A DNA stretch of 64,000 nucleotides. It comes from Azospirillum sp. TSA2s (GTDB lineage: Bacteria > Pseudomonadota > Alphaproteobacteria > Azospirillales > Azospirillaceae). The notes below the pieces were generated by a model. That model saw nothing but the letters and a program-made list of their open reading frames with translations, did not search any database and had not been told where the DNA came from. Made by a program: the position numbers and the translations under genes. Below, in pieces: positions 1-64,000 of this stretch. The stretch lies in contig NZ_CP039645.1 in assembly GCF_004923315.1 (NCBI RefSeq), forward strand, positions 601,001 to 665,000, in the 5' to 3' direction. Every line of letters begins with the position of its first letter. Positions within the stretch are counted from its first letter, which is position 1.

Positions 1-934
1 TCGCTTCGCGGAAATGGGTGAAGGGGTTCATCGGATCGATGTCGACATCGTGCTTGGACACGCCTTCCTTGCGGATCAGCGGCACGGTCAGGCGGTCGCC
101 GTGATGGGCGTAATCGAAGCCGAAGCGGCCCTTGACGCACAGGCGGTTCTGGTTCGACGGGCCGTCGCGGCCATCGACGGCGACGATCTTGTTGTCCTTG
201 ACCTTGTAGGTCAGCTGGCAACCGACGCCGCAATAGGGGCAGACCGAGTCGACCTCACGGTCGGGTGCGTTGGTGTAGACGCCCTGCTGGTCCACCAGGG
301 TGGCCGGCATCAGGGCGCCGGTCGGGCAGGCCTGCACGCACTCGCCGCAGGCGACGCAGGTGGACTGGCCCATCGGGTCGTCGAAGTCGAAGACGATCTT
401 TTCCAGATGCCCGCGCGCCGCCATGCCGATGACGTCGTTGACCTGAACCTCGCGGCAGGCGCGGACGCACAGGTTGCAATGGATGCAGGCGTCGAGCTGG
501 ACCGCCATCGCCGGATGCGACATGTCGTCGGTCTTGGTCGGCCGGTCCACGGTGGGGAAGCGGCTGCCGGCGATCTCGACCTTGTCGGTCCATTTCCAGA
601 AGGTGGAGTTGGGGTCGTGCGCGGTCTCCCGCTCCGGCTGGTCGGCCAGCAGCAGTTCGAAGACCAGCTTGCGCGACGCCTTGGCCCGCTCCGACGCGGT
701 GCGCACCGTCATGCCCGGCTTGGGCTTGCGGATGCAGGAGGCGGCGAGCACGCGCTCGCCCTCGATCTCCACCATGCAGGCGCGGCAGTTGCCGTCCGGG
801 CGGTAGCCCGGCTCCGGCCGGTGGCAGAGATGCGGGATCTCGGTGCCCAGACGGGTGGCGACCTGCCAGATCGTCTCGCCGTTGCGTGCCTCGACCTCGG
901 TGCCGTCCAGGGTGAAAGTGATGCCGTTGGACAT
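1..934 (-). CDS. fdhA: Formate dehydrogenase alpha subunit, N-terminal part (runs off left edge)
   Basis: The first 311 residues of the catalytic subunit of a cytoplasmic NAD-dependent molybdenum/tungsten formate dehydrogenase (formate to CO2) are present; the 3' part lies left of base 1. Visible in order: an N-terminal [2Fe-2S] ferredoxin-like domain with a CRACMVE cluster motif, a NuoG-type His-Cys stretch, two [4Fe-4S] motifs (CIHCNLCVRAC and CVACGECVQACP) and the start of the bis-MGD domain (CPYCGVGCQL, then LCVKGRFGFDY). The active-site Cys/Sec is beyond the edge. The ATG at 934 follows an AAGGAG ribosome site and lies 10 nt after the stop of the beta subunit, so the two are co-transcribed. 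The closest architecture I know is FDH1A of Methylorubrum extorquens. Confidence 0.93.
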   Translation of the reverse strand, partial: MSNGITFTLDGTEVEARNGETIWQVATRLGTEIPHLCHRPEPGYRPDGNCRACMVEIEGERVLAASCIRKPKPGMTVRTASERAKASRKLVFELLLADQPERETAHDPNSTFWKWTDKVEIAGSRFPTVDRPTKTDDMSHPAMAVQLDACIHCNLCVRACREVQVNDVIGMAARGHLEKIVFDFDDPMGQSTCVACGECVQACPTGALMPATLVDQQGVYTNAPDREVDSVCPYCGVGCQLTYKVKDNKIVAVDGRDGPSNQNRLCVKGRFGFDYAHHGDRLTVPLIRKEGVSKHDVDIDPMNPFTHFREA

Positions 935-944
935 GTCGGTCTCC

Positions 945-2720
945 TTACCCCTGTGACCCGGTTGCGCCCTGGGCCGTGCCCTGGCGCGACACGAAGTCCT
1001 CACGGAAATGTTTCATCACCAGCTTGATCGGATTCATCGCCGCCTGCCCCAGGCCACAGATCGAGGCATCGCCCATCACAGTGGCGAGCGCCGCCAGCAA
1101 TTCCTCGTCCCATTCCGGCTCGCTGATCAGGCGCACGGCCTTCTCGGTGCCGACCCGGCAGGGGGTGCACTGGCCGCAGCTCTCGTCCTCGAAGAATTTC
1201 AGCAGGTTGAGCGCCACGTCGCGCATGTTGTCCTTGTCGGACAGCACGACGACGGCGGCCGAGCCGATAAAGGAGCCGTGCGGTTCCAGAGTGCCGAAAT
1301 CGAGCGGGATGTTCGCCATCGACGCCGGCAGGATGCCGCCCGATGGGCCGCCGGGCAGATAGCCCTTCAGCGTGTGGCCGTCGGCCATGCCGCCGCAATA
1401 CTGCTCGATCAGTTCCAGCAGCGTGATGCCGGCCGGGGCCAGCTTGACCCCCGGCTCCTTCACCCGTCCGGAGACCGAGAAGGTGCGCAGTCCCTTGCGC
1501 CCGTTCGCTCCGTGGCTGGCGAACCAAGACCCGCCCTTCTCCAGGATCTCGCGGACCCAGAACACCGTCTCGATGTTGTTGATCAGGGTCGGGCGGCCGA
1601 ATAGGCCGACCACCGACGGGAAGGGCGGCTTGTGCCGGGGCAGGCCGCGCTTGCCCTCGATGCTTTCCAGCATCGCCGATTCCTCGCCGCAGATATAGGC
1701 GCCGGCGCCGCGCCGCAGATGGATGCGGGTATGGCGGGCCAGACCGGCGGCCTCGACCTTCGGGATCTCGCGCAGCAGGATTTCCCGGCATTGCGGGTAT
1801 TCGTCGCGCAGATAGATGTAGACGTCCGTCGCCTCGACCGTCCAGGCGCCGATCAGCATCCCTTCCAGGAAGCGGTGCGGGTCGCGCTCCAGATGGAAGC
1901 GGTCCTTGAAGGTGCCGGGCTCGCCCTCGTCGCCGTTGATCGCCATCATGCGCGGCCCCGGCTCCGCCCGGACATAGCGCCATTTCAGGCCGGTGGGGAA
2001 GCCGGCGCCGCCCAGGCCGCGAATGCTGGAATCCTCCAGCATCTTCAGCACGGCATCGACGTCGCGCGCGCCGTCCAGGCATTCGGCCAGCATCTTGTAG
2101 CCGCCGCCGCGGATATACTCGTCGAAGCCCAGATAGTTGGGGATGTCGGGGTGGGTATGGCCGTGGGCGACGGCGTCGAGCACGCTTTCGACCGTCGCGT
2201 TCTCGTGCGGGGCATGGCCGATCGCCACGACGGGCGCGTTGTTGCAGCCGCCCATGCAGGGCGCGCGGACGACGCGGACCTCGCTCTCGTCGACGCCGGC
2301 CTTCAGCGCCTCGTGAAGCTGCTCAGCCCCCGCGAGCGCACAGCTCAGCGAGTCGCAGACGCGGATGGTGAGCTTCGGCGGTGCAGGCTCGCCGTCCATC
2401 ACGATGTCGAAATGGGCGTAGAAGGACGCCACCTCGAACACCTCGACCAGCGCCAGCCGCATCTCCTTCGCCAAGGCGGCGAGGTGACGGGCATGCAGGC
2501 AGCCGTAATGGTCCTGCAGCAGGTGGAGATGTTCGATCAGCAGGTCGGCCTGACGGGAGCGGTCGCCCAGAAGCGCCCGCACCTCCTCCAAACTGACGGG
2601 ATCGACCTGACGTCCCTTCTGCTGGTCGCGCGTCTTGCGACGGCCGGAGCCGGGATGGATGCTGCGGGCAGGAACGCCGCCGGGCGGCGTCGCGCTGATG
2701 ATCGGTGGGAATGCGGTCAC
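945..2720 (-). CDS. fdhB: Formate dehydrogenase fused gamma-beta subunit (NuoE-NuoF fusion)
   Basis: This diaphorase subunit passes electrons from formate oxidation to NAD+. The N-terminal thioredoxin-like NuoE domain has the [2Fe-2S] cysteines CDSLSC and CMGGC. The NuoF domain has the FMN/NAD site (RGLGGAGFPTG and GAYICGEES) and the C-terminal [4Fe-4S] motif SCGQCTPCR plus SICGLG. A single polypeptide of this kind, instead of separate FdsG and FdsB, is typical of M. extorquens FDH1B (about 570 residues). An ATG at 2813 would give 622 residues with an N-terminus unlike the family. I prefer the GTG at 2720 (591 residues), because family-like sequence (RSIHPGSGR, KGRQVDP) begins soon after it. 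The start remains uncertain. Confidence 0.9.
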   Translation of the reverse strand: MTAFPPIISATPPGGVPARSIHPGSGRRKTRDQQKGRQVDPVSLEEVRALLGDRSRQADLLIEHLHLLQDHYGCLHARHLAALAKEMRLALVEVFEVASFYAHFDIVMDGEPAPPKLTIRVCDSLSCALAGAEQLHEALKAGVDESEVRVVRAPCMGGCNNAPVVAIGHAPHENATVESVLDAVAHGHTHPDIPNYLGFDEYIRGGGYKMLAECLDGARDVDAVLKMLEDSSIRGLGGAGFPTGLKWRYVRAEPGPRMMAINGDEGEPGTFKDRFHLERDPHRFLEGMLIGAWTVEATDVYIYLRDEYPQCREILLREIPKVEAAGLARHTRIHLRRGAGAYICGEESAMLESIEGKRGLPRHKPPFPSVVGLFGRPTLINNIETVFWVREILEKGGSWFASHGANGRKGLRTFSVSGRVKEPGVKLAPAGITLLELIEQYCGGMADGHTLKGYLPGGPSGGILPASMANIPLDFGTLEPHGSFIGSAAVVVLSDKDNMRDVALNLLKFFEDESCGQCTPCRVGTEKAVRLISEPEWDEELLAALATVMGDASICGLGQAAMNPIKLVMKHFREDFVSRQGTAQGATGSQG

Positions 2721-2785
2721 GGCGGTTCTGGCCTCTGCTGGATGGTCCGCGCTTCTGGTTGTCGCGATCCCAAGTTCCTGGTGTC

Positions 2786-2795
2786 TCGTATACCA
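2786..2795. promoter_or_regulatory. Candidate GntR-type operator upstream of formate dehydrogenase
   Basis: A 10-bp near-palindrome TCGTATACCA with a GTATAC core lies in the 114-nt gap between cbbZ and fdhB. It fits the TNGTNNACNA pattern of FadR/FCD-type GntR regulators and sits inside the wider inverted pair CTGGT-N9-ACCAG (2778-2796). This suggests that fdhBA can be controlled separately from the cbb genes. It is pattern-based only. Confidence 0.35.
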
Positions 2796-2834
2796 GATGC
2801 CACGATAACGCATCTGCTGCTGAATGTCAGCATT

Positions 2835-3560
2835 CTAAATCATGTCCAGCAGCGACCGGATGGGAAAGTCGGAGAGGGGGGCGGGACGATTGCGGCGGAC
2901 GGCTTCCAGCGCGTCCGGAAGGTCGGTGAAATGGTGGATCAAGCGGTCGGCGGGAAGATCGGCCGGATTGCCGTGGGCATAACCATAGGAAACGAGAATG
3001 GAGGCAACCCCGGCGGCGTGGGCAGCGGCCACGTCGTTCGGGCCGTCTCCCACCATCACAGCGGCAGAAGTCGGGGCACCCAGCGCAGCCAGCACCGCCA
3101 GCAGAGGTTCCGGGGCCGGTTTGCGCTGGGGCAGGCTGTCGCCGCCGACAATGGCGCCGAAGATGGGCAGAAGCCCAAGTTCGCCCAGCAGGCTGCGGGC
3201 GATGGCATGGGGCTTGTTGGTGCACAGGCCGATGGGGTGGCCGGCATCGGCCAGCCGCGCCAGCGTCTGCGGTACTCCGGGATAGACGCTGTCCGGATCA
3301 GCGGGAAGTGCGGCGTAGAGGTCGAGAAAACGGGCCAGGGCCGGACCAACCTCCTCCACCGGCAGCGCCCGGCCGGTGGAGGCGAAGCCGCGCTCCACCA
3401 GCAGCCGGGGACCGTCGCCGATGAGGCTGCGCAGCATCTCCCCAGTCACCGCCGGCCGGTCCCATTCGGCAAGCAGACGGTTGAGGGCATGGCCCAGATG
3501 CGGCGCGCTGTCGATCAGCGTGCCATCGAGGTCGAAAATCACGGGTGCAGGCTTGCTCAA
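2835..3560 (-). CDS. cbbZ: Phosphoglycolate phosphatase (HAD family)
   Basis: This enzyme dephosphorylates 2-phosphoglycolate, the product of RuBisCO oxygenation. The protein has 241 residues, usual for CbbZ/Gph. The HAD motif I is FDLDGTLIDS near residue 10, motif II includes LCTNKP, and motif III/IV is VMVGDGPNDVAAA. No ATG fits the N-terminus. A TTG at 3560 is preceded by GGAGGGAG and falls 11 nt after the cbbA stop, so I chose it; a GTG at 3542 is the alternative but would cut close to motif I. It is the last Calvin-cycle gene before the formate dehydrogenase genes. Confidence 0.9.
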   Translation of the reverse strand: MSKPAPVIFDLDGTLIDSAPHLGHALNRLLAEWDRPAVTGEMLRSLIGDGPRLLVERGFASTGRALPVEEVGPALARFLDLYAALPADPDSVYPGVPQTLARLADAGHPIGLCTNKPHAIARSLLGELGLLPIFGAIVGGDSLPQRKPAPEPLLAVLAALGAPTSAAVMVGDGPNDVAAAHAAGVASILVSYGYAHGNPADLPADRLIHHFTDLPDALEAVRRNRPAPLSDFPIRSLLDMI

Positions 3561-3571
3561 CGCTCCCTCCG

Positions 3572-4663
3572 TCAGCCGGAGGCCATCAACGCCGGGGATC
3601 GCCGGTCCATCGCCGCAAACTCCAATGCCGCGGCGCGCGCGGCCATGCGTTCCAGCGGCAGGGGCACGATCCGCTCCGCCTGCCCGGCGGTCCCGAAGGC
3701 CTCGAACCGCTCGCGGCAGAGGGCGCGGGCGGCCTTGGTCGCTTCGGCCAGGAACTTGCGCGGGTCGAACTCCTCGGGCCGCGTCATCATTGCGCGGCGC
3801 AGGCTGCCGCTCATGGCGAGGCGGATATCGGTGTCGATGTTGACCTTGCGCACGCCGTTGCGGATGCCTTCGCGGATTTCCTCGACCGGGACGCCGTAGG
3901 TTTCGCGGATGCTGCCGCCATGGGCGCGGATGATCTCCAGCCACTCCTGCGGCACGCTGGAGGATCCGTGCATCACCAGATGGGTGTCGGGGATGCGGTC
4001 GTGGATGGCGCGGATGCGGTCGATGGCCAGCACCTCGCCATCCGGGCGGCGGCTGAACTTGTAGGCACCGTGGCTGGTGCCGATGGCGATGGCGAGCGCA
4101 TCCACCCCCGTCTGCGCCACGAAGTCCGCGGCCTGCTCCGGGTCGGTCAGCAGCTGGTCGCGCGACAGCGTGCCGACGGCGCCGGAGCCGTCCTCCTCCC
4201 CCGCCCTGCCGGTCTCCAGCGAGCCGAGGCAGCCCAGCTCGCCCTCCACCGAGACGCCGACCGCGTGCGCCTGCTCCACCACCTGCCGGGTGACGCGGAT
4301 GTTGTAGTCGTAGCTTGCCGGCGTCTTCATGTCGTCCAGCAATGAACCGTCCATCATCACGCTGGTGAAGCCGGAGCGGATCGCCTGCTGGCAGACGGCC
4401 GGGCTGGCGCCATGGTCCTGGTGTAGGCAGATGGGGATGTGCGGCCACATCTCGACCGCCGCCTGCACCATATGGCGCAGGAACGGCTCGCCGGCATATT
4501 TGCGCGCGCCGGCGGACGCCTGCAGGATCACCGGGCTGGCGCACTCGTCCGCCGCCTGCATGATCGCCTGGATCTGTTCCATGTTGTTGATGTTGAAGGC
4601 CGGCACGCCATAGACATGCTCGGCCGCGTGGTCGAGGAGCTGTCGAAGGGAGATCAGGGCCAT
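3572..4663 (-). CDS. cbbA: Fructose-bisphosphate aldolase, class II
   Basis: This zinc-dependent aldolase condenses dihydroxyacetone phosphate with glyceraldehyde 3-phosphate or erythrose 4-phosphate in the Calvin cycle. The 363-residue protein starts [10 protein letters not shown] and continues [11 protein letters not shown], as in CbbA proteins. Class II metal-site segments are seen in LHQDHGAS and MHGSSSVP, and IDTDIRLA is a typical late motif. The ATG at 4663 begins the conserved N-terminus; longer in-frame extensions upstream overlap cbbT and are non-homologous. It lies 17 nt after cbbT and 11 nt before cbbZ. Confidence 0.95.
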
Positions 4664-4680
4664 CGCGGGAGGTCTCCGAT

Positions 4681-6747
4681 TCAAGATTGGGGGGAGCAGA
4701 GGCATTGGGCGCATTCCGCCACCGCATCCGCAGTGATGCCGAAATGGCGGTAGAGGTCGCCGGCGGGGGCGGATTCGCCGTAGCGGTCGAGGCCGACCAC
4801 GTCGCCGTCCAGCCCGACAAAGGCGCGCCACAGCCCCGTCGCCCCGGCCTCCACCGCCAGCCGGGGAACACCGGCCGGCAGCACGCTGCTGCGCCATGCC
4901 CGATCCTGCCGCTCGAAGACCTCGCAGCAGGGCATGGAGACGACCTGGGCGGCGATGCCCCGACCGGCGAGCAGGCGACGCGCCTCCATCACGATGGGCA
5001 CCTCCGATCCGGTGGCGATCAGAACGACATCGGGCCGTCCGTCATCGGCCAGCACATAGCCGCCGCGGGCCGCATCACGGGTCCGGGCCATGCCGGATTG
5101 AGCCGGCAGGGTCTGGCGTGACAGCAGCAGGGCGGTCGGGCCGTCCGCCCGCTCGACCGCCGCCCGCCAGGCGATAGCGGTCTCCAAAGCGTCGCAGGGG
5201 CGCCAAACGTCGAGGTTCGGCATCAGACGCAGGCTGGCGGCATGCTCGACCGGCTGGTGGGTGGGGCCGTCCTCGCCCAGACCGATGCTGTCATGGGTGA
5301 AGACGTGGACCACGCGCAGCCCCATCAGCGCCGACAGGCGCAAGCCGTTGCGGGCATAGTCGGAGAAGACCAGGAAGGTGCCGCCGAAGGGAATGACGCC
5401 GCCATGCAGCGCCATGCCGTTCATCACCGCGGCCATGCCGAATTCCCGCACGCCGTAATGGAGGTGACGCCCGGCGTTGCCCGGCCAGTCGGTGAGGGTG
5501 GAGCCGGTCAGATCCGCCGATCCGCCCAGCAGTTCGGGCAGCAGGCCGGCCAGCACCTGGATGGCCTGCTGGGACGCCTTGCGCGTCGCCATCGGCTCCG
5601 CCCGCTCCGCAACCGCAGCGATCCAAGCATCGGCCGCTCCGGCGAATCCCTCCGGCAGCTCGCCGCGCATGCGCCGTAGGAATTCGGCCGCCATCTGCGG
5701 GTGGGTGTCGGCATAGGCGTCGAAGCGGGCCTGCCAATCGGCCTGCGCCGCGGCACCGCGCCGCCGGGCGTCCCAGCCGGCACGTACCTCGTCCGGCAGT
5801 TCGAAGGGCGGAAAGGTCCAGCCAAGCGCGGCCCTGGTTGCCGCGACCTCTCCGGCGCCGAGCGGTGCGCCATGCACATCGGCCGACCCGGCACGGGTGG
5901 GGGAGCCGTGGCCGATCACCGTCCGGCAACAGACCAATGTCGGCTTGCCGCAGGAAGTCAGCGCCTCGTCGATGACGGCGTCGAGTGCGTTGGGATCGTG
6001 ACCGTCGACCTCGCGGATCACGCGCCAGCCATAGGCCTCGAACCGCCGCGGCGTGTCGTCGGCGAACCAGCCGGTGACGGGGCCGTCGATGGAAATACCG
6101 TTGTCGTCATAGAAGACCACCAGCTTTTCCAGCCCCAGCGTGCCGGCCAGCGAGCAGGCCTCGTGGCTGATCCCCTCCATCAGGCAGCCGTCGCCGACGA
6201 AGCAGAAGGTCCGGTGGTCGACGATGCGGTGCCCCGGCCGGTTGAACTCCGCCCCCAGCAGCCGTTCGGTCAAGGCCATGCCGACGGCGTTCGCAAGGCC
6301 CTGCCCCAGCGGCCCGGTGGTCGTCTCCACCCCAGGCGTCACGCCATATTCTGGATGGCCCGGCGTGCGCGAGCTGAGTTGCCGGAACCGCCGCAGCTCC
6401 TCCATCGGCAGATCGTAGCCGGTCAGGTGAAGCAGCGCGTAGAGCAGCATGGAGCCGTGCCCGTTCGACAGCACGAAACGATCGCGGTCGGGCCAGCGCG
6501 GGTCGGCCGGATTGTGACGCAGATGACGCCGCCACAGCGCCTCGGCAATGTCGGCCATGCCCATCGGCATGCCGGGATGGCCGGAGTTCGCAGCCTCCAC
6601 CGCGTCGATGGCGAGCATGCGCAGCGCGTTCGCCAGCATACGGCGGCCGGAGCCGTTGTCTGGACTCTCATCGGGAATATCGGCTGGCGGCATGGCAAGC
6701 CGGTCCTGTTCGCGGACCTCTTGGGCCGCGGTCATCGACGCAGTCAT
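4681..6747 (-). CDS. cbbT: Transketolase
   Basis: This thiamine-diphosphate enzyme transfers two-carbon units among sugar phosphates to regenerate pentose phosphates. The 688-residue length fits bacterial transketolases. The N-terminal domain has [18 protein letters not shown] and [14 protein letters not shown]. The TPP-binding motif runs from [13 protein letters not shown] to DDNGIS, the second domain has [15 protein letters not shown], and the C-terminal domain follows. The ATG at 6747 has a GGGGAGG ribosome site 8 nt upstream; an ATG four codons later is also possible. It lies in the cbb operon between cbbP and cbbA. Confidence 0.96.
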
Positions 6748-6785
6748 GGCTGGTGTCCTCCCCGGTATCGGCTTTCCGGCGCCCT

Positions 6786-7661
6786 TCAGAACGCCTTCTT
6801 CTTGCGGTCGGCGAGTTGCCAGATCATCGGCGTGAAAATGAGCTGCATCGCCAGCGCCATCTTGTCGCCCGGACAGACGATGGTGTTGGGCCGGGTCATG
6901 AAGCTGTCCTTCAGCATCGACAGCAGATAGGGGAAGTCGATGCCCTTCGGCCGGGTGAAGCGGATGACCAGCATGCTCTCGTCCGACGTCGGGATGTCGC
7001 GGGCGATGAAGGGATTGCTGGTATCCACCGTGGGAACACGCTGGAAATTCACGTCAGTGCAGCTGAATTGCGGGCAGATGTATTTCACGTAGTCGGGCAT
7101 GCGCCGCAGGATGGTGTCGACGATGGCTTCTTCCGAATAGCCCCGCATGTTGCGGTCGCGGTGGATCTTCTGGATCCATTCGAGGTTGACGATGGGAACC
7201 ACGCCGATCTTCAGGTCGGCGTGACGGGCGAGGTCGACGCGGTCGGTGCGAACGCAGCCGTGCAAGCCCTCGTAGAACAACAGATCGGTGCCCGGTTCGA
7301 TCTCCTCCCATGGCGTGAAGGTGCCGGGCTCCTGGCCATAGGGTTCGGCCTCCTTCTCGTCATGCAGGTACTTGCGGAACCGACCACCACCGGTCTCGCC
7401 ATAGCTGCGGAACAGGTCGTCCAACTCCTCGAACAGGTTGGCGTCGGGTCCGAAATGGCTGAAGGTGGAATGGGGCTCCTCCTGCGCCTCGGCGACCTTG
7501 GCGCGCATCTCCCGCCGGTCGTAGCGGTGGAAGCTGTCGCCCTCGACGATGGCGGCGGACACACCCTCCCGGCGGAAGATCTGCTGGAAGGTGCGGGTGA
7601 CGGTGGTGGTCCCGGCGCCGGAGGAGCCGGTGACGACGATGATCGGATGACGGGCCGACAT
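6786..7661 (-). CDS. cbbP: Phosphoribulokinase
   Basis: This enzyme phosphorylates ribulose 5-phosphate to ribulose 1,5-bisphosphate, the RuBisCO substrate, and is specific to the Calvin cycle. The 291-residue length matches the proteobacterial (class I) enzyme. The P-loop [14 protein letters not shown] is near the N-terminus, followed by the substrate region [10 protein letters not shown] and the Walker B-like segment LLFYEGLHG. The ATG at 7661 starts [10 protein letters not shown]; an in-frame ATG six codons upstream overlaps the end of cbbF. It lies 14 nt downstream of cbbF. Confidence 0.97.
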
Positions 7662-7675
7662 GGTGTGTTCCTCCC

Positions 7676-8788
7676 TCAACCAAGTGCCGCGGACTCAGGC
7701 GCCAGGAACAGCGACCGGCTGCCGAACAGCGGCGCATGGAAGGACAGTTCCTCCCCCCGGTCGTAGGCGGCGTGATAGGCGACCAGCCGCTCCACCTCCG
7801 CCTTCGACCCCAGGATCACCGGCACGCGCTGGTGCAGGGCCATCGGCTTGATGTCGAGGATGCGCTGCCGTCCGGTGCTGGCCGCCCCGCCCGCCTGTTC
7901 CACCAGCATGGCAATGGGGTTCGCCTCGTAGAGAAGCCGCAGCCGTCCCGGCTTGTGGGTGGGACGGGCATCGCGCGGATAGAGGAAGACGCCGCCGCGG
8001 ATCAGGATGCGGTAGACCTCCGCCACCAGCGACGCGATCCAGCGCATGTTGAAATCCGCCTCGCGCGGGCCGGAGCTGCCCTTGATGCATTCCTCGACAT
8101 ATTGGCGCACCGGCGGTTCCCAGAAGCGGGCGTTGGAGCTGTTGATGGCAAATTCGCAGACATTGTCGGGAATGCGCATGTTCGGATGGGTCAGGGTGTA
8201 GGCGCCGATCTCGCGGTCCAGCGTAAAGCCGTGCACGCCTTCGCCGAAGGTGGCGATGATCATGTCGGCCGGACCGTAGAGGGCGAAACCCGCCGCCACC
8301 TGCTGGGTGCCGGGCTGGAGGAAATGCTCCACCTCCGGCTCCTCCACGCCGTCGGGCGCCTTGAGGATGGAGAAGATTGTGCCAACCGTCAGGTTGACGT
8401 CCACATTCGACGAACCGTCCAGCGGGTCGAAGGCCAGCAGATAGCGGCCGCGCGGGTATTCCCGGGGGATGCGGTAGGGCTCCTCCATCTCCTCCGACGC
8501 CATGCCGCAGAGCTTGCCGCCATATTCGCAGGTGCGCAGCATGATCTCGTTGGCGATCAGGTCCAGCGGCTTCTGCGTCTCGCCATGGACGTTGACGCCG
8601 GGTTCCGGAGCCGGGGCGGCAGGCTGGCCAGCGGCAGGCTGCAGCGACCCGCGGGCGGCGGCGCTGGCGATGAACTTGCACGCGGTCTGCACATCGTTGA
8701 GCAGGGCGGTCAGGTCGGTGTCGGCCCCGCCGCGGCGGCGCTGGTCCTCGATGATGAATTTGCTGAAGGTCGTGTGACGGTGCGGCAT
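7676..8788 (-). CDS. cbbF: Fructose-1,6-bisphosphatase, class I
   Basis: This enzyme hydrolyses fructose 1,6-bisphosphate (and probably sedoheptulose 1,7-bisphosphate) in the regenerative phase of the Calvin cycle. The 370-residue protein carries the class I metal/phosphate motif FDPLDGSSNVDVNLTVGTIF and the C-terminal segment LYEANPIAMLVEQAGG. The ATG at 8788 follows AGAGGGGGA. It lies 46 nt after cbbX and immediately before cbbP, the usual cbbFP order. Confidence 0.96.
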   Translation of the reverse strand: MPHRHTTFSKFIIEDQRRRGGADTDLTALLNDVQTACKFIASAAARGSLQPAAGQPAAPAPEPGVNVHGETQKPLDLIANEIMLRTCEYGGKLCGMASEEMEEPYRIPREYPRGRYLLAFDPLDGSSNVDVNLTVGTIFSILKAPDGVEEPEVEHFLQPGTQQVAAGFALYGPADMIIATFGEGVHGFTLDREIGAYTLTHPNMRIPDNVCEFAINSSNARFWEPPVRQYVEECIKGSSGPREADFNMRWIASLVAEVYRILIRGGVFLYPRDARPTHKPGRLRLLYEANPIAMLVEQAGGAASTGRQRILDIKPMALHQRVPVILGSKAEVERLVAYHAAYDRGEELSFHAPLFGSRSLFLAPESAALG

Positions 8789-8834
8789 CGGTTCCCCCTC
8801 TCTCGGTGTTATGTGCGGCCGGCTTGTTGCCGGC

Positions 8835-9755
8835 CTATTGTGTGAAGACGCGGCTTTGGCGGATGTCCTCCTCGGCGATGGTCAGCAGGTCGGCGGCGCC
8901 GATGACGCTGCTGCGCGCCTCGAAGAGGCGGTTGGCCTGACGCAGGCGGGCGCGGTCGAGTGCGTTGCGGATGGAGCGGGCGTTGGCGAAGCGCGGCTGC
9001 GCCATCCGGCAGACGATGTAGTCGGCCATCGCCCGCTCAGCCTCCGGCGCGAAGCGGTACTGCATGCCGGCCGTCATCAGCCGGGCGATCTCCAGCAGCT
9101 CATCCGCTTCATAGTCGGGGAAATCGACATGGTGGGCGATGCGCGACGCCATGCCGGGGTTGGAGCGGAAGAAAATGTCCATCCGGTCCCGGTAGCCGGC
9201 GAGGATCACCACGAGGTCATCGCGGTTGTCCTCCATCACCTGGAGCAGGATTTCGATGGCTTCCTGGCCATAGTCGCGCTCGTTCTCCGGCCGGTAGAGG
9301 TAATAGGCCTCGTCGATGAACAGCACGCCGCCCATGGCGCGCTTCAGCACCTCCTTCGTCTTGGGTGCGGTGTGGCCGATATACTGGCCGACCAGATCGT
9401 CGCGGGTGACGCTGACCACATGATCGCGACGGATGTAACCCAGCCCATGAAGAAGCCCGGCCATCCGCCGCGCGACCGTGGTCTTGCCGGTGCCGGGATT
9501 GCCGGTGAAGCACATGTGCAGCGATGGCGGCTCCGCCCGAAGACCGATGCTGCGGCGGGCGCGTTCCACCAGCAGCAGGGCGGCGATCTCGCGGATGCGG
9601 GTCTTCACCGGCGTCAGCCCGACCAGCTCGCGGTCCATCCCCGCCAGCATCTCGCCGATGCCGGAGTCGCGGTAAAGCGCGTCGAGATCGACGGAGGGGG
9701 CATCGGCCGGGCGGTCACATGTCTCCAGATCGAGAAGGTCGGCTGCTTCGCTCAT
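8835..9755 (-). CDS. cbbX: Red-type RuBisCO activase (AAA+ ATPase)
   Basis: CbbX removes inhibitory sugar phosphates from red-type (form IC/ID) RuBisCO by threading the large-subunit C-terminus. The 306-residue AAA+ protein has Walker [12 protein letters not shown], Walker [11 protein letters not shown] and the pore-proximal segment [13 protein letters not shown], plus an arginine-finger region [10 protein letters not shown]. Its ATG at 9755 overlaps the cbbE stop (ATGA), so translation is coupled. Presence of cbbX and absence of cbbQ/cbbO in the operon agrees with a form IC RuBisCO. Confidence 0.96.
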
Positions 9756-10489
9756 GCCGCCCTCCATTCCGGTTCGGTCATCAGGGCGGCCCGCATGCGC
9801 CCTACCACGCCGCGATAGCCGCCGTCGGCGTCCGCCGCCCCGAAGATTGCCGAACCGGCAACGAAGACGTCGGCTCCGGCGGCGGCGACGGCGCGGATGT
9901 TGTCGGGCTTGATGCCGCCGTCCACCTCCAGCCGGATGTCGCGGCCGGTGCGCTCACGGTGGCGATCGATGCGGTGGCGAACCTCGGCGATCTTGTCGAA
10001 GGCGGAGGGGATAAAGGACTGGCCGCCAAAGCCGGGATTGACCGACATGACGACGATCAGGTCCAGCCGGTCCATCACATGGTCCAGATGCGCCAGAGGC
10101 GTGGCCGGGTTCAGCGCCAGCCCGGCACGGCAGCCCTGCTCGCGGATCAGCGCCAGAGTGCGGTCGGGGTGGTCGGACGCCTCCGGGTGGAAGCTGATGA
10201 TGTCGGCGCCGGCGTTGGCGAACAGCGGCACCAGCGCATCGACCGGGCGCACCATCAGGTGAACGTCGATGATTGCGCGGGTGCGGGGGCGGATCGCGGC
10301 GCAGACCAGCGGACCGATGGTCAGGTTGGGGACGTAGTGGTTGTCCATCACGTCGACATGGACGACCTCGCAGCCGGCCTCCACCACCCGCTCCACCTCC
10401 TCGCCCAACCGCGCGAAGTCGGCGGACAGGATCGAGGGGGCGAGAAGGTATCCATGTCCCAGCTCACGTTCCCCCGGTTCACGTTCCAT
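9752..10489 (-). CDS. cbbE: Ribulose-phosphate 3-epimerase
   Basis: This TIM-barrel enzyme interconverts xylulose 5-phosphate and ribulose 5-phosphate, feeding phosphoribulokinase. Motifs: [14 protein letters not shown] at the N-terminus, [19 protein letters not shown] with metal-binding His/Asp, [11 protein letters not shown] and [10 protein letters not shown]. The 245-residue form starting [10 protein letters not shown] at 10489 overlaps the cbbS stop by 11 nt; an ATG at 10507 is an alternative. Its end overlaps cbbX (ATGA). Confidence 0.95.
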
Positions 10490-10919
10490 GACGGGTCTCC
10501 CCGCCATATCGTTCGCCGGACGGGCGGCCGGTGGCATAGCTACGCACCGTATAGCCGATGCGCCGCCCCGGCCCCTCGGCACGCAGCAGCTCGAAACCGG
10601 GCTCCACGGCCGGACGGTTGACCAGGTAGGACATGCGCACCGTCTCGAAGCCGTGCGAGCTGTCGAAGGCAAGGACCTTCACATACTGGTCGGGATGGGC
10701 GGTGCGGCAGGCATCGATCTCCATCATCACGCCCTTGGCGTCGCGCAGGTCGAACATGGGGTTGCCCCACATCGTCCAATAGCTGTTGCGCGGGTGCGGG
10801 TCGTCGGTGAACTCCACCGCCACCGCCCAGCCCTGGTCGAGGGCATATTGCACCTGTTTCGTGATCTCCTCGTCCGTCAGGTCCGGCAGGAAGGAGAATT
10901 GGCCCTGGGTCAAATGCAT
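10479..10919 (-). CDS. cbbS: RuBisCO small subunit
   Basis: The small subunit of form I RuBisCO has 146 residues and a C-terminal extension ([20 protein letters not shown]) typical of red-type small subunits, where it forms a central beta-hairpin. The conserved start is [19 protein letters not shown], followed by the subunit-interface segment [11 protein letters not shown]. The ATG at 10919 is 13 nt downstream of the cbbL stop, placing the two subunits in the expected order for an L8S8 holoenzyme. Confidence 0.97.
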
Positions 10920-10932
10920 GGGAATCGCTCCT

Positions 10933-12522
<1,590 letters not shown>

Positions 12523-12539
12523 CTAGGGATCCCTGATGA

Positions 12540-13499
12540 ATGGGCCGGCCGATGACCATCCAGCACGCCACCCTGCGCCAGCTTCAGATCTTCACCGCCG
12601 CTGCCCGCAGCCTGTCTTTCGCACGGGTGGCAGAGCAGTTCGGCCTGACCCCCGGCGCGGTCTCGTTCCAGATCAAGCAGGTGGAGGGCCATTGCGGTTT
12701 TCCGCTGTTCGAGCGGGTGGGCCGGCGCGTCGTCCTGACGGAGGCCGGGCGCGACCTGCTGGAACATGCGACGCTGATCCTCCAGGCGCTGGACAATGCC
12801 GACCGGCGGATGCAGGCGCTGAAGGGGGTGACCGGCGGCAACGTCACCATCGGACTGGTCAGCACCGCCAAATACATCGCCCCGCACATGGTCTCCCGCT
12901 TCCAGGCGGAGCGGCCGGGCGTGTCGATCCACCTCCAGGACGGCAATCGGCGGGAGGTGAATGCGATGGTCGCCAAGGGCGAGGTCGACCTCGCCATCAT
13001 GGGCCGCCCGCTGGACGGGGAGGAGTTGCTGGCCGAGCCCTTCGCCCGCCATCCCAGCATCATCATCTGTGCGCCGACCCATCCACTGGCCGATGCCCCG
13101 GCCCTGCGCCTGTCCGATCTGGCCGGCAGCGGCTTCATCGCCCGGGAGGAAGGCGCCGGCACGCGGGCGCTGACCGACGCCTACTTCAATGGCCGCGGCT
13201 TCACCCCCCACATCGTCATGACCTCCAGCAGCAACGAGACGATCAAGCAGGCGGTCATGGCCGGCATCGGCGTCGCCCTGCTGTCCCGCCACACCGTGGA
13301 TTTGGAACTGGCGCTGGGGATGCTGCGGGAATTGAAGGTGGAAGGGCTGCCTTTGATGCGGTCCTGGTACATCGCCCACCGCCGCAGCCTGCCGCTGCTG
13401 CCGGTGCATGCGCAGTTGCGCAGCTATCTGCTGGAACGCGGGCAGGCGATCATCGACAGCATCCAGGCCAGCCATCGGGCGCTGGTGCTCGGCACCTGA
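12540..13499 (+). CDS. cbbR: LysR-type regulator of the cbb operon
   Basis: This LysR family activator has 319 residues. An N-terminal winged HTH (TLRQLQIFTAAARSLSFARVAEQFGLTPGAVSFQIKQ written in pieces: TLRQLQIFTAAARS, then FGLTPGAVSFQIKQ) is followed by an effector-binding domain. It is divergent from cbbL, the standard position of cbbR, whose product activates Calvin-cycle genes in response to metabolites such as RuBP or NADPH. Two starts are possible, ATG 12540 and ATG 12552 (MTIQHATLRQ); neither has a strong ribosome site. Confidence 0.92.
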   Translation: MGRPMTIQHATLRQLQIFTAAARSLSFARVAEQFGLTPGAVSFQIKQVEGHCGFPLFERVGRRVVLTEAGRDLLEHATLILQALDNADRRMQALKGVTGGNVTIGLVSTAKYIAPHMVSRFQAERPGVSIHLQDGNRREVNAMVAKGEVDLAIMGRPLDGEELLAEPFARHPSIIICAPTHPLADAPALRLSDLAGSGFIAREEGAGTRALTDAYFNGRGFTPHIVMTSSSNETIKQAVMAGIGVALLSRHTVDLELALGMLRELKVEGLPLMRSWYIAHRRSLPLLPVHAQLRSYLLERGQAIIDSIQASHRALVLGT

Positions 13500-13508
13500 A
13501 CCCAGGCG

Positions 13509-14276
13509 TCATGTCAGCACGATGTGCACCCCGGCAGCGGTCAACCGCTCGGCCCGCACACTGTCCAGCCCGTTGTCGCAGCACAGGAAACCGAAGCTGT
13601 CGAGCTTGGCGAAGAAGGCCGGCTTGACCTGATCGAACTTGCTGCTGTCGATCACCAGCGCCTTGGTCACGGCGTTGGCGATGGCGGTCTGCTTGATCTC
13701 GACCTCGTGGAAGTTGGAGCAGCTGATCCCCAGCGACTCATGCACGCCGCCGGCCGAGATGAAGGCGGTGTTGATGCCGATGCCGCGTAGCATCTCCAGC
13801 GACTCCGGACTGGAAAAGGACGCCGAGGAGGCGTGATAGAGCCCGCCCAGCATGACCACGCGCACGCCCGGCTTCTTGCAGACGATCTCCGCGATGTTCA
13901 TCGCGTAGCAGACCACGGTGATCTGGCTGTCGGCCGGGATGCGGCTGGCCAGATGGGTGGTGGTGGTGCCGCAGTCGATGAACACCGTCTCGCCCGGCTT
14001 CAGCAGGGTCGCCGCCGCCTCGCAGGCGGCCCGCTTCATCTCGATGTGAGTGTCCCGCTCGCGGTCCAGGATATAGCCCATGCCGCCGGCGCTCTCCAGC
14101 CCGCCGGCGATGTAGCCGCCGAGATAGGCGAACCGCCCGCCGCAAGACGCGATGTCGCGCCGCACCGTCATTTCGGAAACATCCAGCAGCCGCGCCGCAT
14201 CCTTCAGCCGGAGGTAGCCGCCGGCATCCAGCGCGGACTGCAACCGGTTCAGACGCTCAGCCCTTCTCATCGACAT
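13509..14276 (-). CDS. DeoR/GlpR-family transcriptional regulator
   Basis: A repressor-type regulator of about 255 residues. It has an N-terminal DeoR winged HTH (LKDAARLLDVSEMTVRRDI) and a C-terminal sugar-phosphate-sensing domain with FIDCGTTTTHLA and VIDSSKFDQVKPA. It is divergent from the deoC-ABC-kinase operon and is its likely repressor, with a phosphorylated sugar as inducer. ATG 14276 (MSMRRAERLNRL) is chosen; the open frame extends to 14348 but that part is not DeoR-like. Confidence 0.88.
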   Translation of the reverse strand: MSMRRAERLNRLQSALDAGGYLRLKDAARLLDVSEMTVRRDIASCGGRFAYLGGYIAGGLESAGGMGYILDRERDTHIEMKRAACEAAATLLKPGETVFIDCGTTTTHLASRIPADSQITVVCYAMNIAEIVCKKPGVRVVMLGGLYHASSASFSSPESLEMLRGIGINTAFISAGGVHESLGISCSNFHEVEIKQTAIANAVTKALVIDSSKFDQVKPAFFAKLDSFGFLCCDNGLDSVRAERLTAAGVHIVLT

Positions 14277-14406
14277 GTCCGCATCCCGCACCGTTTCCGC
14301 CCATCCTGCGCGCGGCCGCACCATACAATCCAGACGAGTTAATCCCAATGGCGCAAACCAATAAGCGGGATGGCCGTGGCCAGGATCACAAGGGCATGCA
14401 TTGATC

Positions 14407-14471
14407 TTGACACAGAGCGCGACAGCGTGAAACTATCCTTTCAGAAAATGTTAGAATGTTAACATCGTAAC
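14407..14471 (+). promoter_or_regulatory. Promoter and palindromic operator of the sugar operon
   Basis: A TTGACA -35 box lies at 14407-14412, with a weak AAACTA-like -10 17 nt on. Downstream, 14450-14471 is a 22-bp near-perfect palindrome: arms GTTA and TAAC around the core ATGTTAACAT. Eighteen of 22 positions are symmetric. This is a good candidate binding site for the divergent DeoR-type repressor, between promoter and deoC. Confidence 0.55.
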
Positions 14472-14550
14472 GAACTTCGAAGCGGTGTCGGCATTCCGGC
14501 GACAAGGAGGAGAGGCCCCAAGGGATAAGGGGCTCCCCGGGAGGACCAAG

Positions 14551-15222
14551 ATGCCCATGCCCAGCGTTCCGACCGAACCGGCCGGTCTGGCTCCGTTCAT
14601 CGACCACACCCTGTTGCGCCCGGATGCTCAGCCCGCCGATGTTGAGCGGCTGTGCGACGAAGCGCGCGCGCACGTTTTCAAGGCGGTCTGCGTCAACCCC
14701 ATCTTCATTCCGCTCGTGAGCGAACGGCTGGCCGGATCGCCGGTGGCGCCCTGCGCCGTGATCTGCTTCCCCTTCGGCGCCGATCCAACGGCGATCAAGG
14801 CGGACGAGGCGGAGTGGGTGGTGCGCCACGGCGCCCGCGAGGTCGACATGGTGATCCCGATTGGCCTGCTGAAAGCCGGACGGACGGCGGAGGTGCGCGA
14901 CGACATCGCCGCAGTCAAGCGGGCCTGCGGCGACGCCCTGCTGAAGGTCATCATCGAGACCAGCCTGCTCACCGATGAGGAGAAGGTGCTGGCCTGCCGA
15001 CTGTCGCAGGAGGCCGGAGCCGATTTCGTCAAGACCTCCACCGGCTTCGCCGGCGGCGGCGCCACCGTCGAGGATGTGGCGCTGATGCGCCGGACCGTCG
15101 GCGACGGCATGGGTGTCAAGGCTTCGGGCGGCGTACGGACCACCGAGGATGCCCGCCGCATGATCGCGGCCGGTGCCTCGCGCATCGGCGCCAGCGCCAG
15201 CGTGACCATCGTCGGCGGCTGA
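14551..15222 (+). CDS. deoC: Deoxyribose-phosphate aldolase
   Basis: This class I aldolase cleaves 2-deoxyribose 5-phosphate to acetaldehyde and glyceraldehyde 3-phosphate. The 223-residue protein has [11 protein letters not shown] at the N-terminus, the conserved Asp in [12 protein letters not shown], the Schiff-base Lys in FVKTSTGF and the second active-site Lys in [11 protein letters not shown] 14551 has GGGAGGA upstream; a small GC hairpin (GGCCCC/GGGGCT) lies just before it. It heads the operon with the ABC importer and two kinases, so DeoC may act on a phosphorylated imported sugar. Confidence 0.93.
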
Positions 15223-15251
15223 CCCCGCCGGCGGCGCGCACGCCGCACAGC

Positions 15252-15291
15252 GTGCCGGTCGGGCGGGAGTTCCGTCCGTCCCACCCGGCAC
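15252..15291 (+). other. Hairpin between deoC and the binding-protein gene
   Basis: An imperfect inverted repeat with arms starting GTGCCGG and ending CCGGCAC lies downstream of deoC. No T-run follows, so it is not a classic terminator. It may mark processing or partial attenuation before the binding-protein gene. Confidence 0.35.
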
Positions 15292-15408
15292 GGCATCACG
15301 AAAAACGGAACGCGGAAGGGGTGGCAAACACCCCGGCGCCGACGGTGGGTTGCGGGTTCCCGTCTCTGCCGTGCTGCGCGAATCGCCTCTCATGGGAGTC
15401 ACGCCAAC

Positions 15409-16455
15409 ATGAAGAAGTTGCTGTCTTCGCTCATCGTCGCCGCATCGCTGGTCGCCGGACCGGCGATGGCCGCCGATCCGGTTCCGACCCCGGATGCCGT
15501 CAAGACGCTGAAGTCCGACGCCACAAAGAAGAAGTACACCATCGCCACCGTGGTGAAGGTCGATGGCATCGCCTGGTTCGACCGCATGCGCGAAGGCGTG
15601 AAGCAGTTCGCCGCCGACACCGGGCACGACACCTGGATGGTCGGGCCGAGCCAAGCCGATGCCGCGGCGCAGGTCCAACTGGTCGAGAACCTGATCGCCC
15701 AGGGCGTGGACGCCATCACCATCGTCCCCTTCTCCGTCGAGGCGGTGGAGCCTGTGCTGAAGAAGGCGCGCGACCGCGGCATCGTGGTGATCGCGCATGA
15801 GGCGTCGAACATCCAGAACGCCGACTATGTGCTGGAGGCTTTTGACAACTTCGCCTACGGCGCCAAGCTGATGGAAGTGCTGGGCAAGGCGATGGGCGGC
15901 GAGGGCAAGTATGTCTGCACGGTCGGCAGCCTGACGTCCAAGTCGCAGAACGAATGGATCGACGGCGCCATCGCCTATCAGAAGGAACATTTCCCGAAGA
16001 TGCAGTTGGCGACCAACCGTCTGGAGACCTATGACGACGCCAACACCGACTACAACAAGCTGAAGGAAGTCCTGACCACCTATCCGGACCTGAAGGGCAT
16101 CATCGGCGGCCCGATGCCGACCTCGGCCGGTGCCGGGCGTCTGATCGCCGAGCGCGGGCTGAAGGGCAAGCTGTCCTTCTCCGGCACGGGTCTGGTGTCG
16201 GTGGCCGGCCAGTATCTGGCCCAGGGCGACATCCAGTACATCCAGTTCTGGGATCCGGCGGTCGCCGGCTATGCCATGAACATGCTGGCGGTGATGGCGC
16301 TGGACGGTAAGAAGGACCAGATCAAGGCCGGCCTGAACCTCGGCTTGCCCGGCTACACCGACCTGACCACCCCGAAGGGCGCGAAGCCGAACCTGCTCTA
16401 CGGCCAGGGCTGGGTCGGCGTCACCAAGGACAACATGGACGCCTACAACTTCTGA
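15409..16455 (+). CDS. Sugar ABC transporter periplasmic binding protein (LsrB/RhaS-like)
   Basis: A periplasmic type I sugar-binding protein of 348 residues. The Sec signal peptide is MKKLLSSLIVAASLVAGPAMAA. The family is COG1879, and its C-terminus (KDNMDAYNF) and QYIQFWDPAVAGYAMNM segment resemble LsrB and RhaS proteins. By comparison with Salmonella LsrB, the AI-2 contact Lys appears kept (VVKVDG), but the Asp-Gln pair is SQ here and the WDSD and PDANA segments differ, so AI-2 is an unlikely ligand. A pentose or deoxypentose fits the linked deoC and kinases better. Confidence 0.9.
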   Translation: MKKLLSSLIVAASLVAGPAMAADPVPTPDAVKTLKSDATKKKYTIATVVKVDGIAWFDRMREGVKQFAADTGHDTWMVGPSQADAAAQVQLVENLIAQGVDAITIVPFSVEAVEPVLKKARDRGIVVIAHEASNIQNADYVLEAFDNFAYGAKLMEVLGKAMGGEGKYVCTVGSLTSKSQNEWIDGAIAYQKEHFPKMQLATNRLETYDDANTDYNKLKEVLTTYPDLKGIIGGPMPTSAGAGRLIAERGLKGKLSFSGTGLVSVAGQYLAQGDIQYIQFWDPAVAGYAMNMLAVMALDGKKDQIKAGLNLGLPGYTDLTTPKGAKPNLLYGQGWVGVTKDNMDAYNF

Positions 16456-16467
16456 TGACCCCGGGGG

Positions 16468-16503
16468 CGGGCGCCGATGGCCGGCAACGGCTGCCGGCGC
16501 CCG
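16468..16503 (+). other. GC-rich hairpin between binding-protein and ATPase genes
   Basis: Perfect arms CGGGCGCCG and CGGCGCCCG enclose a further GCCGGC self-complementary segment, with no T-tract. Stem-loops at this position in ABC operons commonly stabilise the binding-protein message and lower expression of the downstream genes; that role is inferred here. Confidence 0.5.
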
Positions 16504-16540
16504 CGTCTTCATCCTTTCCTCGAACCGCCGGGCGGAAGAC

Positions 16541-18043
16541 ATGTCAGACGGTTTCATCGAACTCCGGGACATCCGGAAGGTGTTTTCCGGCGTCGTCGCG
16601 TTGGACACCATGTCGCTGGTCATCAGGCCAGGCGAGATCCATTGCCTGGCCGGAGAGAACGGGTCGGGCAAATCCACCGTCATCAAGATCATGTCCGGCG
16701 TCTATCAGCCGGACGGCGGCGAAATCCTGATCGACGGCAAGCCGGTGACCGGCATGACGCCGATCGACGCCATCGCCCGTGGCGTCCAGGTCATCTACCA
16801 GGACTTTTCCCTGTTCGGGAATTTGACGGTCGCCGAGAATCTGGCGATGAACGTCCATCTGGGCGAAAAGCGGCGCCTGATGAACTGGCGGCGCACCCGC
16901 GCCATCGCCCGCGAGGCGGTGGACCGGCTGGGCGTGGAACTGGACCTGGATGCGGAGGTCGCCTCGCTGCCGACCGCCGGCAAGCAGCTGGTCGCCATCG
17001 CCCGCGCCCTGATGTCCGACGCCCGCCTGATCATCATGGACGAGCCGACCACCGCCCTGACCCGCAAGGAGGTCGAGACGCTGTTCCGCATCGTCCGCGA
17101 CATCCAGGCGCGCGGCATCGCCATCCTGTTCGTCAGTCACAAGATGCGCGAAATGCTGGAGATCAGCGAGCGCATCACCGTCATCCGCAACGGCCGCAAG
17201 GTGGCGGAGGGGCCGACCGGCGACTTCGACGAGGCGCTGATCACCCGCCACATGACCGGCGGCGACATCCTCAACGAACCTTATGTCTGGACCCCGCCGC
17301 CCGGCACGCAGGTGCCGCCCCGGCTGGAAATCCGCGACCTGACCGTCCCCGGCAAATGCGAAGGGCTGAACCTCGCCATCCGGCCGGGTGAGATCGTCGG
17401 GCTGTCGGGCCTGCTGGGGTCCGGACGCACCGACCTGGCGCTGGCGCTGTTCGGCATGGTCCCGAACCACCGTGGCGAGATCCTGATCGACGGGAAGCCG
17501 GCGCGGCTGCGCACGACCCAGGAGGCCATCGCCGCCGGCATCGCCTATGTGCCGGAGGACCGCCTGACTGAAGGGCTGTTCCTGCCGCAGAGCATCAAGC
17601 GCAACATGCTCGCCACTTCCTATGAACGGCTGGCACCCAAGCTGGTGATCGACCGCGACCAGGCCGAGGAGATGACGCAGGGCATGGTCCGCGCCATGCA
17701 GATCGCCACACCCACCGCCGAGAAGCCGGTGATGCAGCTGTCCGGCGGCAACCAGCAGCGCGTGGTTCTGGCCCGCTGGCTGCTGACAGACGCCCGCGTG
17801 CTGATCCTGAACGGCCCGACGGTGGGCGTCGACGTCGGATCGAAGGCGGAAATCCATGCCAAGATCCGGGAGCTGGCGCAGCATCACGGCCTCGCCGTCC
17901 TGATGATCTCCGACGACGTGCTGGAGCTGGTGCAGAACTGCAACCGCATCGTGCTGATGCATCGCGGGCGCTTCATCGACGATCTGCCCGCCACCGACAT
18001 CACCGAAGAGACGGTCAGCGACCGGCTCAAGACCTTTACCTGA
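16541..18043 (+). CDS. Sugar ABC transporter ATP-binding protein (two ATPase domains)
   Basis: A 500-residue RbsA/LsrA-type protein with two tandem ATPase domains energises sugar import at the inner membrane. Domain 1 has Walker A GENGSGKST and Walker B LIIMDEPTTALT. Domain 2 has a degenerate P-loop (LLGSGRTD), signature LSGGNQQRVVLARWL and an altered Walker B, LILNGPTVGVDVG, in which the usual catalytic Glu of DEPT is Gly. Domain 2 is therefore probably non-hydrolytic. It precedes the two permease genes. Confidence 0.92.
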   Translation: MSDGFIELRDIRKVFSGVVALDTMSLVIRPGEIHCLAGENGSGKSTVIKIMSGVYQPDGGEILIDGKPVTGMTPIDAIARGVQVIYQDFSLFGNLTVAENLAMNVHLGEKRRLMNWRRTRAIAREAVDRLGVELDLDAEVASLPTAGKQLVAIARALMSDARLIIMDEPTTALTRKEVETLFRIVRDIQARGIAILFVSHKMREMLEISERITVIRNGRKVAEGPTGDFDEALITRHMTGGDILNEPYVWTPPPGTQVPPRLEIRDLTVPGKCEGLNLAIRPGEIVGLSGLLGSGRTDLALALFGMVPNHRGEILIDGKPARLRTTQEAIAAGIAYVPEDRLTEGLFLPQSIKRNMLATSYERLAPKLVIDRDQAEEMTQGMVRAMQIATPTAEKPVMQLSGGNQQRVVLARWLLTDARVLILNGPTVGVDVGSKAEIHAKIRELAQHHGLAVLMISDDVLELVQNCNRIVLMHRGRFIDDLPATDITEETVSDRLKTFT

Positions 18044-18055
18044 GGGGAGGAACCG

Positions 18056-19033
18056 ATGGCCCTGCTCCGCCGGTCGGAAACGGTCATCGCGGGCATCCTG
18101 CTGCTCGCCATGGTCCTCATCGGCACGATCAACCCTGCCTTCTGGCAGCTCGACAACCTGTTCAGCCTGATGCGCAGCAACGTCATCATCGGCATCATGG
18201 CGATGGGCGTGCTGCTGGTGCTGATCTCCGGCGGCATCGACGTGTCGTTCCCGGCCTTCGCCGTCGCAGCCATGTATCTGACGATCAAGGGTATGCTGGC
18301 GCTGGGATACAACGGCGTCGTCCTGCCGCTGCTGGCCGCCACCGTCATGGGGTTGCTGTTCGGCGCGGTGAACGGCTTCTTCGTCTATAAATTCCGCATG
18401 ATCCCGCTGATCGTGACGCTGGGCACCAGCGCCATGGTGCGCGGCTTCCTGCTGGGCGTCGTCGGCACCAGCATGATCAACATCAACAAGATGCCGACCG
18501 CGCTGATCGACTTCGCCCGCACCGAGGTGGTCAGCGTGACCAAGGCCGACGGCACCACCTATGGCCTGACGGCGATGGTGCTGATCTATCTGGGGCTGGC
18601 GGTCCTCATCCATCTGGTGCTGCGCTACACCATGATCGGCCGCAGCGCCTACGCGCTGGGCGGCGATCCGGAAGCGGCGCGGCGGGCCGGCTTCGACCTG
18701 CGCAAGACCATTTTCTTCGTCTACTGCGTCGCCGGGGCGCTGGCCGGCTTTGCCGGTCTTCTGCACAGCGGCATGATCTGGCTGGCCAACCCGCGCGATT
18801 TCGTCGGGCTGGAACTGGACGTGATCGCCGCGGTGGTGCTGGGCGGAGCGTCGATCTTCGGCGGCCGGGGCAGCGTTCTCGGCACCATGCTCGGCGTTTT
18901 CATGCTGGTGATGGTCAAGAACAGCCTGATCATCATGCGCGTGGACACCACCTGGCAGCTCGTCGTCGTGGGGTCGATCGTCATCGTCGCGACCGCCCTG
19001 TCGGCTTGGCGCGACCGTCGCCGGACGGCGTGA
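18056..19033 (+). CDS. Sugar ABC transporter permease 1
   Basis: An integral membrane permease of the BPD_transp_2/RbsC family, 325 residues, with about nine hydrophobic segments. Typical features are GGIDVSFPA near residue 60 and the cytoplasmic loop GRSAYALGGDPEAARRAGFD that contacts the ATPase. ATG 18056 follows a GGGGAGGA site, 12 nt after the ATPase gene. It pairs with the next gene as a heterodimer, as LsrC/LsrD do. Confidence 0.9.
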   Translation: MALLRRSETVIAGILLLAMVLIGTINPAFWQLDNLFSLMRSNVIIGIMAMGVLLVLISGGIDVSFPAFAVAAMYLTIKGMLALGYNGVVLPLLAATVMGLLFGAVNGFFVYKFRMIPLIVTLGTSAMVRGFLLGVVGTSMININKMPTALIDFARTEVVSVTKADGTTYGLTAMVLIYLGLAVLIHLVLRYTMIGRSAYALGGDPEAARRAGFDLRKTIFFVYCVAGALAGFAGLLHSGMIWLANPRDFVGLELDVIAAVVLGGASIFGGRGSVLGTMLGVFMLVMVKNSLIIMRVDTTWQLVVVGSIVIVATALSAWRDRRRTA

Positions 19034-19045
19034 GGAGGCGGGAGC

Positions 19046-20038
19046 ATGAAGGCACAAATGAACATCCGCAGTCTGGTCAACCGCGACAACAACATCGTCC
19101 AGCTGCTGGTGATGACGGTGCTGATCTTCGTCGTGATGACGGCGCTCAGCCCCGACAAGTTCCTCCGTTACTACAACTTCGAATCCCTCACCTACATCTT
19201 CCCCGAACTGGGCCTGCTCTCCATCGCGATGATGATCGCCATGCTGACAGGCGGCATCGACCTGTCGGTGGTGGGGGTTGCCAACCTGTCGGGCATCCTG
19301 GCCGGCGTACTGTTCCACAAGATGGCGGGGGCGGCCGGCATCGCCGACACCGGGATCCTGACCGTCCTGCTGGGCGGGGTCATCGCGCTCGGCACCGGGC
19401 TGGTGGCGGGGACCGTCAACGGGCTGCTGATCACCCGGCTGGGCATCACACCGATCCTGGCGACGCTGGGGACAGGGCAGGTCTTCACCGGGCTTGCCAT
19501 CGTGCTGACCGGCGGGCCGGCCATCGTCGGCTTTCCCGCCGCCTGGGCCTTCGTCGGCAATGGCAAGATCCTGGGGCTGGCGACGCCCTTCGTGCTGTTC
19601 GCGGTGATCGCGGTCCTGATCGCCTTCCTGCTGACCCGCACCGCGCTCGGCATCAATCTGATGCTGATCGGCACCAACCCGAAGGCGGCGCTGTTCGCCG
19701 GTCTGAAGCGGGAGCGGATGGTGCTGTACAGCTACATGCTGACCGGCGTTCTGGCGTCGGTCGCCGGGATCATCCTGTCGGGGCGGACCAACGCGGCCAA
19801 GTCGGACTATGGCAACTCCTACCTGTTGCAGGCGGTGCTGATCGCGGTGTTGGGCGGCACCAACCCGGCTGGCGGCCGGGGAACGGTGCTGGGGATCACC
19901 ATCGCGGTGGTGGCGCTGATGCTGCTGTCGAGCGGCTTCCAGATCCTGCGTTTCTCCAACCACCTGATCGACTTCATCTGGGGCGCGTTCCTGCTGCTGG
20001 TCATCGCCATCAACGCCTACAAGAACCGTACCCGCTAG
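19046..20038 (+). CDS. Sugar ABC transporter permease 2
   Basis: Second BPD_transp_2 permease, 330 residues, with GGIDLSVVGVANLSG near residue 67 and the ATPase-contact loop LMLIGTNPKAALFAGLKRE. It starts 12 nt after permease 1 behind a GAGGAGGCGGGAGC ribosome site. Two different permeases with a double ATPase and one binding protein make a complete importer. Confidence 0.9.
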   Translation: MKAQMNIRSLVNRDNNIVQLLVMTVLIFVVMTALSPDKFLRYYNFESLTYIFPELGLLSIAMMIAMLTGGIDLSVVGVANLSGILAGVLFHKMAGAAGIADTGILTVLLGGVIALGTGLVAGTVNGLLITRLGITPILATLGTGQVFTGLAIVLTGGPAIVGFPAAWAFVGNGKILGLATPFVLFAVIAVLIAFLLTRTALGINLMLIGTNPKAALFAGLKRERMVLYSYMLTGVLASVAGIILSGRTNAAKSDYGNSYLLQAVLIAVLGGTNPAGGRGTVLGITIAVVALMLLSSGFQILRFSNHLIDFIWGAFLLLVIAINAYKNRTR

Positions 20039-20062
20039 ACGGCCTTCCAGGGAGGACATCAC

Positions 20063-21148
20063 ATGAGCGTCCGAACCGCCATCCATTTCCGCAAAAGCTT
20101 CTTCGGCGAAGCGGAGCGCCCGGTCGCCGAGGCGCACGGCATGACCGCCAGCCTGTTCCGCTATGACAGCGGGATCGAGGCGGTGCGGCTGTCCAACCGG
20201 CGCGGGCATCTGGTGGTGCTGCCCTATTACGGCCAAATGGTGTGGGACGCCGTGTTCGACGGTGTCGACCTGACCATGGCGAACATGTTCGACATGCCGC
20301 GGCCGGCGACCGAGATCGTCGGCACATACGGCTGCTTCGCCTTCCATTCCGGGCTGCTGCGCAACGGCTGCCCGGGTCCGCAGGACAGCCACCTTCTGCA
20401 TGGCGAGATGCCCTGCGCCCCGATGGATGCCGCCGGGCTGGAGGTGGGGGAGGACGACGAAGGCCCATACATGGCGGTCACCGGCCGGCGTGAGTATGTG
20501 ATGGGTTTCGGCGCCCACTATGTCGCCCGCCCACGCGTGGTGCTGCGCCCCGGCTCCGCGCTGTTCGACATCCGGATGGAGGTGGAGAACCTGTCGGGAG
20601 CGGCGATGGACCTGATGTACATGTGCCACGTCAATTTCGCCTTCGCCGAGGGCGCTCGCATCGTCCAGCCGGCTCCCTTCACGCCGGAGGCGACGGCGGT
20701 TCGCACGGTGGTGCCGGCCCATGTGCCGCGCAGCCCGGCCTATGACGCGCTGCTGTCCGACCTCGCCCGCGATCCGGCGGTGATGGAGGTGCTGGACGAG
20801 CCCGAGCGCTACGACCCCGAGCAGGTCTTCTACATCCGCGGCCTGCGCACCGACGAGGAGGGCGGTACCGCGGTGATGATGCGGCGGCGCGAGGGCGACG
20901 CCTTCCACATCGCCTACAGCACGCGGGAGTTCCCCAAGACGGTGCGCTGGGTGCTGGTCAACAGCGATCAGAAGGTTTGCGCCTTCGCACTGCCCTCCAC
21001 ATGCGAGCCGGAGGGCTATGCTGCGGAGGCGATGAAGGGCAATGTCCAGAAACTGGCGGGCGGCGAGACGCGGCGCTTTTCCGTCCGGCTGGGCTATCTG
21101 ACCGCCGACGAGGCCGAAGCCGAGGAATGCGCCATCCGGGCGCTGTGA
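20063..21148 (+). CDS. DUF4432 family protein, probable sugar mutarotase-like
   Basis: A 361-residue cytoplasmic protein of the DUF4432 family, related in fold to aldose 1-epimerases. Seen features: NRRGHLVVLPYYGQMVWDAVF near the N-terminus (given in part), GTYGCFAFHSGLLRNG, and YMCHVNFAF followed by a late hydrophobic beta-rich domain. DUF4432 genes often occur in sugar operons; a role in anomer interconversion or epimerisation of the imported sugar is inferred. It follows the permease genes and precedes the sugar kinase. Confidence 0.75.
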   Translation: MSVRTAIHFRKSFFGEAERPVAEAHGMTASLFRYDSGIEAVRLSNRRGHLVVLPYYGQMVWDAVFDGVDLTMANMFDMPRPATEIVGTYGCFAFHSGLLRNGCPGPQDSHLLHGEMPCAPMDAAGLEVGEDDEGPYMAVTGRREYVMGFGAHYVARPRVVLRPGSALFDIRMEVENLSGAAMDLMYMCHVNFAFAEGARIVQPAPFTPEATAVRTVVPAHVPRSPAYDALLSDLARDPAVMEVLDEPERYDPEQVFYIRGLRTDEEGGTAVMMRRREGDAFHIAYSTREFPKTVRWVLVNSDQKVCAFALPSTCEPEGYAAEAMKGNVQKLAGGETRRFSVRLGYLTADEAEAEECAIRAL

Positions 21149-21163
21149 GAGGAGATACCGAAG

Positions 21164-22087
21164 ATGGGCAAGATCGCCGTGGTCGGCAGCAACATGGTCG
21201 ACCTGATCACCTACACCGCCCGCATGCCCGGCCCCGGCGAGACCATCGAGGCGCCGCGCTTCGAGATGGGCTGCGGCGGCAAGGGCGCCAACCAGGCCAT
21301 CGCCGCCGCCCGGCTGGGCGCGGAGGTGATGATGGTCACCAAGGTCGGCGACGACATCTTCGCCGACAACACCATCCGCAACTTCGAAGCGTCGGGCATC
21401 GACACCCGCTATGTCGAGCGGGTGCCCGGCACCTCCAGCGGCGTCGCCCCGATCTTCGTCGAGCCGTCGGGCGAGAACAGCATCCTGATCATCAAGGGCG
21501 CCAACGCGCTGCTGTCGCCGGCCGACGTCGACCGCGCCGCCGAGGATCTGAAGGGCTGCGACCTGATCGTCATGCAGTTGGAAGTCCCGCTGGAGACGAT
21601 TTACCACACCATCGAGTTCGGCGCGCGGCATGGCATCGAAACCCTGCTGAACCCGGCCCCGGCGCCTGCCGATCTCGACCCCAAGCGGATCGAGCAGGTG
21701 ACCTTCCTGGTGCCGAACCAGACGGAGCTGGCGACCATCTCCGGACTGCCGGTCACGTCGGAGGCGGAGGCCGAGACGGCGGCGAAGTCGCTGATCGAGC
21801 GCGGCATCCGCACCGTCATCGTCACGCTGGGCGCGCGAGGGGCGTTGTTGGTGACGAAGGGCGAGGAGACGCGGCGGATCGAGCCGGTGCGGGTCACGCC
21901 GGTCGACACCACCGGGGCCGGCGACGCCTTCATCGGCAGCTTCGCGCGCTATTATGTCGAGAACCGCGACCTCGACGCCGCGCTTCACATGGCGGTGCGC
22001 TATGCCGCCGACAGCATCACCCGGCCGGGCACCCAGAAATCCTATGCCAGCCGCGAGGCGTTCGAGGCCTTCTGCGCCAGCCTTTAG
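21164..22087 (+). CDS. rbsK: PfkB-family sugar kinase (ribokinase or deoxyribokinase)
   Basis: A 307-residue ribokinase-family protein that would phosphorylate the imported pentose at the 5-hydroxyl. The N-terminal signature GCGGKGANQAIAAARLGA and the C-terminal signature DTTGAGDAFIGSFARY, with catalytic Asp in GAGD, are intact. With deoC upstream, phosphorylation of 2-deoxyribose followed by aldol cleavage is a coherent route, but ribose is equally possible; sequence alone does not separate RbsK from DeoK. ATG 21164 follows GAGGAGA, 15 nt after the DUF4432 gene. Confidence 0.85.
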   Translation: MGKIAVVGSNMVDLITYTARMPGPGETIEAPRFEMGCGGKGANQAIAAARLGAEVMMVTKVGDDIFADNTIRNFEASGIDTRYVERVPGTSSGVAPIFVEPSGENSILIIKGANALLSPADVDRAAEDLKGCDLIVMQLEVPLETIYHTIEFGARHGIETLLNPAPAPADLDPKRIEQVTFLVPNQTELATISGLPVTSEAEAETAAKSLIERGIRTVIVTLGARGALLVTKGEETRRIEPVRVTPVDTTGAGDAFIGSFARYYVENRDLDAALHMAVRYAADSITRPGTQKSYASREAFEAFCASL

Positions 22088-22102
22088 CTTTTTTGATTTT
22101 CC

Positions 22103-22145
22103 GTGCGATTCACGCTTCAGACGATTCCGTCTGAAGCGATCGCAC
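22103..22145 (+). other. Perfect stem-loop between the two kinase genes
   Basis: Perfect 11-bp arms CGCTTCAGACG (22113-22123) and CGTCTGAAGCG (22128-22138) enclose the loop ATTC. They are nested within outer arms GTGCGA (22103-22108) and TCGCAC (22140-22145). A T-rich stretch lies before the hairpin, none after it, so it is not a standard terminator. It fills most of the 84-nt gap and could attenuate or protect mRNA, or be an operator. Confidence 0.6.
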
Positions 22146-22171
22146 TCCAAGCGTCGGACGGAGGACACGCC

Positions 22172-23824
22172 ATGACGCGCGCCGTGATCGGAGTCGACGT
22201 GGGGACCGGCAGCGCCCGCGCCGGCATCTTCGACCTTGCCGGGCGCCGGCTGGCCGCCGCCTCCCGCCCCATCCGGATGTGGAAGCCCGATCCGGAGTGG
22301 GCGGAGCAGTCCTCCGACGACATCTGGGCCGCCGTCTGCGTCGCGGTGCAGGAGGCGTTGGCCGCATGCACCGAAAGGCCGGAGGTGGTCGGCATCGGCT
22401 TCGACGCCACCTGTTCGCTGGTGGTGCTGGACGCCGCCGGGCGGCCGGTGACGGTCGATCCGGATGGGGACGATTCCCGTAACGTCATCGTCTGGATGGA
22501 CCATCGCGCCATCGACCAGACCGACCGCATCAACGCCGGCGGGCATGAGGTGCTGCGCTATGTCGGCGGGCGGCTGTCGCCGGAGATGCAGACGCCGAAG
22601 CTGCTGTGGCTGAAGGAAAACCTCCCGGCCAGCTGGAGCCGCGCCGCCCACTTCTTCGACCTGCCGGACTTCCTGACCTGGCGGGCGACCGGGGCGACGC
22701 GGCGGTCGCTGTGCTCTCTGGTGTGCAAGTGGACCTATCTGGGGCATGAGGGACGGTGGGACGACGGCTATCTCCGCGCCATCGGACTGGGCGATCTGGT
22801 GGATGAGGGCCATGCCCGCATCGGCACCGATGTCGGCGAGGTCGGCAGCGCCATCGCCGGTGGGCTGACGGCGGAGGCGGCGCGCGAGCTTGGGCTGACG
22901 CCGGGCATCGCGGTCGGCACCTCGCTGATCGACGCCCATGCCGGCGGGATCGGGGTGATCGGCGTGCCGCTGGAGGCGTCGGACAGCGTCGATTTCGACC
23001 GGCGGCTGGCGCTGATCGGCGGCACGTCGAGCTGCCATATGGTGATGAGTCCGGCAGCGCCGCGCTTCATCCCCGGCGTCTGGGGTCCCTATCATTCGGC
23101 CATGCTGCCGGGGCTTTGGCTGAACGAGGGCGGGCAGTCGGCGACCGGGGCGCTGATCGACCATGTCGTCCAGGGCCATCCCCGCCATGCCGAGCTTGCC
23201 CTTGAGGCCCAGCGGCGCGGCACCACGGTCTATCAACTGCTGAACGAGGAGTTGGCGGATCTTGCGGAGCGCAGCGGCGGACCGGTGGCGATGCTGACGC
23301 GTGACCTGCATGTGCTGCCCGACTTCCACGGTAACCGCTCGCCGCGGGCGGATGCGAGCCTGCGCGGCGCCATCAGCGGGCTTCGGCTGTCGGACGGGCT
23401 GGAGGATCTGGCGCTGCTCTATCTGGCGACGGTGCAGGCGGTGGCCTATGGCACCCGGCACATCGTGGCGGCGATGAACGAGCGGGGCTATGCCATCGAC
23501 ACCATCCTCGCCTGCGGCGGCGGCACCAAGAATCCGGTGTTCCTGGAGGCCCATGCCGATGCCACCGGCTGCACCCTGGTCCTGCCGGAGGAGCCGGAGG
23601 CGGTGCTGCTCGGCGCCGCCGTGCTGGGAGCGGTGGCGGCGGGCGCCTTCACGGACATCGCCGCCGGCATGGCCGGGATGAGCCGCGCCGGCCGCAGCAT
23701 CAAGCCGGCCGAGGGGCGGATGCGGGCCTACCACGACGCCAAATACGCCGTGTTCCTGCGGATGCACGAGGACCTGATGGCTTACCGGGCCCTGATGGAG
23801 ATGGGGTTGGAGGGTGCCCGGTAG
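22172..23824 (+). CDS. FGGY-family carbohydrate kinase, D-ribulokinase-like
   Basis: A 550-residue FGGY kinase. The N-terminal nucleotide fold shows [20 protein letters not shown] at residues 80-84 is the motif reported for D-ribulokinases of the FGGY/YDR109C type; WMDHRA, GGTSSCH and the C-terminal [12 protein letters not shown] and [13 protein letters not shown] follow. It would phosphorylate D-ribulose or a related ketopentose. Two kinases of different superfamilies in one operon suggest two sugars or an isomerised intermediate. ATG 22172 has a GGAGG site; the gene ends 3 nt from the convergent LysR gene. Confidence 0.88.
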
Positions 23825-23827
23825 ACC

Positions 23828-24814
23828 TCACATCACGCACTCGCAGGCGCCTTCCCGTTCCATCACCGGGGCCGTCTGCTTTTCGCACAGATCGCCCGGC
23901 AGCTCCTCGCCCTGGAGCAGGGGGCAGCGTTCGAACAGTTCGGCCAGCCAGTCGACGAAGACCCGCACCTTCGGCGACAGGTGCCGGTTGTGCGGGTAGA
24001 CGGCGGAGATCGGGATGCGGGGCGGCCGCCAGTCGCGCAGAATCTCACGCAGGGCGCCGCTGCGCAGATGCGGCAGCACCATGAAGCGGGCGGGCTGCAG
24101 GATGCCCTGCCCTTCCAGGCCGCAGGTGACATAGGCGTCGGCGTCGTTGACGGAGACGACGCCCTTCATGGCGACCTCCTCCACCGCGCCGTCGCGCTGG
24201 AAGCAGAACTCCATGTTCCGCCCGGTGCGGTTGCTGAAATAATTCACCGCGATGTGGCGCTCCAAATCCTCGATCGTCTTCGGCTCGCCATGCTCGGCGA
24301 GATAGGCCGGGGTGGCGCAGGTGATCTGCTGCATGGCGCCGATGCGCCGCGCCAGCAGGCTGGAATCCGCCAGCTCGCCGATGCGGACCACGCAATCCAC
24401 CCCCTCCTGCACCAGATCGATGGGACGGTCGCCCAGACCCAGCATCAGCTCGATGTCCGGGTATTTGGCGTGGAATTCGTGGATCGAGGGGATGATGACC
24501 AGCCGGCCGATGGAACCCGGCATGTCCACCCGCAGCCGGCCGCGCGGCGTCTTGCGCGCGCTGGTGAAGGTGGATTCGATCTCGTCGATTTCCGACAGGA
24601 TGCGGGTCGCCCCCTCCAGATAGGCGGCGCCGTCCAGCGTCAGGCTGAGCTTCCGGGTGGTGCGCTGGAGCAGGCGCACGCCCAGCGCCGCCTCCAGATT
24701 CTGGACCGTCGTCGTCACCGAGGCGCGCGGCAGCCCCAGCGTTTCCGCCGCCTTGGTGAAGCTGTTCGCTTCGACCACCCGGATGAAGACGCGCATCGCA
24801 TGCAGCTTGTCCAT
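23828..24814 (-). CDS. LysR-family transcriptional regulator (CrgA-like)
   Basis: A 328-residue LysR regulator with an N-terminal HTH (SFTKAAETLGLPRASVTTTVQ) and the RLLQRTTRKLSLT wing typical of the CrgA/PA2220-like subgroup. The effector domain contains the segment MPGSIGRLVIIPSIHEFHAKYP (only its family character is noted). The C-terminus ends in Cys-rich EGACECVM. It is convergent with the sugar operon and has no divergent partner, so its target is not evident. Start ATG 24814 (MDKLHAMRVF) is preferred to ATG 24838. Confidence 0.88.
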   Translation of the reverse strand: MDKLHAMRVFIRVVEANSFTKAAETLGLPRASVTTTVQNLEAALGVRLLQRTTRKLSLTLDGAAYLEGATRILSEIDEIESTFTSARKTPRGRLRVDMPGSIGRLVIIPSIHEFHAKYPDIELMLGLGDRPIDLVQEGVDCVVRIGELADSSLLARRIGAMQQITCATPAYLAEHGEPKTIEDLERHIAVNYFSNRTGRNMEFCFQRDGAVEEVAMKGVVSVNDADAYVTCGLEGQGILQPARFMVLPHLRSGALREILRDWRPPRIPISAVYPHNRHLSPKVRVFVDWLAELFERCPLLQGEELPGDLCEKQTAPVMEREGACECVM

Positions 24815-24913
24815 ACGGATCCCGTCCTTTCCAACCACGGCCAGCGCCGGGCGCGGCCCCCATCAAGCGCGGAGAGTGTCCGCCGAAGATAGGCGAATAG
24901 CAACCGGCAGAGT

Positions 24914-24937
24914 CCCCTCTCCCCCCCGGGGAGAGGG
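24914..24937. repeat. Short palindrome related to the CCCTCTCC repeat family
   Basis: A 24-bp palindrome of the form CCCTCTCC...GGAGAGGG lies in the 189-nt gap between the LysR gene and the HTH gene. It matches the end sequence of the large palindromic repeats found elsewhere in the window and looks like a solo or truncated copy. Confidence 0.5.
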
Positions 24938-25003
24938 AGAAAGGCGTAGTTCAAGAGGCGGTGGGATGGAACAGCGTGGAACAGTTTCCGGCGGGTGTTC
25001 CAT

Positions 25004-25672
25004 CTACCGGCGGCGGGAGAAAGCACCGGCACCGCGGCGGGGCACCGGGCCGGGGTTGAGGTTGGGATAGGGCTCGTACTGGTTGACGGTGAAGGGGAAG
25101 ATGCCCTTCGGACCTTCGGATTCCGGACGGGCCAGGATGGCGGCGATCATCTCGGGATCGGGCGGCGTGCGCTCGCGCAGTTCGCCGGGGAGGTCGTCGT
25201 CCAGTTCGGGGACGGTGACGGCGGGCGGGTCTTCAGGTGTCGGGGCGGGCTTGAGAGCGGCTTTGCCGGCCGCGGCGTCCAGGCCGGCGAACAGGCCGAG
25301 CCGCTCGGCCAGCCAACGGACGGTGGAGGGGTCGCCGGCCGAAACCAGCCGTTCGATCTGCTCGGCGACCAGGGCGCGGAGGGAGGAGAGGCGGAGTTCG
25401 GCCTCGCGGTTCAGCGCCTGACGCTCCCACCAGACCCTGTGACGGAAATCCTTGGAACCGTAATAGGCGCGCCAGAGAGTCGTCCGGCTGCAGCCCATGG
25501 CGCGGGAGACCTGGAGAAAGCTGTTGCCGCGGGCCAGCATGCCGGCGGCCATGATCCACTGCTCCTCGTGGAACTGGGAACCGGGGACCAGGGAGCCTTC
25601 GGAGGGGACCGGCGGCTCTTCGGCCCAGCAGGGGAAACGCTCGGCGGCGAGGGTGCGGCTGTCGAGGGGCAT
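25004..25672 (-). CDS. Hypothetical protein with helix-turn-helix
   Basis: A 222-residue protein of unknown function. Residues about 35-80 (HEEQWIMAAGMLARGNSF then LQVSRAMGCSRTTLWRAY) look like a homeodomain-like or resolvase-type HTH, followed by a charged helix and a Pro/acid-rich C-terminal tail. It resembles terminase-small-subunit-like DNA-binding proteins, but no phage genes are nearby. ATG 25672 is preceded by CGGAGA. It sits between the LysR gene and the permease gene on the same strand. Confidence 0.65.
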   Translation of the reverse strand: MPLDSRTLAAERFPCWAEEPPVPSEGSLVPGSQFHEEQWIMAAGMLARGNSFLQVSRAMGCSRTTLWRAYYGSKDFRHRVWWERQALNREAELRLSSLRALVAEQIERLVSAGDPSTVRWLAERLGLFAGLDAAAGKAALKPAPTPEDPPAVTVPELDDDLPGELRERTPPDPEMIAAILARPESEGPKGIFPFTVNQYEPYPNLNPGPVPRRGAGAFSRRR

Positions 25673-25816
25673 GGTCTTTCTCCGCAGGTTGGTGGGGCTT
25701 TGCGGAGAGGCTATGGGACTTTAGTCCTGATGTGGCGGGTTTTTTGAAAAAACGGGACTTGCCGGTGATGGTCGTTACCGGCAAGGCCGGGAAGGCGCTC
25801 TCCCAGGGTTTCAGCG

Positions 25817-27142
25817 TCAGTGCAGAGTGGTGGCCGCCGGCTGGGACGCGGTGCGGGCGGTCTCGCGCGCACAGCCGATGCCGAGCAGCTGATAGAGGCC
25901 GATCGCCGCGATGGTCGCGGTGCCGATGCCGCCGATGGAGAAGCCGCCGGTGGAAATGGTGAAGTTGCCGGCGCCGAGAACCAGCGTCACGCCTACGGTG
26001 ATGAGGTTGCGCGGATCGGAGAAATCGACGCGGTTGTCGACCCACAGCCGCACCATCGCCGCGGCGATCAGGCCGAAGACGACGGTCGCCAGCCCGCCCA
26101 GCACCGGCGCCGGGATCGTCCGCAGCAGGGCGCCGAACTTCGGCGAGAAGCCCAGCAGGATGGCGGCGATGGCGGCAACGACGAAGATCAGGGTGGAGAA
26201 GACGCGGGTGACCGCCATCACGCCCATGTTCTCGACATAGGTGGTGACGCCGGTGCCGCCGCCGCTGCCCGAGACGATGGTGGCGATGCCGTCGCCGATG
26301 AAGCCGCGGCCGATGAAGCGGTCGAGGTTGCGCCCGGTCATGGCGCCGATGGCCTTGATGTGGCCGAGATTCTCGGCGACCAGGATGAAGGCGATGGGGG
26401 CGACGAGCGCCATGGCGCCGGCGTCGAAGGTCGGTGTGCGGAAGGCCGGCATGCCGAACCACGGGGCGGTGGCCAACTCGGCGAAGCTGACCGGCGGCAG
26501 CAGACCGAAGCCGTTGGCGAGAACCACATAGAAGACATAGCCGGCGGCGATGCCGGCGAGGATCGAGAGCCGCCGGATGGCGAGCGGCGCATAGACCGCA
26601 ATGACGGCGGTGGCGACCAGCGTGAACAGGGCGACGAGGGTGTGCGGACCGCTGCCCTCGATGCCCTTGACGGCGACCGGCGACAGGTTGAGGCCGATCG
26701 CCGCGCCGACGGCGCCGGTCACCGCCGGCGGCATCAGCCGCTCGATCCAGCCGGTGCTGGTGTAGCTGACCAGCAGGCCGATGAGGACATAGACCACGCC
26801 GGCCGCGATGATGCCGCCCAGCGCCGGCCCGATGTTCGGGTTGGGCCCCTGGCCGGTGTAGCCGGTGACCGCGATCACCACGGCGATGAAGGAGAAGGAG
26901 GACCCGAGATAGCTCGGCACCCGCCCGGCGGTGAGCACGAGGAACAGCAGCGTGCCGATACCGGAAAACAGCACCGCGAGGTTCGGATCGAACCCCATCA
27001 GCAGCGGCCCGAGGATGGTCGAGCCGGACATGGCGACAAGATGCTGGATGCCGAGCGTCAGCGTCGAGCCCCAGGGAAGGCGCTCGTCCGGCTGGACGAC
27101 GGGGCCGGCCGCGAGCGGCCAACGCGGGAAGTAATCTGCCAT
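25817..27142 (-). CDS. Uracil/xanthine permease, RutG-like
   Basis: A nucleobase:cation symporter-2 family transporter, 441 residues, with about 13-14 membrane segments. It follows E. coli RutG closely: PDERLPWGSTLTLGIQH, GRVPSYLGSSFSF, WIERLMPPAVTGAVGAAIG, ILVAENLGHIKAIGAMTGRN, GSGGGTGVTTYVENMGVMAV and LGFSPKFGALLRTIPAPV. Uracil is the likely substrate. None of the rutABCDEF genes is adjacent. ATG 27142 (MADYFPRWPL) starts the conserved part; the open frame to 27307 is not homologous. Confidence 0.88.
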   Translation of the reverse strand: MADYFPRWPLAAGPVVQPDERLPWGSTLTLGIQHLVAMSGSTILGPLLMGFDPNLAVLFSGIGTLLFLVLTAGRVPSYLGSSFSFIAVVIAVTGYTGQGPNPNIGPALGGIIAAGVVYVLIGLLVSYTSTGWIERLMPPAVTGAVGAAIGLNLSPVAVKGIEGSGPHTLVALFTLVATAVIAVYAPLAIRRLSILAGIAAGYVFYVVLANGFGLLPPVSFAELATAPWFGMPAFRTPTFDAGAMALVAPIAFILVAENLGHIKAIGAMTGRNLDRFIGRGFIGDGIATIVSGSGGGTGVTTYVENMGVMAVTRVFSTLIFVVAAIAAILLGFSPKFGALLRTIPAPVLGGLATVVFGLIAAAMVRLWVDNRVDFSDPRNLITVGVTLVLGAGNFTISTGGFSIGGIGTATIAAIGLYQLLGIGCARETARTASQPAATTLH

Positions 27143-27330
27143 GAAGGTTCTGTCCGAAGATGGGTGGAACGGCGCTGTTGCCGGGGGATGTACGTCGCCC
27201 GCTTTTTGGCGTTTGCGAGGGCGTTGCGCCACATTTTTGTGCGGAGGCGGTAGGAACGTCAGCAACAAGACCGGACGGGGGCATTCAAAGCCACTTTCAT
27301 GCTTCAAATGCTGACGGCCATCGGATGCGC

Positions 27331-27377
27331 AACGCTGCGGATCGCTTCGCCAGAGGGCGCAACCGATCCGCAGCGTT
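27331..27377. repeat. 14-bp perfect inverted repeat downstream of the small HTH gene
   Basis: Arms AACGCTGCGGATCG (27331-27344) and CGATCCGCAGCGTT (27364-27377) are perfectly complementary with a 19-nt loop. The repeat begins 8 nt beyond the stop of the small HTH gene on the minus strand. No T-run follows on either strand, so it is a terminator only by position. Confidence 0.7.
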
Positions 27378-27385
27378 GATCCGGA

Positions 27386-27580
27386 TTACTGCCGATACTT
27401 AGGTGGGCAAATAGGCCGCGCGCTGCGATAGCGGCGACCATGGATGATATGGTTCACCGTTCCAACATTGAGGCCAACTTGGATTGCCGCCTCAGTCTGT
27501 GTCGTGCCCTCTACACCAACCAGCCACTTAACGTAACAAGCTTTCATGAAGTTGGCGCGACGCGGAGAGTGGAGTTCCAT
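27386..27580 (-). CDS. Small helix-turn-helix protein
   Basis: A 64-residue basic protein. The start ATG 27580 has an AAGGAG ribosome site 7 nt upstream, much better than longer starts. The middle (GTTQTEAAIQVGLNVGTVNH then IIHGRRY) looks like a compact HTH, so DNA binding, possibly autoregulatory, is inferred. It is bracketed by a 14-bp inverted repeat just past its stop and an 84-bp nested inverted repeat just before its start. Codon use is less GC-biased than the flanking genes. Family not identified. Confidence 0.65.
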   Translation of the reverse strand: MELHSPRRANFMKACYVKWLVGVEGTTQTEAAIQVGLNVGTVNHIIHGRRYRSARPICPPKYRQ

Positions 27581-27607
27581 TTTTGTGCTCCTTGACGGAA
27601 GGTTCAG

Positions 27608-27691
27608 GAGCACTTGACCCTTGAAAAGAGCGAGTTCATGCGTTAGCGTAATTCCGCTTTCCCAAAAGCATGAACCGCGAGTCAAGTGCTC
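27608..27691. repeat. Nested inverted repeats upstream of the small HTH gene
   Basis: Outer perfect 11-bp arms GAGCACTTGAC (27608-27618) and GTCAAGTGCTC (27681-27691) enclose inner perfect 8-bp arms GTTCATGC (27634-27641) and GCATGAAC (27668-27675). The structure ends 28 nt before the HTH start codon and could be the operator, a 5' leader structure or an element end. Confidence 0.75.
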
Positions 27692-28299
27692 AGCTTGTGC
27701 GGTTAAGTCCTAAAGTGGCTCTCCCTGGTTTCGGAGGTAGGATTCCGAGACCGGGGAGTGTCCGCTCAGCCGCATATCGCTAGCTGGGCTTCTGACGCCG
27801 GACAAAGTTAGGGCGTTGTGGCCTTGCGGCCTCCTTCGTTGCCTAGGGGATTTCGCACCAGCGCTCTAAGGGCGCGGCGTAGCGACGTGTGTCGCGTCGA
27901 GTAGTGCATAGAGACAAATGAGCAAGTCCGTAGGTTGCTGTCAAGCGCCGCCGTTACCAGTAATATTGCTGCTGGTCTCCGCTGCGCCCCACAGGTTGAC
28001 TGCGGGGACTTCAAGAAGCGCAAATGATAATTCTTCTCAAGCCGTAATACATTGATAAATAAGACATTTATGACGAATTCGCGATTTCCCGCGATGCGTA
28101 CAAGCATAGTTGCGCCTCAAAAGCGCCGCATTCGGCCCCCGTCACTGACAGTGACATGAAGATCGGTCAGGCACCCAAACAAGAACATGATGTTCATTTC
28201 GGCCTGCTTTTGGTGCGACTCGGAGATGGCAGAACGAGGCCATCAGAGCGGCAGTGCATACGCTCAGCGAATACAGAGCGGATGGTCAATATGAGTGAG
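27692..28299. other. Gap with no confident gene; one further inverted repeat
   Basis: This 608-nt, relatively AT-rich stretch holds an imperfect 15-bp inverted repeat at 27721-27758 (arms CTCCCTGGTTTCGGA and TCCGAGACCGGGGAG, 13 of 15 paired). It also holds one 99-codon minus-strand frame at 27808-28107 whose ATG has a GAGG site but whose product resembles nothing I know. I would not call it a gene with confidence. No tRNA or repeat array was recognised. Confidence 0.4.
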
Positions 28300-28593
28300 T
28301 CAGTCGGCGTGGCCGCACGCAATGAAAGCATTATCGCTTTCGTGCACGAACGTCGTTCGCAATCCAGCAGCGATTATATCGGCCAATCGCAGGGCGGCTT
28401 CAAATGACTGAGCCTTCCCGAGAACGTCGATGCCACCATTGCCAGGGAGATCGCTAGCTTCGAAAACAAAGTACCCACTGAACCCAAGGTGCTCTGCTCC
28501 TGAGTCAACTATCGTCTGACGCGAAAGGGTGGCAATATGAACACTCCGCCCCTCACCGATCTTCGCGCTCATGAGGATATCGTCCATGGCCAT
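28300..28593 (-). CDS. Small hypothetical protein
   Basis: A 97-residue acidic protein starting MAMDDILMSAKIGEG at ATG 28593 with a GGGGGA stretch upstream. It has an alternating strand/helix look (RSVHIATLSR, FSGYFVFEAS, then the helix FEAALRLADIIAAGL). No family was recognised. It lies in the accessory patch, divergent from the interrupted reading frame to its right, with which it may share a promoter region. Confidence 0.5.
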   Translation of the reverse strand: MAMDDILMSAKIGEGRSVHIATLSRQTIVDSGAEHLGFSGYFVFEASDLPGNGGIDVLGKAQSFEAALRLADIIAAGLRTTFVHESDNAFIACGHAD

Positions 28594-28651
28594 CGCTTTT
28601 CCCCCGGTGCGGCAAGCGCCCAGGATTTCCACCAACGAACTTGCCCTCTTC

Positions 28652-28843
28652 ATGGTGTCGTCTGACACGGCAAGGGTAAGTATCATTCGAAGGGCCAAGA
28701 ACCCTCAAACTCCACCTATCATCCGATATCGCGACGCAAGGGCAGCAATCTGCCAATATTTAACAGATATTCGTCGCCCTGTGAATTGCCTTGTTACTGC
28801 TGAGAATATGCTTTCTCAACGGATGGATGATCCCTCTGAGAGT
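28652..28843 (+). pseudogene. 5' part of a gene interrupted by the IS66-type element
   Basis: An open frame (open from 28571, with a possible ATG at 28652) runs up to and through the 8-bp target duplication. If the insertion and one duplication are removed, it continues in the same frame into the coding sequence right of the element (30364-30825) without a stop. The junction reads ...DPSES, then SMRKED.... The segment before the insertion includes AICQYLTDIRRPVNCLVTAE. Because the true start is unknown, the insertion may split the gene or only its 5' end. Confidence 0.5.
28836..28843. repeat. Left target-site duplication
   Basis: The octamer CTGAGAGT immediately outside the left inverted repeat is identical to 30356-30363 at the other end. 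Eight base pairs is the usual IS66-family duplication length. Confidence 0.9.
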
Positions 28844-30355
28844 GTGTTTGCTCACCTGGCTGGCGGCAGCTGAGCCTTTAAGCGACGACGAAGGTGCCGT
28901 CGATGAGGTTGCGGATGGCGGTCCAGGCGGACTGGCCTTGGCGGCGCGCGGTTCCGGTGACGGAACGATAGCCTGCGTGGATGCCCGGCCCCCAGTCGGA
29001 GCGGAAGCCGTTCGTCACCTTGCGGAAGATCACGGACGGGCGGATTTCCTGCTCACTGACGTTGTTGGTCGGTGGCACGCGGCGGTCGCTGAGAAAGACA
29101 AAGAACTTGCCGCGCCACGCCTTGATCTGGCGCTGCAGTTCGCGGCCAGCCGGATGGGCAGCGGGGACACCGAGCAGCGCATCGAGGCGGCGCTCGGCCT
29201 TGGCGGCGTAAGCGGCGAGCGTGCTGTCCTTCAACTCCGGTCTTCGCTTGCCGACACGGATGGCCCAGCGCAGATGATCCCGGAGTTTCGGCGCCACCAC
29301 GCTGTCGCCGCAGTCGATGGCGTACTGAACGTCGCGTAAGACATGGGCCAGGCAGACCTGATGAACTTGCCCCAGCTCCTGCTGGCCGGCGTAGCGGTCA
29401 GAGACCCACACCTCGGGTCGATGATCCCCCAGAATGTCGGCGGCGACCGCCCGTCCCCGGCTGGGGGCAATGGTGTGCAGCACAGCCTCATCGGACTGGA
29501 ACACCCACTGCCAGTGGGTCACGCCGTCAACCCGGGTTGTGGTTTCGTCCGAGGCGATGACGGGAGCGGTCAGGAGCTTGGTCTTGATCGCCGCGCAGGC
29601 AGTATCGAACGCCGACCCCATGCGGCGGAAGGCATTGGCGATGGCGCCTTCGGAGATGCTCAGCCCAAACACCTCCTTCAGCAGGCGCGACAGCCGCTCG
29701 AAGCCGACATGATGGCTGTGATGCAGGTAGGCCAGCAGCGAGCGGATCCCTGGGCCGAAGGGCGTTCCCGGCGGCATGGCGGCGGGCGGTTCAGCCCGAT
29801 AGCGCCGTCCACACGAACCGCAGCGGCCGCCGAACAGCTCCACCCGCGTCACCACCGGGCGGACTTCGGGCAGGTCAATGTGGTCGTAGCGATGCCGGCA
29901 GCGCTGTCCCGCTGCCAACAGCGCCGTTTGGCAATGCGGGCATTCCTCGGCGAGACGGCGCTCGGTGCGATCAGGGTCGGGCGTGAGCGGCCGCGCGACA
30001 CCGGGACGGGACGGCCGCGGTTTGCGCCCCCGCTTCGCCTTGCCGGTCTTGCCCCCGGGGCCATCCTGGGACGGCGGGATGTGCGAGTTCGCCGAGGTCT
30101 TCTTCGGCTTGCCGACCAAGGCTTCCAGTTCGGCAATCCGTGCGGCCATGCGCTCGATCAGCGCCGCCTGCTCGATTAGCAGGGCGTCCTTCTCGGCGTC
30201 GCTCAGGCGATAACGCGGCGGAACTGTCATCCCGCCTTTGACTCACGTCAGCCCCCCACGACGCAACACCGGATCGTCACCCCACCCCCAATGCGCGCAA
30301 CCCCGAGCCGGCTCGAGCCGGCGTCACGCGCTCAGCCAGCCAGGTAAGCAAATAC
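28844..30355 (-). mobile_element. Complete IS66-family insertion sequence, 1512 bp
   Basis: The element is bounded by 21-bp terminal inverted repeats. The left end is GTGTTTGCTCACCTGGCTGG... (28844-28864) and the right end (30335-30355, read inward) is GTATTTGCTTACCTGGCTGG..., with 19 of 21 positions identical. Perfect 8-bp duplications CTGAGAGT flank it. A single transposase gene fills it, without the tnpA/tnpB accessory genes of longer IS66 members. Intact ends, duplications and transposase indicate a recent and possibly still mobile insertion. Confidence 0.95.
28878..30230 (-). CDS. tnpC: IS66-family transposase (tnpC type)
   Basis: A 450-residue DDE transposase. It begins with a short coiled-coil/leucine-rich segment (ALIERMAARIAELEALVGKP), then the basic linker and a zinc-finger IS66 domain (CPHCQTALL and CGSCGRRY). 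The catalytic core includes VIASDETTTRVDG with the first Asp and VWVSDRYAGQQ with the second. The late segment FLSDRRVPPTNNVSEQEIRP contains the conserved NN-xx-E region. The frame is intact. Confidence 0.95.
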   Translation of the reverse strand: MTVPPRYRLSDAEKDALLIEQAALIERMAARIAELEALVGKPKKTSANSHIPPSQDGPGGKTGKAKRGRKPRPSRPGVARPLTPDPDRTERRLAEECPHCQTALLAAGQRCRHRYDHIDLPEVRPVVTRVELFGGRCGSCGRRYRAEPPAAMPPGTPFGPGIRSLLAYLHHSHHVGFERLSRLLKEVFGLSISEGAIANAFRRMGSAFDTACAAIKTKLLTAPVIASDETTTRVDGVTHWQWVFQSDEAVLHTIAPSRGRAVAADILGDHRPEVWVSDRYAGQQELGQVHQVCLAHVLRDVQYAIDCGDSVVAPKLRDHLRWAIRVGKRRPELKDSTLAAYAAKAERRLDALLGVPAAHPAGRELQRQIKAWRGKFFVFLSDRRVPPTNNVSEQEIRPSVIFRKVTNGFRSDWGPGIHAGYRSVTGTARRQGQSAWTAIRNLIDGTFVVA

Positions 30356-30363
30356 CTGAGAGT
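30356..30363. repeat. Right target-site duplication
   Basis: CTGAGAGT directly outside the right inverted repeat is identical to 28836-28843 and lies 3 nt before the ATG at 30367. Confidence 0.9.
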
Positions 30364-30366
30364 AGC

Positions 30367-30825
30367 ATGAGGAAAGAAGATGCACGTCATTCTATTGAAG
30401 TACTGCACGCTATTCAGAGAATGTCCAATAGGCTATCCGCGTTTCAGTTCATTCTCGCCCCAAACAGCCAGCCAAAGCTGACAATACAAGGTGTCGAGAT
30501 CTCTGTGCGCGCCGACATGCTGGTCCATGGATCGAGTCGGAGCCAGCAGCAGATAGGGGCAGCAATTCTGAGAATGACTCAGGACGACGCGGACACGGAC
30601 TCTGCGAGAGCGCGGCGTCAGGAAATGGGCTACTGCGTCGCCGCATTGGCGCGGCTTCACATTGAGCAGAACATCCAATCAGAACGTGTCCCGTCCAATC
30701 GGCTTTGCATGTCGATAGACGTTCAGCATGGGGAGGTGTTCCAAGCCCCTAACAGCAACGTCCGTAGGGTGAATGACATTGAGGCCGCTTGCCGGTTTAT
30801 AGCGGCAATGTGGGATCAGGTCTGA
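30367..30825 (+). pseudogene. 3' part of the IS-interrupted gene (hypothetical protein)
   Basis: A frame of 152 codons from ATG 30367 to TGA 30823-30825 lies immediately right of the insertion sequence. The product (MRKEDARHSIEVLHAIQRM at the start, MGYCVAALARLHIEQN in the middle, IEAACRFIAAMWDQV at the end) is largely helical and matches no family I recognise. It is in frame with the open sequence left of the element once one duplication is collapsed. It could still be translated from its own ATG, since only upstream sequence was displaced. Confidence 0.55.
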
Positions 30826-30994
30826 CCCGATGCGGCGGCAGCGCCGCCTCGAAGGCGGTAACATTGTCATGGCTGTAACCGCAAGCCATGAAGAATTTGG
30901 CCTTCGGGCCTCCTTCGGGGTGATCGGGTACCAGCAGGTGATGGGTGAGCTTCTTGAGGTCCAGCGTCGCCTTGTCGGCGTCAGGCACGTGCAT
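30797..30994 (-). pseudogene. Truncated DUF6883 protein
   Basis: The 65-codon frame starts MHVPDADKATLDLKKL and continues THHLLVPDHPEGGPKAKFF, the N-terminal half of DUF6883 proteins, which are usually about 110 residues. After about residue 50 the family-like sequence stops and the frame reads into DNA complementary to the end of the neighbouring plus-strand gene. It therefore appears to be a 3'-truncated remnant. It overlaps the DUF4926 gene by 14 nt, the common DUF4926-DUF6883 order. Confidence 0.65.
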
Positions 30995-31244
30995 GTCGAA
31001 TGGCGTCCGGCATAACGGTCGCGACGGTGTGGAAGGGCTTCGCGAACTCGACCTCGTAGGCGGCGCCACCCCGGTACACGCCGACGACGGTCCCCATCGA
31101 CCCGGCAGGCAGCACGCCGTCCTCGGTCTCAACCGGCTTGGACAGCGCCACCCGTGTGAGTTCCTCGATCGGCTCGTGCGTTCCGCTGTCGGTCGAGCGA
31201 CTGTGCGGAGTCCACATGAAGCGCCCCATGGGCTCGGACATCAT
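30981..31244 (-). CDS. DUF4926 domain protein
   Basis: An 87-residue protein. The second half is a DUF4926 domain: ELTRVALSKPVETEDG, then LPAGSMGTVVGVY and GGAAYEVEF, a small SH3-like beta barrel. The ATG at 31244 has a GGGGAGG ribosome site. DUF4926 and DUF6883 genes travel together in accessory regions and have been suggested to be toxin/antitoxin or immunity-like, but their function is not established. Here the partner is truncated. Confidence 0.75.
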   Translation of the reverse strand: MMSEPMGRFMWTPHSRSTDSGTHEPIEELTRVALSKPVETEDGVLPAGSMGTVVGVYRGGAAYEVEFAKPFHTVATVMPDAIRHARA

Positions 31245-31264
31245 AACCTCCCCTGCCAATCGTG

Positions 31265-31439
31265 GCCCTTGTGTGACTCCGGAACGTCGCCAAAGAGCTT
31301 GATGAGCCGGGCCTAGTCAACGTCCCCGCCGAAGGCTCATTCCACCGCTTCCAGATACGCTTTGTGCCCGTCGGTGGTGATCTGCACCCGGTTGTTCAGC
31401 CGGATGCGCAGGTCGTCCATGAGCACGATGGCGGACTGC
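31265..31439 (-). pseudogene. Decayed IS1-type transposase fragment
   Basis: The minus-strand reading gives LMDDLRIRLNNRVQITTDGH, then KAYLEAVE, stop, AFGGDVD, stop, ARLIKLFGD. This is the catalytic-core segment of DDE transposases of the IS1-like group (TTDGHKAYLEAVEGAFG...DYAQL in intact copies) with two in-frame stops. Neither end of the original element is visible. Confidence 0.75.
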
Positions 31440-31461
31440 CTAGGGGCCCCTTGGGCATGGC

Positions 31462-31653
31462 TCAATTCCCTTCCCGACCGCCGTCAGGCAACGGCTCTTT
31501 GACGGCATCTCCCGTCTCGGTATCAATGATCTGCACGTCGTTATAGATGCCTTGCTGGCGGAGTTCGTTGGCCTTCTTGAGCGCACCTTCGAGAGTGTCC
31601 CGCTTCAGGCCCATTACGCCAACTTGAGAACTCCCCGTGATGTGATAGCGCAT
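31462..31653 (-). CDS. Small conserved hypothetical protein
   Basis: A 63-residue protein starting MRYHITGSSQVGVMGL at ATG 31653, with GGGAGG about 8 nt upstream. The centre GALKKANELRQQGIYNDVQI followed by IDTETGDAV is a helix-strand pattern seen in small, uncharacterised alphaproteobacterial proteins. It is divergent from the alpha/beta hydrolase gene. No function is assigned. Confidence 0.6.
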   Translation of the reverse strand: MRYHITGSSQVGVMGLKRDTLEGALKKANELRQQGIYNDVQIIDTETGDAVKEPLPDGGREGN

Positions 31654-31764
31654 TCCCGCATCCTCCCACGTTATGCTTTCCGTTGAGCATATAGGATCGT
31701 GCAGCCGGACGCGAACGCCCTTCGCGCCAGGACGGCACCGGCCCGAATAGCCCGTTCCCCGCAA

Positions 31765-32664
31765 ATGACCACCGCCACCCCGCCGCGATTGTTCGTCCCG
31801 GCTGAATTCTGTTCCCAGCCGCAGCGGCTTTATCCCACCCGGGCGCTTGCACATTATTGCTCTTGCCGCATTGCAGGAGGGGCGCCAGGGCGCCGGATCG
31901 GGATGGAACGTTCACGCACGTCGCTGAGGGTGGAGGGCCGCGAGGTCCCGCTGTGCCTGTATCGGCCGGCGCTTCCCGGGCCGCTGCCGGGCGTGCTGTA
32001 TTTCCATGGCGGCGGCTTCACCTCCGGGTCGGTCGAGGATGTCGAGGTGCCGGCGATGGCGCTGGCGGAGAGCATTCCGGCGCTGGTGGTGGCGGTCGGC
32101 TATGCGCTGGCTCCCGCCCATCCCTTTCCCGCCGCCATCGAGGATGCCCATGCCGCGGCCCTCTGGCTGGCGGAGCGGGCCGGGCCGCTGGGCGTCGCCG
32201 GGCATGATGCCGGCGGGCATGTCGCGGTGTCGCTCACCCTGCTCGCCCGCGACCGCGGCGGGCCGGAGATCGCGGCGCAGGCGCTGCTCGGGCCGATGCT
32301 CGACCCGAGTTTGACGCGCGTGGGGGACGGCGAAGGCAGCGTGACAGACTGCGCGCGCTGTTACCGCGCCTATCTGCCGGAGGCGGCGCTGCGGCTGCAT
32401 CCCTATGCGGCGCCCCTGGAATCGCGCCGGCTCGGCCGGCTACCGCCGATCATGATCGCCACGGCGCAGAACGACGTGCTGCGGCCGGAGGCGGAAAGCT
32501 ATGCCGCCCGGCTGATCGACGCCGGGGTGCCGACCGAGGTCACCCGCTTTGCCGGCGTCAGCCATGCCGGCCTCGCCCAACACGCGCCGGCGCTGGCCGC
32601 CGCCGCCGATTTCTTCCGGCGCCGCCTGACCGGCGCCCATCCCGACACTTCGAGCCACAGGTAA
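31765..32664 (+). CDS. Alpha/beta hydrolase-fold protein lacking the catalytic serine
   Basis: About 299 residues of the hormone-sensitive-lipase-like group (Abhydrolase_3). The oxyanion motif HGGGF is present at about residues 81-85. The nucleophile elbow, normally GDSAGG, reads GHDAGG (about 147-152), so Asp148 occupies the serine position. The acid region is QNDVLRPE and the late histidine is in GVSHAG. Ester hydrolysis by the usual mechanism is therefore doubtful. It stands 5 nt before the efflux adaptor gene, likely co-transcribed. The start is uncertain (ATG 31765 or ATG 31903). Confidence 0.8.
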   Translation: MTTATPPRLFVPAEFCSQPQRLYPTRALAHYCSCRIAGGAPGRRIGMERSRTSLRVEGREVPLCLYRPALPGPLPGVLYFHGGGFTSGSVEDVEVPAMALAESIPALVVAVGYALAPAHPFPAAIEDAHAAALWLAERAGPLGVAGHDAGGHVAVSLTLLARDRGGPEIAAQALLGPMLDPSLTRVGDGEGSVTDCARCYRAYLPEAALRLHPYAAPLESRRLGRLPPIMIATAQNDVLRPEAESYAARLIDAGVPTEVTRFAGVSHAGLAQHAPALAAAADFFRRRLTGAHPDTSSHR

Positions 32665-32669
32665 AACCC

Positions 32670-33839
32670 ATGTCCCGCAAGACACTTTCCCTACTGATCG
32701 CGGCCGGCGTGTCCGTGGCGGCACTGACCGGCGCCGTCACTCTGCGCAGCCCGGCCGAGGCACAAACGGCCTCCGAAACTCCCGCCCCGCCGCCGGCCGA
32801 GGTGGATGTCGCCACCGTGCTGGCCCGGCCGGTGACGGACTGGCAGTCCTATTCCGGGCGGCTGGAGGCGGTGGACCGCGTCGATATCCGGCCGCAGGTG
32901 CCCGGCACCATCGTCGCCGTGCATTTCCGCAACGGCGCGCTGGTGAAGAAGGGCGACGTGCTGTTCACCATCGACCCCCGCCCCTATGAGGCGGAGGTGG
33001 CGCGGGCCGAGGCGCAGGTCGCGGCGGCGCAGGCGCGGGTGCGGCTGACCGCCGCCGACCTCGACCGCGCGCAGAAGCTGGTGCGCGACGACACCATCTC
33101 GCGCAGCACCATGGACCAGAAGGACAATGCCGCCCGCGAGGCGACCGCCAACCTGAAGGCGGCGCAGGCGGCGCTGGAGATCGCGCGGCTCAATCTCGGC
33201 TACACGCGGGTGACGGCGCCGGTGTCGGGCCGGGTGTCGCGGGCGGAACGGACGGTCGGCAATGTGGTGGCCGCCGGTGCCGCCGCGGAGCCGCTGACGA
33301 CTCTGGTGTCGGAATCGCCGATCTACGCCTCCTTCGACGTCGATGAGCAGACCTATCTGCGCCACATCGCGCCGATGCGGGATTCCGGGACGATCCCGGT
33401 CCGGCTCGGCCTTGCCAACGAGGAGGATTACTCGCGCGACGGCATGGTGGAGTATGTGGACAACCGGCTGGACAGCGTGTCCGGCACCATCCGCGTGCGC
33501 GCCCGCTTCGACAATGCCGACGGCGTGCTGGTGCCGGGGCTGTATGCACGGGTGAAGGTGGGGGGCACCAAGCCCTATGACGCGCTGCTGGTCGATGACC
33601 GCGCCATCGGTACCGACCAGGACAAGAAATTCGTCCTGGTGGTGACGCAGGAGAACAAGGTGGAGTACCGGCCGGTGAAGCTCGGCGCGCTGCAGAACGG
33701 GCTGCGCGTGGTGACCGACGGGCTGGCGGCCGGCGAGCGCGTGGTCGTCAACGGCACCCAGCACGCCCGGCCGGGCATGGCGGTCACGCCGAAGATGGTC
33801 GCCATGGGGACTGAGAAGACCCAGACGGCGGCGCGGTAA
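32670..33839 (+). CDS. RND efflux periplasmic adaptor (MexE-like)
   Basis: A membrane-fusion protein of 389 residues linking an RND pump to the outer membrane. An N-terminal signal sequence (MSRKTLSLLIAAGVSVAALT) is followed by a lipoyl-type segment (VDIRPQVPGTIVAVHFRNGA), a long coiled-coil hairpin rich in Ala/Glu/Gln (about 100-165), and a beta-barrel with ASFDVDEQTYLRH. No lipobox Cys is obvious. The pump gene follows after a large palindromic repeat. No outer-membrane factor gene is present in the window. Confidence 0.93.
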   Translation: MSRKTLSLLIAAGVSVAALTGAVTLRSPAEAQTASETPAPPPAEVDVATVLARPVTDWQSYSGRLEAVDRVDIRPQVPGTIVAVHFRNGALVKKGDVLFTIDPRPYEAEVARAEAQVAAAQARVRLTAADLDRAQKLVRDDTISRSTMDQKDNAAREATANLKAAQAALEIARLNLGYTRVTAPVSGRVSRAERTVGNVVAAGAAAEPLTTLVSESPIYASFDVDEQTYLRHIAPMRDSGTIPVRLGLANEEDYSRDGMVEYVDNRLDSVSGTIRVRARFDNADGVLVPGLYARVKVGGTKPYDALLVDDRAIGTDQDKKFVLVVTQENKVEYRPVKLGALQNGLRVVTDGLAAGERVVVNGTQHARPGMAVTPKMVAMGTEKTQTAAR

Positions 33840-33867
33840 GAAACAACAAGGGCATGCGCCTTATCAG

Positions 33868-34026
33868 CCCTCTCCCGCCCCGGGAGAGGGAGGGGACCCG
33901 CGCCGTCAGGCGTGGGGAGGGTGAGGGGTGATCCAAGGAACCGTGCGGTACGGGATTCTTGCACGCCCCCTCACCCTTCCCACCGCTTCGCGGCGGGCCC
34001 CTTCCCTCTCCCGGGGCGGGAGAGGG
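33868..34026. repeat. Large palindromic repeat, family A copy 1
   Basis: About 159 bp with inverted ends CCCTCTCCCGCCCCGGGAG... and ...CTCCCGGGGCGGGAGAGGG, inner arms GGGTGAGGGGT-like and CCCCTCACCC, and a short asymmetric core (GGAACCGTGCGGTACGGG). Homologous copies are at 45291-45446 (core inverted) and 53802-53953. It separates the efflux adaptor and pump genes and would form a strong hairpin in their mRNA. Confidence 0.85.
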
Positions 34027-34056
34027 AACCGAAGCGCACGCCCTCGGAGACCCCAG

Positions 34057-37000
34057 ATGAACATCTCGAAATTCTTCATCGACCGGCCGATCTTTGCCGG
34101 CGTGCTGTCGGTGGCGCTGTTCCTGGCGGGGGCCATCGCGGTGTTCCGCCTGCCGATTTCCGAATATCCGGAGGTGGTGCCGCCGTCCGTCGTGGTGCGC
34201 GCGCAGTTCCCCGGCGCCAACCCCAAGGTGATCGCCGAGACCGTCGCCTCCCCGCTGGAGGAGCAGATCAACGGCGTCGAAGGCATGCTCTATATGCAGT
34301 CGCAGGCGAACAGCGACGGCAACATGGCGCTGACCGTGACCTTCAAGCTGGGCACCGACGCGGACAAGGCGCAGCAACTGGTGCAGAACCGCGTGGCGCA
34401 GGCGATGCCGCGGCTGCCGGCCGACGTGCAGCGGCTCGGAGTCACCACGGTCAAGAGTTCGCCGACGCTGACCATGGTCGTGCATCTGCTGTCGCCCAAC
34501 GACCGCTATGACATGACGTACCTGCGCAACTACGCGGTATTGAACGTCAAGGACCGGCTGACCCGCATCGCCGGTGTCGGCGAGGTGCAGGTGTGGGGCG
34601 CCGGCGACTATGCGATGCGGGTGTGGCTCGACCCCGGCAAGGTGGCGCAGCGCGGGCTGACCGCCACCGACGTGGTCAATGCCATCCGCGAGCAGAATGT
34701 CCAGGTGGCGGCCGGCGTGATCGGCGCCTCGCCCTCGCTGCCCGACGTGCCGATGCAGCTGTCGATCAATGCGCGCGGCCGGCTGAAAACCGCCGACGAG
34801 TTCGGCGACATCGTGCTGAAGACCGGCGAGGACGGCGGCGTCACCCGCCTGCGCGACGTGGCGCGGGTGGAGCTGGCGGCGGCGCAATATGGGCTGCGCT
34901 CTCTGCTCGACAACAAGCCGGCGGTGGCGCTCGGCATCACCCAGACGCCGGACGCCAACGCGCTCGCCATCTCCGACGAGGTGCGCAAGGTGATGGCGGA
35001 GCTGAAGGGCGACATGCCGGAGGGGGTGGATTATTCCATCGTCTACGACCCGACGCAGTTCGTCCGCTCCTCCATCGAGGCGGTGGTGCACACGCTGCTG
35101 GAGGCGGTGGCGCTGGTCGTGCTGGTGGTGATCATCTTCCTGCAGACCTGGCGGGCGTCGATCATTCCGCTGCTGGCGGTGCCGATCTCCATCGTCGGCA
35201 CCTTCTCGCTGCTGCTGGCCTTCGGCTTCTCGATCAACGCGCTGTCGCTGTTCGGCATGGTGCTGGCCATCGGCATCGTCGTCGACGACGCCATCGTCGT
35301 GGTCGAGAATGTGGAGCGCAACATCGCGTCCGGCCTGTCGGCCCGCGACGCCACCATCCGCGCCATGCAGGAGGTCAGCGGGCCGATCATCGCGATTGCG
35401 CTGACGCTGGTCGCCGTCTTCGTGCCGCTGGCGGCGATGACCGGCCTGACCGGCGAGTTCTACAAGCAGTTCGCGATGACCATCGCGATCTCCACCGTGA
35501 TTTCCGCCTTCAACTCGCTGACGCTGTCGCCGGCCCTGGCGGCGGTGCTGCTGCGCGGCCATGACGAGCCGCAGGACTGGCTGACCCGTGCGATGAACCG
35601 GGTGTTCGGCGGCTTCTTCCGGCTGTTCAACCGGGTGTTCCACCGGGCGTCGGAGGGCTATGGCCGCGGTGTCGGCGGGGTGGTGCGGCGCAAGGGCGTG
35701 ATGCTGGCGGTCTATGCGCTGCTGATCGGCGCCACGGTGCTGCTCGGCCGCACGGTGCCGTCGGGCTTCGTGCCGATGCAGGACAAGGAGTATCTGATCA
35801 GCTTCGCCCAGCTTCCCAACGGCGCCTCGCTCGACCGGACGGAGGCGGTGATCCGCGAGATGACCGACATCGCGCTGAAGCGCCCCGGCGTGCAGAGCGC
35901 GGTGGCCTTTCCGGGGCTGTCGGTCAACGGCTTCACCAACAGCTCCAGCGCCGGCATCGTCTTCGTCACGCTGAAGCCCTTTGCCGAGCGCAAGGATCCG
36001 TCGCTGTCGGCCGGGGCCATCGCCATGGATTTGCAGAAGCGCTATGCCGGGCTGAAGGAGGCCTTCGTCGCCATCTTCCCGCCGCCGCCGGTGATGGGGC
36101 TGGGGCAGCTGGGCGGCTTCAAGATGCAGTTGGAGGACCGCGGGAACCTGGGCTATGAGGCGCTGAGCGGCGCGGTGAACGCCTTCGTCAAGCGGGCGGC
36201 GCAGACGCCGGAACTGGGGCCGACCTTCTCCGCCTACCAGATCAACGTGCCGCAGCTGGACGTCGATCTCGACCGGGTGAAGGCCAAGCAGCTGGGCGTC
36301 AATGTCGCCGAGGTGTTCGACACCATGCAGATCTATCTGGGGTCGCTGTACGTCAACGACTTCAACGCCTTCGGCCGCGTCTATCAGGTGCGGGTGCAGG
36401 CCGACGCGCCGTTCCGCGATACCGCCGACGACATCGGGCTGCTGAAGACCCGCAACGCGGCGGGGACCATGGTGCCGCTGTCGTCGCTGGTGACCGTGCA
36501 GCCGGGATACGGGCCGGAGATGGTGGTGCGCTACAACGGCTTCACCGCCGCCGACGTCAATGGCGGGCCGGCGCCCGGCTTCTCCTCGGGACAGGCGGAA
36601 GCGGCGGCGGAGCGCATCGCGGCGGAGGTTCTGCCGCGCGGCGTGAAGCTGGAATGGACCGACCTGACCTATCAGAAGATCCTGGTCGGCAATGCCGGGC
36701 TGTGGGTCTTCCCGATCAGTGTGCTGCTGGTCTTCCTGGTGCTGGCGGCGCAATATGAGAGCCTGACGCTGCCGCTCGCCATCCTGCTGATCGTGCCGAT
36801 GAGCGTGCTGTCGGCGCTGTTCGGGGTGTGGCTGACGGGGGGCGACAACAACATCTTCACGCAGATCGGCTTCATGGTGCTGGTCGGGCTGTCGGCGAAG
36901 AACGCCATCCTAATCGTCGAGTTCGCCCGCGAGCTGGAGCATGAGGGGCGCAGCGTGGTGCAGGCGGCCATCGAGGCGAGCCGGCTGCGGTTGCGGCCGA

Positions 37001-37245
37001 TCCTGATGACCTCCATCGCCTTCATCATGGGCGTGGTGCCGCTGGTCACCTCCACTGGCGCGGGGGCCGAGATGCGGCATGCGATGGGTGTCGCGGTGTT
37101 CGCCGGCATGATCGGCGTGACGCTGTTCGGTCTGGTGCTGACCCCGGTGTTCTACGTGCTGCTGCGCAAGCTGGCCGGGGCGGAGCGTCGGGCGGAAGCG
37201 CCGGCGCATGGCGAGGAGCCGCCGGCGGAGTGGAAGATGGGCTGA
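34057..37245 (+). CDS. RND multidrug efflux transporter, inner-membrane pump (MexF/OqxB-like)
   Basis: A 1062-residue HAE1-family proton-driven drug exporter. The N-terminus MNISKFFIDRPIFAGVLSV is standard. The twelve-helix layout includes the TM4 proton-relay aspartates in GIVVDDAIVVVENVER, the porter-domain segment FPGANPKVIAETVASPLEEQ (in part) and the late helix motif GLSAKNAILIVEFA. ATG 34057 begins the conserved N-terminus; the frame upstream is only the palindromic repeat. Substrates cannot be deduced. Confidence 0.95.
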   Translation: MNISKFFIDRPIFAGVLSVALFLAGAIAVFRLPISEYPEVVPPSVVVRAQFPGANPKVIAETVASPLEEQINGVEGMLYMQSQANSDGNMALTVTFKLGTDADKAQQLVQNRVAQAMPRLPADVQRLGVTTVKSSPTLTMVVHLLSPNDRYDMTYLRNYAVLNVKDRLTRIAGVGEVQVWGAGDYAMRVWLDPGKVAQRGLTATDVVNAIREQNVQVAAGVIGASPSLPDVPMQLSINARGRLKTADEFGDIVLKTGEDGGVTRLRDVARVELAAAQYGLRSLLDNKPAVALGITQTPDANALAISDEVRKVMAELKGDMPEGVDYSIVYDPTQFVRSSIEAVVHTLLEAVALVVLVVIIFLQTWRASIIPLLAVPISIVGTFSLLLAFGFSINALSLFGMVLAIGIVVDDAIVVVENVERNIASGLSARDATIRAMQEVSGPIIAIALTLVAVFVPLAAMTGLTGEFYKQFAMTIAISTVISAFNSLTLSPALAAVLLRGHDEPQDWLTRAMNRVFGGFFRLFNRVFHRASEGYGRGVGGVVRRKGVMLAVYALLIGATVLLGRTVPSGFVPMQDKEYLISFAQLPNGASLDRTEAVIREMTDIALKRPGVQSAVAFPGLSVNGFTNSSSAGIVFVTLKPFAERKDPSLSAGAIAMDLQKRYAGLKEAFVAIFPPPPVMGLGQLGGFKMQLEDRGNLGYEALSGAVNAFVKRAAQTPELGPTFSAYQINVPQLDVDLDRVKAKQLGVNVAEVFDTMQIYLGSLYVNDFNAFGRVYQVRVQADAPFRDTADDIGLLKTRNAAGTMVPLSSLVTVQPGYGPEMVVRYNGFTAADVNGGPAPGFSSGQAEAAAERIAAEVLPRGVKLEWTDLTYQKILVGNAGLWVFPISVLLVFLVLAAQYESLTLPLAILLIVPMSVLSALFGVWLTGGDNNIFTQIGFMVLVGLSAKNAILIVEFARELEHEGRSVVQAAIEASRLRLRPILMTSIAFIMGVVPLVTSTGAGAEMRHAMGVAVFAGMIGVTLFGLVLTPVFYVLLRKLAGAERRAEAPAHGEEPPAEWKMG

Positions 37246-37248
37246 TAG

Positions 37249-37452
37249 CTCCCTCTCCCCCGCTCACGCGCAAACTTCGTTTGCGCTGACGCGACAGGCG
37301 GATCGAAGATCCGCCGAAAGCGGGGAGAGGGTCGGGGTGAGGGGGATGCATTGCGGAGCGCCGGTGACAATGCCGGCGCTCCGTTTTCTTTGAAAATCCT
37401 CGCTGTGCATCCCCCTCACCCTAACCCTCTCCCCGGGGGGGAGAGGGAATTA
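37249..37452. repeat. Composite palindromic repeat, family B
   Basis: The first unit (37249-37348) has outer arms CTCCCTCTCCCCCGCT and AGCGGGGAGAGGG. Inserted between them are two mini-hairpins (CAAACttcGTTTG and CGGATCgaaGATCCG) joined by GCTGACGCGACAGG. A second palindrome, CCCCCTCACCCTAACCCTCT... to GGGAGAGGG, ends at 37452. It lies between the pump gene and the convergent LacI gene. Confidence 0.75.
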
Positions 37453-37486
37453 TCCCCGGGGCGGGAAAGTGCGTTAATTCCGTCCT

Positions 37487-38575
37487 CTATTCATCCGGCA
37501 GCATGTTTTTCGGCAGGTTTTCGCGGAAGATCACTTCCGCTCTCGGGCTTTCCACCCCCTGCATGGCGGGACGGCCGGCGCGCAGGTTGGTGAAGATGCC
37601 GACGCAGGCCGACAGGGTGTTGCGCGGATCCTGGGTGATCACCGCGTCCAGCGCCCCGTCGATCAGCAGGCCGCGCGTCTCGGTGGTCAGGCCGTGGCCG
37701 ATGAAGACCATTTCGCGCTCCCGCCGGGTTTCCTTCAGCGCGCGGGCCACCCCCTCCGCCCCGCCGCCGATGTTGTAGACGCCGGCAAGGTCGGGGTGCA
37801 GGCCCAGCAGCATGCGGGTCTGGCGGTAGCTTTTCCCCTCGTCGTCATGGCCTTCGCGCAGGCCCACCACCTCGATGTCGGGGGCGGTTTCCTTCAGGAC
37901 GTGGAGGAAGCCCATCTCGCGGTCCTCATGCGCGCGGTAGCTGAGGCTGCCGGCGATCATCGCCACCTTGGCCGGGCGATGCTTCAGGAAGCGCGCGATC
38001 AGGTAGCCGGCGGTGCGGCCGGCCGCGCGGTTGTCCAGCCCGACATAGCCGGCGCGCCGGCAGTTCAAAATGTCGGAGATCAGCGTCACGCTCGGCACGT
38101 TGCGCTCGGCCAGCGCGTCCACCGCCTCGCGCACCGCCGGATGCTCCAGCGCCATGAAGGCGACGCCGTCGGCGCGGCGGCCGTGCTGGAACAGGCTGCG
38201 CGCCAGCAGTTCCGGGTTGAAGCTCTTGATGAACTCCACCTGCGCCTTGACGCCATGCGGGGCGAGGGTGGCGTCGGCGCGCCGGATCATCTCCCCCAGA
38301 CCGGTGAGGAAGCGGTTGTTGCCGGCGGGCAGCAGGAAGGACAGCCGCATCGGCTTCTGCCCTGCCGCGGCATAAAGCTCGGAGTCCGGCAGATAGTCGA
38401 GTTCCGCCGCCGCCTTCAGCACGCGCTGCACGGTGGCGGCGCGCACCCCCGGCCGGTGGTTCAGCACGCGGTCGACCGTGGCGGTGGACACGCCCGCGGC
38501 CTGCGCGATGTCGGCCACCCGCGGCAGGCCGCGCGCACCCGTGCCGGTTTCCGGATCGTCCTTCAGTGAAACCAT
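37487..38575 (-). CDS. LacI-family transcriptional regulator
   Basis: A 362-residue LacI regulator. The HTH is VADIAQAAGVSTATVDRVLN, with the hinge helix RVLKAAAELDYLP, followed by a periplasmic-binding-protein-like sensor domain (Peripla_BP_4 type). It is divergent from the TRAP/RuBisCO-like operon and is its probable repressor. The start ATG 38575 is used; a TTG codon just before it (38578) would add one residue. Confidence 0.92.
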   Translation of the reverse strand: MVSLKDDPETGTGARGLPRVADIAQAAGVSTATVDRVLNHRPGVRAATVQRVLKAAAELDYLPDSELYAAAGQKPMRLSFLLPAGNNRFLTGLGEMIRRADATLAPHGVKAQVEFIKSFNPELLARSLFQHGRRADGVAFMALEHPAVREAVDALAERNVPSVTLISDILNCRRAGYVGLDNRAAGRTAGYLIARFLKHRPAKVAMIAGSLSYRAHEDREMGFLHVLKETAPDIEVVGLREGHDDEGKSYRQTRMLLGLHPDLAGVYNIGGGAEGVARALKETRREREMVFIGHGLTTETRGLLIDGALDAVITQDPRNTLSACVGIFTNLRAGRPAMQGVESPRAEVIFRENLPKNMLPDE

Positions 38576-38597
38576 CAAAAACCATCAATTTCGGCGT

Positions 38598-38629
38598 TTG
38601 ACACTTGTCGGTGCTGGACATACCGTCCA
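38598..38629 (+). promoter_or_regulatory. Candidate promoter and LacI-type operator of the TRAP operon
   Basis: TTGACA (38598-38603) is followed after 17 nt by TACCGT (38621-38626). The palindrome TGGAC-ATACC-GTCCA (38615-38629) overlaps this -10 position, so a bound repressor would block it. A second palindrome TCAATTGA is at 38641-38648. Pattern-based. Confidence 0.45.
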
Positions 38630-38717
38630 TCCAACAATCATCAATTGACATCAGATCACATCAGAAACGCAAGGCCGGAAACAGCAACGTCGGCCGGTAA
38701 TCCATGGGAGGTTTGAA

Positions 38718-39746
38718 ATGACCAGTCTGACCCGCCGCACGATGCTGAAGGCCATCGCCACCGCGCCGGCGATCGGGGCCGCCGGTGCCGTCATCGGCAT
38801 GCCGCACATCGCCCGCGCCGCCGAGTTTGAGCTGAAATACGGCAACAACCTGCCGCTGAGCCATCCGCTGAACATCCGCGCCCAGCAGGCGGCGGATCGC
38901 ATCGCCAAGGAGACGAACGGCAAGGTCGAGGTCAAGATCTTCCCGAACAACCAGTTGGGCGGCGACACCGACATGCTGTCCCAGGTGCGCAGCGGCGGCC
39001 TGACCTTCTTCACGCCGTCGGCCCTGGTGATCGCCACGCTGGTTCCGGTCGCCGCGATCAACGCGGTCGGCTTCGCCTTCTCCGACTATGATCAGGTGTG
39101 GAAGGCGATGGACGGCAAGCTGGGCGCCCATGTCCGCAACGCCATCTCCAAGGTCGGGCTCCATGCCTTCGACAAGATGTGGGACAACGGCTTCCGCCAG
39201 ATGACCAGCGGCGACAAGCCGATCAATTCCGCCGCCGACATGGACGGCTTGAAGATCCGCGTGCCGGTCAGCCCGCTCAGCATCGCCATGTTCAAGGGCC
39301 TGGGCGCCTCGCCGACCAGCCTGCAGTTCAGCGAGGTCTATTCGTCGCTGCAGACCCGGATCGTCGATGCGCAGGAAAACCCGCTGCCGATCATCCAGGT
39401 CGCCAAGCTGTTCGAGGTGCAGAAATACTGCTCGCTGTCGAACCACATCTGGGACGGCTTCTGGTTCATCGCCAACGGCCGCGCCTGGAAGGGCCTGCCG
39501 CCGGACATGCAGACCATCGTCGCCAACGCGATCAACGACGCCGGCATGGCGCAGCGCGGCGACATCAAGGCGCTGAACCAGTCGGTCCGCGCCGACCTGG
39601 AATCGAAGGGGCTGGCCTTCAACCAGCCGGCACCCGACAGCTTCCGCGCCAAGCTGCGCGACAGCGGCTTCTACGGCGAATGGAAGGGCCGCTTCGGCGA
39701 CGAGGCCTGGGGCCTGCTGGAGGAGGCGGTCGGCAAGCTCGCCTGA
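38718..39746 (+). CDS. dctP: TRAP transporter solute-binding protein (DctP family)
   Basis: A 342-residue periplasmic binding protein for a TRAP transporter. The N-terminus has a Tat-like signal (LTRRTMLKAIATAPAIGAAG). DctP motifs follow: LKYGNNLPLSHPLNIRAQQ, VEVKIFPNNQLGGDTDML, and the helix-beta region LKIRVPVSPLSIAMFKGLGA with the conserved substrate-carboxylate Arg position. GGGAGG precedes ATG 38718. The likely ligand is a sugar acid, given the downstream RuBisCO-like protein and acid-sugar kinase. Confidence 0.93.
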   Translation: MTSLTRRTMLKAIATAPAIGAAGAVIGMPHIARAAEFELKYGNNLPLSHPLNIRAQQAADRIAKETNGKVEVKIFPNNQLGGDTDMLSQVRSGGLTFFTPSALVIATLVPVAAINAVGFAFSDYDQVWKAMDGKLGAHVRNAISKVGLHAFDKMWDNGFRQMTSGDKPINSAADMDGLKIRVPVSPLSIAMFKGLGASPTSLQFSEVYSSLQTRIVDAQENPLPIIQVAKLFEVQKYCSLSNHIWDGFWFIANGRAWKGLPPDMQTIVANAINDAGMAQRGDIKALNQSVRADLESKGLAFNQPAPDSFRAKLRDSGFYGEWKGRFGDEAWGLLEEAVGKLA

Positions 39747-39798
39747 CCGACGACCCTTTCAAATCAGAGACCGTGAGTTTCCAGAGCCTCTTATCGGC

Positions 39799-39893
39799 CG
39801 TCATCCCCGCGGAGACGGGGATCCAGTGTTTCCCGAGCAGAACCAATGGGTACGCCTGGATCCCCGCCTTCGCGGGGATGACGCCGAAAGAGG
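39799..39893. repeat. Palindromic repeat, GTCATCCCCGCG type
   Basis: Outer arms CGTCATCCCCGCGgagacGGGGATCCA and TGGATCCCCGCCttcGCGGGGATGACG form a nested palindrome of about 95 bp. A degraded further unit (GCGGGAATGACGG) extends to about 39943. This type, common in many proteobacterial genomes, sits between dctP and dctQM. Confidence 0.8.
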
Positions 39894-40000
39894 TGCCGGC
39901 ATCCCGTAAGTTGGCGCCTTCGCGCCTTCGCGGGAATGACGGCCGGGAGAGGCAAAACTCACAAACGCTCAGGGCCTCTTCGATGAAGGAACCCCCCGCC

Positions 40001-41899
40001 ATGTCCCACATGTCCGAACCGGTCCACGGCTACGTGGACGCTCCCGGCGGCGTTGCCGCCGGCGGCGGCGCTTCGCTGCTGCGCCGGATCGACCGCGGCC
40101 TGTCCGTCGGGGTCGAGACCGTGGCGGGCCTTCTGGTGCTGGTCGAGATTGTCGTCCTGCTGGCCGGCGTCACCGCCCGCTACCTGTTCCACACCCCGCT
40201 GGTGTGGTCGGACGAGCTGGCCTCGATCCTGTTCCTGTGGCTGTCGATGCTGGGTGCGGTGGTGGCGCTGCGCCGGGGCGAGCATATGCGGATGACCGGG
40301 CTGGTCAGCCGCGTCGGCCCGCAGGTGCGCAGCCTGCTGGAATGCATCGCCATCACCGCCCCCATCGCCTTCCTGGCGCTGATTCTCTATCACGCCGTCG
40401 ATTACGCGATGGAGGAGCAGTTCATCACCACCCCGGCGATGGAGGTTTCCAACGCGTGGCGGGCGGCGGCGCTGCCGGTCGGGCTGGGGCTGATGCTGGT
40501 CGCGGCGCTGTTCCGGCTGCTGCGCGTCGCCCGGCCGCTGACCGTGCTGGCGGCGGTTCTGGTGACGGGGGCCATCGTCGCCGGCTTATGGGTCGCCGGG
40601 CCGGTGCTGAAGCCGCTGGGGCAACTGAACCTGCTGATCTTCTTCGTCGGGCTGGTGGCGGCCAACGTCTTCGCCGGGGTGCCGATCGCCTTTTCCTTCG
40701 CGCTCGCCACCTTCGCCTATCTGGCGCTGACCACCTCCACGCCGTTGCTGGTGATGGTCGGCCGGCTGGATGAGGGGATGAGCCATCTGATCCTGTTGGC
40801 GGTGCCGCTGTTCGTCTTCCTCGGCCTGCTGATCGAGATGACCGGCATGGCCCGCGCGATGATCCAGTTCCTCGCCAGCCTGCTGGGGCATGTGCGCGGC
40901 GGCCTGTCCTATGTGCTGATCGGCGCGATGTATCTGGTGTCGGGCATCTCGGGCTCGAAGATCGCCGACATGGCGGCCATCGCGCCGGTGCTGTTCCCGG
41001 AGATGAAGAAGCGCGGGGCGCCTGCCGGCGATCTGGTGGCGCTGCTGTCGGCGACCGGCGCGCAGACCGAGACCATCCCGCCCAGCATCGTGCTGATCAC
41101 CATCGGCTCGGTCACCGGCGTGTCGATCGCGGCGCTGTTCACCGGCGGCATGCTGCCGGGCGTGGTTCTGGGCGCCTGCCTGTGCTTCGTCGTCTGGCGG
41201 CGCTACCGCCGTGAGGATCTGAGCCATGTCGAGCGCACCCCCGGCCGTGAGATCGCACGGCTCGCCATGGTGGCGCTGCCCGCCATCCTGCTGCCCTTCG
41301 TCATCCGCGCCGCTGTGGTCGAGGGCATCGCGACGGCGACCGAGGTGTCGACCATCGGCATCGCCTATTCCACCATCGTCGGGCTGCTGATCTACCGCCA
41401 GTTCGACTGGCGCCGGCTGAAGCCGATGCTGATCGAGACGGCGTCGCTGACCGGGGCCATCATCTTCATCGTCGGCTGCGCCACCTCAATGGCCTGGGGC
41501 CTGACGCAATCCGGCTTCTCGTCCGATCTGGCGCGCTTCATGGCCGGCATTCCCGGCGGTGCCTACGGCTTCCTCGCCATCTCCATCGTCGCCTTCATCA
41601 TCCTGGGCAGCGTGTTGGAGGGCATCCCCGCCATCGTGCTGTTCGGACCGCTGCTGTTCCCCATCGCCCGCGCCGCGGGGGTGCATGAGGTGCACTATGC
41701 GATGGTCGTCATCTTCGCCATGGGCATCGGCCTGTTCGCCCCGCCCTTCGGCGTCGGCTATTACGGCGCCTGCGCCATCAGCAAGGTCAACCCCGACGAC
41801 GGCCTGAAGCACATCTGGGGCTATGTCGGCGCGCTGCTGGTCGGGCTGGTGATCGTCGCCGCCATTCCCTGGATTTCGACCGGGTTCCTGGCTCGTTAA
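40001..41899 (+). CDS. dctQM: TRAP transporter fused permease (DctQM)
   Basis: A single 632-residue membrane protein combining the small (DctQ) and large (DctM) TRAP subunits. Residues about 30-200 form the four-helix DctQ part (VWSDELASILFLWLSMLGAVVALRRGEHM in part). Residues about 210-630 form the DctM elevator domain with GVPIAFSFALATFAYLA, SGSKIADMAAIAPVL and FAPPFGVGYYGACAIS. ATG 40001 has an AAGGA site; ATG 39983 is an alternative. It imports the DctP ligand with sodium. Confidence 0.93.
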   Translation: MSHMSEPVHGYVDAPGGVAAGGGASLLRRIDRGLSVGVETVAGLLVLVEIVVLLAGVTARYLFHTPLVWSDELASILFLWLSMLGAVVALRRGEHMRMTGLVSRVGPQVRSLLECIAITAPIAFLALILYHAVDYAMEEQFITTPAMEVSNAWRAAALPVGLGLMLVAALFRLLRVARPLTVLAAVLVTGAIVAGLWVAGPVLKPLGQLNLLIFFVGLVAANVFAGVPIAFSFALATFAYLALTTSTPLLVMVGRLDEGMSHLILLAVPLFVFLGLLIEMTGMARAMIQFLASLLGHVRGGLSYVLIGAMYLVSGISGSKIADMAAIAPVLFPEMKKRGAPAGDLVALLSATGAQTETIPPSIVLITIGSVTGVSIAALFTGGMLPGVVLGACLCFVVWRRYRREDLSHVERTPGREIARLAMVALPAILLPFVIRAAVVEGIATATEVSTIGIAYSTIVGLLIYRQFDWRRLKPMLIETASLTGAIIFIVGCATSMAWGLTQSGFSSDLARFMAGIPGGAYGFLAISIVAFIILGSVLEGIPAIVLFGPLLFPIARAAGVHEVHYAMVVIFAMGIGLFAPPFGVGYYGACAISKVNPDDGLKHIWGYVGALLVGLVIVAAIPWISTGFLAR

Positions 41900-41944
41900 A
41901 GCCGCCGGTCTTCCCCGAATCCCCTCTTATCCGGAGTTCCTTCA

Positions 41945-42484
41945 ATGAGCCGATTCTTCGGCCAGATCCGTCAGGCTGGCTACGTCGTGCGCGACATCGA
42001 GGCCGCCATGGACTATTGGAGCCGCACGCTCGGCATCGGTCCCTGGTTCTACAACGAGCGGGTTCCGATCCGGAACTACACCTACCGCGGCGAATCCTAC
42101 GAGGTTCACAATTCGGTGGCGCTGGCCAACTCCGGCCCGCTGCAGATGGAGCTGATCCAGACCCGCAACGACGCGCCGTCGATGTATCGCGACTTTCTGC
42201 AGGCGGGGAACACCGGGCTGCAGCATGTCGCCTACTGGACCGAGGATTACGACGCCGACCTGGAACGTCTGCTGGGCCAGGGCTTCAAGCCGGTGATGAG
42301 CGGCGAGGTCGGCGAGAAGGGGCGGTTCATCTATTTCGACACCGAGTACCATCCCGGCACGGTGATCGAGCTGTCGGAGGTCGCGGGGCCGAAGGGCAAG
42401 ATGTTCGACCTGATCCGCGAGGCGTCGATGGGGTGGGACGGCAGCGATCCGGTGCGGCCGTTTCCGGATTTGAGCAAGTTGTGA
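41945..42484 (+). CDS. VOC-superfamily (glyoxalase-like) protein
   Basis: A 179-residue single VOC-domain protein. It begins FFGQIRQAGYVVRDIEAAMD with a WSRTLGIGPWFY loop. Potential metal or substrate residues are in LQMELIQ, NTGLQHVAYW and the late VIELSE, matching the His/Glu/His/Glu pattern of glyoxalase and epimerase folds. It is placed between the transporter and the RuBisCO-like gene, so it probably isomerises, epimerises or lyses a pathway intermediate. No specific reaction can be assigned. Confidence 0.82.
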   Translation: MSRFFGQIRQAGYVVRDIEAAMDYWSRTLGIGPWFYNERVPIRNYTYRGESYEVHNSVALANSGPLQMELIQTRNDAPSMYRDFLQAGNTGLQHVAYWTEDYDADLERLLGQGFKPVMSGEVGEKGRFIYFDTEYHPGTVIELSEVAGPKGKMFDLIREASMGWDGSDPVRPFPDLSKL

Positions 42485-42510
42485 GGGGCGATTTTTGAGG
42501 GGAAGTTAGA

Positions 42511-42674
42511 CCCCCACCTAACCTCCCCCGCTGGGCGGGGGAGGGACTGCCGCAGCTCTCCCGTCTAAGCACTTGCTCCCTCCCCCGCCCAGCTCTCGCA
42601 CAAAGCTATGCTTTGTGCTGACGCGGCAGGCGGACCGTAGGTCCGCTGAGAGCGGGGGAGGGTTGGGGTGGGGG
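42511..42674. repeat. Composite palindromic repeat, family C
   Basis: The arms start CCCCCACCTAACCTCCCCCGCT and end GGGGGAGGGTTGGGGTGGGGG (each given in part of the match), about 164 bp overall. As in the 37249 copy, two mini-hairpins (CAAAGCtatGCTTTG and CGGACcgtagGTCCG) joined by GCTGACGCGGCAGG are inserted before the right arm. It lies in the gap before the RuBisCO-like gene. Confidence 0.75.
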
Positions 42675-42715
42675 CAACCCCCACCAGCACTTCCCGCCAT
42701 CGCAAGGCCACGCCC

Positions 42716-43996
42716 ATGCACGCCGACCGCATCGAAGCCACATACCTGATCGAAACCCCCCTCGCCCCGGCCAAGGTGGCCGAAGTGATGGCGGGGGAGC
42801 AGTCCTGCGGCACCTTCACCCGCGTCCATGGCGAGACCGACGACCTGCGCGCCCGTGCCCGCGCCATCGTCGAATCCGTTGAGAAGCTGGATGTCGCCGA
42901 CGCCCCTGCCCTGCCCAACACCTGGCTGGAACGCCAGCGCAATCCCGGCCCATGGCAGCGGGCGCGCGTCACCATCTCCTTCCCCACCGCCAACATCGGC
43001 GCCAATCTGCCGACGCTGGCGGCGACGGTCGCCGGCAACCTCTATGACCTGGGCGAGGTGACGGGGCTGCGGCTGGAAAGCTTGCGGATCCCGCAGGCCT
43101 ACCGCGCGCAGTTCGACCTGCCGCGCCACGGCGTCGCCGGCACCCGGCGGCTGACCGGGGTGGCGGACGGGCCGCTGGTCGGCTCCATCATCAAGCCGAA
43201 TGTCGGGCTGTCGGCGGAGGAGACCGGCGAGTTGGCCGGCACGCTGTGCGCCGCCGGGCTGGACTTCATCAAGGACGACGAGATCTGCGCCGACCCGGCC
43301 CATGCGCCGCTGGCCCAGCGCATCCCCGCCGTGATGGAGCGAGTGCGCCGGCATCAGGACCGCACCGGCAAGCATGTGATGGTCGCCTTCAACATCACCG
43401 ACGAGACCGACGCCATGCGCCGCCACGCCGATCTGGTGGAGCGCGAGGGCGGGTCCTGCATCATGGTCAGCCTGAACTGGTGCGGCTATTCGGCGGTGCA
43501 GACGCTGCGCCGGCACAGCGGGCTGGTGCTGCACGGCCACCGCAACGGCTTCGGCGCCCTGTCGCGCCATCCGCTGCTGGGCATCGGTTTCGACGCTTAT
43601 CAGGCGCTGTGGCGGCTGGCGGGGGTGGACCACATGCATGTCCACGGGCTGAACGGCAAGTTCGCCCAGCCGGACGAGGAGGTGATCGACGGGGCGCGGG
43701 CCTGTCTGGCGCCGCTGGCGGCGGATGCGGCGGACGGCGCCGACGCCGTGATGCCGGCCTTCTCGTCGGGTCAGTGGGCCGGGACGGTGCCGGTCACCTG
43801 GGAGGCGGTGGGGACTGCCGACCTGATGTTCATGTCCGGCGGCGGCATCATGGCCCATCCCGACGGGCCGGCGGCCGGCGTGCTGAGCATCCGGCAGGCC
43901 TGGGACGCCGTGCGGGCCGGGCGGACGCTCGACGATGCGGCAAGGGAGCTGCCGGAGCTGCGGCGGTCGCTCGACTTCTTCGGGAAGAAGGGCTGA
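42716..43996 (+). CDS. RuBisCO-like protein (OiaX/OiaT-type)
   Basis: A 426-residue member of the RuBisCO large-subunit superfamily. Catalytic features persist: Lys160 in SIIKPNVGLS, the carbamate/metal set Lys186-Asp188-Glu189 in DFIKDDE, VLHGHRNG (His273/275), a loop-6-like Lys315 in LNGKFAQ and SGGGIMAHPDG. It is not a carboxylase (no small subunit, low identity to cbbL). With a DUF1537 kinase directly downstream, it matches the known pair of 3-oxo-isoapionate kinase (OiaK) and 3-oxo-isoapionate-4-phosphate decarboxylase or transcarboxylase (OiaX or OiaT). Which activity applies cannot be told by eye. Confidence 0.85.
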   Translation: MHADRIEATYLIETPLAPAKVAEVMAGEQSCGTFTRVHGETDDLRARARAIVESVEKLDVADAPALPNTWLERQRNPGPWQRARVTISFPTANIGANLPTLAATVAGNLYDLGEVTGLRLESLRIPQAYRAQFDLPRHGVAGTRRLTGVADGPLVGSIIKPNVGLSAEETGELAGTLCAAGLDFIKDDEICADPAHAPLAQRIPAVMERVRRHQDRTGKHVMVAFNITDETDAMRRHADLVEREGGSCIMVSLNWCGYSAVQTLRRHSGLVLHGHRNGFGALSRHPLLGIGFDAYQALWRLAGVDHMHVHGLNGKFAQPDEEVIDGARACLAPLAADAADGADAVMPAFSSGQWAGTVPVTWEAVGTADLMFMSGGGIMAHPDGPAAGVLSIRQAWDAVRAGRTLDDAARELPELRRSLDFFGKKG

Positions 43997-44001
43997 GCGC
44001 G

Positions 44002-45288
44002 ATGGCGGCGGGACCGAAGCTCGGCTGGTACGGCGACGACTTCACCGGGGCGACCGACACGCTGGCCGCCCTGGCGAAGGCCGGGCAGCGGGCGCTGCTG
44101 TTCCTCGACGTGCCGTGCGTCGCACGGTTGGGGGAAGCCGGGCCGCTCGACGCCGTCGGCATCGCCGGGGCGGCGCGCAGCATGACGCCGGACGCGATGC
44201 GGGCGGAACTGGAGCCGGTCGGCCGTTTCTTCGCGGCGTTGGGCGTGCCGGTGATGCATTACAAATGCTGTTCCACCTTCGACAGCGCGCCCGGTGTCGG
44301 CAGCATCGGCGAGGCGGTGCGGACACTGGCGCCGCATTTCCCGAACCGCTTCCGGCCGGTGGTGGGCGGGCAGCCGAACATCGGGCGATACTGCCTGTTC
44401 AGCACCCTGTTCGCCGCGGCGGGCACCGGCGGGACCGTTCATCGAATCGACCGCCACCCGACGATGAGCGTCCATCCCGTCACGCCGATGGCGGAGGCGG
44501 ACTTGCGCCGTCACCTCGCGGCGCAAGGGCTGGAGGGGGTGGCGGCGCTGCATTTCCCGGATTACGGGATGGACGGCGACGCGCTGGACGGGCGGCTGGC
44601 GGAGGGAGCGCCGGCGGTGCTGCTGGACGTGTCGCGCGGTGAGGATCTTGCCGTCATCGGGCGGCTGATCTGGGAGCGGGCCGAGGGCGAGCCGCTGCTG
44701 GCGGTCGGGCCGAGCAGCGTGGCGCAGGCGCTGGTCGCGCATTGGGCGGTTGGCTCTGGTACTCGGACTGAAGAGGTGCCGCTCGGTGCGGCGGACTTGC
44801 CGGTGTTTTTGATGGCGGGCAGCCTGTCTCCGGTGACGCGGCGGCAGGTGGAGGCGGCGGGGTCCTACACGCGCATCCAGGCCGATGCGGCGGCGCTGTG
44901 TGCGGATGCCGGCTATGCGGAGGCGTTGTTGGGGGAGGTGGCGGCGTCATTGCGCGCCGGGCGCCATACGCTGGTCTGGACCGCGCCGGCGGAAGCCAGA
45001 ACGGCGGACACCGCGCAGGCCGGGCGGGTCGCGGCGGCGACGGCGGAGTTCGTCGCGGCGGTGCTGCGGAGCGTGCGGTTGCGCCGGGTCGGGATTGCCG
45101 GCGGGGATACGTCCAGCCTCGCGGTGCGGGCGCTGGGGTGCTGGGGGTTGTCCTATGGCTGCACGCTGGCGCCGGGCGTCACCGTCAGCCGCACCCATGC
45201 CGACGATCCGGCGGTCGATGGGCTGGAGCTGATGCTGAAGGGCGGGCAGATGGGCGGCGAGGATCTGTTCGAACGGTTGCTGGGGTAA
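44002..45288 (+). CDS. Four-carbon acid sugar kinase family protein (DUF1537, OiaK-like)
   Basis: A 428-residue kinase of the DUF1537 family. The N-terminal substrate domain has GWYGDDFTGATDTLAALAKA and HYKCCSTFDSAPGVGSIG; the C-terminal nucleotide domain has GIAGGDTSSLAVRALG and MLKGGQMGGEDLF. It would phosphorylate the acid-sugar intermediate handled by the RuBisCO-like enzyme 5 nt upstream. A much longer open frame (from 43246) is a shadow of that gene. The start ATG 44002 follows the preceding stop closely. Confidence 0.9.
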   Translation: MAAGPKLGWYGDDFTGATDTLAALAKAGQRALLFLDVPCVARLGEAGPLDAVGIAGAARSMTPDAMRAELEPVGRFFAALGVPVMHYKCCSTFDSAPGVGSIGEAVRTLAPHFPNRFRPVVGGQPNIGRYCLFSTLFAAAGTGGTVHRIDRHPTMSVHPVTPMAEADLRRHLAAQGLEGVAALHFPDYGMDGDALDGRLAEGAPAVLLDVSRGEDLAVIGRLIWERAEGEPLLAVGPSSVAQALVAHWAVGSGTRTEEVPLGAADLPVFLMAGSLSPVTRRQVEAAGSYTRIQADAAALCADAGYAEALLGEVAASLRAGRHTLVWTAPAEARTADTAQAGRVAAATAEFVAAVLRSVRLRRVGIAGGDTSSLAVRALGCWGLSYGCTLAPGVTVSRTHADDPAVDGLELMLKGGQMGGEDLFERLLG

Positions 45289-45290
45289 GG

Positions 45291-45446
45291 CCCTCTCCCG
45301 CCCCGGGAGAGGGAGGGGACCCACGCCGCAGGCGTGGGGAGGGTGAGGGGTGGGGCGAGAATCCGGAAGCCCATGGTTCCTTGCGCTACCCCTCACCCTT
45401 CCCAAGCTTCGCTTGGGCCCCTTCCCTCTCCCGGGGCGGGAGAGGG
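45291..45446. repeat. Large palindromic repeat, family A copy 2 (core inverted)
   Basis: About 156 bp with the same ends as the 33868 copy. Its asymmetric core reads as the reverse complement of the other two copies (GGAACCATGGGCTTCCGG on the minus strand), so this copy is inserted in the opposite orientation. It begins 2 nt after the DUF1537 kinase stop and could serve as a bidirectional terminator for the convergent operons. Confidence 0.85.
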
Positions 45447-45465
45447 AGCCTTCTTCAGTCGCCGA

Positions 45466-45813
45466 TCACACCGCGGCGGTGACGACCACTTCGATCAGGA
45501 TTTCCGGCTTGCCGAGGTCGGCGACGCCGATGGTGGCGCGGGCGGGGAGGTCGTTGCCGTCCAGCCAGGACAGCCAGGCGTCGTTCATCTCGTCCTTCAG
45601 GCCCATGTTGGTGATGAACAGCTGGGCGGACAGCAGCTTGGTCTTGTCGCTGCCGGCCATCGCCAGAACCTGGTCGAGCTTGCCGCAGATCTGCGTGACC
45701 TGGCCGCCCATGCCGACGCTGACGTCGTCGGCGATGATGCCGCCGAGATAGGCGGTGCCGTTGTTGACGACGACGCGGTGCATGATCTTGGTCTTCTCGA
45801 TGCGCTTGATCAC
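45466..45813 (-). CDS. RidA family imine deaminase 1
   Basis: A 115-residue RidA/YjgF protein, a trimeric enzyme that hydrolyses reactive imines or enamines. Motifs: YLGGIIADDVSVGMGGQ near the N-terminus and the substrate-carboxylate Arg in DLPARATIGVADLGKPE, then ILIEVVVTA. Start GTG 45813 has an AAGGAG site. It is the last gene of the amine dehydrogenase operon and resembles the second RidA gene (46638-46985) in length and layout. Confidence 0.9.
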   Translation of the reverse strand: MIKRIEKTKIMHRVVVNNGTAYLGGIIADDVSVGMGGQVTQICGKLDQVLAMAGSDKTKLLSAQLFITNMGLKDEMNDAWLSWLDGNDLPARATIGVADLGKPEILIEVVVTAAV

Positions 45814-45846
45814 GGGGAACTGCTCCTTGGTTTTTTGAAAAAGAAC

Positions 45847-46611
45847 TCAGGGGGTGATGGAGAAATCGACGTAGCGGGCGGCGATGCGGGCCAGCGTGCC
45901 GTCCTGGACGACCGCGCGGATCGCCTCGTCGAAGGACTGCTTCAAGCCTGTGTCCTCCTTGCGCAGGCCGACGCCGATGCCGGGGCCGAACACATCGGCG
46001 TCGATCACCGGCTGGCCGACCAGCTTGACCGACTTGCCGCCGTCGCCCTTCACCCAGTCGGACGCGGTGGCGCCCGTGGTGATGGCGGCGTCGAGCCGCC
46101 CGGCCTTCAGATCAGCCAGCAGGTTCGAGGCGGTGTCGTAGGTCTTCAGCGTCGCGTCGCTGCCGAGATGCTTCTCGACATAGCGGGAATGGGTGGTGGA
46201 GACCTGGGCGCCGATGGTCTTGCCGCGCAGGCTGGCCGGCGAGCCGTCGATGGCCGATTTGGCCGGCGCTACGAAATAGGCCGGCACCACCATGTAGGGG
46301 GTGGAGAAGCCGATGGCCTTCGCCCGCTCCGGCGTGATGTTCATCGTCGCCATGATGGCGTCGTACTTCTTCGCCAGCAGGCCCGGAATGATGCCGTCCC
46401 ATTCCTGGGCCACGACGGTGCAGGGACGCTTCATCCGCTCGCACAGGGCCTGCGCGAGGTCGACCTCCAGCCCCGCCACCTTGCCGTCGGGCTGGGTGAA
46501 GTTGAAGGGCGGGTAGGCGCCTTCGGTGGCGATGCGGATCTCCTGCGCCGCGGCGATGCCGCCGGACGCAAGCAAGAAGAGGGCGGCAACGCCCGAGGTG
46601 AGGCGCTTCAT
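45847..46611 (-). CDS. Polar amino-acid ABC transporter binding protein (orphan)
   Basis: A 254-residue periplasmic SBP_bac_3 protein with signal peptide MKRLTSGVAALFLLASGGIAAA. Motifs IATEGAYPPFNFTQPDGK, GLEVDLAQALCERM and YDAIMATMNITPERAKAIGFS (in part) are those of Arg/Lys/octopine/nopaline-type binding proteins. No matching HisQ/HisM permeases or ATPase are present nearby, so it must work with a transporter elsewhere. It lies between two RidA genes. Confidence 0.9.
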   Translation of the reverse strand: MKRLTSGVAALFLLASGGIAAAQEIRIATEGAYPPFNFTQPDGKVAGLEVDLAQALCERMKRPCTVVAQEWDGIIPGLLAKKYDAIMATMNITPERAKAIGFSTPYMVVPAYFVAPAKSAIDGSPASLRGKTIGAQVSTTHSRYVEKHLGSDATLKTYDTASNLLADLKAGRLDAAITTGATASDWVKGDGGKSVKLVGQPVIDADVFGPGIGVGLRKEDTGLKQSFDEAIRAVVQDGTLARIAARYVDFSITP

Positions 46612-46637
46612 GGCAGGCTCCGGCAGGGGGGAAGGGG

Positions 46638-46985
46638 TCAGCGCCCGGCGATGACGACGATTTCGACCAGGATGGACGGGTCGGCCAGCCGGGCCTCCAC
46701 CGTCGCGCGGGCCGGCGGGTTGGCCTTGTCGACCCAGGCGTCCCAGGCGGCGTTCATCTGGGGGAAGGTGGCGATGTCGGCGAGATAGACCGTGGCGGTC
46801 AGGATGTTGCTCTTCGACGTGCCGGCCTCGGCCAGCAGGGCATCGATCTGGCGCAGCACGTCGCGGGTCTGCGCCTCCACCGTGGTGGAGCCATCGTCGA
46901 CGATCTGGCCGGCGAGATAGACGGTGTCCTTGTGGATCACCATGTCGCAGAGCCGCGGGGTCGGGTGAAAGCGCTGGATCGTCAC
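46638..46985 (-). CDS. RidA family imine deaminase 2
   Basis: A 115-residue RidA protein with VYLAGQIVDDGSTTVEAQTR, the conserved Arg in NPPARATVEARLADPS and ILVEIVVIAG. Start GTG 46985 is chosen because GGAG lies about 9 nt upstream and it matches the length of the other RidA; a TTG at 47000 is also in frame. It follows the FAD dehydrogenase gene by 18 nt, so its substrate is probably the imine made by that enzyme. Confidence 0.9.
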   Translation of the reverse strand: MTIQRFHPTPRLCDMVIHKDTVYLAGQIVDDGSTTVEAQTRDVLRQIDALLAEAGTSKSNILTATVYLADIATFPQMNAAWDAWVDKANPPARATVEARLADPSILVEIVVIAGR

Positions 46986-47003
46986 GGGATGATGCTCCAA
47001 AGG

Positions 47004-48131
47004 TCAGGCGGCGAAGCGGCCGATGCGGAAGGGGGCGATGGGCAGGTCGGTGGACCCGGCCGTGATGAGGTCGGCGGTGATGCGCCCAACGATGGGGCCG
47101 AGCTGGAAGCCGTGCGCCGAGAAGCCGAAGGAATGGTAGAGGTCCGGCTCGGTGCCGCTGGGGCCGATCACCGGGATCTGGTCCGGCATCCGCGCCTCGA
47201 TTCCCGCCCAGGAGCGGACGATGGTGGCGCCGCGCATGCACGGGAACAGGTCCCACACCGTGCGGGCATTGACCGACACCTGCGAGAAGTCCAGCTCCGT
47301 CCGGTTCTCGTCGCGCACCGCCCGGCCGAGCAGGCCGCCGCCGATCAGAACGGTGCCGTTGGGGAACTGCTTGAAGGACAGGGTGCGGCCGGTGGCGCCG
47401 ACCACCGGCTTGATGAAGGGAGCGACGCGGGCGGTGATCATCAGCATCGGCGCGATGACCTCCAAGGGCACCGGTTCGCCCACCTGCGCGGCGATGCGGT
47501 CGGCCCAGGCGCCGGCGGCGTTGACCACCACCGGTGCCTCGAAGCGGTTGCCGTCCGCCGTTTCGACGGTCCACATGCCGCCCTGGCGGGCCAGCCGCGT
47601 CACGGTGCCACCCTCTTGGAAGCGGGCGCCGAGAGCGATGGCCTTGCGGCGGAAGGCGAAGGTGGTGCGGAAGGGGATCGCCGCGCCGTCGCCGCGCGAC
47701 ACCAGGGCGCCGACGCAATGGTCGGCGATGGCCGGCACCAGCGACCGCAGTTCGTCCTGCCCGATCACCTCCTCGTGGGTGAAGCCCAGCGCGCCCAGTT
47801 CGGCGACGCGGGCGCGCACCGTCTCAAGCTCCGCCTCGGTCTCCGCCACCTTGATCTGGCCGTGGCTTTCGAAGCCGCAATCGTCGTCCACCAGATCGCG
47901 GATGCCGTGCCACAGCGCCATCGAGGCGACGGTCAGCGGCACCTCGGCGACATGGCGGCCGAGCTGGCGCACGCCGCCCGCATTGACGCCGGAGGCGTGG
48001 CGGGCGACATGGTCCTTCTCCAGAACCAGCACGCGGACGCCGCGCATCGACAGGTGCAGGGCGGCGGAGCAGCCGTGCAGGCCACCGCCGATGACGATGA
48101 CGTCGGGTTTGGGGGAGGCAGTTGCGGTCAT
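47004..48131 (-). CDS. FAD-dependent oxidoreductase, catalytic (beta-type) subunit 1
   Basis: A 375-residue DAO-family flavoprotein. The Rossmann motif is VIVIGGGLHGCSAALHLS, then RHASGVNAGGVRQLGRH; the FAD-binding end includes SWAGIEARMPDQIPVIGP and FGFSAHGFQLGP. It resembles the beta subunits of heteromeric sarcosine oxidase, octopine/nopaline oxidase and hydroxyproline dehydrogenase. ATG 48131 follows GGAGG, 15 nt after the alpha-type gene. A second beta-type subunit is encoded at 49901-51046. Confidence 0.9.
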   Translation of the reverse strand: MTATASPKPDVIVIGGGLHGCSAALHLSMRGVRVLVLEKDHVARHASGVNAGGVRQLGRHVAEVPLTVASMALWHGIRDLVDDDCGFESHGQIKVAETEAELETVRARVAELGALGFTHEEVIGQDELRSLVPAIADHCVGALVSRGDGAAIPFRTTFAFRRKAIALGARFQEGGTVTRLARQGGMWTVETADGNRFEAPVVVNAAGAWADRIAAQVGEPVPLEVIAPMLMITARVAPFIKPVVGATGRTLSFKQFPNGTVLIGGGLLGRAVRDENRTELDFSQVSVNARTVWDLFPCMRGATIVRSWAGIEARMPDQIPVIGPSGTEPDLYHSFGFSAHGFQLGPIVGRITADLITAGSTDLPIAPFRIGRFAA

Positions 48132-48145
48132 CGGGCGCCTCCGCG

Positions 48146-49609
48146 TCAGTGCTTGAACACGGCGTCGATGTCGGCGTCGGTCTTCGGCAATGCTGCCAGT
48201 TCGGCCAGCGTGATCGGCTTCACCGGCGGGCGCAGGCGATAATAGCCGACCTCCGCCGGGGAGACGTTGCGCTCCGCCGCGATGACCTCGGTCACCGTCG
48301 GGCCGCAGAGCCGGCCCTGGCACGGCCCCATGCCGCAGCGCAGGAAGCTCTTGGCCTGATTGGGGCCGGAACAGCCGAGCCGCACCGCCTCGCGCACCGC
48401 ACCGGCGGTGATCTCCTCGCAACGGCAGACGATGGTGTCGTCGGCCGGCACGCGGAAGGCTTCCGCCGGGGTGTAGAGCGTGTCGAGGAAAGCGCGGCCG
48501 GTCAGCGCGCGGTCGAGCGCGGCACGGACGGGGGCGGCGGACTGGTCGCGCTGCTCCCGCCCGATGCGGCCCAGCCGGTGCAGGGCGTCGAGGGCAGCCA
48601 AGCGGCCGGCTTCCTCCGCCGCGCGGGCGCCGCCGATGCCGGCGCCGTCGCCGGCCAGCGACACGCCCTCGACCGAGGTGGCGCCCCACTCGTCGGTGGT
48701 CGGGCGCCAGCAGCGCTGCTGCTCGTCCCAACGCTGGGCGCAGCCGGTGGCGTTGGCAAGGTTCAGGTTGGGGATGACGCCCTGGTGCAGCAGCAGCGTG
48801 TCGGCGGGCAACCGGTGTTCCGTGCCGTTGCGGGTGTAGACGACGCTCTTCAACGTGCCCCCGCCGGCAAGGCCGCCTTCGGCGCGGAGCGCGGTGACGT
48901 TGCCGATGACGGTCAGCTTGCGCCGCACGTCGAGCATCAGCTTCATGCCCTTGCCGAGATAGGGCGAGCGCAGGAAGCCCGGCAGCATCGGCAGGGCGGC
49001 GCGCCAGTTCTGTTTCGGCGTGGTGTCGAGGATGGCGTCGATGCGGGCGCCGGCCTGCAGATACTGCCAGGCCAGCAGCCAGAGCAGCGGCCCGCTGCCC
49101 GCCATCACCGTGGCGCCCGACGGCACGAGGCCGGAGGTCTTCAGCAGAACCTGCGCCGCACCAGCGCCCAGCACGCCCGGCAGGGTCCAGCCGGGAATCG
49201 GGAAGGGACGCTCCAAGGCGCCGGTCGCCAGGATGACGTGGCGCACGGTCAGCATGGAGGCCGCGCCGTTGCGCGACAGGCCGATCTGGATGGGACGGGA
49301 CCCGTCGGGAGCATCCTCGCGCGGGCGGGCGACGCTCCAGACCGTGGTGCCCGACCAGTGGACGGCGCCGCTGTCGCGCAGCGGACCCAGCAGTTCGGCG
49401 CCGTGCCAATAGTCGGGGCCGAGCACCTTGCGGTCGCGCACCGGGGTTTCGGTGACGGCGCGGTAGATCTGGCCGCCCGGTTCCACCTGTTCGTCGAGCA
49501 GGACGACCGACGCGCCCTTGGAGGCGGCCAGCGCAGCGGCGGCGAGGCCGGCCGGGCCGGCGCCGACGACGGCGATGTCGAAGTCAAAATTGGATTTGGG
49601 GGGGCTCAC
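48146..49609 (-). CDS. FAD/[2Fe-2S] oxidoreductase, alpha-type subunit (HcnB/OoxA-like)
   Basis: A 487-residue two-domain electron-transfer subunit. An N-terminal pyridine-nucleotide-disulphide-type FAD domain (AVVGAGPAGLAAAALAAS and LATGALERPFPIPGWTLPG) is followed by a C-terminal BFD-like [2Fe-2S] domain (VCRCEEITAGAV and CGMGPCQGRLCG). This layout is that of octopine oxidase A, HcnB and D-hydroxyproline dehydrogenase alpha. Its GTG start at 49609 overlaps the stop of the ferredoxin-like subunit, so translation is coupled. Confidence 0.92.
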   Translation of the reverse strand: MSPPKSNFDFDIAVVGAGPAGLAAAALAASKGASVVLLDEQVEPGGQIYRAVTETPVRDRKVLGPDYWHGAELLGPLRDSGAVHWSGTTVWSVARPREDAPDGSRPIQIGLSRNGAASMLTVRHVILATGALERPFPIPGWTLPGVLGAGAAQVLLKTSGLVPSGATVMAGSGPLLWLLAWQYLQAGARIDAILDTTPKQNWRAALPMLPGFLRSPYLGKGMKLMLDVRRKLTVIGNVTALRAEGGLAGGGTLKSVVYTRNGTEHRLPADTLLLHQGVIPNLNLANATGCAQRWDEQQRCWRPTTDEWGATSVEGVSLAGDGAGIGGARAAEEAGRLAALDALHRLGRIGREQRDQSAAPVRAALDRALTGRAFLDTLYTPAEAFRVPADDTIVCRCEEITAGAVREAVRLGCSGPNQAKSFLRCGMGPCQGRLCGPTVTEVIAAERNVSPAEVGYYRLRPPVKPITLAELAALPKTDADIDAVFKH

Positions 49610-49920
49610 CGCTCCACCTCGCGCTTGCCGTTCTGGGTTTCCACCGCCATGCCGGGGGATACCCGGACTTGGCAGCCCTGGCGGTTGCCGGTGCCGTCGA
49701 TGGTGACGAGGCAGTCGAAGCAGACGCCCATCATGCAGTAGGGACCGCGCGCCGCACCGCTGACGGGCGTGTTGCGGCAGACGGTGACGCCGTTCGCCAG
49801 CAGGGCGGCGGCGACGCTGTCGCCGGCCCGCGCGTTGGCCGGACGGCCGTCGATGGTGAAGGAAACCGTTTGCCCAGCGGTCTGGGAGGCGGTCTCGATC
49901 TCAGGCAGCCTGCGGAACAT
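49606..49920 (-). CDS. Small [2Fe-2S] subunit (HcnA-like)
   Basis: A 104-residue Fer2_4 protein. Four cluster cysteines are seen in GPYCMMGVCFDCLV and RQGC. It is the gamma subunit of heterotrimeric flavin dehydrogenases of the HcnABC/opine oxidase type and relays electrons between the FAD subunits. ATG 49920 has GGAGG upstream. It overlaps the preceding FAD subunit gene by 20 nt and the next gene by 4 nt. Confidence 0.92.
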   Translation of the reverse strand: MFRRLPEIETASQTAGQTVSFTIDGRPANARAGDSVAAALLANGVTVCRNTPVSGAARGPYCMMGVCFDCLVTIDGTGNRQGCQVRVSPGMAVETQNGKREVER

Positions 49921-51046
49921 GGAACCTCCGGGCGCTGAAGGGCTTGAAGCGGTCGCCGAGGCCGCCGGCCGCGATCAGCGGCGCCAGCGTCAGCGCATGG
50001 TTGGCGGCAAGGGTCACGCCGCTGTGGCAGGTCGCGACGAAGGCGCCGGGCGCCGTCGTCGATTCCTCGTAGATCGGGAAGCCGTCCGGCGTCAGCACGC
50101 GCAAGGCCGCCCAGCTGCGCACCACGTTCAGCTTGCCCAACAGCGGGAAGAAGCGGATGGCGCGCTGGGCGATGGCCGACGACACGCCGGGCTGCAGCGT
50201 GGTGTCGAAGCCGGCCTCCTCGAAGCTGTCGCCGATCATCACCCCACCCTCGTCGGTCTGGCGGACATAGACGGTGGGGTGGTGCAGGAAGGGCGCGGTC
50301 TTCTCGGTGACGATGACATGGCCGCGCTGGGGACGGACGGGGGCGGACAGCCCGACCATCGGCGCCAGCCGGGCGCTGTCATGGCCGGCGGCCAGCACGA
50401 TCTTGCCGGCCCGAATTTCTCCGCTGGCTTCGCCATTCGCCGTGGTCATGCGGAAGCCGCCGTCGCGATGCTCGATGCTCTCCACCCGGTGGTTGGGCCG
50501 GTAATCGACACCCAGCAGGCCGATGCCCTTGTGCAGGGTGCGCAGCAGCCGCAGCGAGTTGCAGTGGCCGTCCAGCGGGCAATAGGTGCCGCCGACCACG
50601 TCGGGGCCGATGAAGGGCAGCTCCTTGCGCAGGGTCTCGCGGTCCATCACCTCGTAGGGGTAAGGGATCATGTCGGGCTGGTTGTGCAGCCGCATCATGG
50701 TGTTGGCGCGGGCCTGCAGATCCTCTTCCGACAGCATCGGCATGAAGCCGCCGGGGCGCCGGTAGGCGACGTCGAGACCGGTCTGCTCGCGCAGCAGGTC
50801 GGCGAAGCCGCCCCAGTCGTCGGAGGACTGCTTGGTCCAGCCGGCGTATTCCGCCATGCCGAGACCCTTGCCCTGCACCCAGACCAGGGCGAAGTTGCCG
50901 CGCGACGGACGGACGGCGATGTCGCCCTCGTCCAGCATCGCCACCGTCTGGCCCGACCGGGCGAGGCCCCAGGCCAGCGCCGACCCGACCAGCCCGCCGC
51001 CGATCACGGCGACGTCGTATTCTCCGCCCCGAGTGGGCTGCGTCAT
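49901..51046 (-). CDS. FAD-dependent oxidoreductase, catalytic (beta-type) subunit 2
   Basis: A 381-residue DAO-family flavoprotein with VAVIGGGLVGSALAWGLARS at the N-terminus, the segment SRGNFALVWVQGKGLGM, and VRSWAALRVLTPDGFPI and ATCHSGVTLAANHA near the C-terminus, typical of HcnC/OoxB/LhpB-type subunits. It is the first gene of the operon. Its presence together with the 47004-48131 beta-type subunit gives one alpha/gamma pair with two possible catalytic partners. ATG 51046 has GGAG; ATG 51091 is less likely. Confidence 0.9.
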   Translation of the reverse strand: MTQPTRGGEYDVAVIGGGLVGSALAWGLARSGQTVAMLDEGDIAVRPSRGNFALVWVQGKGLGMAEYAGWTKQSSDDWGGFADLLREQTGLDVAYRRPGGFMPMLSEEDLQARANTMMRLHNQPDMIPYPYEVMDRETLRKELPFIGPDVVGGTYCPLDGHCNSLRLLRTLHKGIGLLGVDYRPNHRVESIEHRDGGFRMTTANGEASGEIRAGKIVLAAGHDSARLAPMVGLSAPVRPQRGHVIVTEKTAPFLHHPTVYVRQTDEGGVMIGDSFEEAGFDTTLQPGVSSAIAQRAIRFFPLLGKLNVVRSWAALRVLTPDGFPIYEESTTAPGAFVATCHSGVTLAANHALTLAPLIAAGGLGDRFKPFSARRFHVPQAA

Positions 51047-51382
51047 CGTCTCCACTCCCGCCGCCGGCGCCGCACCGTTTCCCGTGCGCACCGGCCGCCG
51101 CCGTTATCGTGTGGCGCGCATCGCCGCGCCCGGCACCCGTACGCAGTGCCGAATACTTGGCGATGCCGCGCATATCCTTGTGGGCACGCCGGTTCCGCCG
51201 GCGTTACACATGGATGGATTGCGAACTGGAGGGTTTTCTTTGGCAGAGCGCCGCGGGATGCTGCCCGGCGACGCACCGCCGCTCCTCGATCCTTGCGACA
51301 GCATCGGCAGCCAACCTATAACTGTCAAATCAGATCGAAGGGGTGTTTCATGACCGAATGTTATGGTGCGGTGAGGGGCGAG
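51047..51382. other. Divergent control region between the amine dehydrogenase operon and the LysR gene
   Basis: No gene is seen in this stretch. A perfect inverted repeat ACGCCGG-TTCCG-CCGGCGT lies at 51186-51204 and is a candidate regulatory site. The rest of the 473-nt gap up to 51519 is taken by the palindromic repeat at 51383-51487. Confidence 0.4.
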
Positions 51383-51487
51383 CTCCCTCTCCCCCCCGGG
51401 GTGAGGGGGAGGCATGGCGAGGATTCTCGGAATAGCCACCCTGTGCGTCCCCCTCACCCTAACCCTCTCCCCGGGGGGGAGAGGGGA
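51383..51487. repeat. Palindromic repeat, family B variant
   Basis: About 105 bp with arms CTCCCTCTCCC...GGTGAGGGGGA and TCCCCCTCACCCTAACCCTC...GGGAGAGGG around a roughly 35-bp centre. It matches the second palindrome of the composite copy at 37249-37452. It ends 33 nt before the LysR start codon. Confidence 0.75.
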
Positions 51488-51519
51488 TTACACCCGATTT
51501 GGACTATGGGACGGGCGCC

Positions 51520-52476
51520 ATGATCAATCCGCGCCAGATCGAGGCTTTCCGCGCCGTGATGGTGACCGGCGGCATCACCGCGGCGGCGGAGTTGCTGAAC
51601 ATCTCCCAGCCCGCGGTCAGCCGGCTGATCGGCGATCTGCAATATGCGCTGAAGCTGACGCTGTTCGAACGGCGCGGGCCGCGCATCGCGCCGACCAGCG
51701 AGGCGATCTCGCTGTATCAGGTGGTGGACCGCGCCTTCGTCGGGCTGGAACTGATCGAGCAGACGGCGCGCGACCTGACCGCGCGGCGCAGCGGGGCATT
51801 GCGGGTGGCGGCGATGCCGGCGCTGGGGGTTGGATTCCTGCCGCGCTACGTCGCGCGCTTCCTCGCCGAGCGGCCCCGGGTGGACATCGCGCTGCGCGGC
51901 AGCACGTCGCCCACCATCCTGGATTGGGTGGCGACCGGACAATGCGAGCTGGGCTTCGCCCATACGCCCATCGACCACGCGGCGGTGGTGACCGAGAAGA
52001 TCCACGGGATCCCGGCCGTCGCCATCCTGCCCCCCGGCCACCCGCTGGCCGCCAAGGAGGTGCTGGTGCCGAAGGATTTCGAAGGCGAAAGCTTCATTTC
52101 CACCACCCCGCCGGCCCTGCTGCGCTCCCGCATCGACACCGCCTTCGCCGACCATGACGTGGCGCGGGTGATGCGGGTGGAAGCCCAATTGACCATGAAC
52201 GCCTGCGCCATGGTGGCGGCCGGCTATGGCGTGTCGGTCGTCGATCCCTTCACCGCACAGGATTATGTCCCGCACGGGCTGATCGTCCGCGCCTTCGAAC
52301 CGCGCATCGGCTTCGACATCGCCATCCTGCGCTCCGCCCAGGTGCCGCTGTCGATGATCGCCGAGGACTTCCTCAACGGCTTCATGGAGGAGGCCACGCG
52401 CTTCCGCGACAGCCTGATCGGAACGGGCGATGGAACCGAAAGCGAGCCCCAACTCGTTCGGAACACGGAATTATAA
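51520..52476 (+). CDS. LysR-family regulator, NocR/OccR-like
   Basis: A 318-residue LysR regulator. The N-terminus INPRQIEAFRAVMVTGGIT, then AAAELLNISQPAVSRLIGDL closely follows the opine regulators NocR and OccR of Agrobacterium. The effector domain has ALRVAAMPALGVGFLPRYVA. It is divergent from the flavin dehydrogenase/RidA operon and upstream of the PotD-like transporter genes, and may control both sides in response to an opine-like or amino-acid ligand. The start is ATG 51520. Confidence 0.9.
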   Translation: MINPRQIEAFRAVMVTGGITAAAELLNISQPAVSRLIGDLQYALKLTLFERRGPRIAPTSEAISLYQVVDRAFVGLELIEQTARDLTARRSGALRVAAMPALGVGFLPRYVARFLAERPRVDIALRGSTSPTILDWVATGQCELGFAHTPIDHAAVVTEKIHGIPAVAILPPGHPLAAKEVLVPKDFEGESFISTTPPALLRSRIDTAFADHDVARVMRVEAQLTMNACAMVAAGYGVSVVDPFTAQDYVPHGLIVRAFEPRIGFDIAILRSAQVPLSMIAEDFLNGFMEEATRFRDSLIGTGDGTESEPQLVRNTEL

Positions 52477-52744
52477 CATTAGCGGATGAATGATGGCGCG
52501 AATTCGATTTGACGGTTATGTGACTGCGCCATCACCCTTGATCCATGTCCGAGCCGGGACCTTCACGAAAAACAGCCCCGAAAATGGGCGGCCGGCAAGG
52601 TGACGGACGTAAAGGCGGCGATCCGGACCGCTGTTCGCGATGCGGTCCGAAGATCAGCCCCAGACGAACCCCCAGGCCATGACCTGGGAGCCCGATGAAC
52701 AGGGACCCTGCCAACAGGGATCAAGGCTCTAGAGGAGAATGACG

Positions 52745-53794
52745 ATGCACTCCGTGATGTGCGGGTTGATGGCGACGGCGGCCCTGTGGTGCGGCATGGC
52801 CGCGGTCCAGACGGCTGAGGCCCAGGACAAGACGCTCTATGTCGCCGCCTATGGCGGCTCCTTCGAGCAGACCATGCGCAAGGACATCATCCCGGCCTTC
52901 GAGAAGGCGACGGGGATGAAGGTCGAGTATGTCGCCGGCAACTCCACCGACAATCTCGCCAAGCTGCAGGCCCAGAAGGGCAACCAGCAGATCGACGTCG
53001 TCATCCTGGACGACGGCCCGATGTATCAGGCGGTGGCGCTGAATTTCTGCGCCGACCTGGAGAAGGCGCCGGTCTACGACCAGCTCTATGATCTGGCGAA
53101 GATGCCGTCGGGCAAGGCGATCAACTTCGGCGCCGTCGGCACCGGCATCGTCTACAACAAGGCCTATTTCGACGAGAACAAGATTCCGGCCCCGACCTCG
53201 TGGAAGGACATCGAGGATCCGCGCTTCAAGAAGAAGCTGGTGGTTCCGCCGATCAACAACAGCTACGGCCTGCACGCGCTGGTGATGATGGCGCGCCTGA
53301 ACGGCGGCGGCGAGACCAACATCGAGCCGGGCTTCAAGGAGTTCAAGGACAAGATCAACCCGAACGTGCTCGCCTATGAGCCGTCGCCGGGCAAGATGAC
53401 CGAGCTGTTCCAGAGCAACCAGGCCGTCATCGCTGTCTGGGGTTCGGGCCGCGCCAAGGCGCTGGCCGACACCGGTTTCCCCGCCACCTTCGTCTATCCG
53501 AAGGAAGGCGGCATCGTGCTGGGCTCCGCCGCCTGTCAGGTCGCCGGCAGCAAGAACGCGGCCGAGGCGCAGAAGTTCATCCAGCACATGCTGGGCGTCG
53601 AGGCGCAGACCGCGCTGGCGGTCAATGCCGGCTTCGGTCCGGTCAACAAGACGGTGGAGCTGCCTGCCGAGAAGCAGGTCGGCATCCCCTATGGCCCGGA
53701 GCAGGTCGGCAAGCTGCTGGTGGTGGACTGGGACACCATCAACAAGAACCGCGAGCAGTGGAACCGTCGCTGGACCCGCGAGATCGAGCGCTGA
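52745..53794 (+). CDS. Polyamine-type ABC transporter binding protein (PotD-like)
   Basis: A 349-residue periplasmic protein of the spermidine/putrescine (SBP_bac_8/13) class. The signal peptide begins MHSVMCGLMATAALWCGMAA and ends near TAEAQ. Then LYVAAYGGSFEQTMRKDI, VVILDDGPMYQAV and TAWKD-like TSWKDIEDPRFKKKLV follow. I chose ATG 52745 because AGAGGAG is 7 nt upstream; ATG 52739 abuts that site. The ligand is unknown, probably a cationic or amino compound consistent with the adjacent amine oxidation genes. Confidence 0.9.
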   Translation: MHSVMCGLMATAALWCGMAAVQTAEAQDKTLYVAAYGGSFEQTMRKDIIPAFEKATGMKVEYVAGNSTDNLAKLQAQKGNQQIDVVILDDGPMYQAVALNFCADLEKAPVYDQLYDLAKMPSGKAINFGAVGTGIVYNKAYFDENKIPAPTSWKDIEDPRFKKKLVVPPINNSYGLHALVMMARLNGGGETNIEPGFKEFKDKINPNVLAYEPSPGKMTELFQSNQAVIAVWGSGRAKALADTGFPATFVYPKEGGIVLGSAACQVAGSKNAAEAQKFIQHMLGVEAQTALAVNAGFGPVNKTVELPAEKQVGIPYGPEQVGKLLVVDWDTINKNREQWNRRWTREIER

Positions 53795-53801
53795 GTTAGT
53801 C

Positions 53802-53953
53802 CCCTCTCCCGCCCCGGGAGAGGGAAGGGGCCCGCCGCAGAGCGGTGGGAAGGGTGAGGGGTTAGGCACGGAGCCATGCGGTTCGGGTTCCTTGGGTCAC
53901 CCCTCACCCTCCCCACTTCGTGGGTCCCCTCCCTCTCCCGGGGCGGGAGAGGG
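53802..53953. repeat. Large palindromic repeat, family A copy 3
   Basis: About 152 bp with ends CCCTCTCCCGCCCCGGGAG and CTCCCGGGGCGGGAGAGGG, inner arms GGGTGAGGGGT and ACCCCTCACCC, and core GGAGCCATGCGGTTCGGG in the same orientation as the 33868 copy. It separates the binding-protein gene from the ATPase gene. Confidence 0.85.
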
Positions 53954-53979
53954 CGTTAATGGGAGAGGGAGACGACGGC

Positions 53980-55031
<1,052 letters not shown>

Positions 55032-55035
<4 letters not shown>

Positions 55036-55970
55036 GCATGGCGGCCTCCACCGATACCCAAATGCAGGCGAATGGCGCCAACCCGGCCGCTCACGCACCC
55101 CCGCCGCGCCGGCCGCGCCGCTGGCCCTGGGCACCCTATCTGCTGAGCGCGCCGGGGCTGGCGCTGTTCGCGGTGCTGCTGCTGGTGCCGCTGGTGATGA
55201 CCTTCCTGTTGTCGCTGAACAGCTTCAGCTTCTATGGCGGCATCGAGAATGTCTGGCAGCTCGGCAACTATGCCGACATCATCGCCGACAGCTATTTCCA
55301 CGAGGTGTTCCTGCGCACCTTCCGCATCGCCGCCTTGGTGACGCTGCTGTGCGCGGTGTTCGGCGCGCCGGAGGCCTACATCCTGCGCCGGATGAAGTCG
55401 CCGTGGCGCGGGCTTTGCCTGCTGATCGTGCTGGGGCCGCTGCTGATCTCGGTGGTGTCGCGCACGCTGGGCTGGGCGCTGCTGTTCGGCTCGACCGGCC
55501 TTGTCAACCAGGGGCTGATGGGGCTGGGGCTGATCGCGACGCCGATCGAGTTCATGTACACGGAAACCGGCGTCATCATCGCGCTGACCCATGTGCTGGT
55601 GCCCTTCATGGTGCTGTCGGTGTGGGCCTCGCTGCAGCGGCTCGACCCGCAGGTGGAGAATGCGGCGCTGTCGCTGGGCGCCGGGCCGCTGACGGTGATG
55701 CGCCGGGTGGTGCTGCCGCAGATCGTGCCGGGCATCCTGTCGGGGTCGATCATCGTCTTCGCGCTGGCGGCCAGCGCCTTCGCCACCCCGGCGATCATCG
55801 GCGGGCGGCGGCTGAAGGTGGCGGCGACTCTCGCCTATGACGAATTCCTGAACACGCTGAACTGGCCGTTGGGCGCCACGGTGGCGGTGCTGCTGCTGAT
55901 CGCCAACATCGTCATCATCGTCGGCTGCAACCGGCTGGTCGAACGTCGCTACAAACAGGTGTTCGAATGA
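55032..55970 (+). CDS. Polyamine-type ABC transporter permease (PotB-like)
   Basis: A 312-residue membrane permease with six predicted helices after a Pro-rich cytoplasmic N-terminus. The EAA loop is VENAALSLGAGPLTVMRRVVLPQ. It starts at an ATGA overlap with the ATPase gene and ends in an ATGA overlap with the second permease gene, so the three are translationally coupled. Confidence 0.92.
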
Positions 55971-56767
55971 ACCGCAACGGCCCGATCGCGCTGATCTTCC
56001 ACGTCTTGTTCCTGGGCTTCCTGCTGGCGCCGATCCTGATCGTCTGCGCGGTGGCCTTCACCTCGCAGGGCTATCTGTCGCTGCCGACCGAGGGGCTGTC
56101 GCTGCGCTGGTTCCGCGCCATCGGCGACAATCCGGAATTCATCCGCGCCTTCAAGGACAGTTTGCTGCTGGGGGCGGTGTCGTCGACGCTGGCGATCCTG
56201 GTGGCGGTGCCGGCGGCGCTGGCCATCGCGCGCCACCAGTTCTTCGGCCGCGAGGCGATCCAGGCGCTGTTCCTGTCGCCGCTGATGGTGCCGCACATCG
56301 TCCTCGGCATCGCCTTCCTGCGCTTCTTCACCATGATCGGGCTGGGCGGCACCTTCACCGGGCTGGTGCTGAGCCATGTCATCATCATCCTGCCGTTTGC
56401 CCTGCGGCTGATCCTGGCGGCGTCGACCGGCATGGACCGGGCGGTGGAGAATGCGGCGGCGTCGCTCGGCGCCTCCTCCTGGACCTGCTTCCGCCGGGTG
56501 ACGCTGCCGCTGATCCTGCCGGGCGTGGCGAGCGGATGGGTGCTGGCCTTCATCAACAGCTTCGACGAGGTGACGATGACCGTCTTCATCGCCTCGCCGG
56601 AGACCACCACCCTGCCCGTCCGCCTGTTCCTCTACATCCAGGACAACATCGACCCGCTGGTCGCGGCGGTGTCGGCGGTGCTGATCTTCCTGACGGTGGC
56701 CGCCATGCTGGTGCTCGACCGCGTCTATGGCCTGGAACGGCTGCTGGTCGGCAAGGGCCGCGACTGA
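55967..56767 (+). CDS. Polyamine-type ABC transporter permease (PotC-like)
   Basis: A 266-residue permease with six helices; the EAA loop is VENAAASLGASSWTCFRRVTLP. It completes a PotABCD-like importer (binding protein, ATPase, two permeases). It is the last gene of the operon and is followed 39 nt on by a strong intrinsic terminator. Confidence 0.92.
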   Translation: MNRNGPIALIFHVLFLGFLLAPILIVCAVAFTSQGYLSLPTEGLSLRWFRAIGDNPEFIRAFKDSLLLGAVSSTLAILVAVPAALAIARHQFFGREAIQALFLSPLMVPHIVLGIAFLRFFTMIGLGGTFTGLVLSHVIIILPFALRLILAASTGMDRAVENAAASLGASSWTCFRRVTLPLILPGVASGWVLAFINSFDEVTMTVFIASPETTTLPVRLFLYIQDNIDPLVAAVSAVLIFLTVAAMLVLDRVYGLERLLVGKGRD

Positions 56768-56806
56768 GACGACGATCCTTCTTCGAGTTTCCTCCCCAGA
56801 CTGATC

Positions 56807-56841
56807 GCCCCGCACGTCCGCGTGCGGGGCGTTTTTCTTTT
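56807..56841 (+). terminator. Rho-independent terminator of the PotABCD-like operon
   Basis: Perfect 10-bp arms GCCCCGCACG and CGTGCGGGGC with a TCCG loop are followed by GTTTTTCTTTT. It is the clearest intrinsic terminator in the window. Confidence 0.95.
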
Positions 56842-57121
56842 CAGTGAATGATTCTGTCCTTCGGGAAGACTTGGCGACAGATGAGGTCGTGAAACTGCGC
56901 CTTGTTCGAGCAATGGACCGGCATCGGGAGAGTTACCCCTACACCAATCGTGGTGTCTATCTCCGCTTATGCTGGGTAATCATTTTCAGATATTGCTCAG
57001 TGATCGCAGGAAAGTAACAGGATTTACCACCAATTCGTCTGTTCCCGGAAAAATGCCTCACCAATGCCCCAACCGTCTGGCCATGGTGGCGCCGCATCAC
57101 AACCGCCAAGGATACGGATCA

Positions 57122-59005
57122 ATGGCCACGACCTCCGGGAACTCGACCATCACCGTGAACGCGAAGGGGACCCTCGACGCGCATTTCAACCTGCTGGTCG
57201 ACGGCAAGCAGATCGGTGAGGGCACCACGGGTGCCACGGCCAAGGACTTCGTCTTCAAGACGGATATCGCCGAGAACCAGGGCCACAAGATTCAGGTCCA
57301 GTACGACAATGACGGGATCTTCAACGGCACCGACCGCAACCTGATCGTCAACGAGGTCACCATCAACGGCAAGTCGGTCCTGCCGACCGCCGACCATGTC
57401 ACTTACGACAAGGGCGCGCTGGACGGCCATGACGTCGCCGACGGGCAGGCCGGCATGTGGTGGAACGGCGCGCTGGTCGTCGATGCCGACAAGAGCTATT
57501 TCACCGCGGACGGCGTGACGACCCCCACCACGCCGGCCCCCACCACGCCGACGCCCATTCCGCCTGTTAGCGAGGCGCCCGATCCCACGCCGAGCGCCCC
57601 CTCCCCGAGCGTGCCGCAGCCGACCGGCCCCGGATTCTACGTCGCCACCAACGGCAAGGACAGCTGGTCGGGCAAGCTGGCCGCCCCCAACGCCGACGGC
57701 ACCGACGGTCCCTTCGCCTCGCTGCAGAAGGCCCAGACCGCCATGCGGTCGAGCGACATCGACACCACCTATGTCCGCGGCGGCGATTACCACCTGAACA
57801 GCCCGGTCTGGCTGACCGGCCAGGATTCCGGCGTCACCTTCACCGGCTATGGCAACGAGAAGGCGGTGATCCACGGCGGGTCGCAGGCATCCGTGTCGTT
57901 CGGCGTCAGCGGCGCCCAGAACGTCACCATCGAAGGGCTGACCTTCACCGACGGCGTTGCGAACGGCCACTATGTCTTCGCCGACAAGGCATCCGGCCTG
58001 ACCTTCGCCAACAATGAGGTGAAGGGCGGCGGCTACGGCATCACCGTGCAGAACAGCACCGACAGCAAGGTCGTCGGCAACCAGTTCGACAGCACCGGCG
58101 CGGAGTCGATCTTCGTCAAGGCCGGTTCGAACTCGACGGTCGTGTCCGACAACCACATCACGCATCCGAACGCCGCCAACCGTGGCGACGCCGGCATCTG
58201 GGTCAACGGCAGCTCCGACGTCCAGGTCACGCACAATCTGGTGGAGCATTCGCCGGAGAAGGCCATCGCCGTCGGCTCGGTCCAGACGGACGGCAGCGAC
58301 GCCTCCCACCGGGTGACCGTGGCCTTCAACAAGGTCGTCGACGCCAATCTGGAATCGAACGACGGCGGCGGCATCTACCTGATCAACCGCCAGCAGGACC
58401 TGACCGGCCACACCGTCGTCAACAACGAGGTGACCGGCACCACCGCGACCAACCCGACGGGTCAGGTGGCGAGCTGGGGCATCTATCTCGACGACTGGAC
58501 CAGCGGCGCCACGGTCAAGGGCAACCTCGTCCATGGCAACATCGGCGGCGTGTTCCTGCATGGCGGCTGGAACAACAGCGTGACCGAGAACGTGATCGCC
58601 GACAACAGCGGCGCCCAGATCGGCCTGCAGCAGCCGGTCGGCTGGAGCGGCTGGAAGGGTCACGAGATGAGCGGCAACGACATCTCCGGCAACGTGGTCG
58701 ACGTCAGCGACGGCACCGCCGTCCACATCTACGGCCCGGCCAATGTCGGCAACATCCATGACAACTTCTACAGCCACCTGAACACGTCGCAGGACATGTT
58801 CGACGTCTGGCCGCAGGTGCTGGCCGGCGGCGGCAAGGGCAATCTGGCGGAATGGCAGGCCGCCGGTTACGACAAGGGCTCGACCATGGTCGATCCGGGC
58901 TTCGTCAATCCGGGCGCGCACGACTACAGCCTGTCATCGGATTCGTCGGTCTATGCCCATGGCTTCGACCACATCCCCACCCACGACATCGGCCTGATCG
59001 GCTGA
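57122..59005 (+). CDS. Carbohydrate-binding module plus parallel beta-helix protein
   Basis: A 627-residue protein with three parts. Residues about 1-130 look like a Ca-dependent xylan-binding-type module (FNLLVDGKQIGEG, VQYDNDGIFNGTDRNLIVN, MWWNGALVVDA). A Thr/Pro-rich linker follows (about 135-170), then a right-handed parallel beta-helix of pectate-lyase-like type with many NN/NxV turns (VTIEGLTFTDG, GGGIYLINRQ, GGVFLHGGWNNS). No Sec signal peptide is visible, so export, if any, would be by type I or another route. The start ATG 57122 has AAGGA; the frame extends to 56969. Function is likely plant-polysaccharide or surface-glycan binding or cleavage. Confidence 0.8.
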   Translation: MATTSGNSTITVNAKGTLDAHFNLLVDGKQIGEGTTGATAKDFVFKTDIAENQGHKIQVQYDNDGIFNGTDRNLIVNEVTINGKSVLPTADHVTYDKGALDGHDVADGQAGMWWNGALVVDADKSYFTADGVTTPTTPAPTTPTPIPPVSEAPDPTPSAPSPSVPQPTGPGFYVATNGKDSWSGKLAAPNADGTDGPFASLQKAQTAMRSSDIDTTYVRGGDYHLNSPVWLTGQDSGVTFTGYGNEKAVIHGGSQASVSFGVSGAQNVTIEGLTFTDGVANGHYVFADKASGLTFANNEVKGGGYGITVQNSTDSKVVGNQFDSTGAESIFVKAGSNSTVVSDNHITHPNAANRGDAGIWVNGSSDVQVTHNLVEHSPEKAIAVGSVQTDGSDASHRVTVAFNKVVDANLESNDGGGIYLINRQQDLTGHTVVNNEVTGTTATNPTGQVASWGIYLDDWTSGATVKGNLVHGNIGGVFLHGGWNNSVTENVIADNSGAQIGLQQPVGWSGWKGHEMSGNDISGNVVDVSDGTAVHIYGPANVGNIHDNFYSHLNTSQDMFDVWPQVLAGGGKGNLAEWQAAGYDKGSTMVDPGFVNPGAHDYSLSSDSSVYAHGFDHIPTHDIGLIG

Positions 59006-59040
59006 TCGGCCTCGACCCGGCCGAACACGTGTTTTGACTG

Positions 59041-59075
59041 CGGGCCGCCCGGCGACGGGCGGCCCGTTCGCGTTT
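59041..59075 (+). terminator. Probable terminator after the beta-helix gene
   Basis: Perfect 11-bp arms CGGGCCGCCCG and CGGGCGGCCCG with a GCGA loop are followed by the weak tail TTCGCGTTT. It lies 35 nt after the stop codon. Confidence 0.7.
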
Positions 59076-59240
59076 GCGGGCAGCGGGTGGGGAGTGGGAG
59101 GGCGGAATCGTTCTGATCGCAAATGATCAGTTACCACCATTTTCTGTGTTGACCGCAGGGGCCGGCAGCCGTACTTTTAACCAGCCGGTTAAAACATCGC
59201 GGCCGCCCCGCCGCCCGAGCCCGCCGGCCGGAGGAGACGC

Positions 59241-60050
59241 ATGGAACCCCGCTCTCGCTCGGGCGCAGCGTTGCGCCTGCTCAATTCCGACTGGGTCCGC
59301 CCCATCCTGCTGATCGTGATCCTGCTGGTTCTGTGGGATCTGTCGGTCCGTATCTTCGGGGTGCCCGCCTATCTGGTGCCGAAGCCCGGCGACGTCGTGC
59401 TGGCGATGATCGACGAATGGCCGCGGCTGCTGTCCGAATCCGTGCCCACATTCACGGCGACTCTCGGCGGCTTCGCGCTGTCGGTGCTGTTCGGCATTCC
59501 CATCGCGATGCTGATCGCCGGATCGCGCACGGTCGAAGCCTATGTCTATCCGCTGCTGGTCTTTTCGCAGTCGATCCCCAAGGTCGCCATCGCGCCGCTG
59601 TTCGTGGTGTGGTTCGGCTTCGGCCTGATGCCGAAGGTGATCGCCGCCTTCCTGCTGGGCTTCTTCCCGGTCGTCGTCTCGGCGGTGCAGGGCTTCAAGT
59701 CGGTGGACGGCGAGATGATGGATCTGGCCCGATCCATGAAGGCGTCGCGCTTGCAGACCTTCCAGATGGTCAGCCTGCCGCATGCGCTGCCGGCGATCTT
59801 CGCCGGGCTGAAGGTCTCCATCACGCTGGCGGTGGTGGGGGCGGTGGTCGGCGAATTCGTCGGCTCCAACTCCGGCATCGGCTTTGTCCTGCAGCGCTCC
59901 ATCGGCAATTTCGAGCTGCCCTTGATGTTCGCGGCGCTGACCGTGCTGGCGCTGATGGGCGTCGTGCTGTTCTGGGTCATCGACGTGGTCGAACGCTTCG
60001 CCATCCCCTGGCACGCCAGCCAGCGCAACAAGTACGGCCCGGCCGCGTGA
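59241..60050 (+). CDS. ABC transporter permease (SsuC/TauC-like)
   Basis: A 269-residue inner-membrane permease with about six helices. The EAA loop is DLARSMKASRLQTFQMVSLPHALP, followed by the conserved GLKVSITLAVVGAVVGEFVG. This is the nitrate/sulfonate/thiamine-precursor transporter class. AGGAG precedes ATG 59241. It forms a unit with the binding protein and ATPase genes that follow. Confidence 0.92.
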   Translation: MEPRSRSGAALRLLNSDWVRPILLIVILLVLWDLSVRIFGVPAYLVPKPGDVVLAMIDEWPRLLSESVPTFTATLGGFALSVLFGIPIAMLIAGSRTVEAYVYPLLVFSQSIPKVAIAPLFVVWFGFGLMPKVIAAFLLGFFPVVVSAVQGFKSVDGEMMDLARSMKASRLQTFQMVSLPHALPAIFAGLKVSITLAVVGAVVGEFVGSNSGIGFVLQRSIGNFELPLMFAALTVLALMGVVLFWVIDVVERFAIPWHASQRNKYGPAA

Positions 60051-60219
60051 AAGGCTGTGAGGTCTTGGCCCGACTGTCGGCCGAGAGACGCGCTTGATGT
60101 GATCCGACACCGCAGTTTTGAAGATGTGGTCCCGAAACCCGTTCATCGACAAGAACCCCGGTGCCGGACACCGCCGGCCGACGGGGCGATCCACCACCCA
60201 TGGGAGGACACCGGTCGTG

Positions 60220-61236
60220 ATGAAGAAAGCCATCGTCGCGGCGCTTTGCGCCTTTGCCGCCTCCACTTTGCCGGCGCAGGCCGCCGACAAGGTGACGCTG
60301 ATGCTGAACTGGTATGTCTATGGCGAGCACGCGCCCTTCTATTACGGCAAGGACAAGGGGCTGTACGAGGCCGAAGGCATCGACCTGGAAATCCAGGAAG
60401 GCCGCGGATCGGCGGTGACGACGCAGCTGGTCGCCAGCAAGGCCGTCACCTTCGGCTATGTCGACGTGCCGACGATGATCAAGGCGGCGATGAAGGGCGC
60501 GCCGGTGTCCTCGCCGGGCGTGCTGCTGCAGACCAGCCCGATGTCGGCGATGGGCTTCAGCGAGAAGAACATCCGCAAGCCGGAAGACATCAAGGGCAAG
60601 ATCGTCGCCATGACGCCCGGTGACAGCATGTCCCAGATCTGGCCGCTGTTCCTGAAGAAGACCGGCCTGAAGGAGCGTGATTTCGAGGTGGTGTCGGGCG
60701 ACGCCCAGACCAAGCTGAACGCCGTCATCAACGGACAGGCCGATCTGCTGCTGGGCTATGTCATGGACCAGAGCATGAAGATCAAGGACGCCACCGGAAA
60801 GTCGGTGACGCCGATCCGCTTCGCCGATTACGGCGTCAACATGGTCTCCTCCGGCATCATCGCCAACACCGACACGCTGAAGGAGAACCCCGACCTCGTC
60901 CGCCGCTTCATGGCCGCCACCACCAAGGCGGTGGAAGAGGCGGAAAAGGCGCCGAAGGAGGCTGCCGCCGCCATCCTGAAGGCCAACCCGAAGGGCGGCA
61001 AGCCCGACACGCTGCAGGAAGGCTTCGAGCTGACCATCCCGCTCTACCGCACCAAGGAGACGGAGAAGATGCGGCCCTTCCAGGTCACCGACGCCAACAT
61101 GAAGGAGACGGTGGATCTGCTGGTCGAATATGGCGGGCTGGACAAGTCGGCCAAGGAGAACCCCAAGCGCTTCTACACCCGCGAGTTCCTGCCGGCCGAC
61201 CCTGCGGCGAAGGCGATGAACGCCGCCGCCAAATAA
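60220..61236 (+). CDS. ABC transporter binding protein (NMT1/SsuA-like)
   Basis: A 338-residue periplasmic protein of the NMT1/THI5-like class. Signal peptide MKKAIVAALCAFAASTLPAQA, then VTLMLNWYVYGEHAPFYYGK and GLYEAEGIDLEIQEGRGS. The class binds small organic compounds such as pyrimidines, sulfonates and aromatic acids; the ligand here is unknown. ATG 60220 starts the signal peptide; the upstream in-frame extension from 60118 is not signal-like. Confidence 0.92.
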   Translation: MKKAIVAALCAFAASTLPAQAADKVTLMLNWYVYGEHAPFYYGKDKGLYEAEGIDLEIQEGRGSAVTTQLVASKAVTFGYVDVPTMIKAAMKGAPVSSPGVLLQTSPMSAMGFSEKNIRKPEDIKGKIVAMTPGDSMSQIWPLFLKKTGLKERDFEVVSGDAQTKLNAVINGQADLLLGYVMDQSMKIKDATGKSVTPIRFADYGVNMVSSGIIANTDTLKENPDLVRRFMAATTKAVEEAEKAPKEAAAAILKANPKGGKPDTLQEGFELTIPLYRTKETEKMRPFQVTDANMKETVDLLVEYGGLDKSAKENPKRFYTREFLPADPAAKAMNAAAK

Positions 61237-61291
61237 TCGACCTGCCAAGTGATTTGACCGCAGCATGCCCGCACGGAGCGACGAGGAGAGC

Positions 61292-62116
61292 ATGGCACAG
61301 CCACAGTTGAAACTGGTGGGCGAGGCGGAAACGCAGCGCCTGTCCGGCGAGCCGCTGATCCGCATCGACGGCGTGACCAAGACCTACCGCACCCGCGACG
61401 GCGAGGTGCCGTCGCTCCGCCCCATCACCTTCGACGTGCGGCCGGGCGAGTTCCTGGTGGTGGTGGGACCGTCGGGCTGCGGCAAGTCCACCCTGCTGAA
61501 GATGCTGGCCGGGCTGCTGCCGGTCACCAGCGGCAGCATCCGGATCGAAGGCGACACGGTGACGGAGCCGCATGACGACACCGGCATCGTCTTCCAGAGC
61601 CCGACCCTGCTGGCCTGGCGGTCGGTTCTGCGCAATATCATGCTGCCGGTGGAAATCCGCCGCCTGCCGCGCGAGCGCTATCTGGAACGCGCCCACAAGC
61701 TGGTCGAGATGACCGGGCTGAAGGGGTTCGAACACAAGTATCCGTGGCAGCTGTCGGGCGGCATGCAGCAGCGCGCCGCGCTGTGCCGGGCGCTGGTGCA
61801 TGACCCGAAGATCCTGTTGATGGACGAGCCGTTCGGCGCGCTCGACGCCATGACGCGGGAGCGGATGAATGTCGAGCTGCAACGCATCCAGCATGAGACC
61901 GGCAAGACGGTGATCCTGATCACCCATTCCATCCCCGAGGCGGTGTTCCTGGCCGACCGGGTGATGGTGATGTCGGAACGGCCCGGCACCATCGCCGCCA
62001 CCTACGAGGTCCCGCTGGAGCGCCCGCGGACGCTGGACGTCATGGGCGACCCGGTGTTCATCCAGCTGACCCAGACCATCCGCAAGCATTTCGCGGCGCA
62101 GGGGCATTTGGATTAG
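61292..62116 (+). CDS. ABC transporter ATPase (SsuB/TauB-like)
   Basis: A 274-residue ATPase with Walker A GPSGCGKSTLLKML, Q-loop FQSPTLLAWRSV, signature LSGGMQQRAALCRAL, Walker B ILLMDEPFGALD and switch His in ITHSIPEAVF. ATG 61292 has GAGGAG upstream. It completes a three-gene importer, and the following enolase/oxidoreductase genes are likely to use the imported compound. Confidence 0.93.
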   Translation: MAQPQLKLVGEAETQRLSGEPLIRIDGVTKTYRTRDGEVPSLRPITFDVRPGEFLVVVGPSGCGKSTLLKMLAGLLPVTSGSIRIEGDTVTEPHDDTGIVFQSPTLLAWRSVLRNIMLPVEIRRLPRERYLERAHKLVEMTGLKGFEHKYPWQLSGGMQQRAALCRALVHDPKILLMDEPFGALDAMTRERMNVELQRIQHETGKTVILITHSIPEAVFLADRVMVMSERPGTIAATYEVPLERPRTLDVMGDPVFIQLTQTIRKHFAAQGHLD

Positions 62117-62141
62117 GGGCGCGATCAGGACGCTCAGTTAG

Positions 62142-62265
62142 ACCCCCACCCTAACCCTCCCCCGCTGGGCGGGGGAGGGAACTCCGCCGCCCAGCGACCA
62201 ACTCCCTCCCCTGCCCAGCGGGGGAGGGAAGGGGCCCATGCGTCAGCATGGGAAAGGTGGGGGCA
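62142..62265. repeat. Palindromic repeat, family C variant
   Basis: The arms begin CCCCCACCCTAACCCTCCCC and end GGAAAGGTGGGGGC, with two internal CCCTCCCC/GGGGAGGG hairpins (CCCCGCTGGGCGGGG and CTGCCCAGCGGGGGAG). It lies between the ATPase gene and the enolase gene and resembles the outer arms of the 42511 copy, without its inserted mini-hairpins. Confidence 0.75.
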
Positions 62266-62285
62266 AGACTCGAAGGATCTTCATC

Positions 62286-63641
62286 ATGCCCGCCCCTCGT
62301 CTCCGCATCCGCGCCATCGAGCTGTACGAGCGGCCTGTCCGTTTCGTGAAGCCGTTCCGCTTCGGCGCGGTGACGGTGGAGGCGGCTCCGCAGGCCTTCG
62401 TCCGCGCCCTGGTCGATGTGGAAGGGCATGGCGAAGCCTGGGGCGCGACGGCAGAGATGATGATGCCGAAATGGTTCGACAAGCGCCCGGACCACAGCCC
62501 GGCCCAGACGGTGGACGGCTTGCGCCGCTCGCTGGTCGAAGCGCGGGAAGCTTATTTGGCGGACAGCCGGCTCGACACAGCCTTCGGCCATCACGCCGCC
62601 TTCACGCCGACGATGGAGCCGAAACTCGCTGCAGCCTTCGGGCCGGCGCAGATCGACAAGGCGGTGCTGGACGGGCTGCTGCGGGTGCTGGGGTTGAACG
62701 CGTTTCAGGGGCTGGGCGCCAATGTCGCCGGGCTGGATGCGCGGCTGACGCCGGACCTCGCAGGCTTCGATCTGGACGGGTTCCTCGGTGGACTCTCTCC
62801 GCTTGCAGAGGTGGAATTGCGCCACACCGTCGGGCTGCTCGACAAGCCGGAGGACTTGGCAAGGCACGCGCATCTGCGCTGGTTCAAGATCAAGCTGGGC
62901 GGCGACGTTGCCGCCGATGTCGAGCGGCTGGCGGAGCTGGCCGCCGTGCTGGAGCAGAGCGCCCCCGGCTATCGCGCCACGCTGGACGGCAACGAGCAGT
63001 ATCGCGATGCACCTCATGTCGCGGAGCTGCTCGACCACATCGACGCCTCCCCTGCCCTGGGCGGCTTCCGCAGGGCGCTCGCCTATCTGGAGCAGCCGAT
63101 CGCGCGGGAGGCGGCGCTTGCCCGGCCGCTGGGGGCGGTGGCGGAGCGGGTGCCGGTCATCATCGACGAGTCCGACGACGGGTACGACGCCTTCCCGCAG
63201 GCCCGCGTCCTGGGCTATCGCGGCGTGTCGTCGAAATCCTGCAAGGGCCTCTACAAGGCGATGCTCAACCGCGCCCGCTGCGCGGCGTGGGGGCCGCCGC
63301 ACTTCATCTCCGCCGAGGATCTGACCTGCCAGGCCGGGTTGTCGGTGCAGCAGGACACGGCGCTGGTCGCCTTCCTCGGCATCCCGCATGCCGAACGCAA
63401 CGGGCACCAGTATGGCGGGGGCTTCGGCAGCGAGGCTGAGGGGACGGCCTTCCTCGACGCCCATCCCGGTTTCTACGAACGCCACGCCGACGGGACGGTG
63501 CGGCTCGCCACCGGCAGCGGGCGGCTGGCGACGGCGCCGCTGTCCGGCCCCGGCTTCGCTCATATCGCCGACCCCGACTGGTCCGGCCTGTCACCCCTTT
63601 CAAACCCGACATCAGCGCTTTCCGAAGGAGTCCACCCATGA
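62286..63641 (+). CDS. Enolase-superfamily enzyme (mandelate racemase/muconate-cycloisomerase-like)
   Basis: A 451-residue enolase-superfamily protein. The barrel residues are in place: KIK (Lys201, Lys203) at the second strand, metal ligands Asp234 (LDGNEQY), Glu269 (YLEQPI) and Asp294 or Glu295 (IIDESDDG), and Lys in SSKSCKGLYK (317-320). Lysines on both sides point to the muconate-lactonising/racemase-type subgroup rather than sugar-acid dehydratases with His-Asp. The substrate is unknown. ATG 62286 is the first ATG after the repeat; the stop overlaps the next gene (ATGA). Confidence 0.85.
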   Translation: MPAPRLRIRAIELYERPVRFVKPFRFGAVTVEAAPQAFVRALVDVEGHGEAWGATAEMMMPKWFDKRPDHSPAQTVDGLRRSLVEAREAYLADSRLDTAFGHHAAFTPTMEPKLAAAFGPAQIDKAVLDGLLRVLGLNAFQGLGANVAGLDARLTPDLAGFDLDGFLGGLSPLAEVELRHTVGLLDKPEDLARHAHLRWFKIKLGGDVAADVERLAELAAVLEQSAPGYRATLDGNEQYRDAPHVAELLDHIDASPALGGFRRALAYLEQPIAREAALARPLGAVAERVPVIIDESDDGYDAFPQARVLGYRGVSSKSCKGLYKAMLNRARCAAWGPPHFISAEDLTCQAGLSVQQDTALVAFLGIPHAERNGHQYGGGFGSEAEGTAFLDAHPGFYERHADGTVRLATGSGRLATAPLSGPGFAHIADPDWSGLSPLSNPTSALSEGVHP

Positions 63642-64000
63642 GCACCAAGCGCCTTGGCCTCATCATGCACGGCGTCACCGGGCGGATGGGCATGAACCAG
63701 CACCTGATCCGCTCGATCCTGGCGATCCGCGCCCAGGGCGGCGTCACCCTGTCCGACGGCTCGCGCGTCATGCCCGATCCGATCCTTGTCGGCCGCAATG
63801 CCGAGAAGATGCAGGAGCTGGCGCGCCGCCACGGCATCAAGCGCTGGAGCGACAATCTCGACGCGGCGCTGGACAATCCGGACGACGTGATCTTCTTCGA
63901 CGCCGGCACCACCCAGATGCGCCCCACCCTGCTGGAAAAGGCGATCCGCGCCGGCAAGCATGTCTATTGCGAGAAGCCGATCGCCACCAACCTGGACGAG
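63638..64000 (+). CDS. Gfo/Idh/MocA-family oxidoreductase, N-terminal part (runs off right edge)
   Basis: The first 121 residues of an NAD(P)-dependent sugar or polyol dehydrogenase. The N-terminal dinucleotide fold begins LGLIMHGVTGRMGMNQHL, with VIFFDAGTTQMRPT and the family-defining GKHVYCEKPIA near residue 110. It is translationally coupled to the enolase-type gene (ATGA) and has an AAGGAG site. The remaining catalytic domain is beyond base 64000. Confidence 0.9.
   Translation, partial: MSTKRLGLIMHGVTGRMGMNQHLIRSILAIRAQGGVTLSDGSRVMPDPILVGRNAEKMQELARRHGIKRWSDNLDAALDNPDDVIFFDAGTTQMRPTLLEKAIRAGKHVYCEKPIATNLDE

What the first reader, a model, noticed from the sequence alone, without database searches (positions are those of the whole stretch)
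31765..32664. Hydrolase-fold protein with Asp in the nucleophile position, linked to an RND pump
GHDAGG replaces the usual GDSAGG while HGGGF and the late His remain. Asp nucleophiles occur in dehalogenases and epoxide hydrolases but not in the HSL-like group. The gene is 5 nt upstream of an efflux adaptor, suggesting a drug-modifying or ligand-sensing role.
Basis: partly seen in the sequence, partly recalled or inferred. Interest (0 to 1): 0.5.

Follow-up and report, generated by a model that had tools for sequence, protein, structure and literature searches.

The report
Serine-less esterase relative beside efflux pumps
Next to a drug-efflux pump this soil bacterium keeps an esterase-shaped protein whose catalytic serine is replaced by an acid, and the same serine-less protein sits beside related pumps in many other bacteria, so a gene labelled 'lipase' in known resistance operons is probably not an ordinary lipase.

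Summary
The window (Azospirillum, close to A. oryzae) encodes a PF07859 (HSL-like) alpha/beta-hydrolase with GHDAGG where esterases have GxSxG, 5 nt before a MexE-type RND adaptor and its permease. It is the Azospirillum counterpart of LlpE, the unexplained 'lipase-like' first gene of the Burkholderia ceoAB/bpeEF operons. Of 249 distinct homologues read, 161 have Asp, Glu, Cys or Gln at the elbow: 157 lie directly before an RND adaptor, 2 beside a displaced or opposite-strand pump, 1 at a contig end, 1 without pump. Of 86 with Ser, none has an adaptor. A LysR gene precedes 135 of the 161 and none of the 86. On a quick tree made without the elbow and His columns the two sets lie on either side of one branch. 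Asp/Cys members mostly keep the triad His (117 of 120), Glu/Gln members mostly lack it (38 of 39). So the family lost the serine-esterase mechanism once and stayed with LysR-controlled pumps. Most likely it binds, or modifies without hydrolysis, a pump inducer or substrate; an Asp-nucleophile enzyme remains possible for the Asp type.

The parts
31903..32664 (+). LlpE-type alpha/beta-hydrolase-fold protein, 253 aa, acid elbow
32200..32217 (+). GHDAGG nucleophile elbow; Asp102 codon 32206-32208
32005..32019 (+). HGGGF oxyanion-hole motif
32473..32475 (+). Asp191, position of the catalytic acid
32563..32565 (+). His221, position of the catalytic His
32305..32307 (+). Pro135, part of the pump-linked signature (LDP)
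   Evidence: 98% of 64 pump-linked rows, 0% of 59 Ser rows
32398..32430 (+). His166-Pro-Tyr168 ... Arg176 signature
   Evidence: each 100% of 64 pump-linked rows; 10%, 29%, 5% of 59 Ser rows
31765..31902 (+).
   Evidence: no ATG and a 1-nt shift in 5 relatives
32670..33839 (+). RND periplasmic adaptor, MexE/OqxA-like
   Evidence: TIGR01730 285.9 bits over its cut-off; best score NF045904 MexE 396.5, below its cut-off of 714
34057..37245 (+). RND permease, MexF/OqxB-like
   Evidence: NF000282 1474.6 bits over its cut-off of 1250
23828..24838 (-). LysR regulator, likely the cognate one, displaced from the operon
   Evidence: 76% identical to the LysR next to the hydrolase in A. brasilense L130
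28878..30230 (-). IS66-type transposase between the LysR gene and the operon
   Evidence: PF03050 160 bits

Best explanation
The gene is the Azospirillum LlpE: probably cytoplasmic (no signal peptide to the eye; no predictor was run), an HSL-fold protein without the N-terminal cap, from one family of serine-less 'acid-elbow' proteins encoded first in LysR-controlled RND pump operons. Shown here: loss of the serine, acid (or Cys/Gln) in its place across the family, linkage to pump and LysR, one branch on the tree, purifying selection, confident fold model. Inferred: it is not a serine esterase; the retained pocket binds a small molecule connected with the pump (inducer or natural substrate), and the protein acts by binding, sequestering or non-hydrolytic conversion of that molecule, tuning LysR-controlled pump expression or supplying the pump. 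Glu members without His cannot use a Ser/Asp-His-Asp triad, so a function shared by all members is easiest to see as binding or acid-base chemistry.
For: Elbow and linkage (249 distinct homologues): 157 of 161 D/E/C/Q members have the adaptor directly downstream on the same strand. The other four: L269 ends at a contig edge; L294 has adaptor and permease further down (L316); L267 has adaptor and permease on the opposite strand about 2.3 kb away (L353); L263 has no pump in the 18-kb stretch read (L354). 0 of 86 Ser members have an adaptor (81 with at least 1 kb downstream, 5 shorter). LysR within 2.5 kb upstream in 135 of 161, against 0 of 86 Ser loci, 56 of them with enough flank. Tree of 106 rows, elbow and His columns removed: Ser against D/E/C/Q needs 1 change, support 98. 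His166, Tyr168, Arg176 invariant in 64 pump-linked rows. His kept in 117 of 120 D/C rows, absent in 38 of 39 E/Q rows (2 cut rows set aside). dN/dS 0.04-0.17 between the window and six relatives. Confident HSL folds for the Asp type (pLDDT 96.1) and a Glu-type member (92.1). The B. cenocepacia gene before ceoA/ceoB also reads GHDAGG. L263 keeps LysR without a pump, and Mycetohabitans keeps a full-length hydrolase beside broken pump genes, so the protein may matter apart from transport. PMC5587915 (passages) reports induction without BpeT and BpeS and favours an additional regulatory factor.
Against: No ligand, regulator contact or activity is shown anywhere. The Asp type keeps His, acid and HGGGF, which looks catalytic. 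The association is one evolutionary event kept by descent, so the counts overstate independent evidence, and most loci were found with acid-elbow queries. Elbow-His covariation rests on 3-4 independent pairs (not significant). Other pairs have higher dN/dS (0.30-0.39 for four more distant pairs, by a cruder method). The llpE deletion had no effect on efflux of known antibiotics (PMC4396416, passages); llpE was PCR-negative in two B. cenocepacia sequence types (PMC5461758, passages), and a frameshift was seen in one B. pseudomallei isolate, which the authors say may reflect start misassignment (PMC3352902, passages).
Confidence: 0.5

Rival explanations
1. Asp-type members are true hydrolases with an Asp-His-Asp triad, as in haloalkane dehalogenases and epoxide hydrolases: Asp102 attacks, His221 activates water, and the HGGGF loop stabilises the intermediate. 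They detoxify a pump substrate.
For: Of 117 Asp rows with the region readable, 114 keep His and 116 keep the acid. Cys in 11 of 11 loci read from one genus (g376), with His and acid kept, would also be a workable nucleophile.
Against: Glu and Gln relatives, nearly all without His, keep the same operon and signature; within the Asp clade two of three Glu members (L121, L265) lack His, L107 keeps it. The model lacks the N-terminal cap of HSL enzymes. Only PF07859 and PF20434 match at E up to 0.001.
Confidence: 0.2
2. A non-hydrolytic enzyme (dehydratase, lyase, cyclase, decarboxylase) in which the elbow acid is a general acid/base, as plant carboxylesterase-like enzymes became cyclases.
For: Precedent: carboxylesterase-like [4+2] cyclases evolved from an ancestral carboxylesterase (PMC10873640, abstract read). 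Pocket and oxyanion motif kept; acid tolerated as D or E.
Against: No substrate known; no recurring metabolic gene was noticed beside the operon in the ten loci whose ORFs I looked over, but this was by eye.
Confidence: 0.2
3. Ordinary esterase with an unusual motif that still hydrolyses esters through the acid or a neighbouring residue.
For: Structure closest to esterases: EstDL136 Z 35.8, rmsd 1.7, 245 aligned, tied with EstE1, EST2 and others.
Against: No Ser at the elbow in any pump-linked member read; PDB titles show Ser-to-Ala mutants of this fold in complex with substrate (4ob6, 8ze9; titles only).
Confidence: 0.07
4. A decaying remnant carried along by the operon.
For: Triad residues vary between lineages.
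Against: dN/dS 0.04-0.17 among close relatives, confident fold, invariant signature across Alpha- and Betaproteobacteria.
Confidence: 0.03

Closest known systems
LlpE of Burkholderia (ceoR-llpE-ceoA-ceoB-opcM; bpeT, llpE-bpeE-bpeF-oprC)
   Same: 54-56% identical sequence, same elbow GHDAGG, same place before RND adaptor and permease, LysR regulator in the neighbourhood
   Different: No outer-membrane factor gene follows the permease in the window (a LacI-type gene does); LysR displaced about 7 kb; published LlpE is described as lipase/carboxyl esterase, and the missing Ser is not mentioned in the passages I read
HSL-family esterases (PF07859), e.g. EstDL136, EST2, EstE1
   Same: Fold, HGGG oxyanion motif, positions of acid and His
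   Different: No nucleophile Ser; no N-terminal cap; pump-linked signature Pro135, His166, Tyr168, Arg176
Asp-nucleophile alpha/beta hydrolases (haloalkane dehalogenase, epoxide hydrolase; recalled)
   Same: Asp at the elbow with His and a second acid in the Asp type
   Different: Glu/Cys/Gln accepted in relatives; no evidence of halide or epoxide chemistry; no direct comparison made
GID1 gibberellin receptor (recalled, not tested)
   Same: HSL fold turned from catalysis to ligand sensing
   Different: The plant receptor keeps Ser and lacks the His (recalled); here the Ser is lost

Membership tests
HSL-like alpha/beta hydrolase fold (PF07859) | Profile score over Pfam cut-off | tested here: met
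   168 bits against 25
Functional HSL serine esterase | Ser in GxSxG | tested here: not met
   GHDAGG; aligned with the Ser of solved esterases
Functional HSL serine esterase | HGGG oxyanion motif, catalytic Asp and His | tested here: met
   HGGGF, Asp191, His221
Functional HSL serine esterase | Esterase activity | not testable with these tools
   no assay
LipP1 lipase (NF058653) | Score over cut-off 350 | tested here: not met
   181 bits
Chloramphenicol hydrolase (NF033149) | Score over cut-off 500 | tested here: not met
   116 bits
LlpE | Kinship with the gene before ceoAB | tested here: met
   55.6% identity over 79%; Burkholderiaceae and Azospirillaceae Asp-type rows share a starred branch
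LlpE | First gene before MexE-like adaptor and permease | tested here: met
   5 nt before the adaptor
LlpE | Cognate LysR regulator adjacent | tested here: inconclusive
   76% identical LysR, but about 7 kb away with IS66 between
LlpE | Co-transcription with the pump genes | not testable with these tools
   the 5-nt gap suggests it
Asp-nucleophile hydrolases | Asp-His-acid triad at the expected positions | tested here: met
   (by alignment and secondary structure; no distances)
Asp-nucleophile hydrolases | Membership in their sequence families | tested here: inconclusive
   only PF07859 and PF20434 at E up to 0.001; no direct comparison made

The most novel reading that the evidence does not exclude
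LlpE proteins are a bacterial counterpart of the plant GID1 receptors: esterases that became ligand sensors when the nucleophile was lost, and they are the missing substrate-sensing factor of LysR-controlled MexEF/BpeEF/OqxAB-type pumps across Alpha- and Betaproteobacteria, passing the signal to LysR or to the pump through the invariant His166/Tyr168/Arg176 residues.
Probability: 0.2. Interest if true: 0.8.

Novelty: new variant of a known kind. Interest (0 to 1): 0.6.

Why it matters
llpE is the first gene of Burkholderia operons for trimethoprim and chloramphenicol efflux and has been called lipase-like since at least 2006 (PMC1557404, PMC5587915, passages) without a known role; a review calls its pump association unique and says it warrants study (PMC4396416, passages). 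That every pump-linked member read here lacks the esterase nucleophile, and that the module (LysR, serine-less esterase fold, RND adaptor, permease) occurs in Azospirillaceae, Rhizobiaceae, Burkholderiaceae and Comamonadaceae, redirects the question from lipids to ligand binding and gives exact residues to test.

Tried and rejected
Chloramphenicol hydrolase or LipP1 membership: rejected, scores far below cut-offs. Alternative Ser at the elbow: none. Pseudogene: rejected by dN/dS (Yang-Nielsen method, falling back to Nei-Gojobori where it failed, so values are not strictly comparable). Conserved LysR-type operator: the dyad CGGCTG-N11-CAGCCG at 31799-31821 lies in the conserved leader, but no such dyad was seen in the upstream stretches of the other lineages tried. 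Independent-pairs test of elbow against His: 3-4 pairs, no power. Pocket distances could not be measured because model coordinates are not given. No Asp-nucleophile enzyme was named among the 50 rows shown for either model, which does not exclude kinship.

Paper searches. Of 23 papers holding 'llpE' (20 listed, many using the letters for something else) I read passages of 8; none of these passages mentions the missing Ser. The original description (JCI 2004, recalled) is not held, so I do not claim that the point is unpublished.

Full report
What is there. Pfam gives Abhydrolase_3 with 168 bits. Downstream are a MexE/OqxA-like adaptor and a MexF/OqxB-like permease. The nearest named match is Azospirillum oryzae A2P, 98% identical. 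The start at 31765 is doubtful: of ten close relatives tried, five gave an alignable upstream stretch, and all five lack that ATG and are shifted by one base before 31903, where the ATG is conserved; NCBI starts the B510 gene at the same place. In the closest relative, L084, the longer frame is open as in the window, so the point is not closed. From 31903 the protein has 253 aa and begins where the catalytic domain of HSL enzymes begins: residue 1 of the model is aligned to residues 43-75 of the 50 solved chains shown, so it seems to lack the N-terminal cap.

What it is. In the plasmid collection the best matches outside Azospirillum are Mycetohabitans (60-62% identity) and Burkholderia and Caballeronia (54-56%). 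The B. cenocepacia match lies directly before genes that RGI calls ceoA and ceoB (98.8% and 99.1%), which makes it llpE of the salicylate-inducible efflux operon. It too reads GHDAGG. LlpE is described as putative lipase/carboxyl esterase, present in all annotated operons of bpeE-bpeF-oprC orthologues and not required for pump function (PMC4396416, passages; PMC5587915, passages), and as periplasmic lipase-like (PMC1557404, passages). The Azospirillum protein shows no signal peptide to the eye; no predictor was run. In a root-colonisation study a gene named llpE was among the most induced in roots (log2FC 15.2; PMC10719396, passages).

How far it extends. With P0001 or with alignments of Asp-type (A1) and Glu-type (A2) members I searched 45 genomes of the genus, 82 of the order, 398 of the phylum twice, 399 of the order of G405, 200 of its family (141 of 200 matched at E 1e-58) and 289 of the window's class. 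In the genus 42 of 45 genomes had some homologue at E 1e-10, and 35 of 45, the window's own included, had one of at least 59% identity. Loci were then read for elbow and neighbours; of 315 loci held, 313 had a match, and these reduce to 249 distinct hydrolases by residues 20-200 of the domain. Asp 119 (116 with the adaptor directly downstream, 2 without, 1 at a contig end), Glu 38 (37, 1 without), Cys 3 (3), Gln 1 (1), Gly 2 (0), Ser 86 (0; 5 with under 1 kb of flank). Wider reading of the exceptions: the Glu case L294 has adaptor and permease further down (L316); L267 has adaptor and permease on the opposite strand, about 2.3 kb off (L353); L263 has none in the 18-kb stretch read but keeps LysR (L354). 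Twenty further loci picked as LlpE hits gave 8 Cys and 12 Asp, 19 with adaptor and 1 at a contig end. All 11 loci read from one genus (g376) have Cys. LysR lies within 2.5 kb upstream in 135 of 161 D/E/C/Q loci (103 divergent, 32 same strand; 16 with too little flank, 10 without) and in 0 of 86 Ser loci (56 with enough flank). Named Glu-type examples are Shinella sp. HZN7, Comamonas antarctica and Cupriavidus metallidurans CH34, all GEEAGG; for the first two the record annotates LysR, hydrolase, adaptor and permease in a row, for the third only the permease is listed.

One family. A tree of 106 rows (70 non-Ser rows, among them 2 Gly, and 36 of the 59 Ser rows of the reduced set), made after removing the elbow and His columns, separates the Ser rows (98% SH-aLRT; the two Gly rows lie among them) from all 68 D/E/C/Q rows with one change; with Asp/Glu alone as the label it needs three, because the Cys and Gln rows lie inside. 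It is a quick tree without bootstrap, and unrooted. The counts above are therefore not independent events: the serine was exchanged once and the product stayed with the pump. Fourteen positions mark the 64 pump-linked rows against the 59 Ser rows; the strongest are Pro135 (98% to 0%), His166 (100% to 10%), Tyr168 (100% to 29%) and Arg176 (100% to 5%); Phe237 is also invariant, but most Ser rows have a gap there.

Two types. Asp and Cys rows keep the catalytic His in 117 of 120, Glu and Gln rows lack it in 38 of 39 (two cut rows set aside). On the tree the elbow changes between Asp and Glu 4 times and His 6 times, giving 3-4 independent pairs, so the covariation is only suggestive. The Asp-type and Glu-type models are both confident HSL folds (pLDDT 96.1 and 92.1). 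The best solved match of both is EstDL136, a chloramphenicol-metabolising esterase, tied with others (Z 35.8 and 35.7).

How it may work. Shown: no serine nucleophile, predicted intact fold, selection, linkage. Inferred: a function that survives D, E, C and Q at the elbow and the loss of His is more likely binding or acid-base chemistry than covalent hydrolysis. The LysR partner, and persistence of the gene where the pump is broken (Mycetohabitans) or absent (L263), point to handling of the inducer. The report that bpeEF-oprC is still induced without BpeT and BpeS leaves room for such a factor; LlpE was not tested for it in the passages read. Against: the deletion has no effect on efflux of known antibiotics, and Asp-type members might still be Asp-nucleophile enzymes.

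In the window itself the LysR orthologue (76% identity to the one beside the hydrolase in A. brasilense) lies at 23828-24838 on the minus strand, about 7 kb off, with a permease gene and an IS66 transposase between; in Azospirillum sp. B510 an IS256 transposase lies upstream of the hydrolase.

Noticed in passing
31782-31902: The leader before the likely start is strongly conserved DNA in six Azospirillum loci and holds a dyad CGGCTG-N11-CAGCCG at 31799-31821 in the window, a possible LysR-type operator; not seen in other lineages tried.
   Followed up: partly
L126:5324-8248: Mycetohabitans rhizoxinica has a full-length llpE-like gene but only fragments of the RND adaptor and a short permease.
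   Followed up: partly
L254, L255, L256, L333-L340: One genus of the Burkholderia family group (g376) has Cys at the elbow with His and acid kept: 11 of 11 loci read.
   Followed up: partly
L136, L141, L150, L155, L168, L169, L270: Glu-type proteins carry Cys-containing stretches (such as ECAC, CPC, CTAC) near the C-terminus, close to where the lost His loop would be; a metal or disulphide site is possible.
   Followed up: no
L353:831-9721: An acid-elbow gene with divergent LysR lies beside an RND adaptor and permease on the opposite strand, a different layout of the same parts.
   Followed up: partly
L263, L354:7615-9647: An acid-elbow gene keeps its LysR gene but has no RND pump in the 18-kb stretch read.
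   Followed up: partly
window 28878-30230: IS66-type transposase between the displaced LysR gene and the pump operon.
   Followed up: no
window 30797-31132: Small DUF6883 protein on the minus strand upstream of the operon.
   Followed up: no
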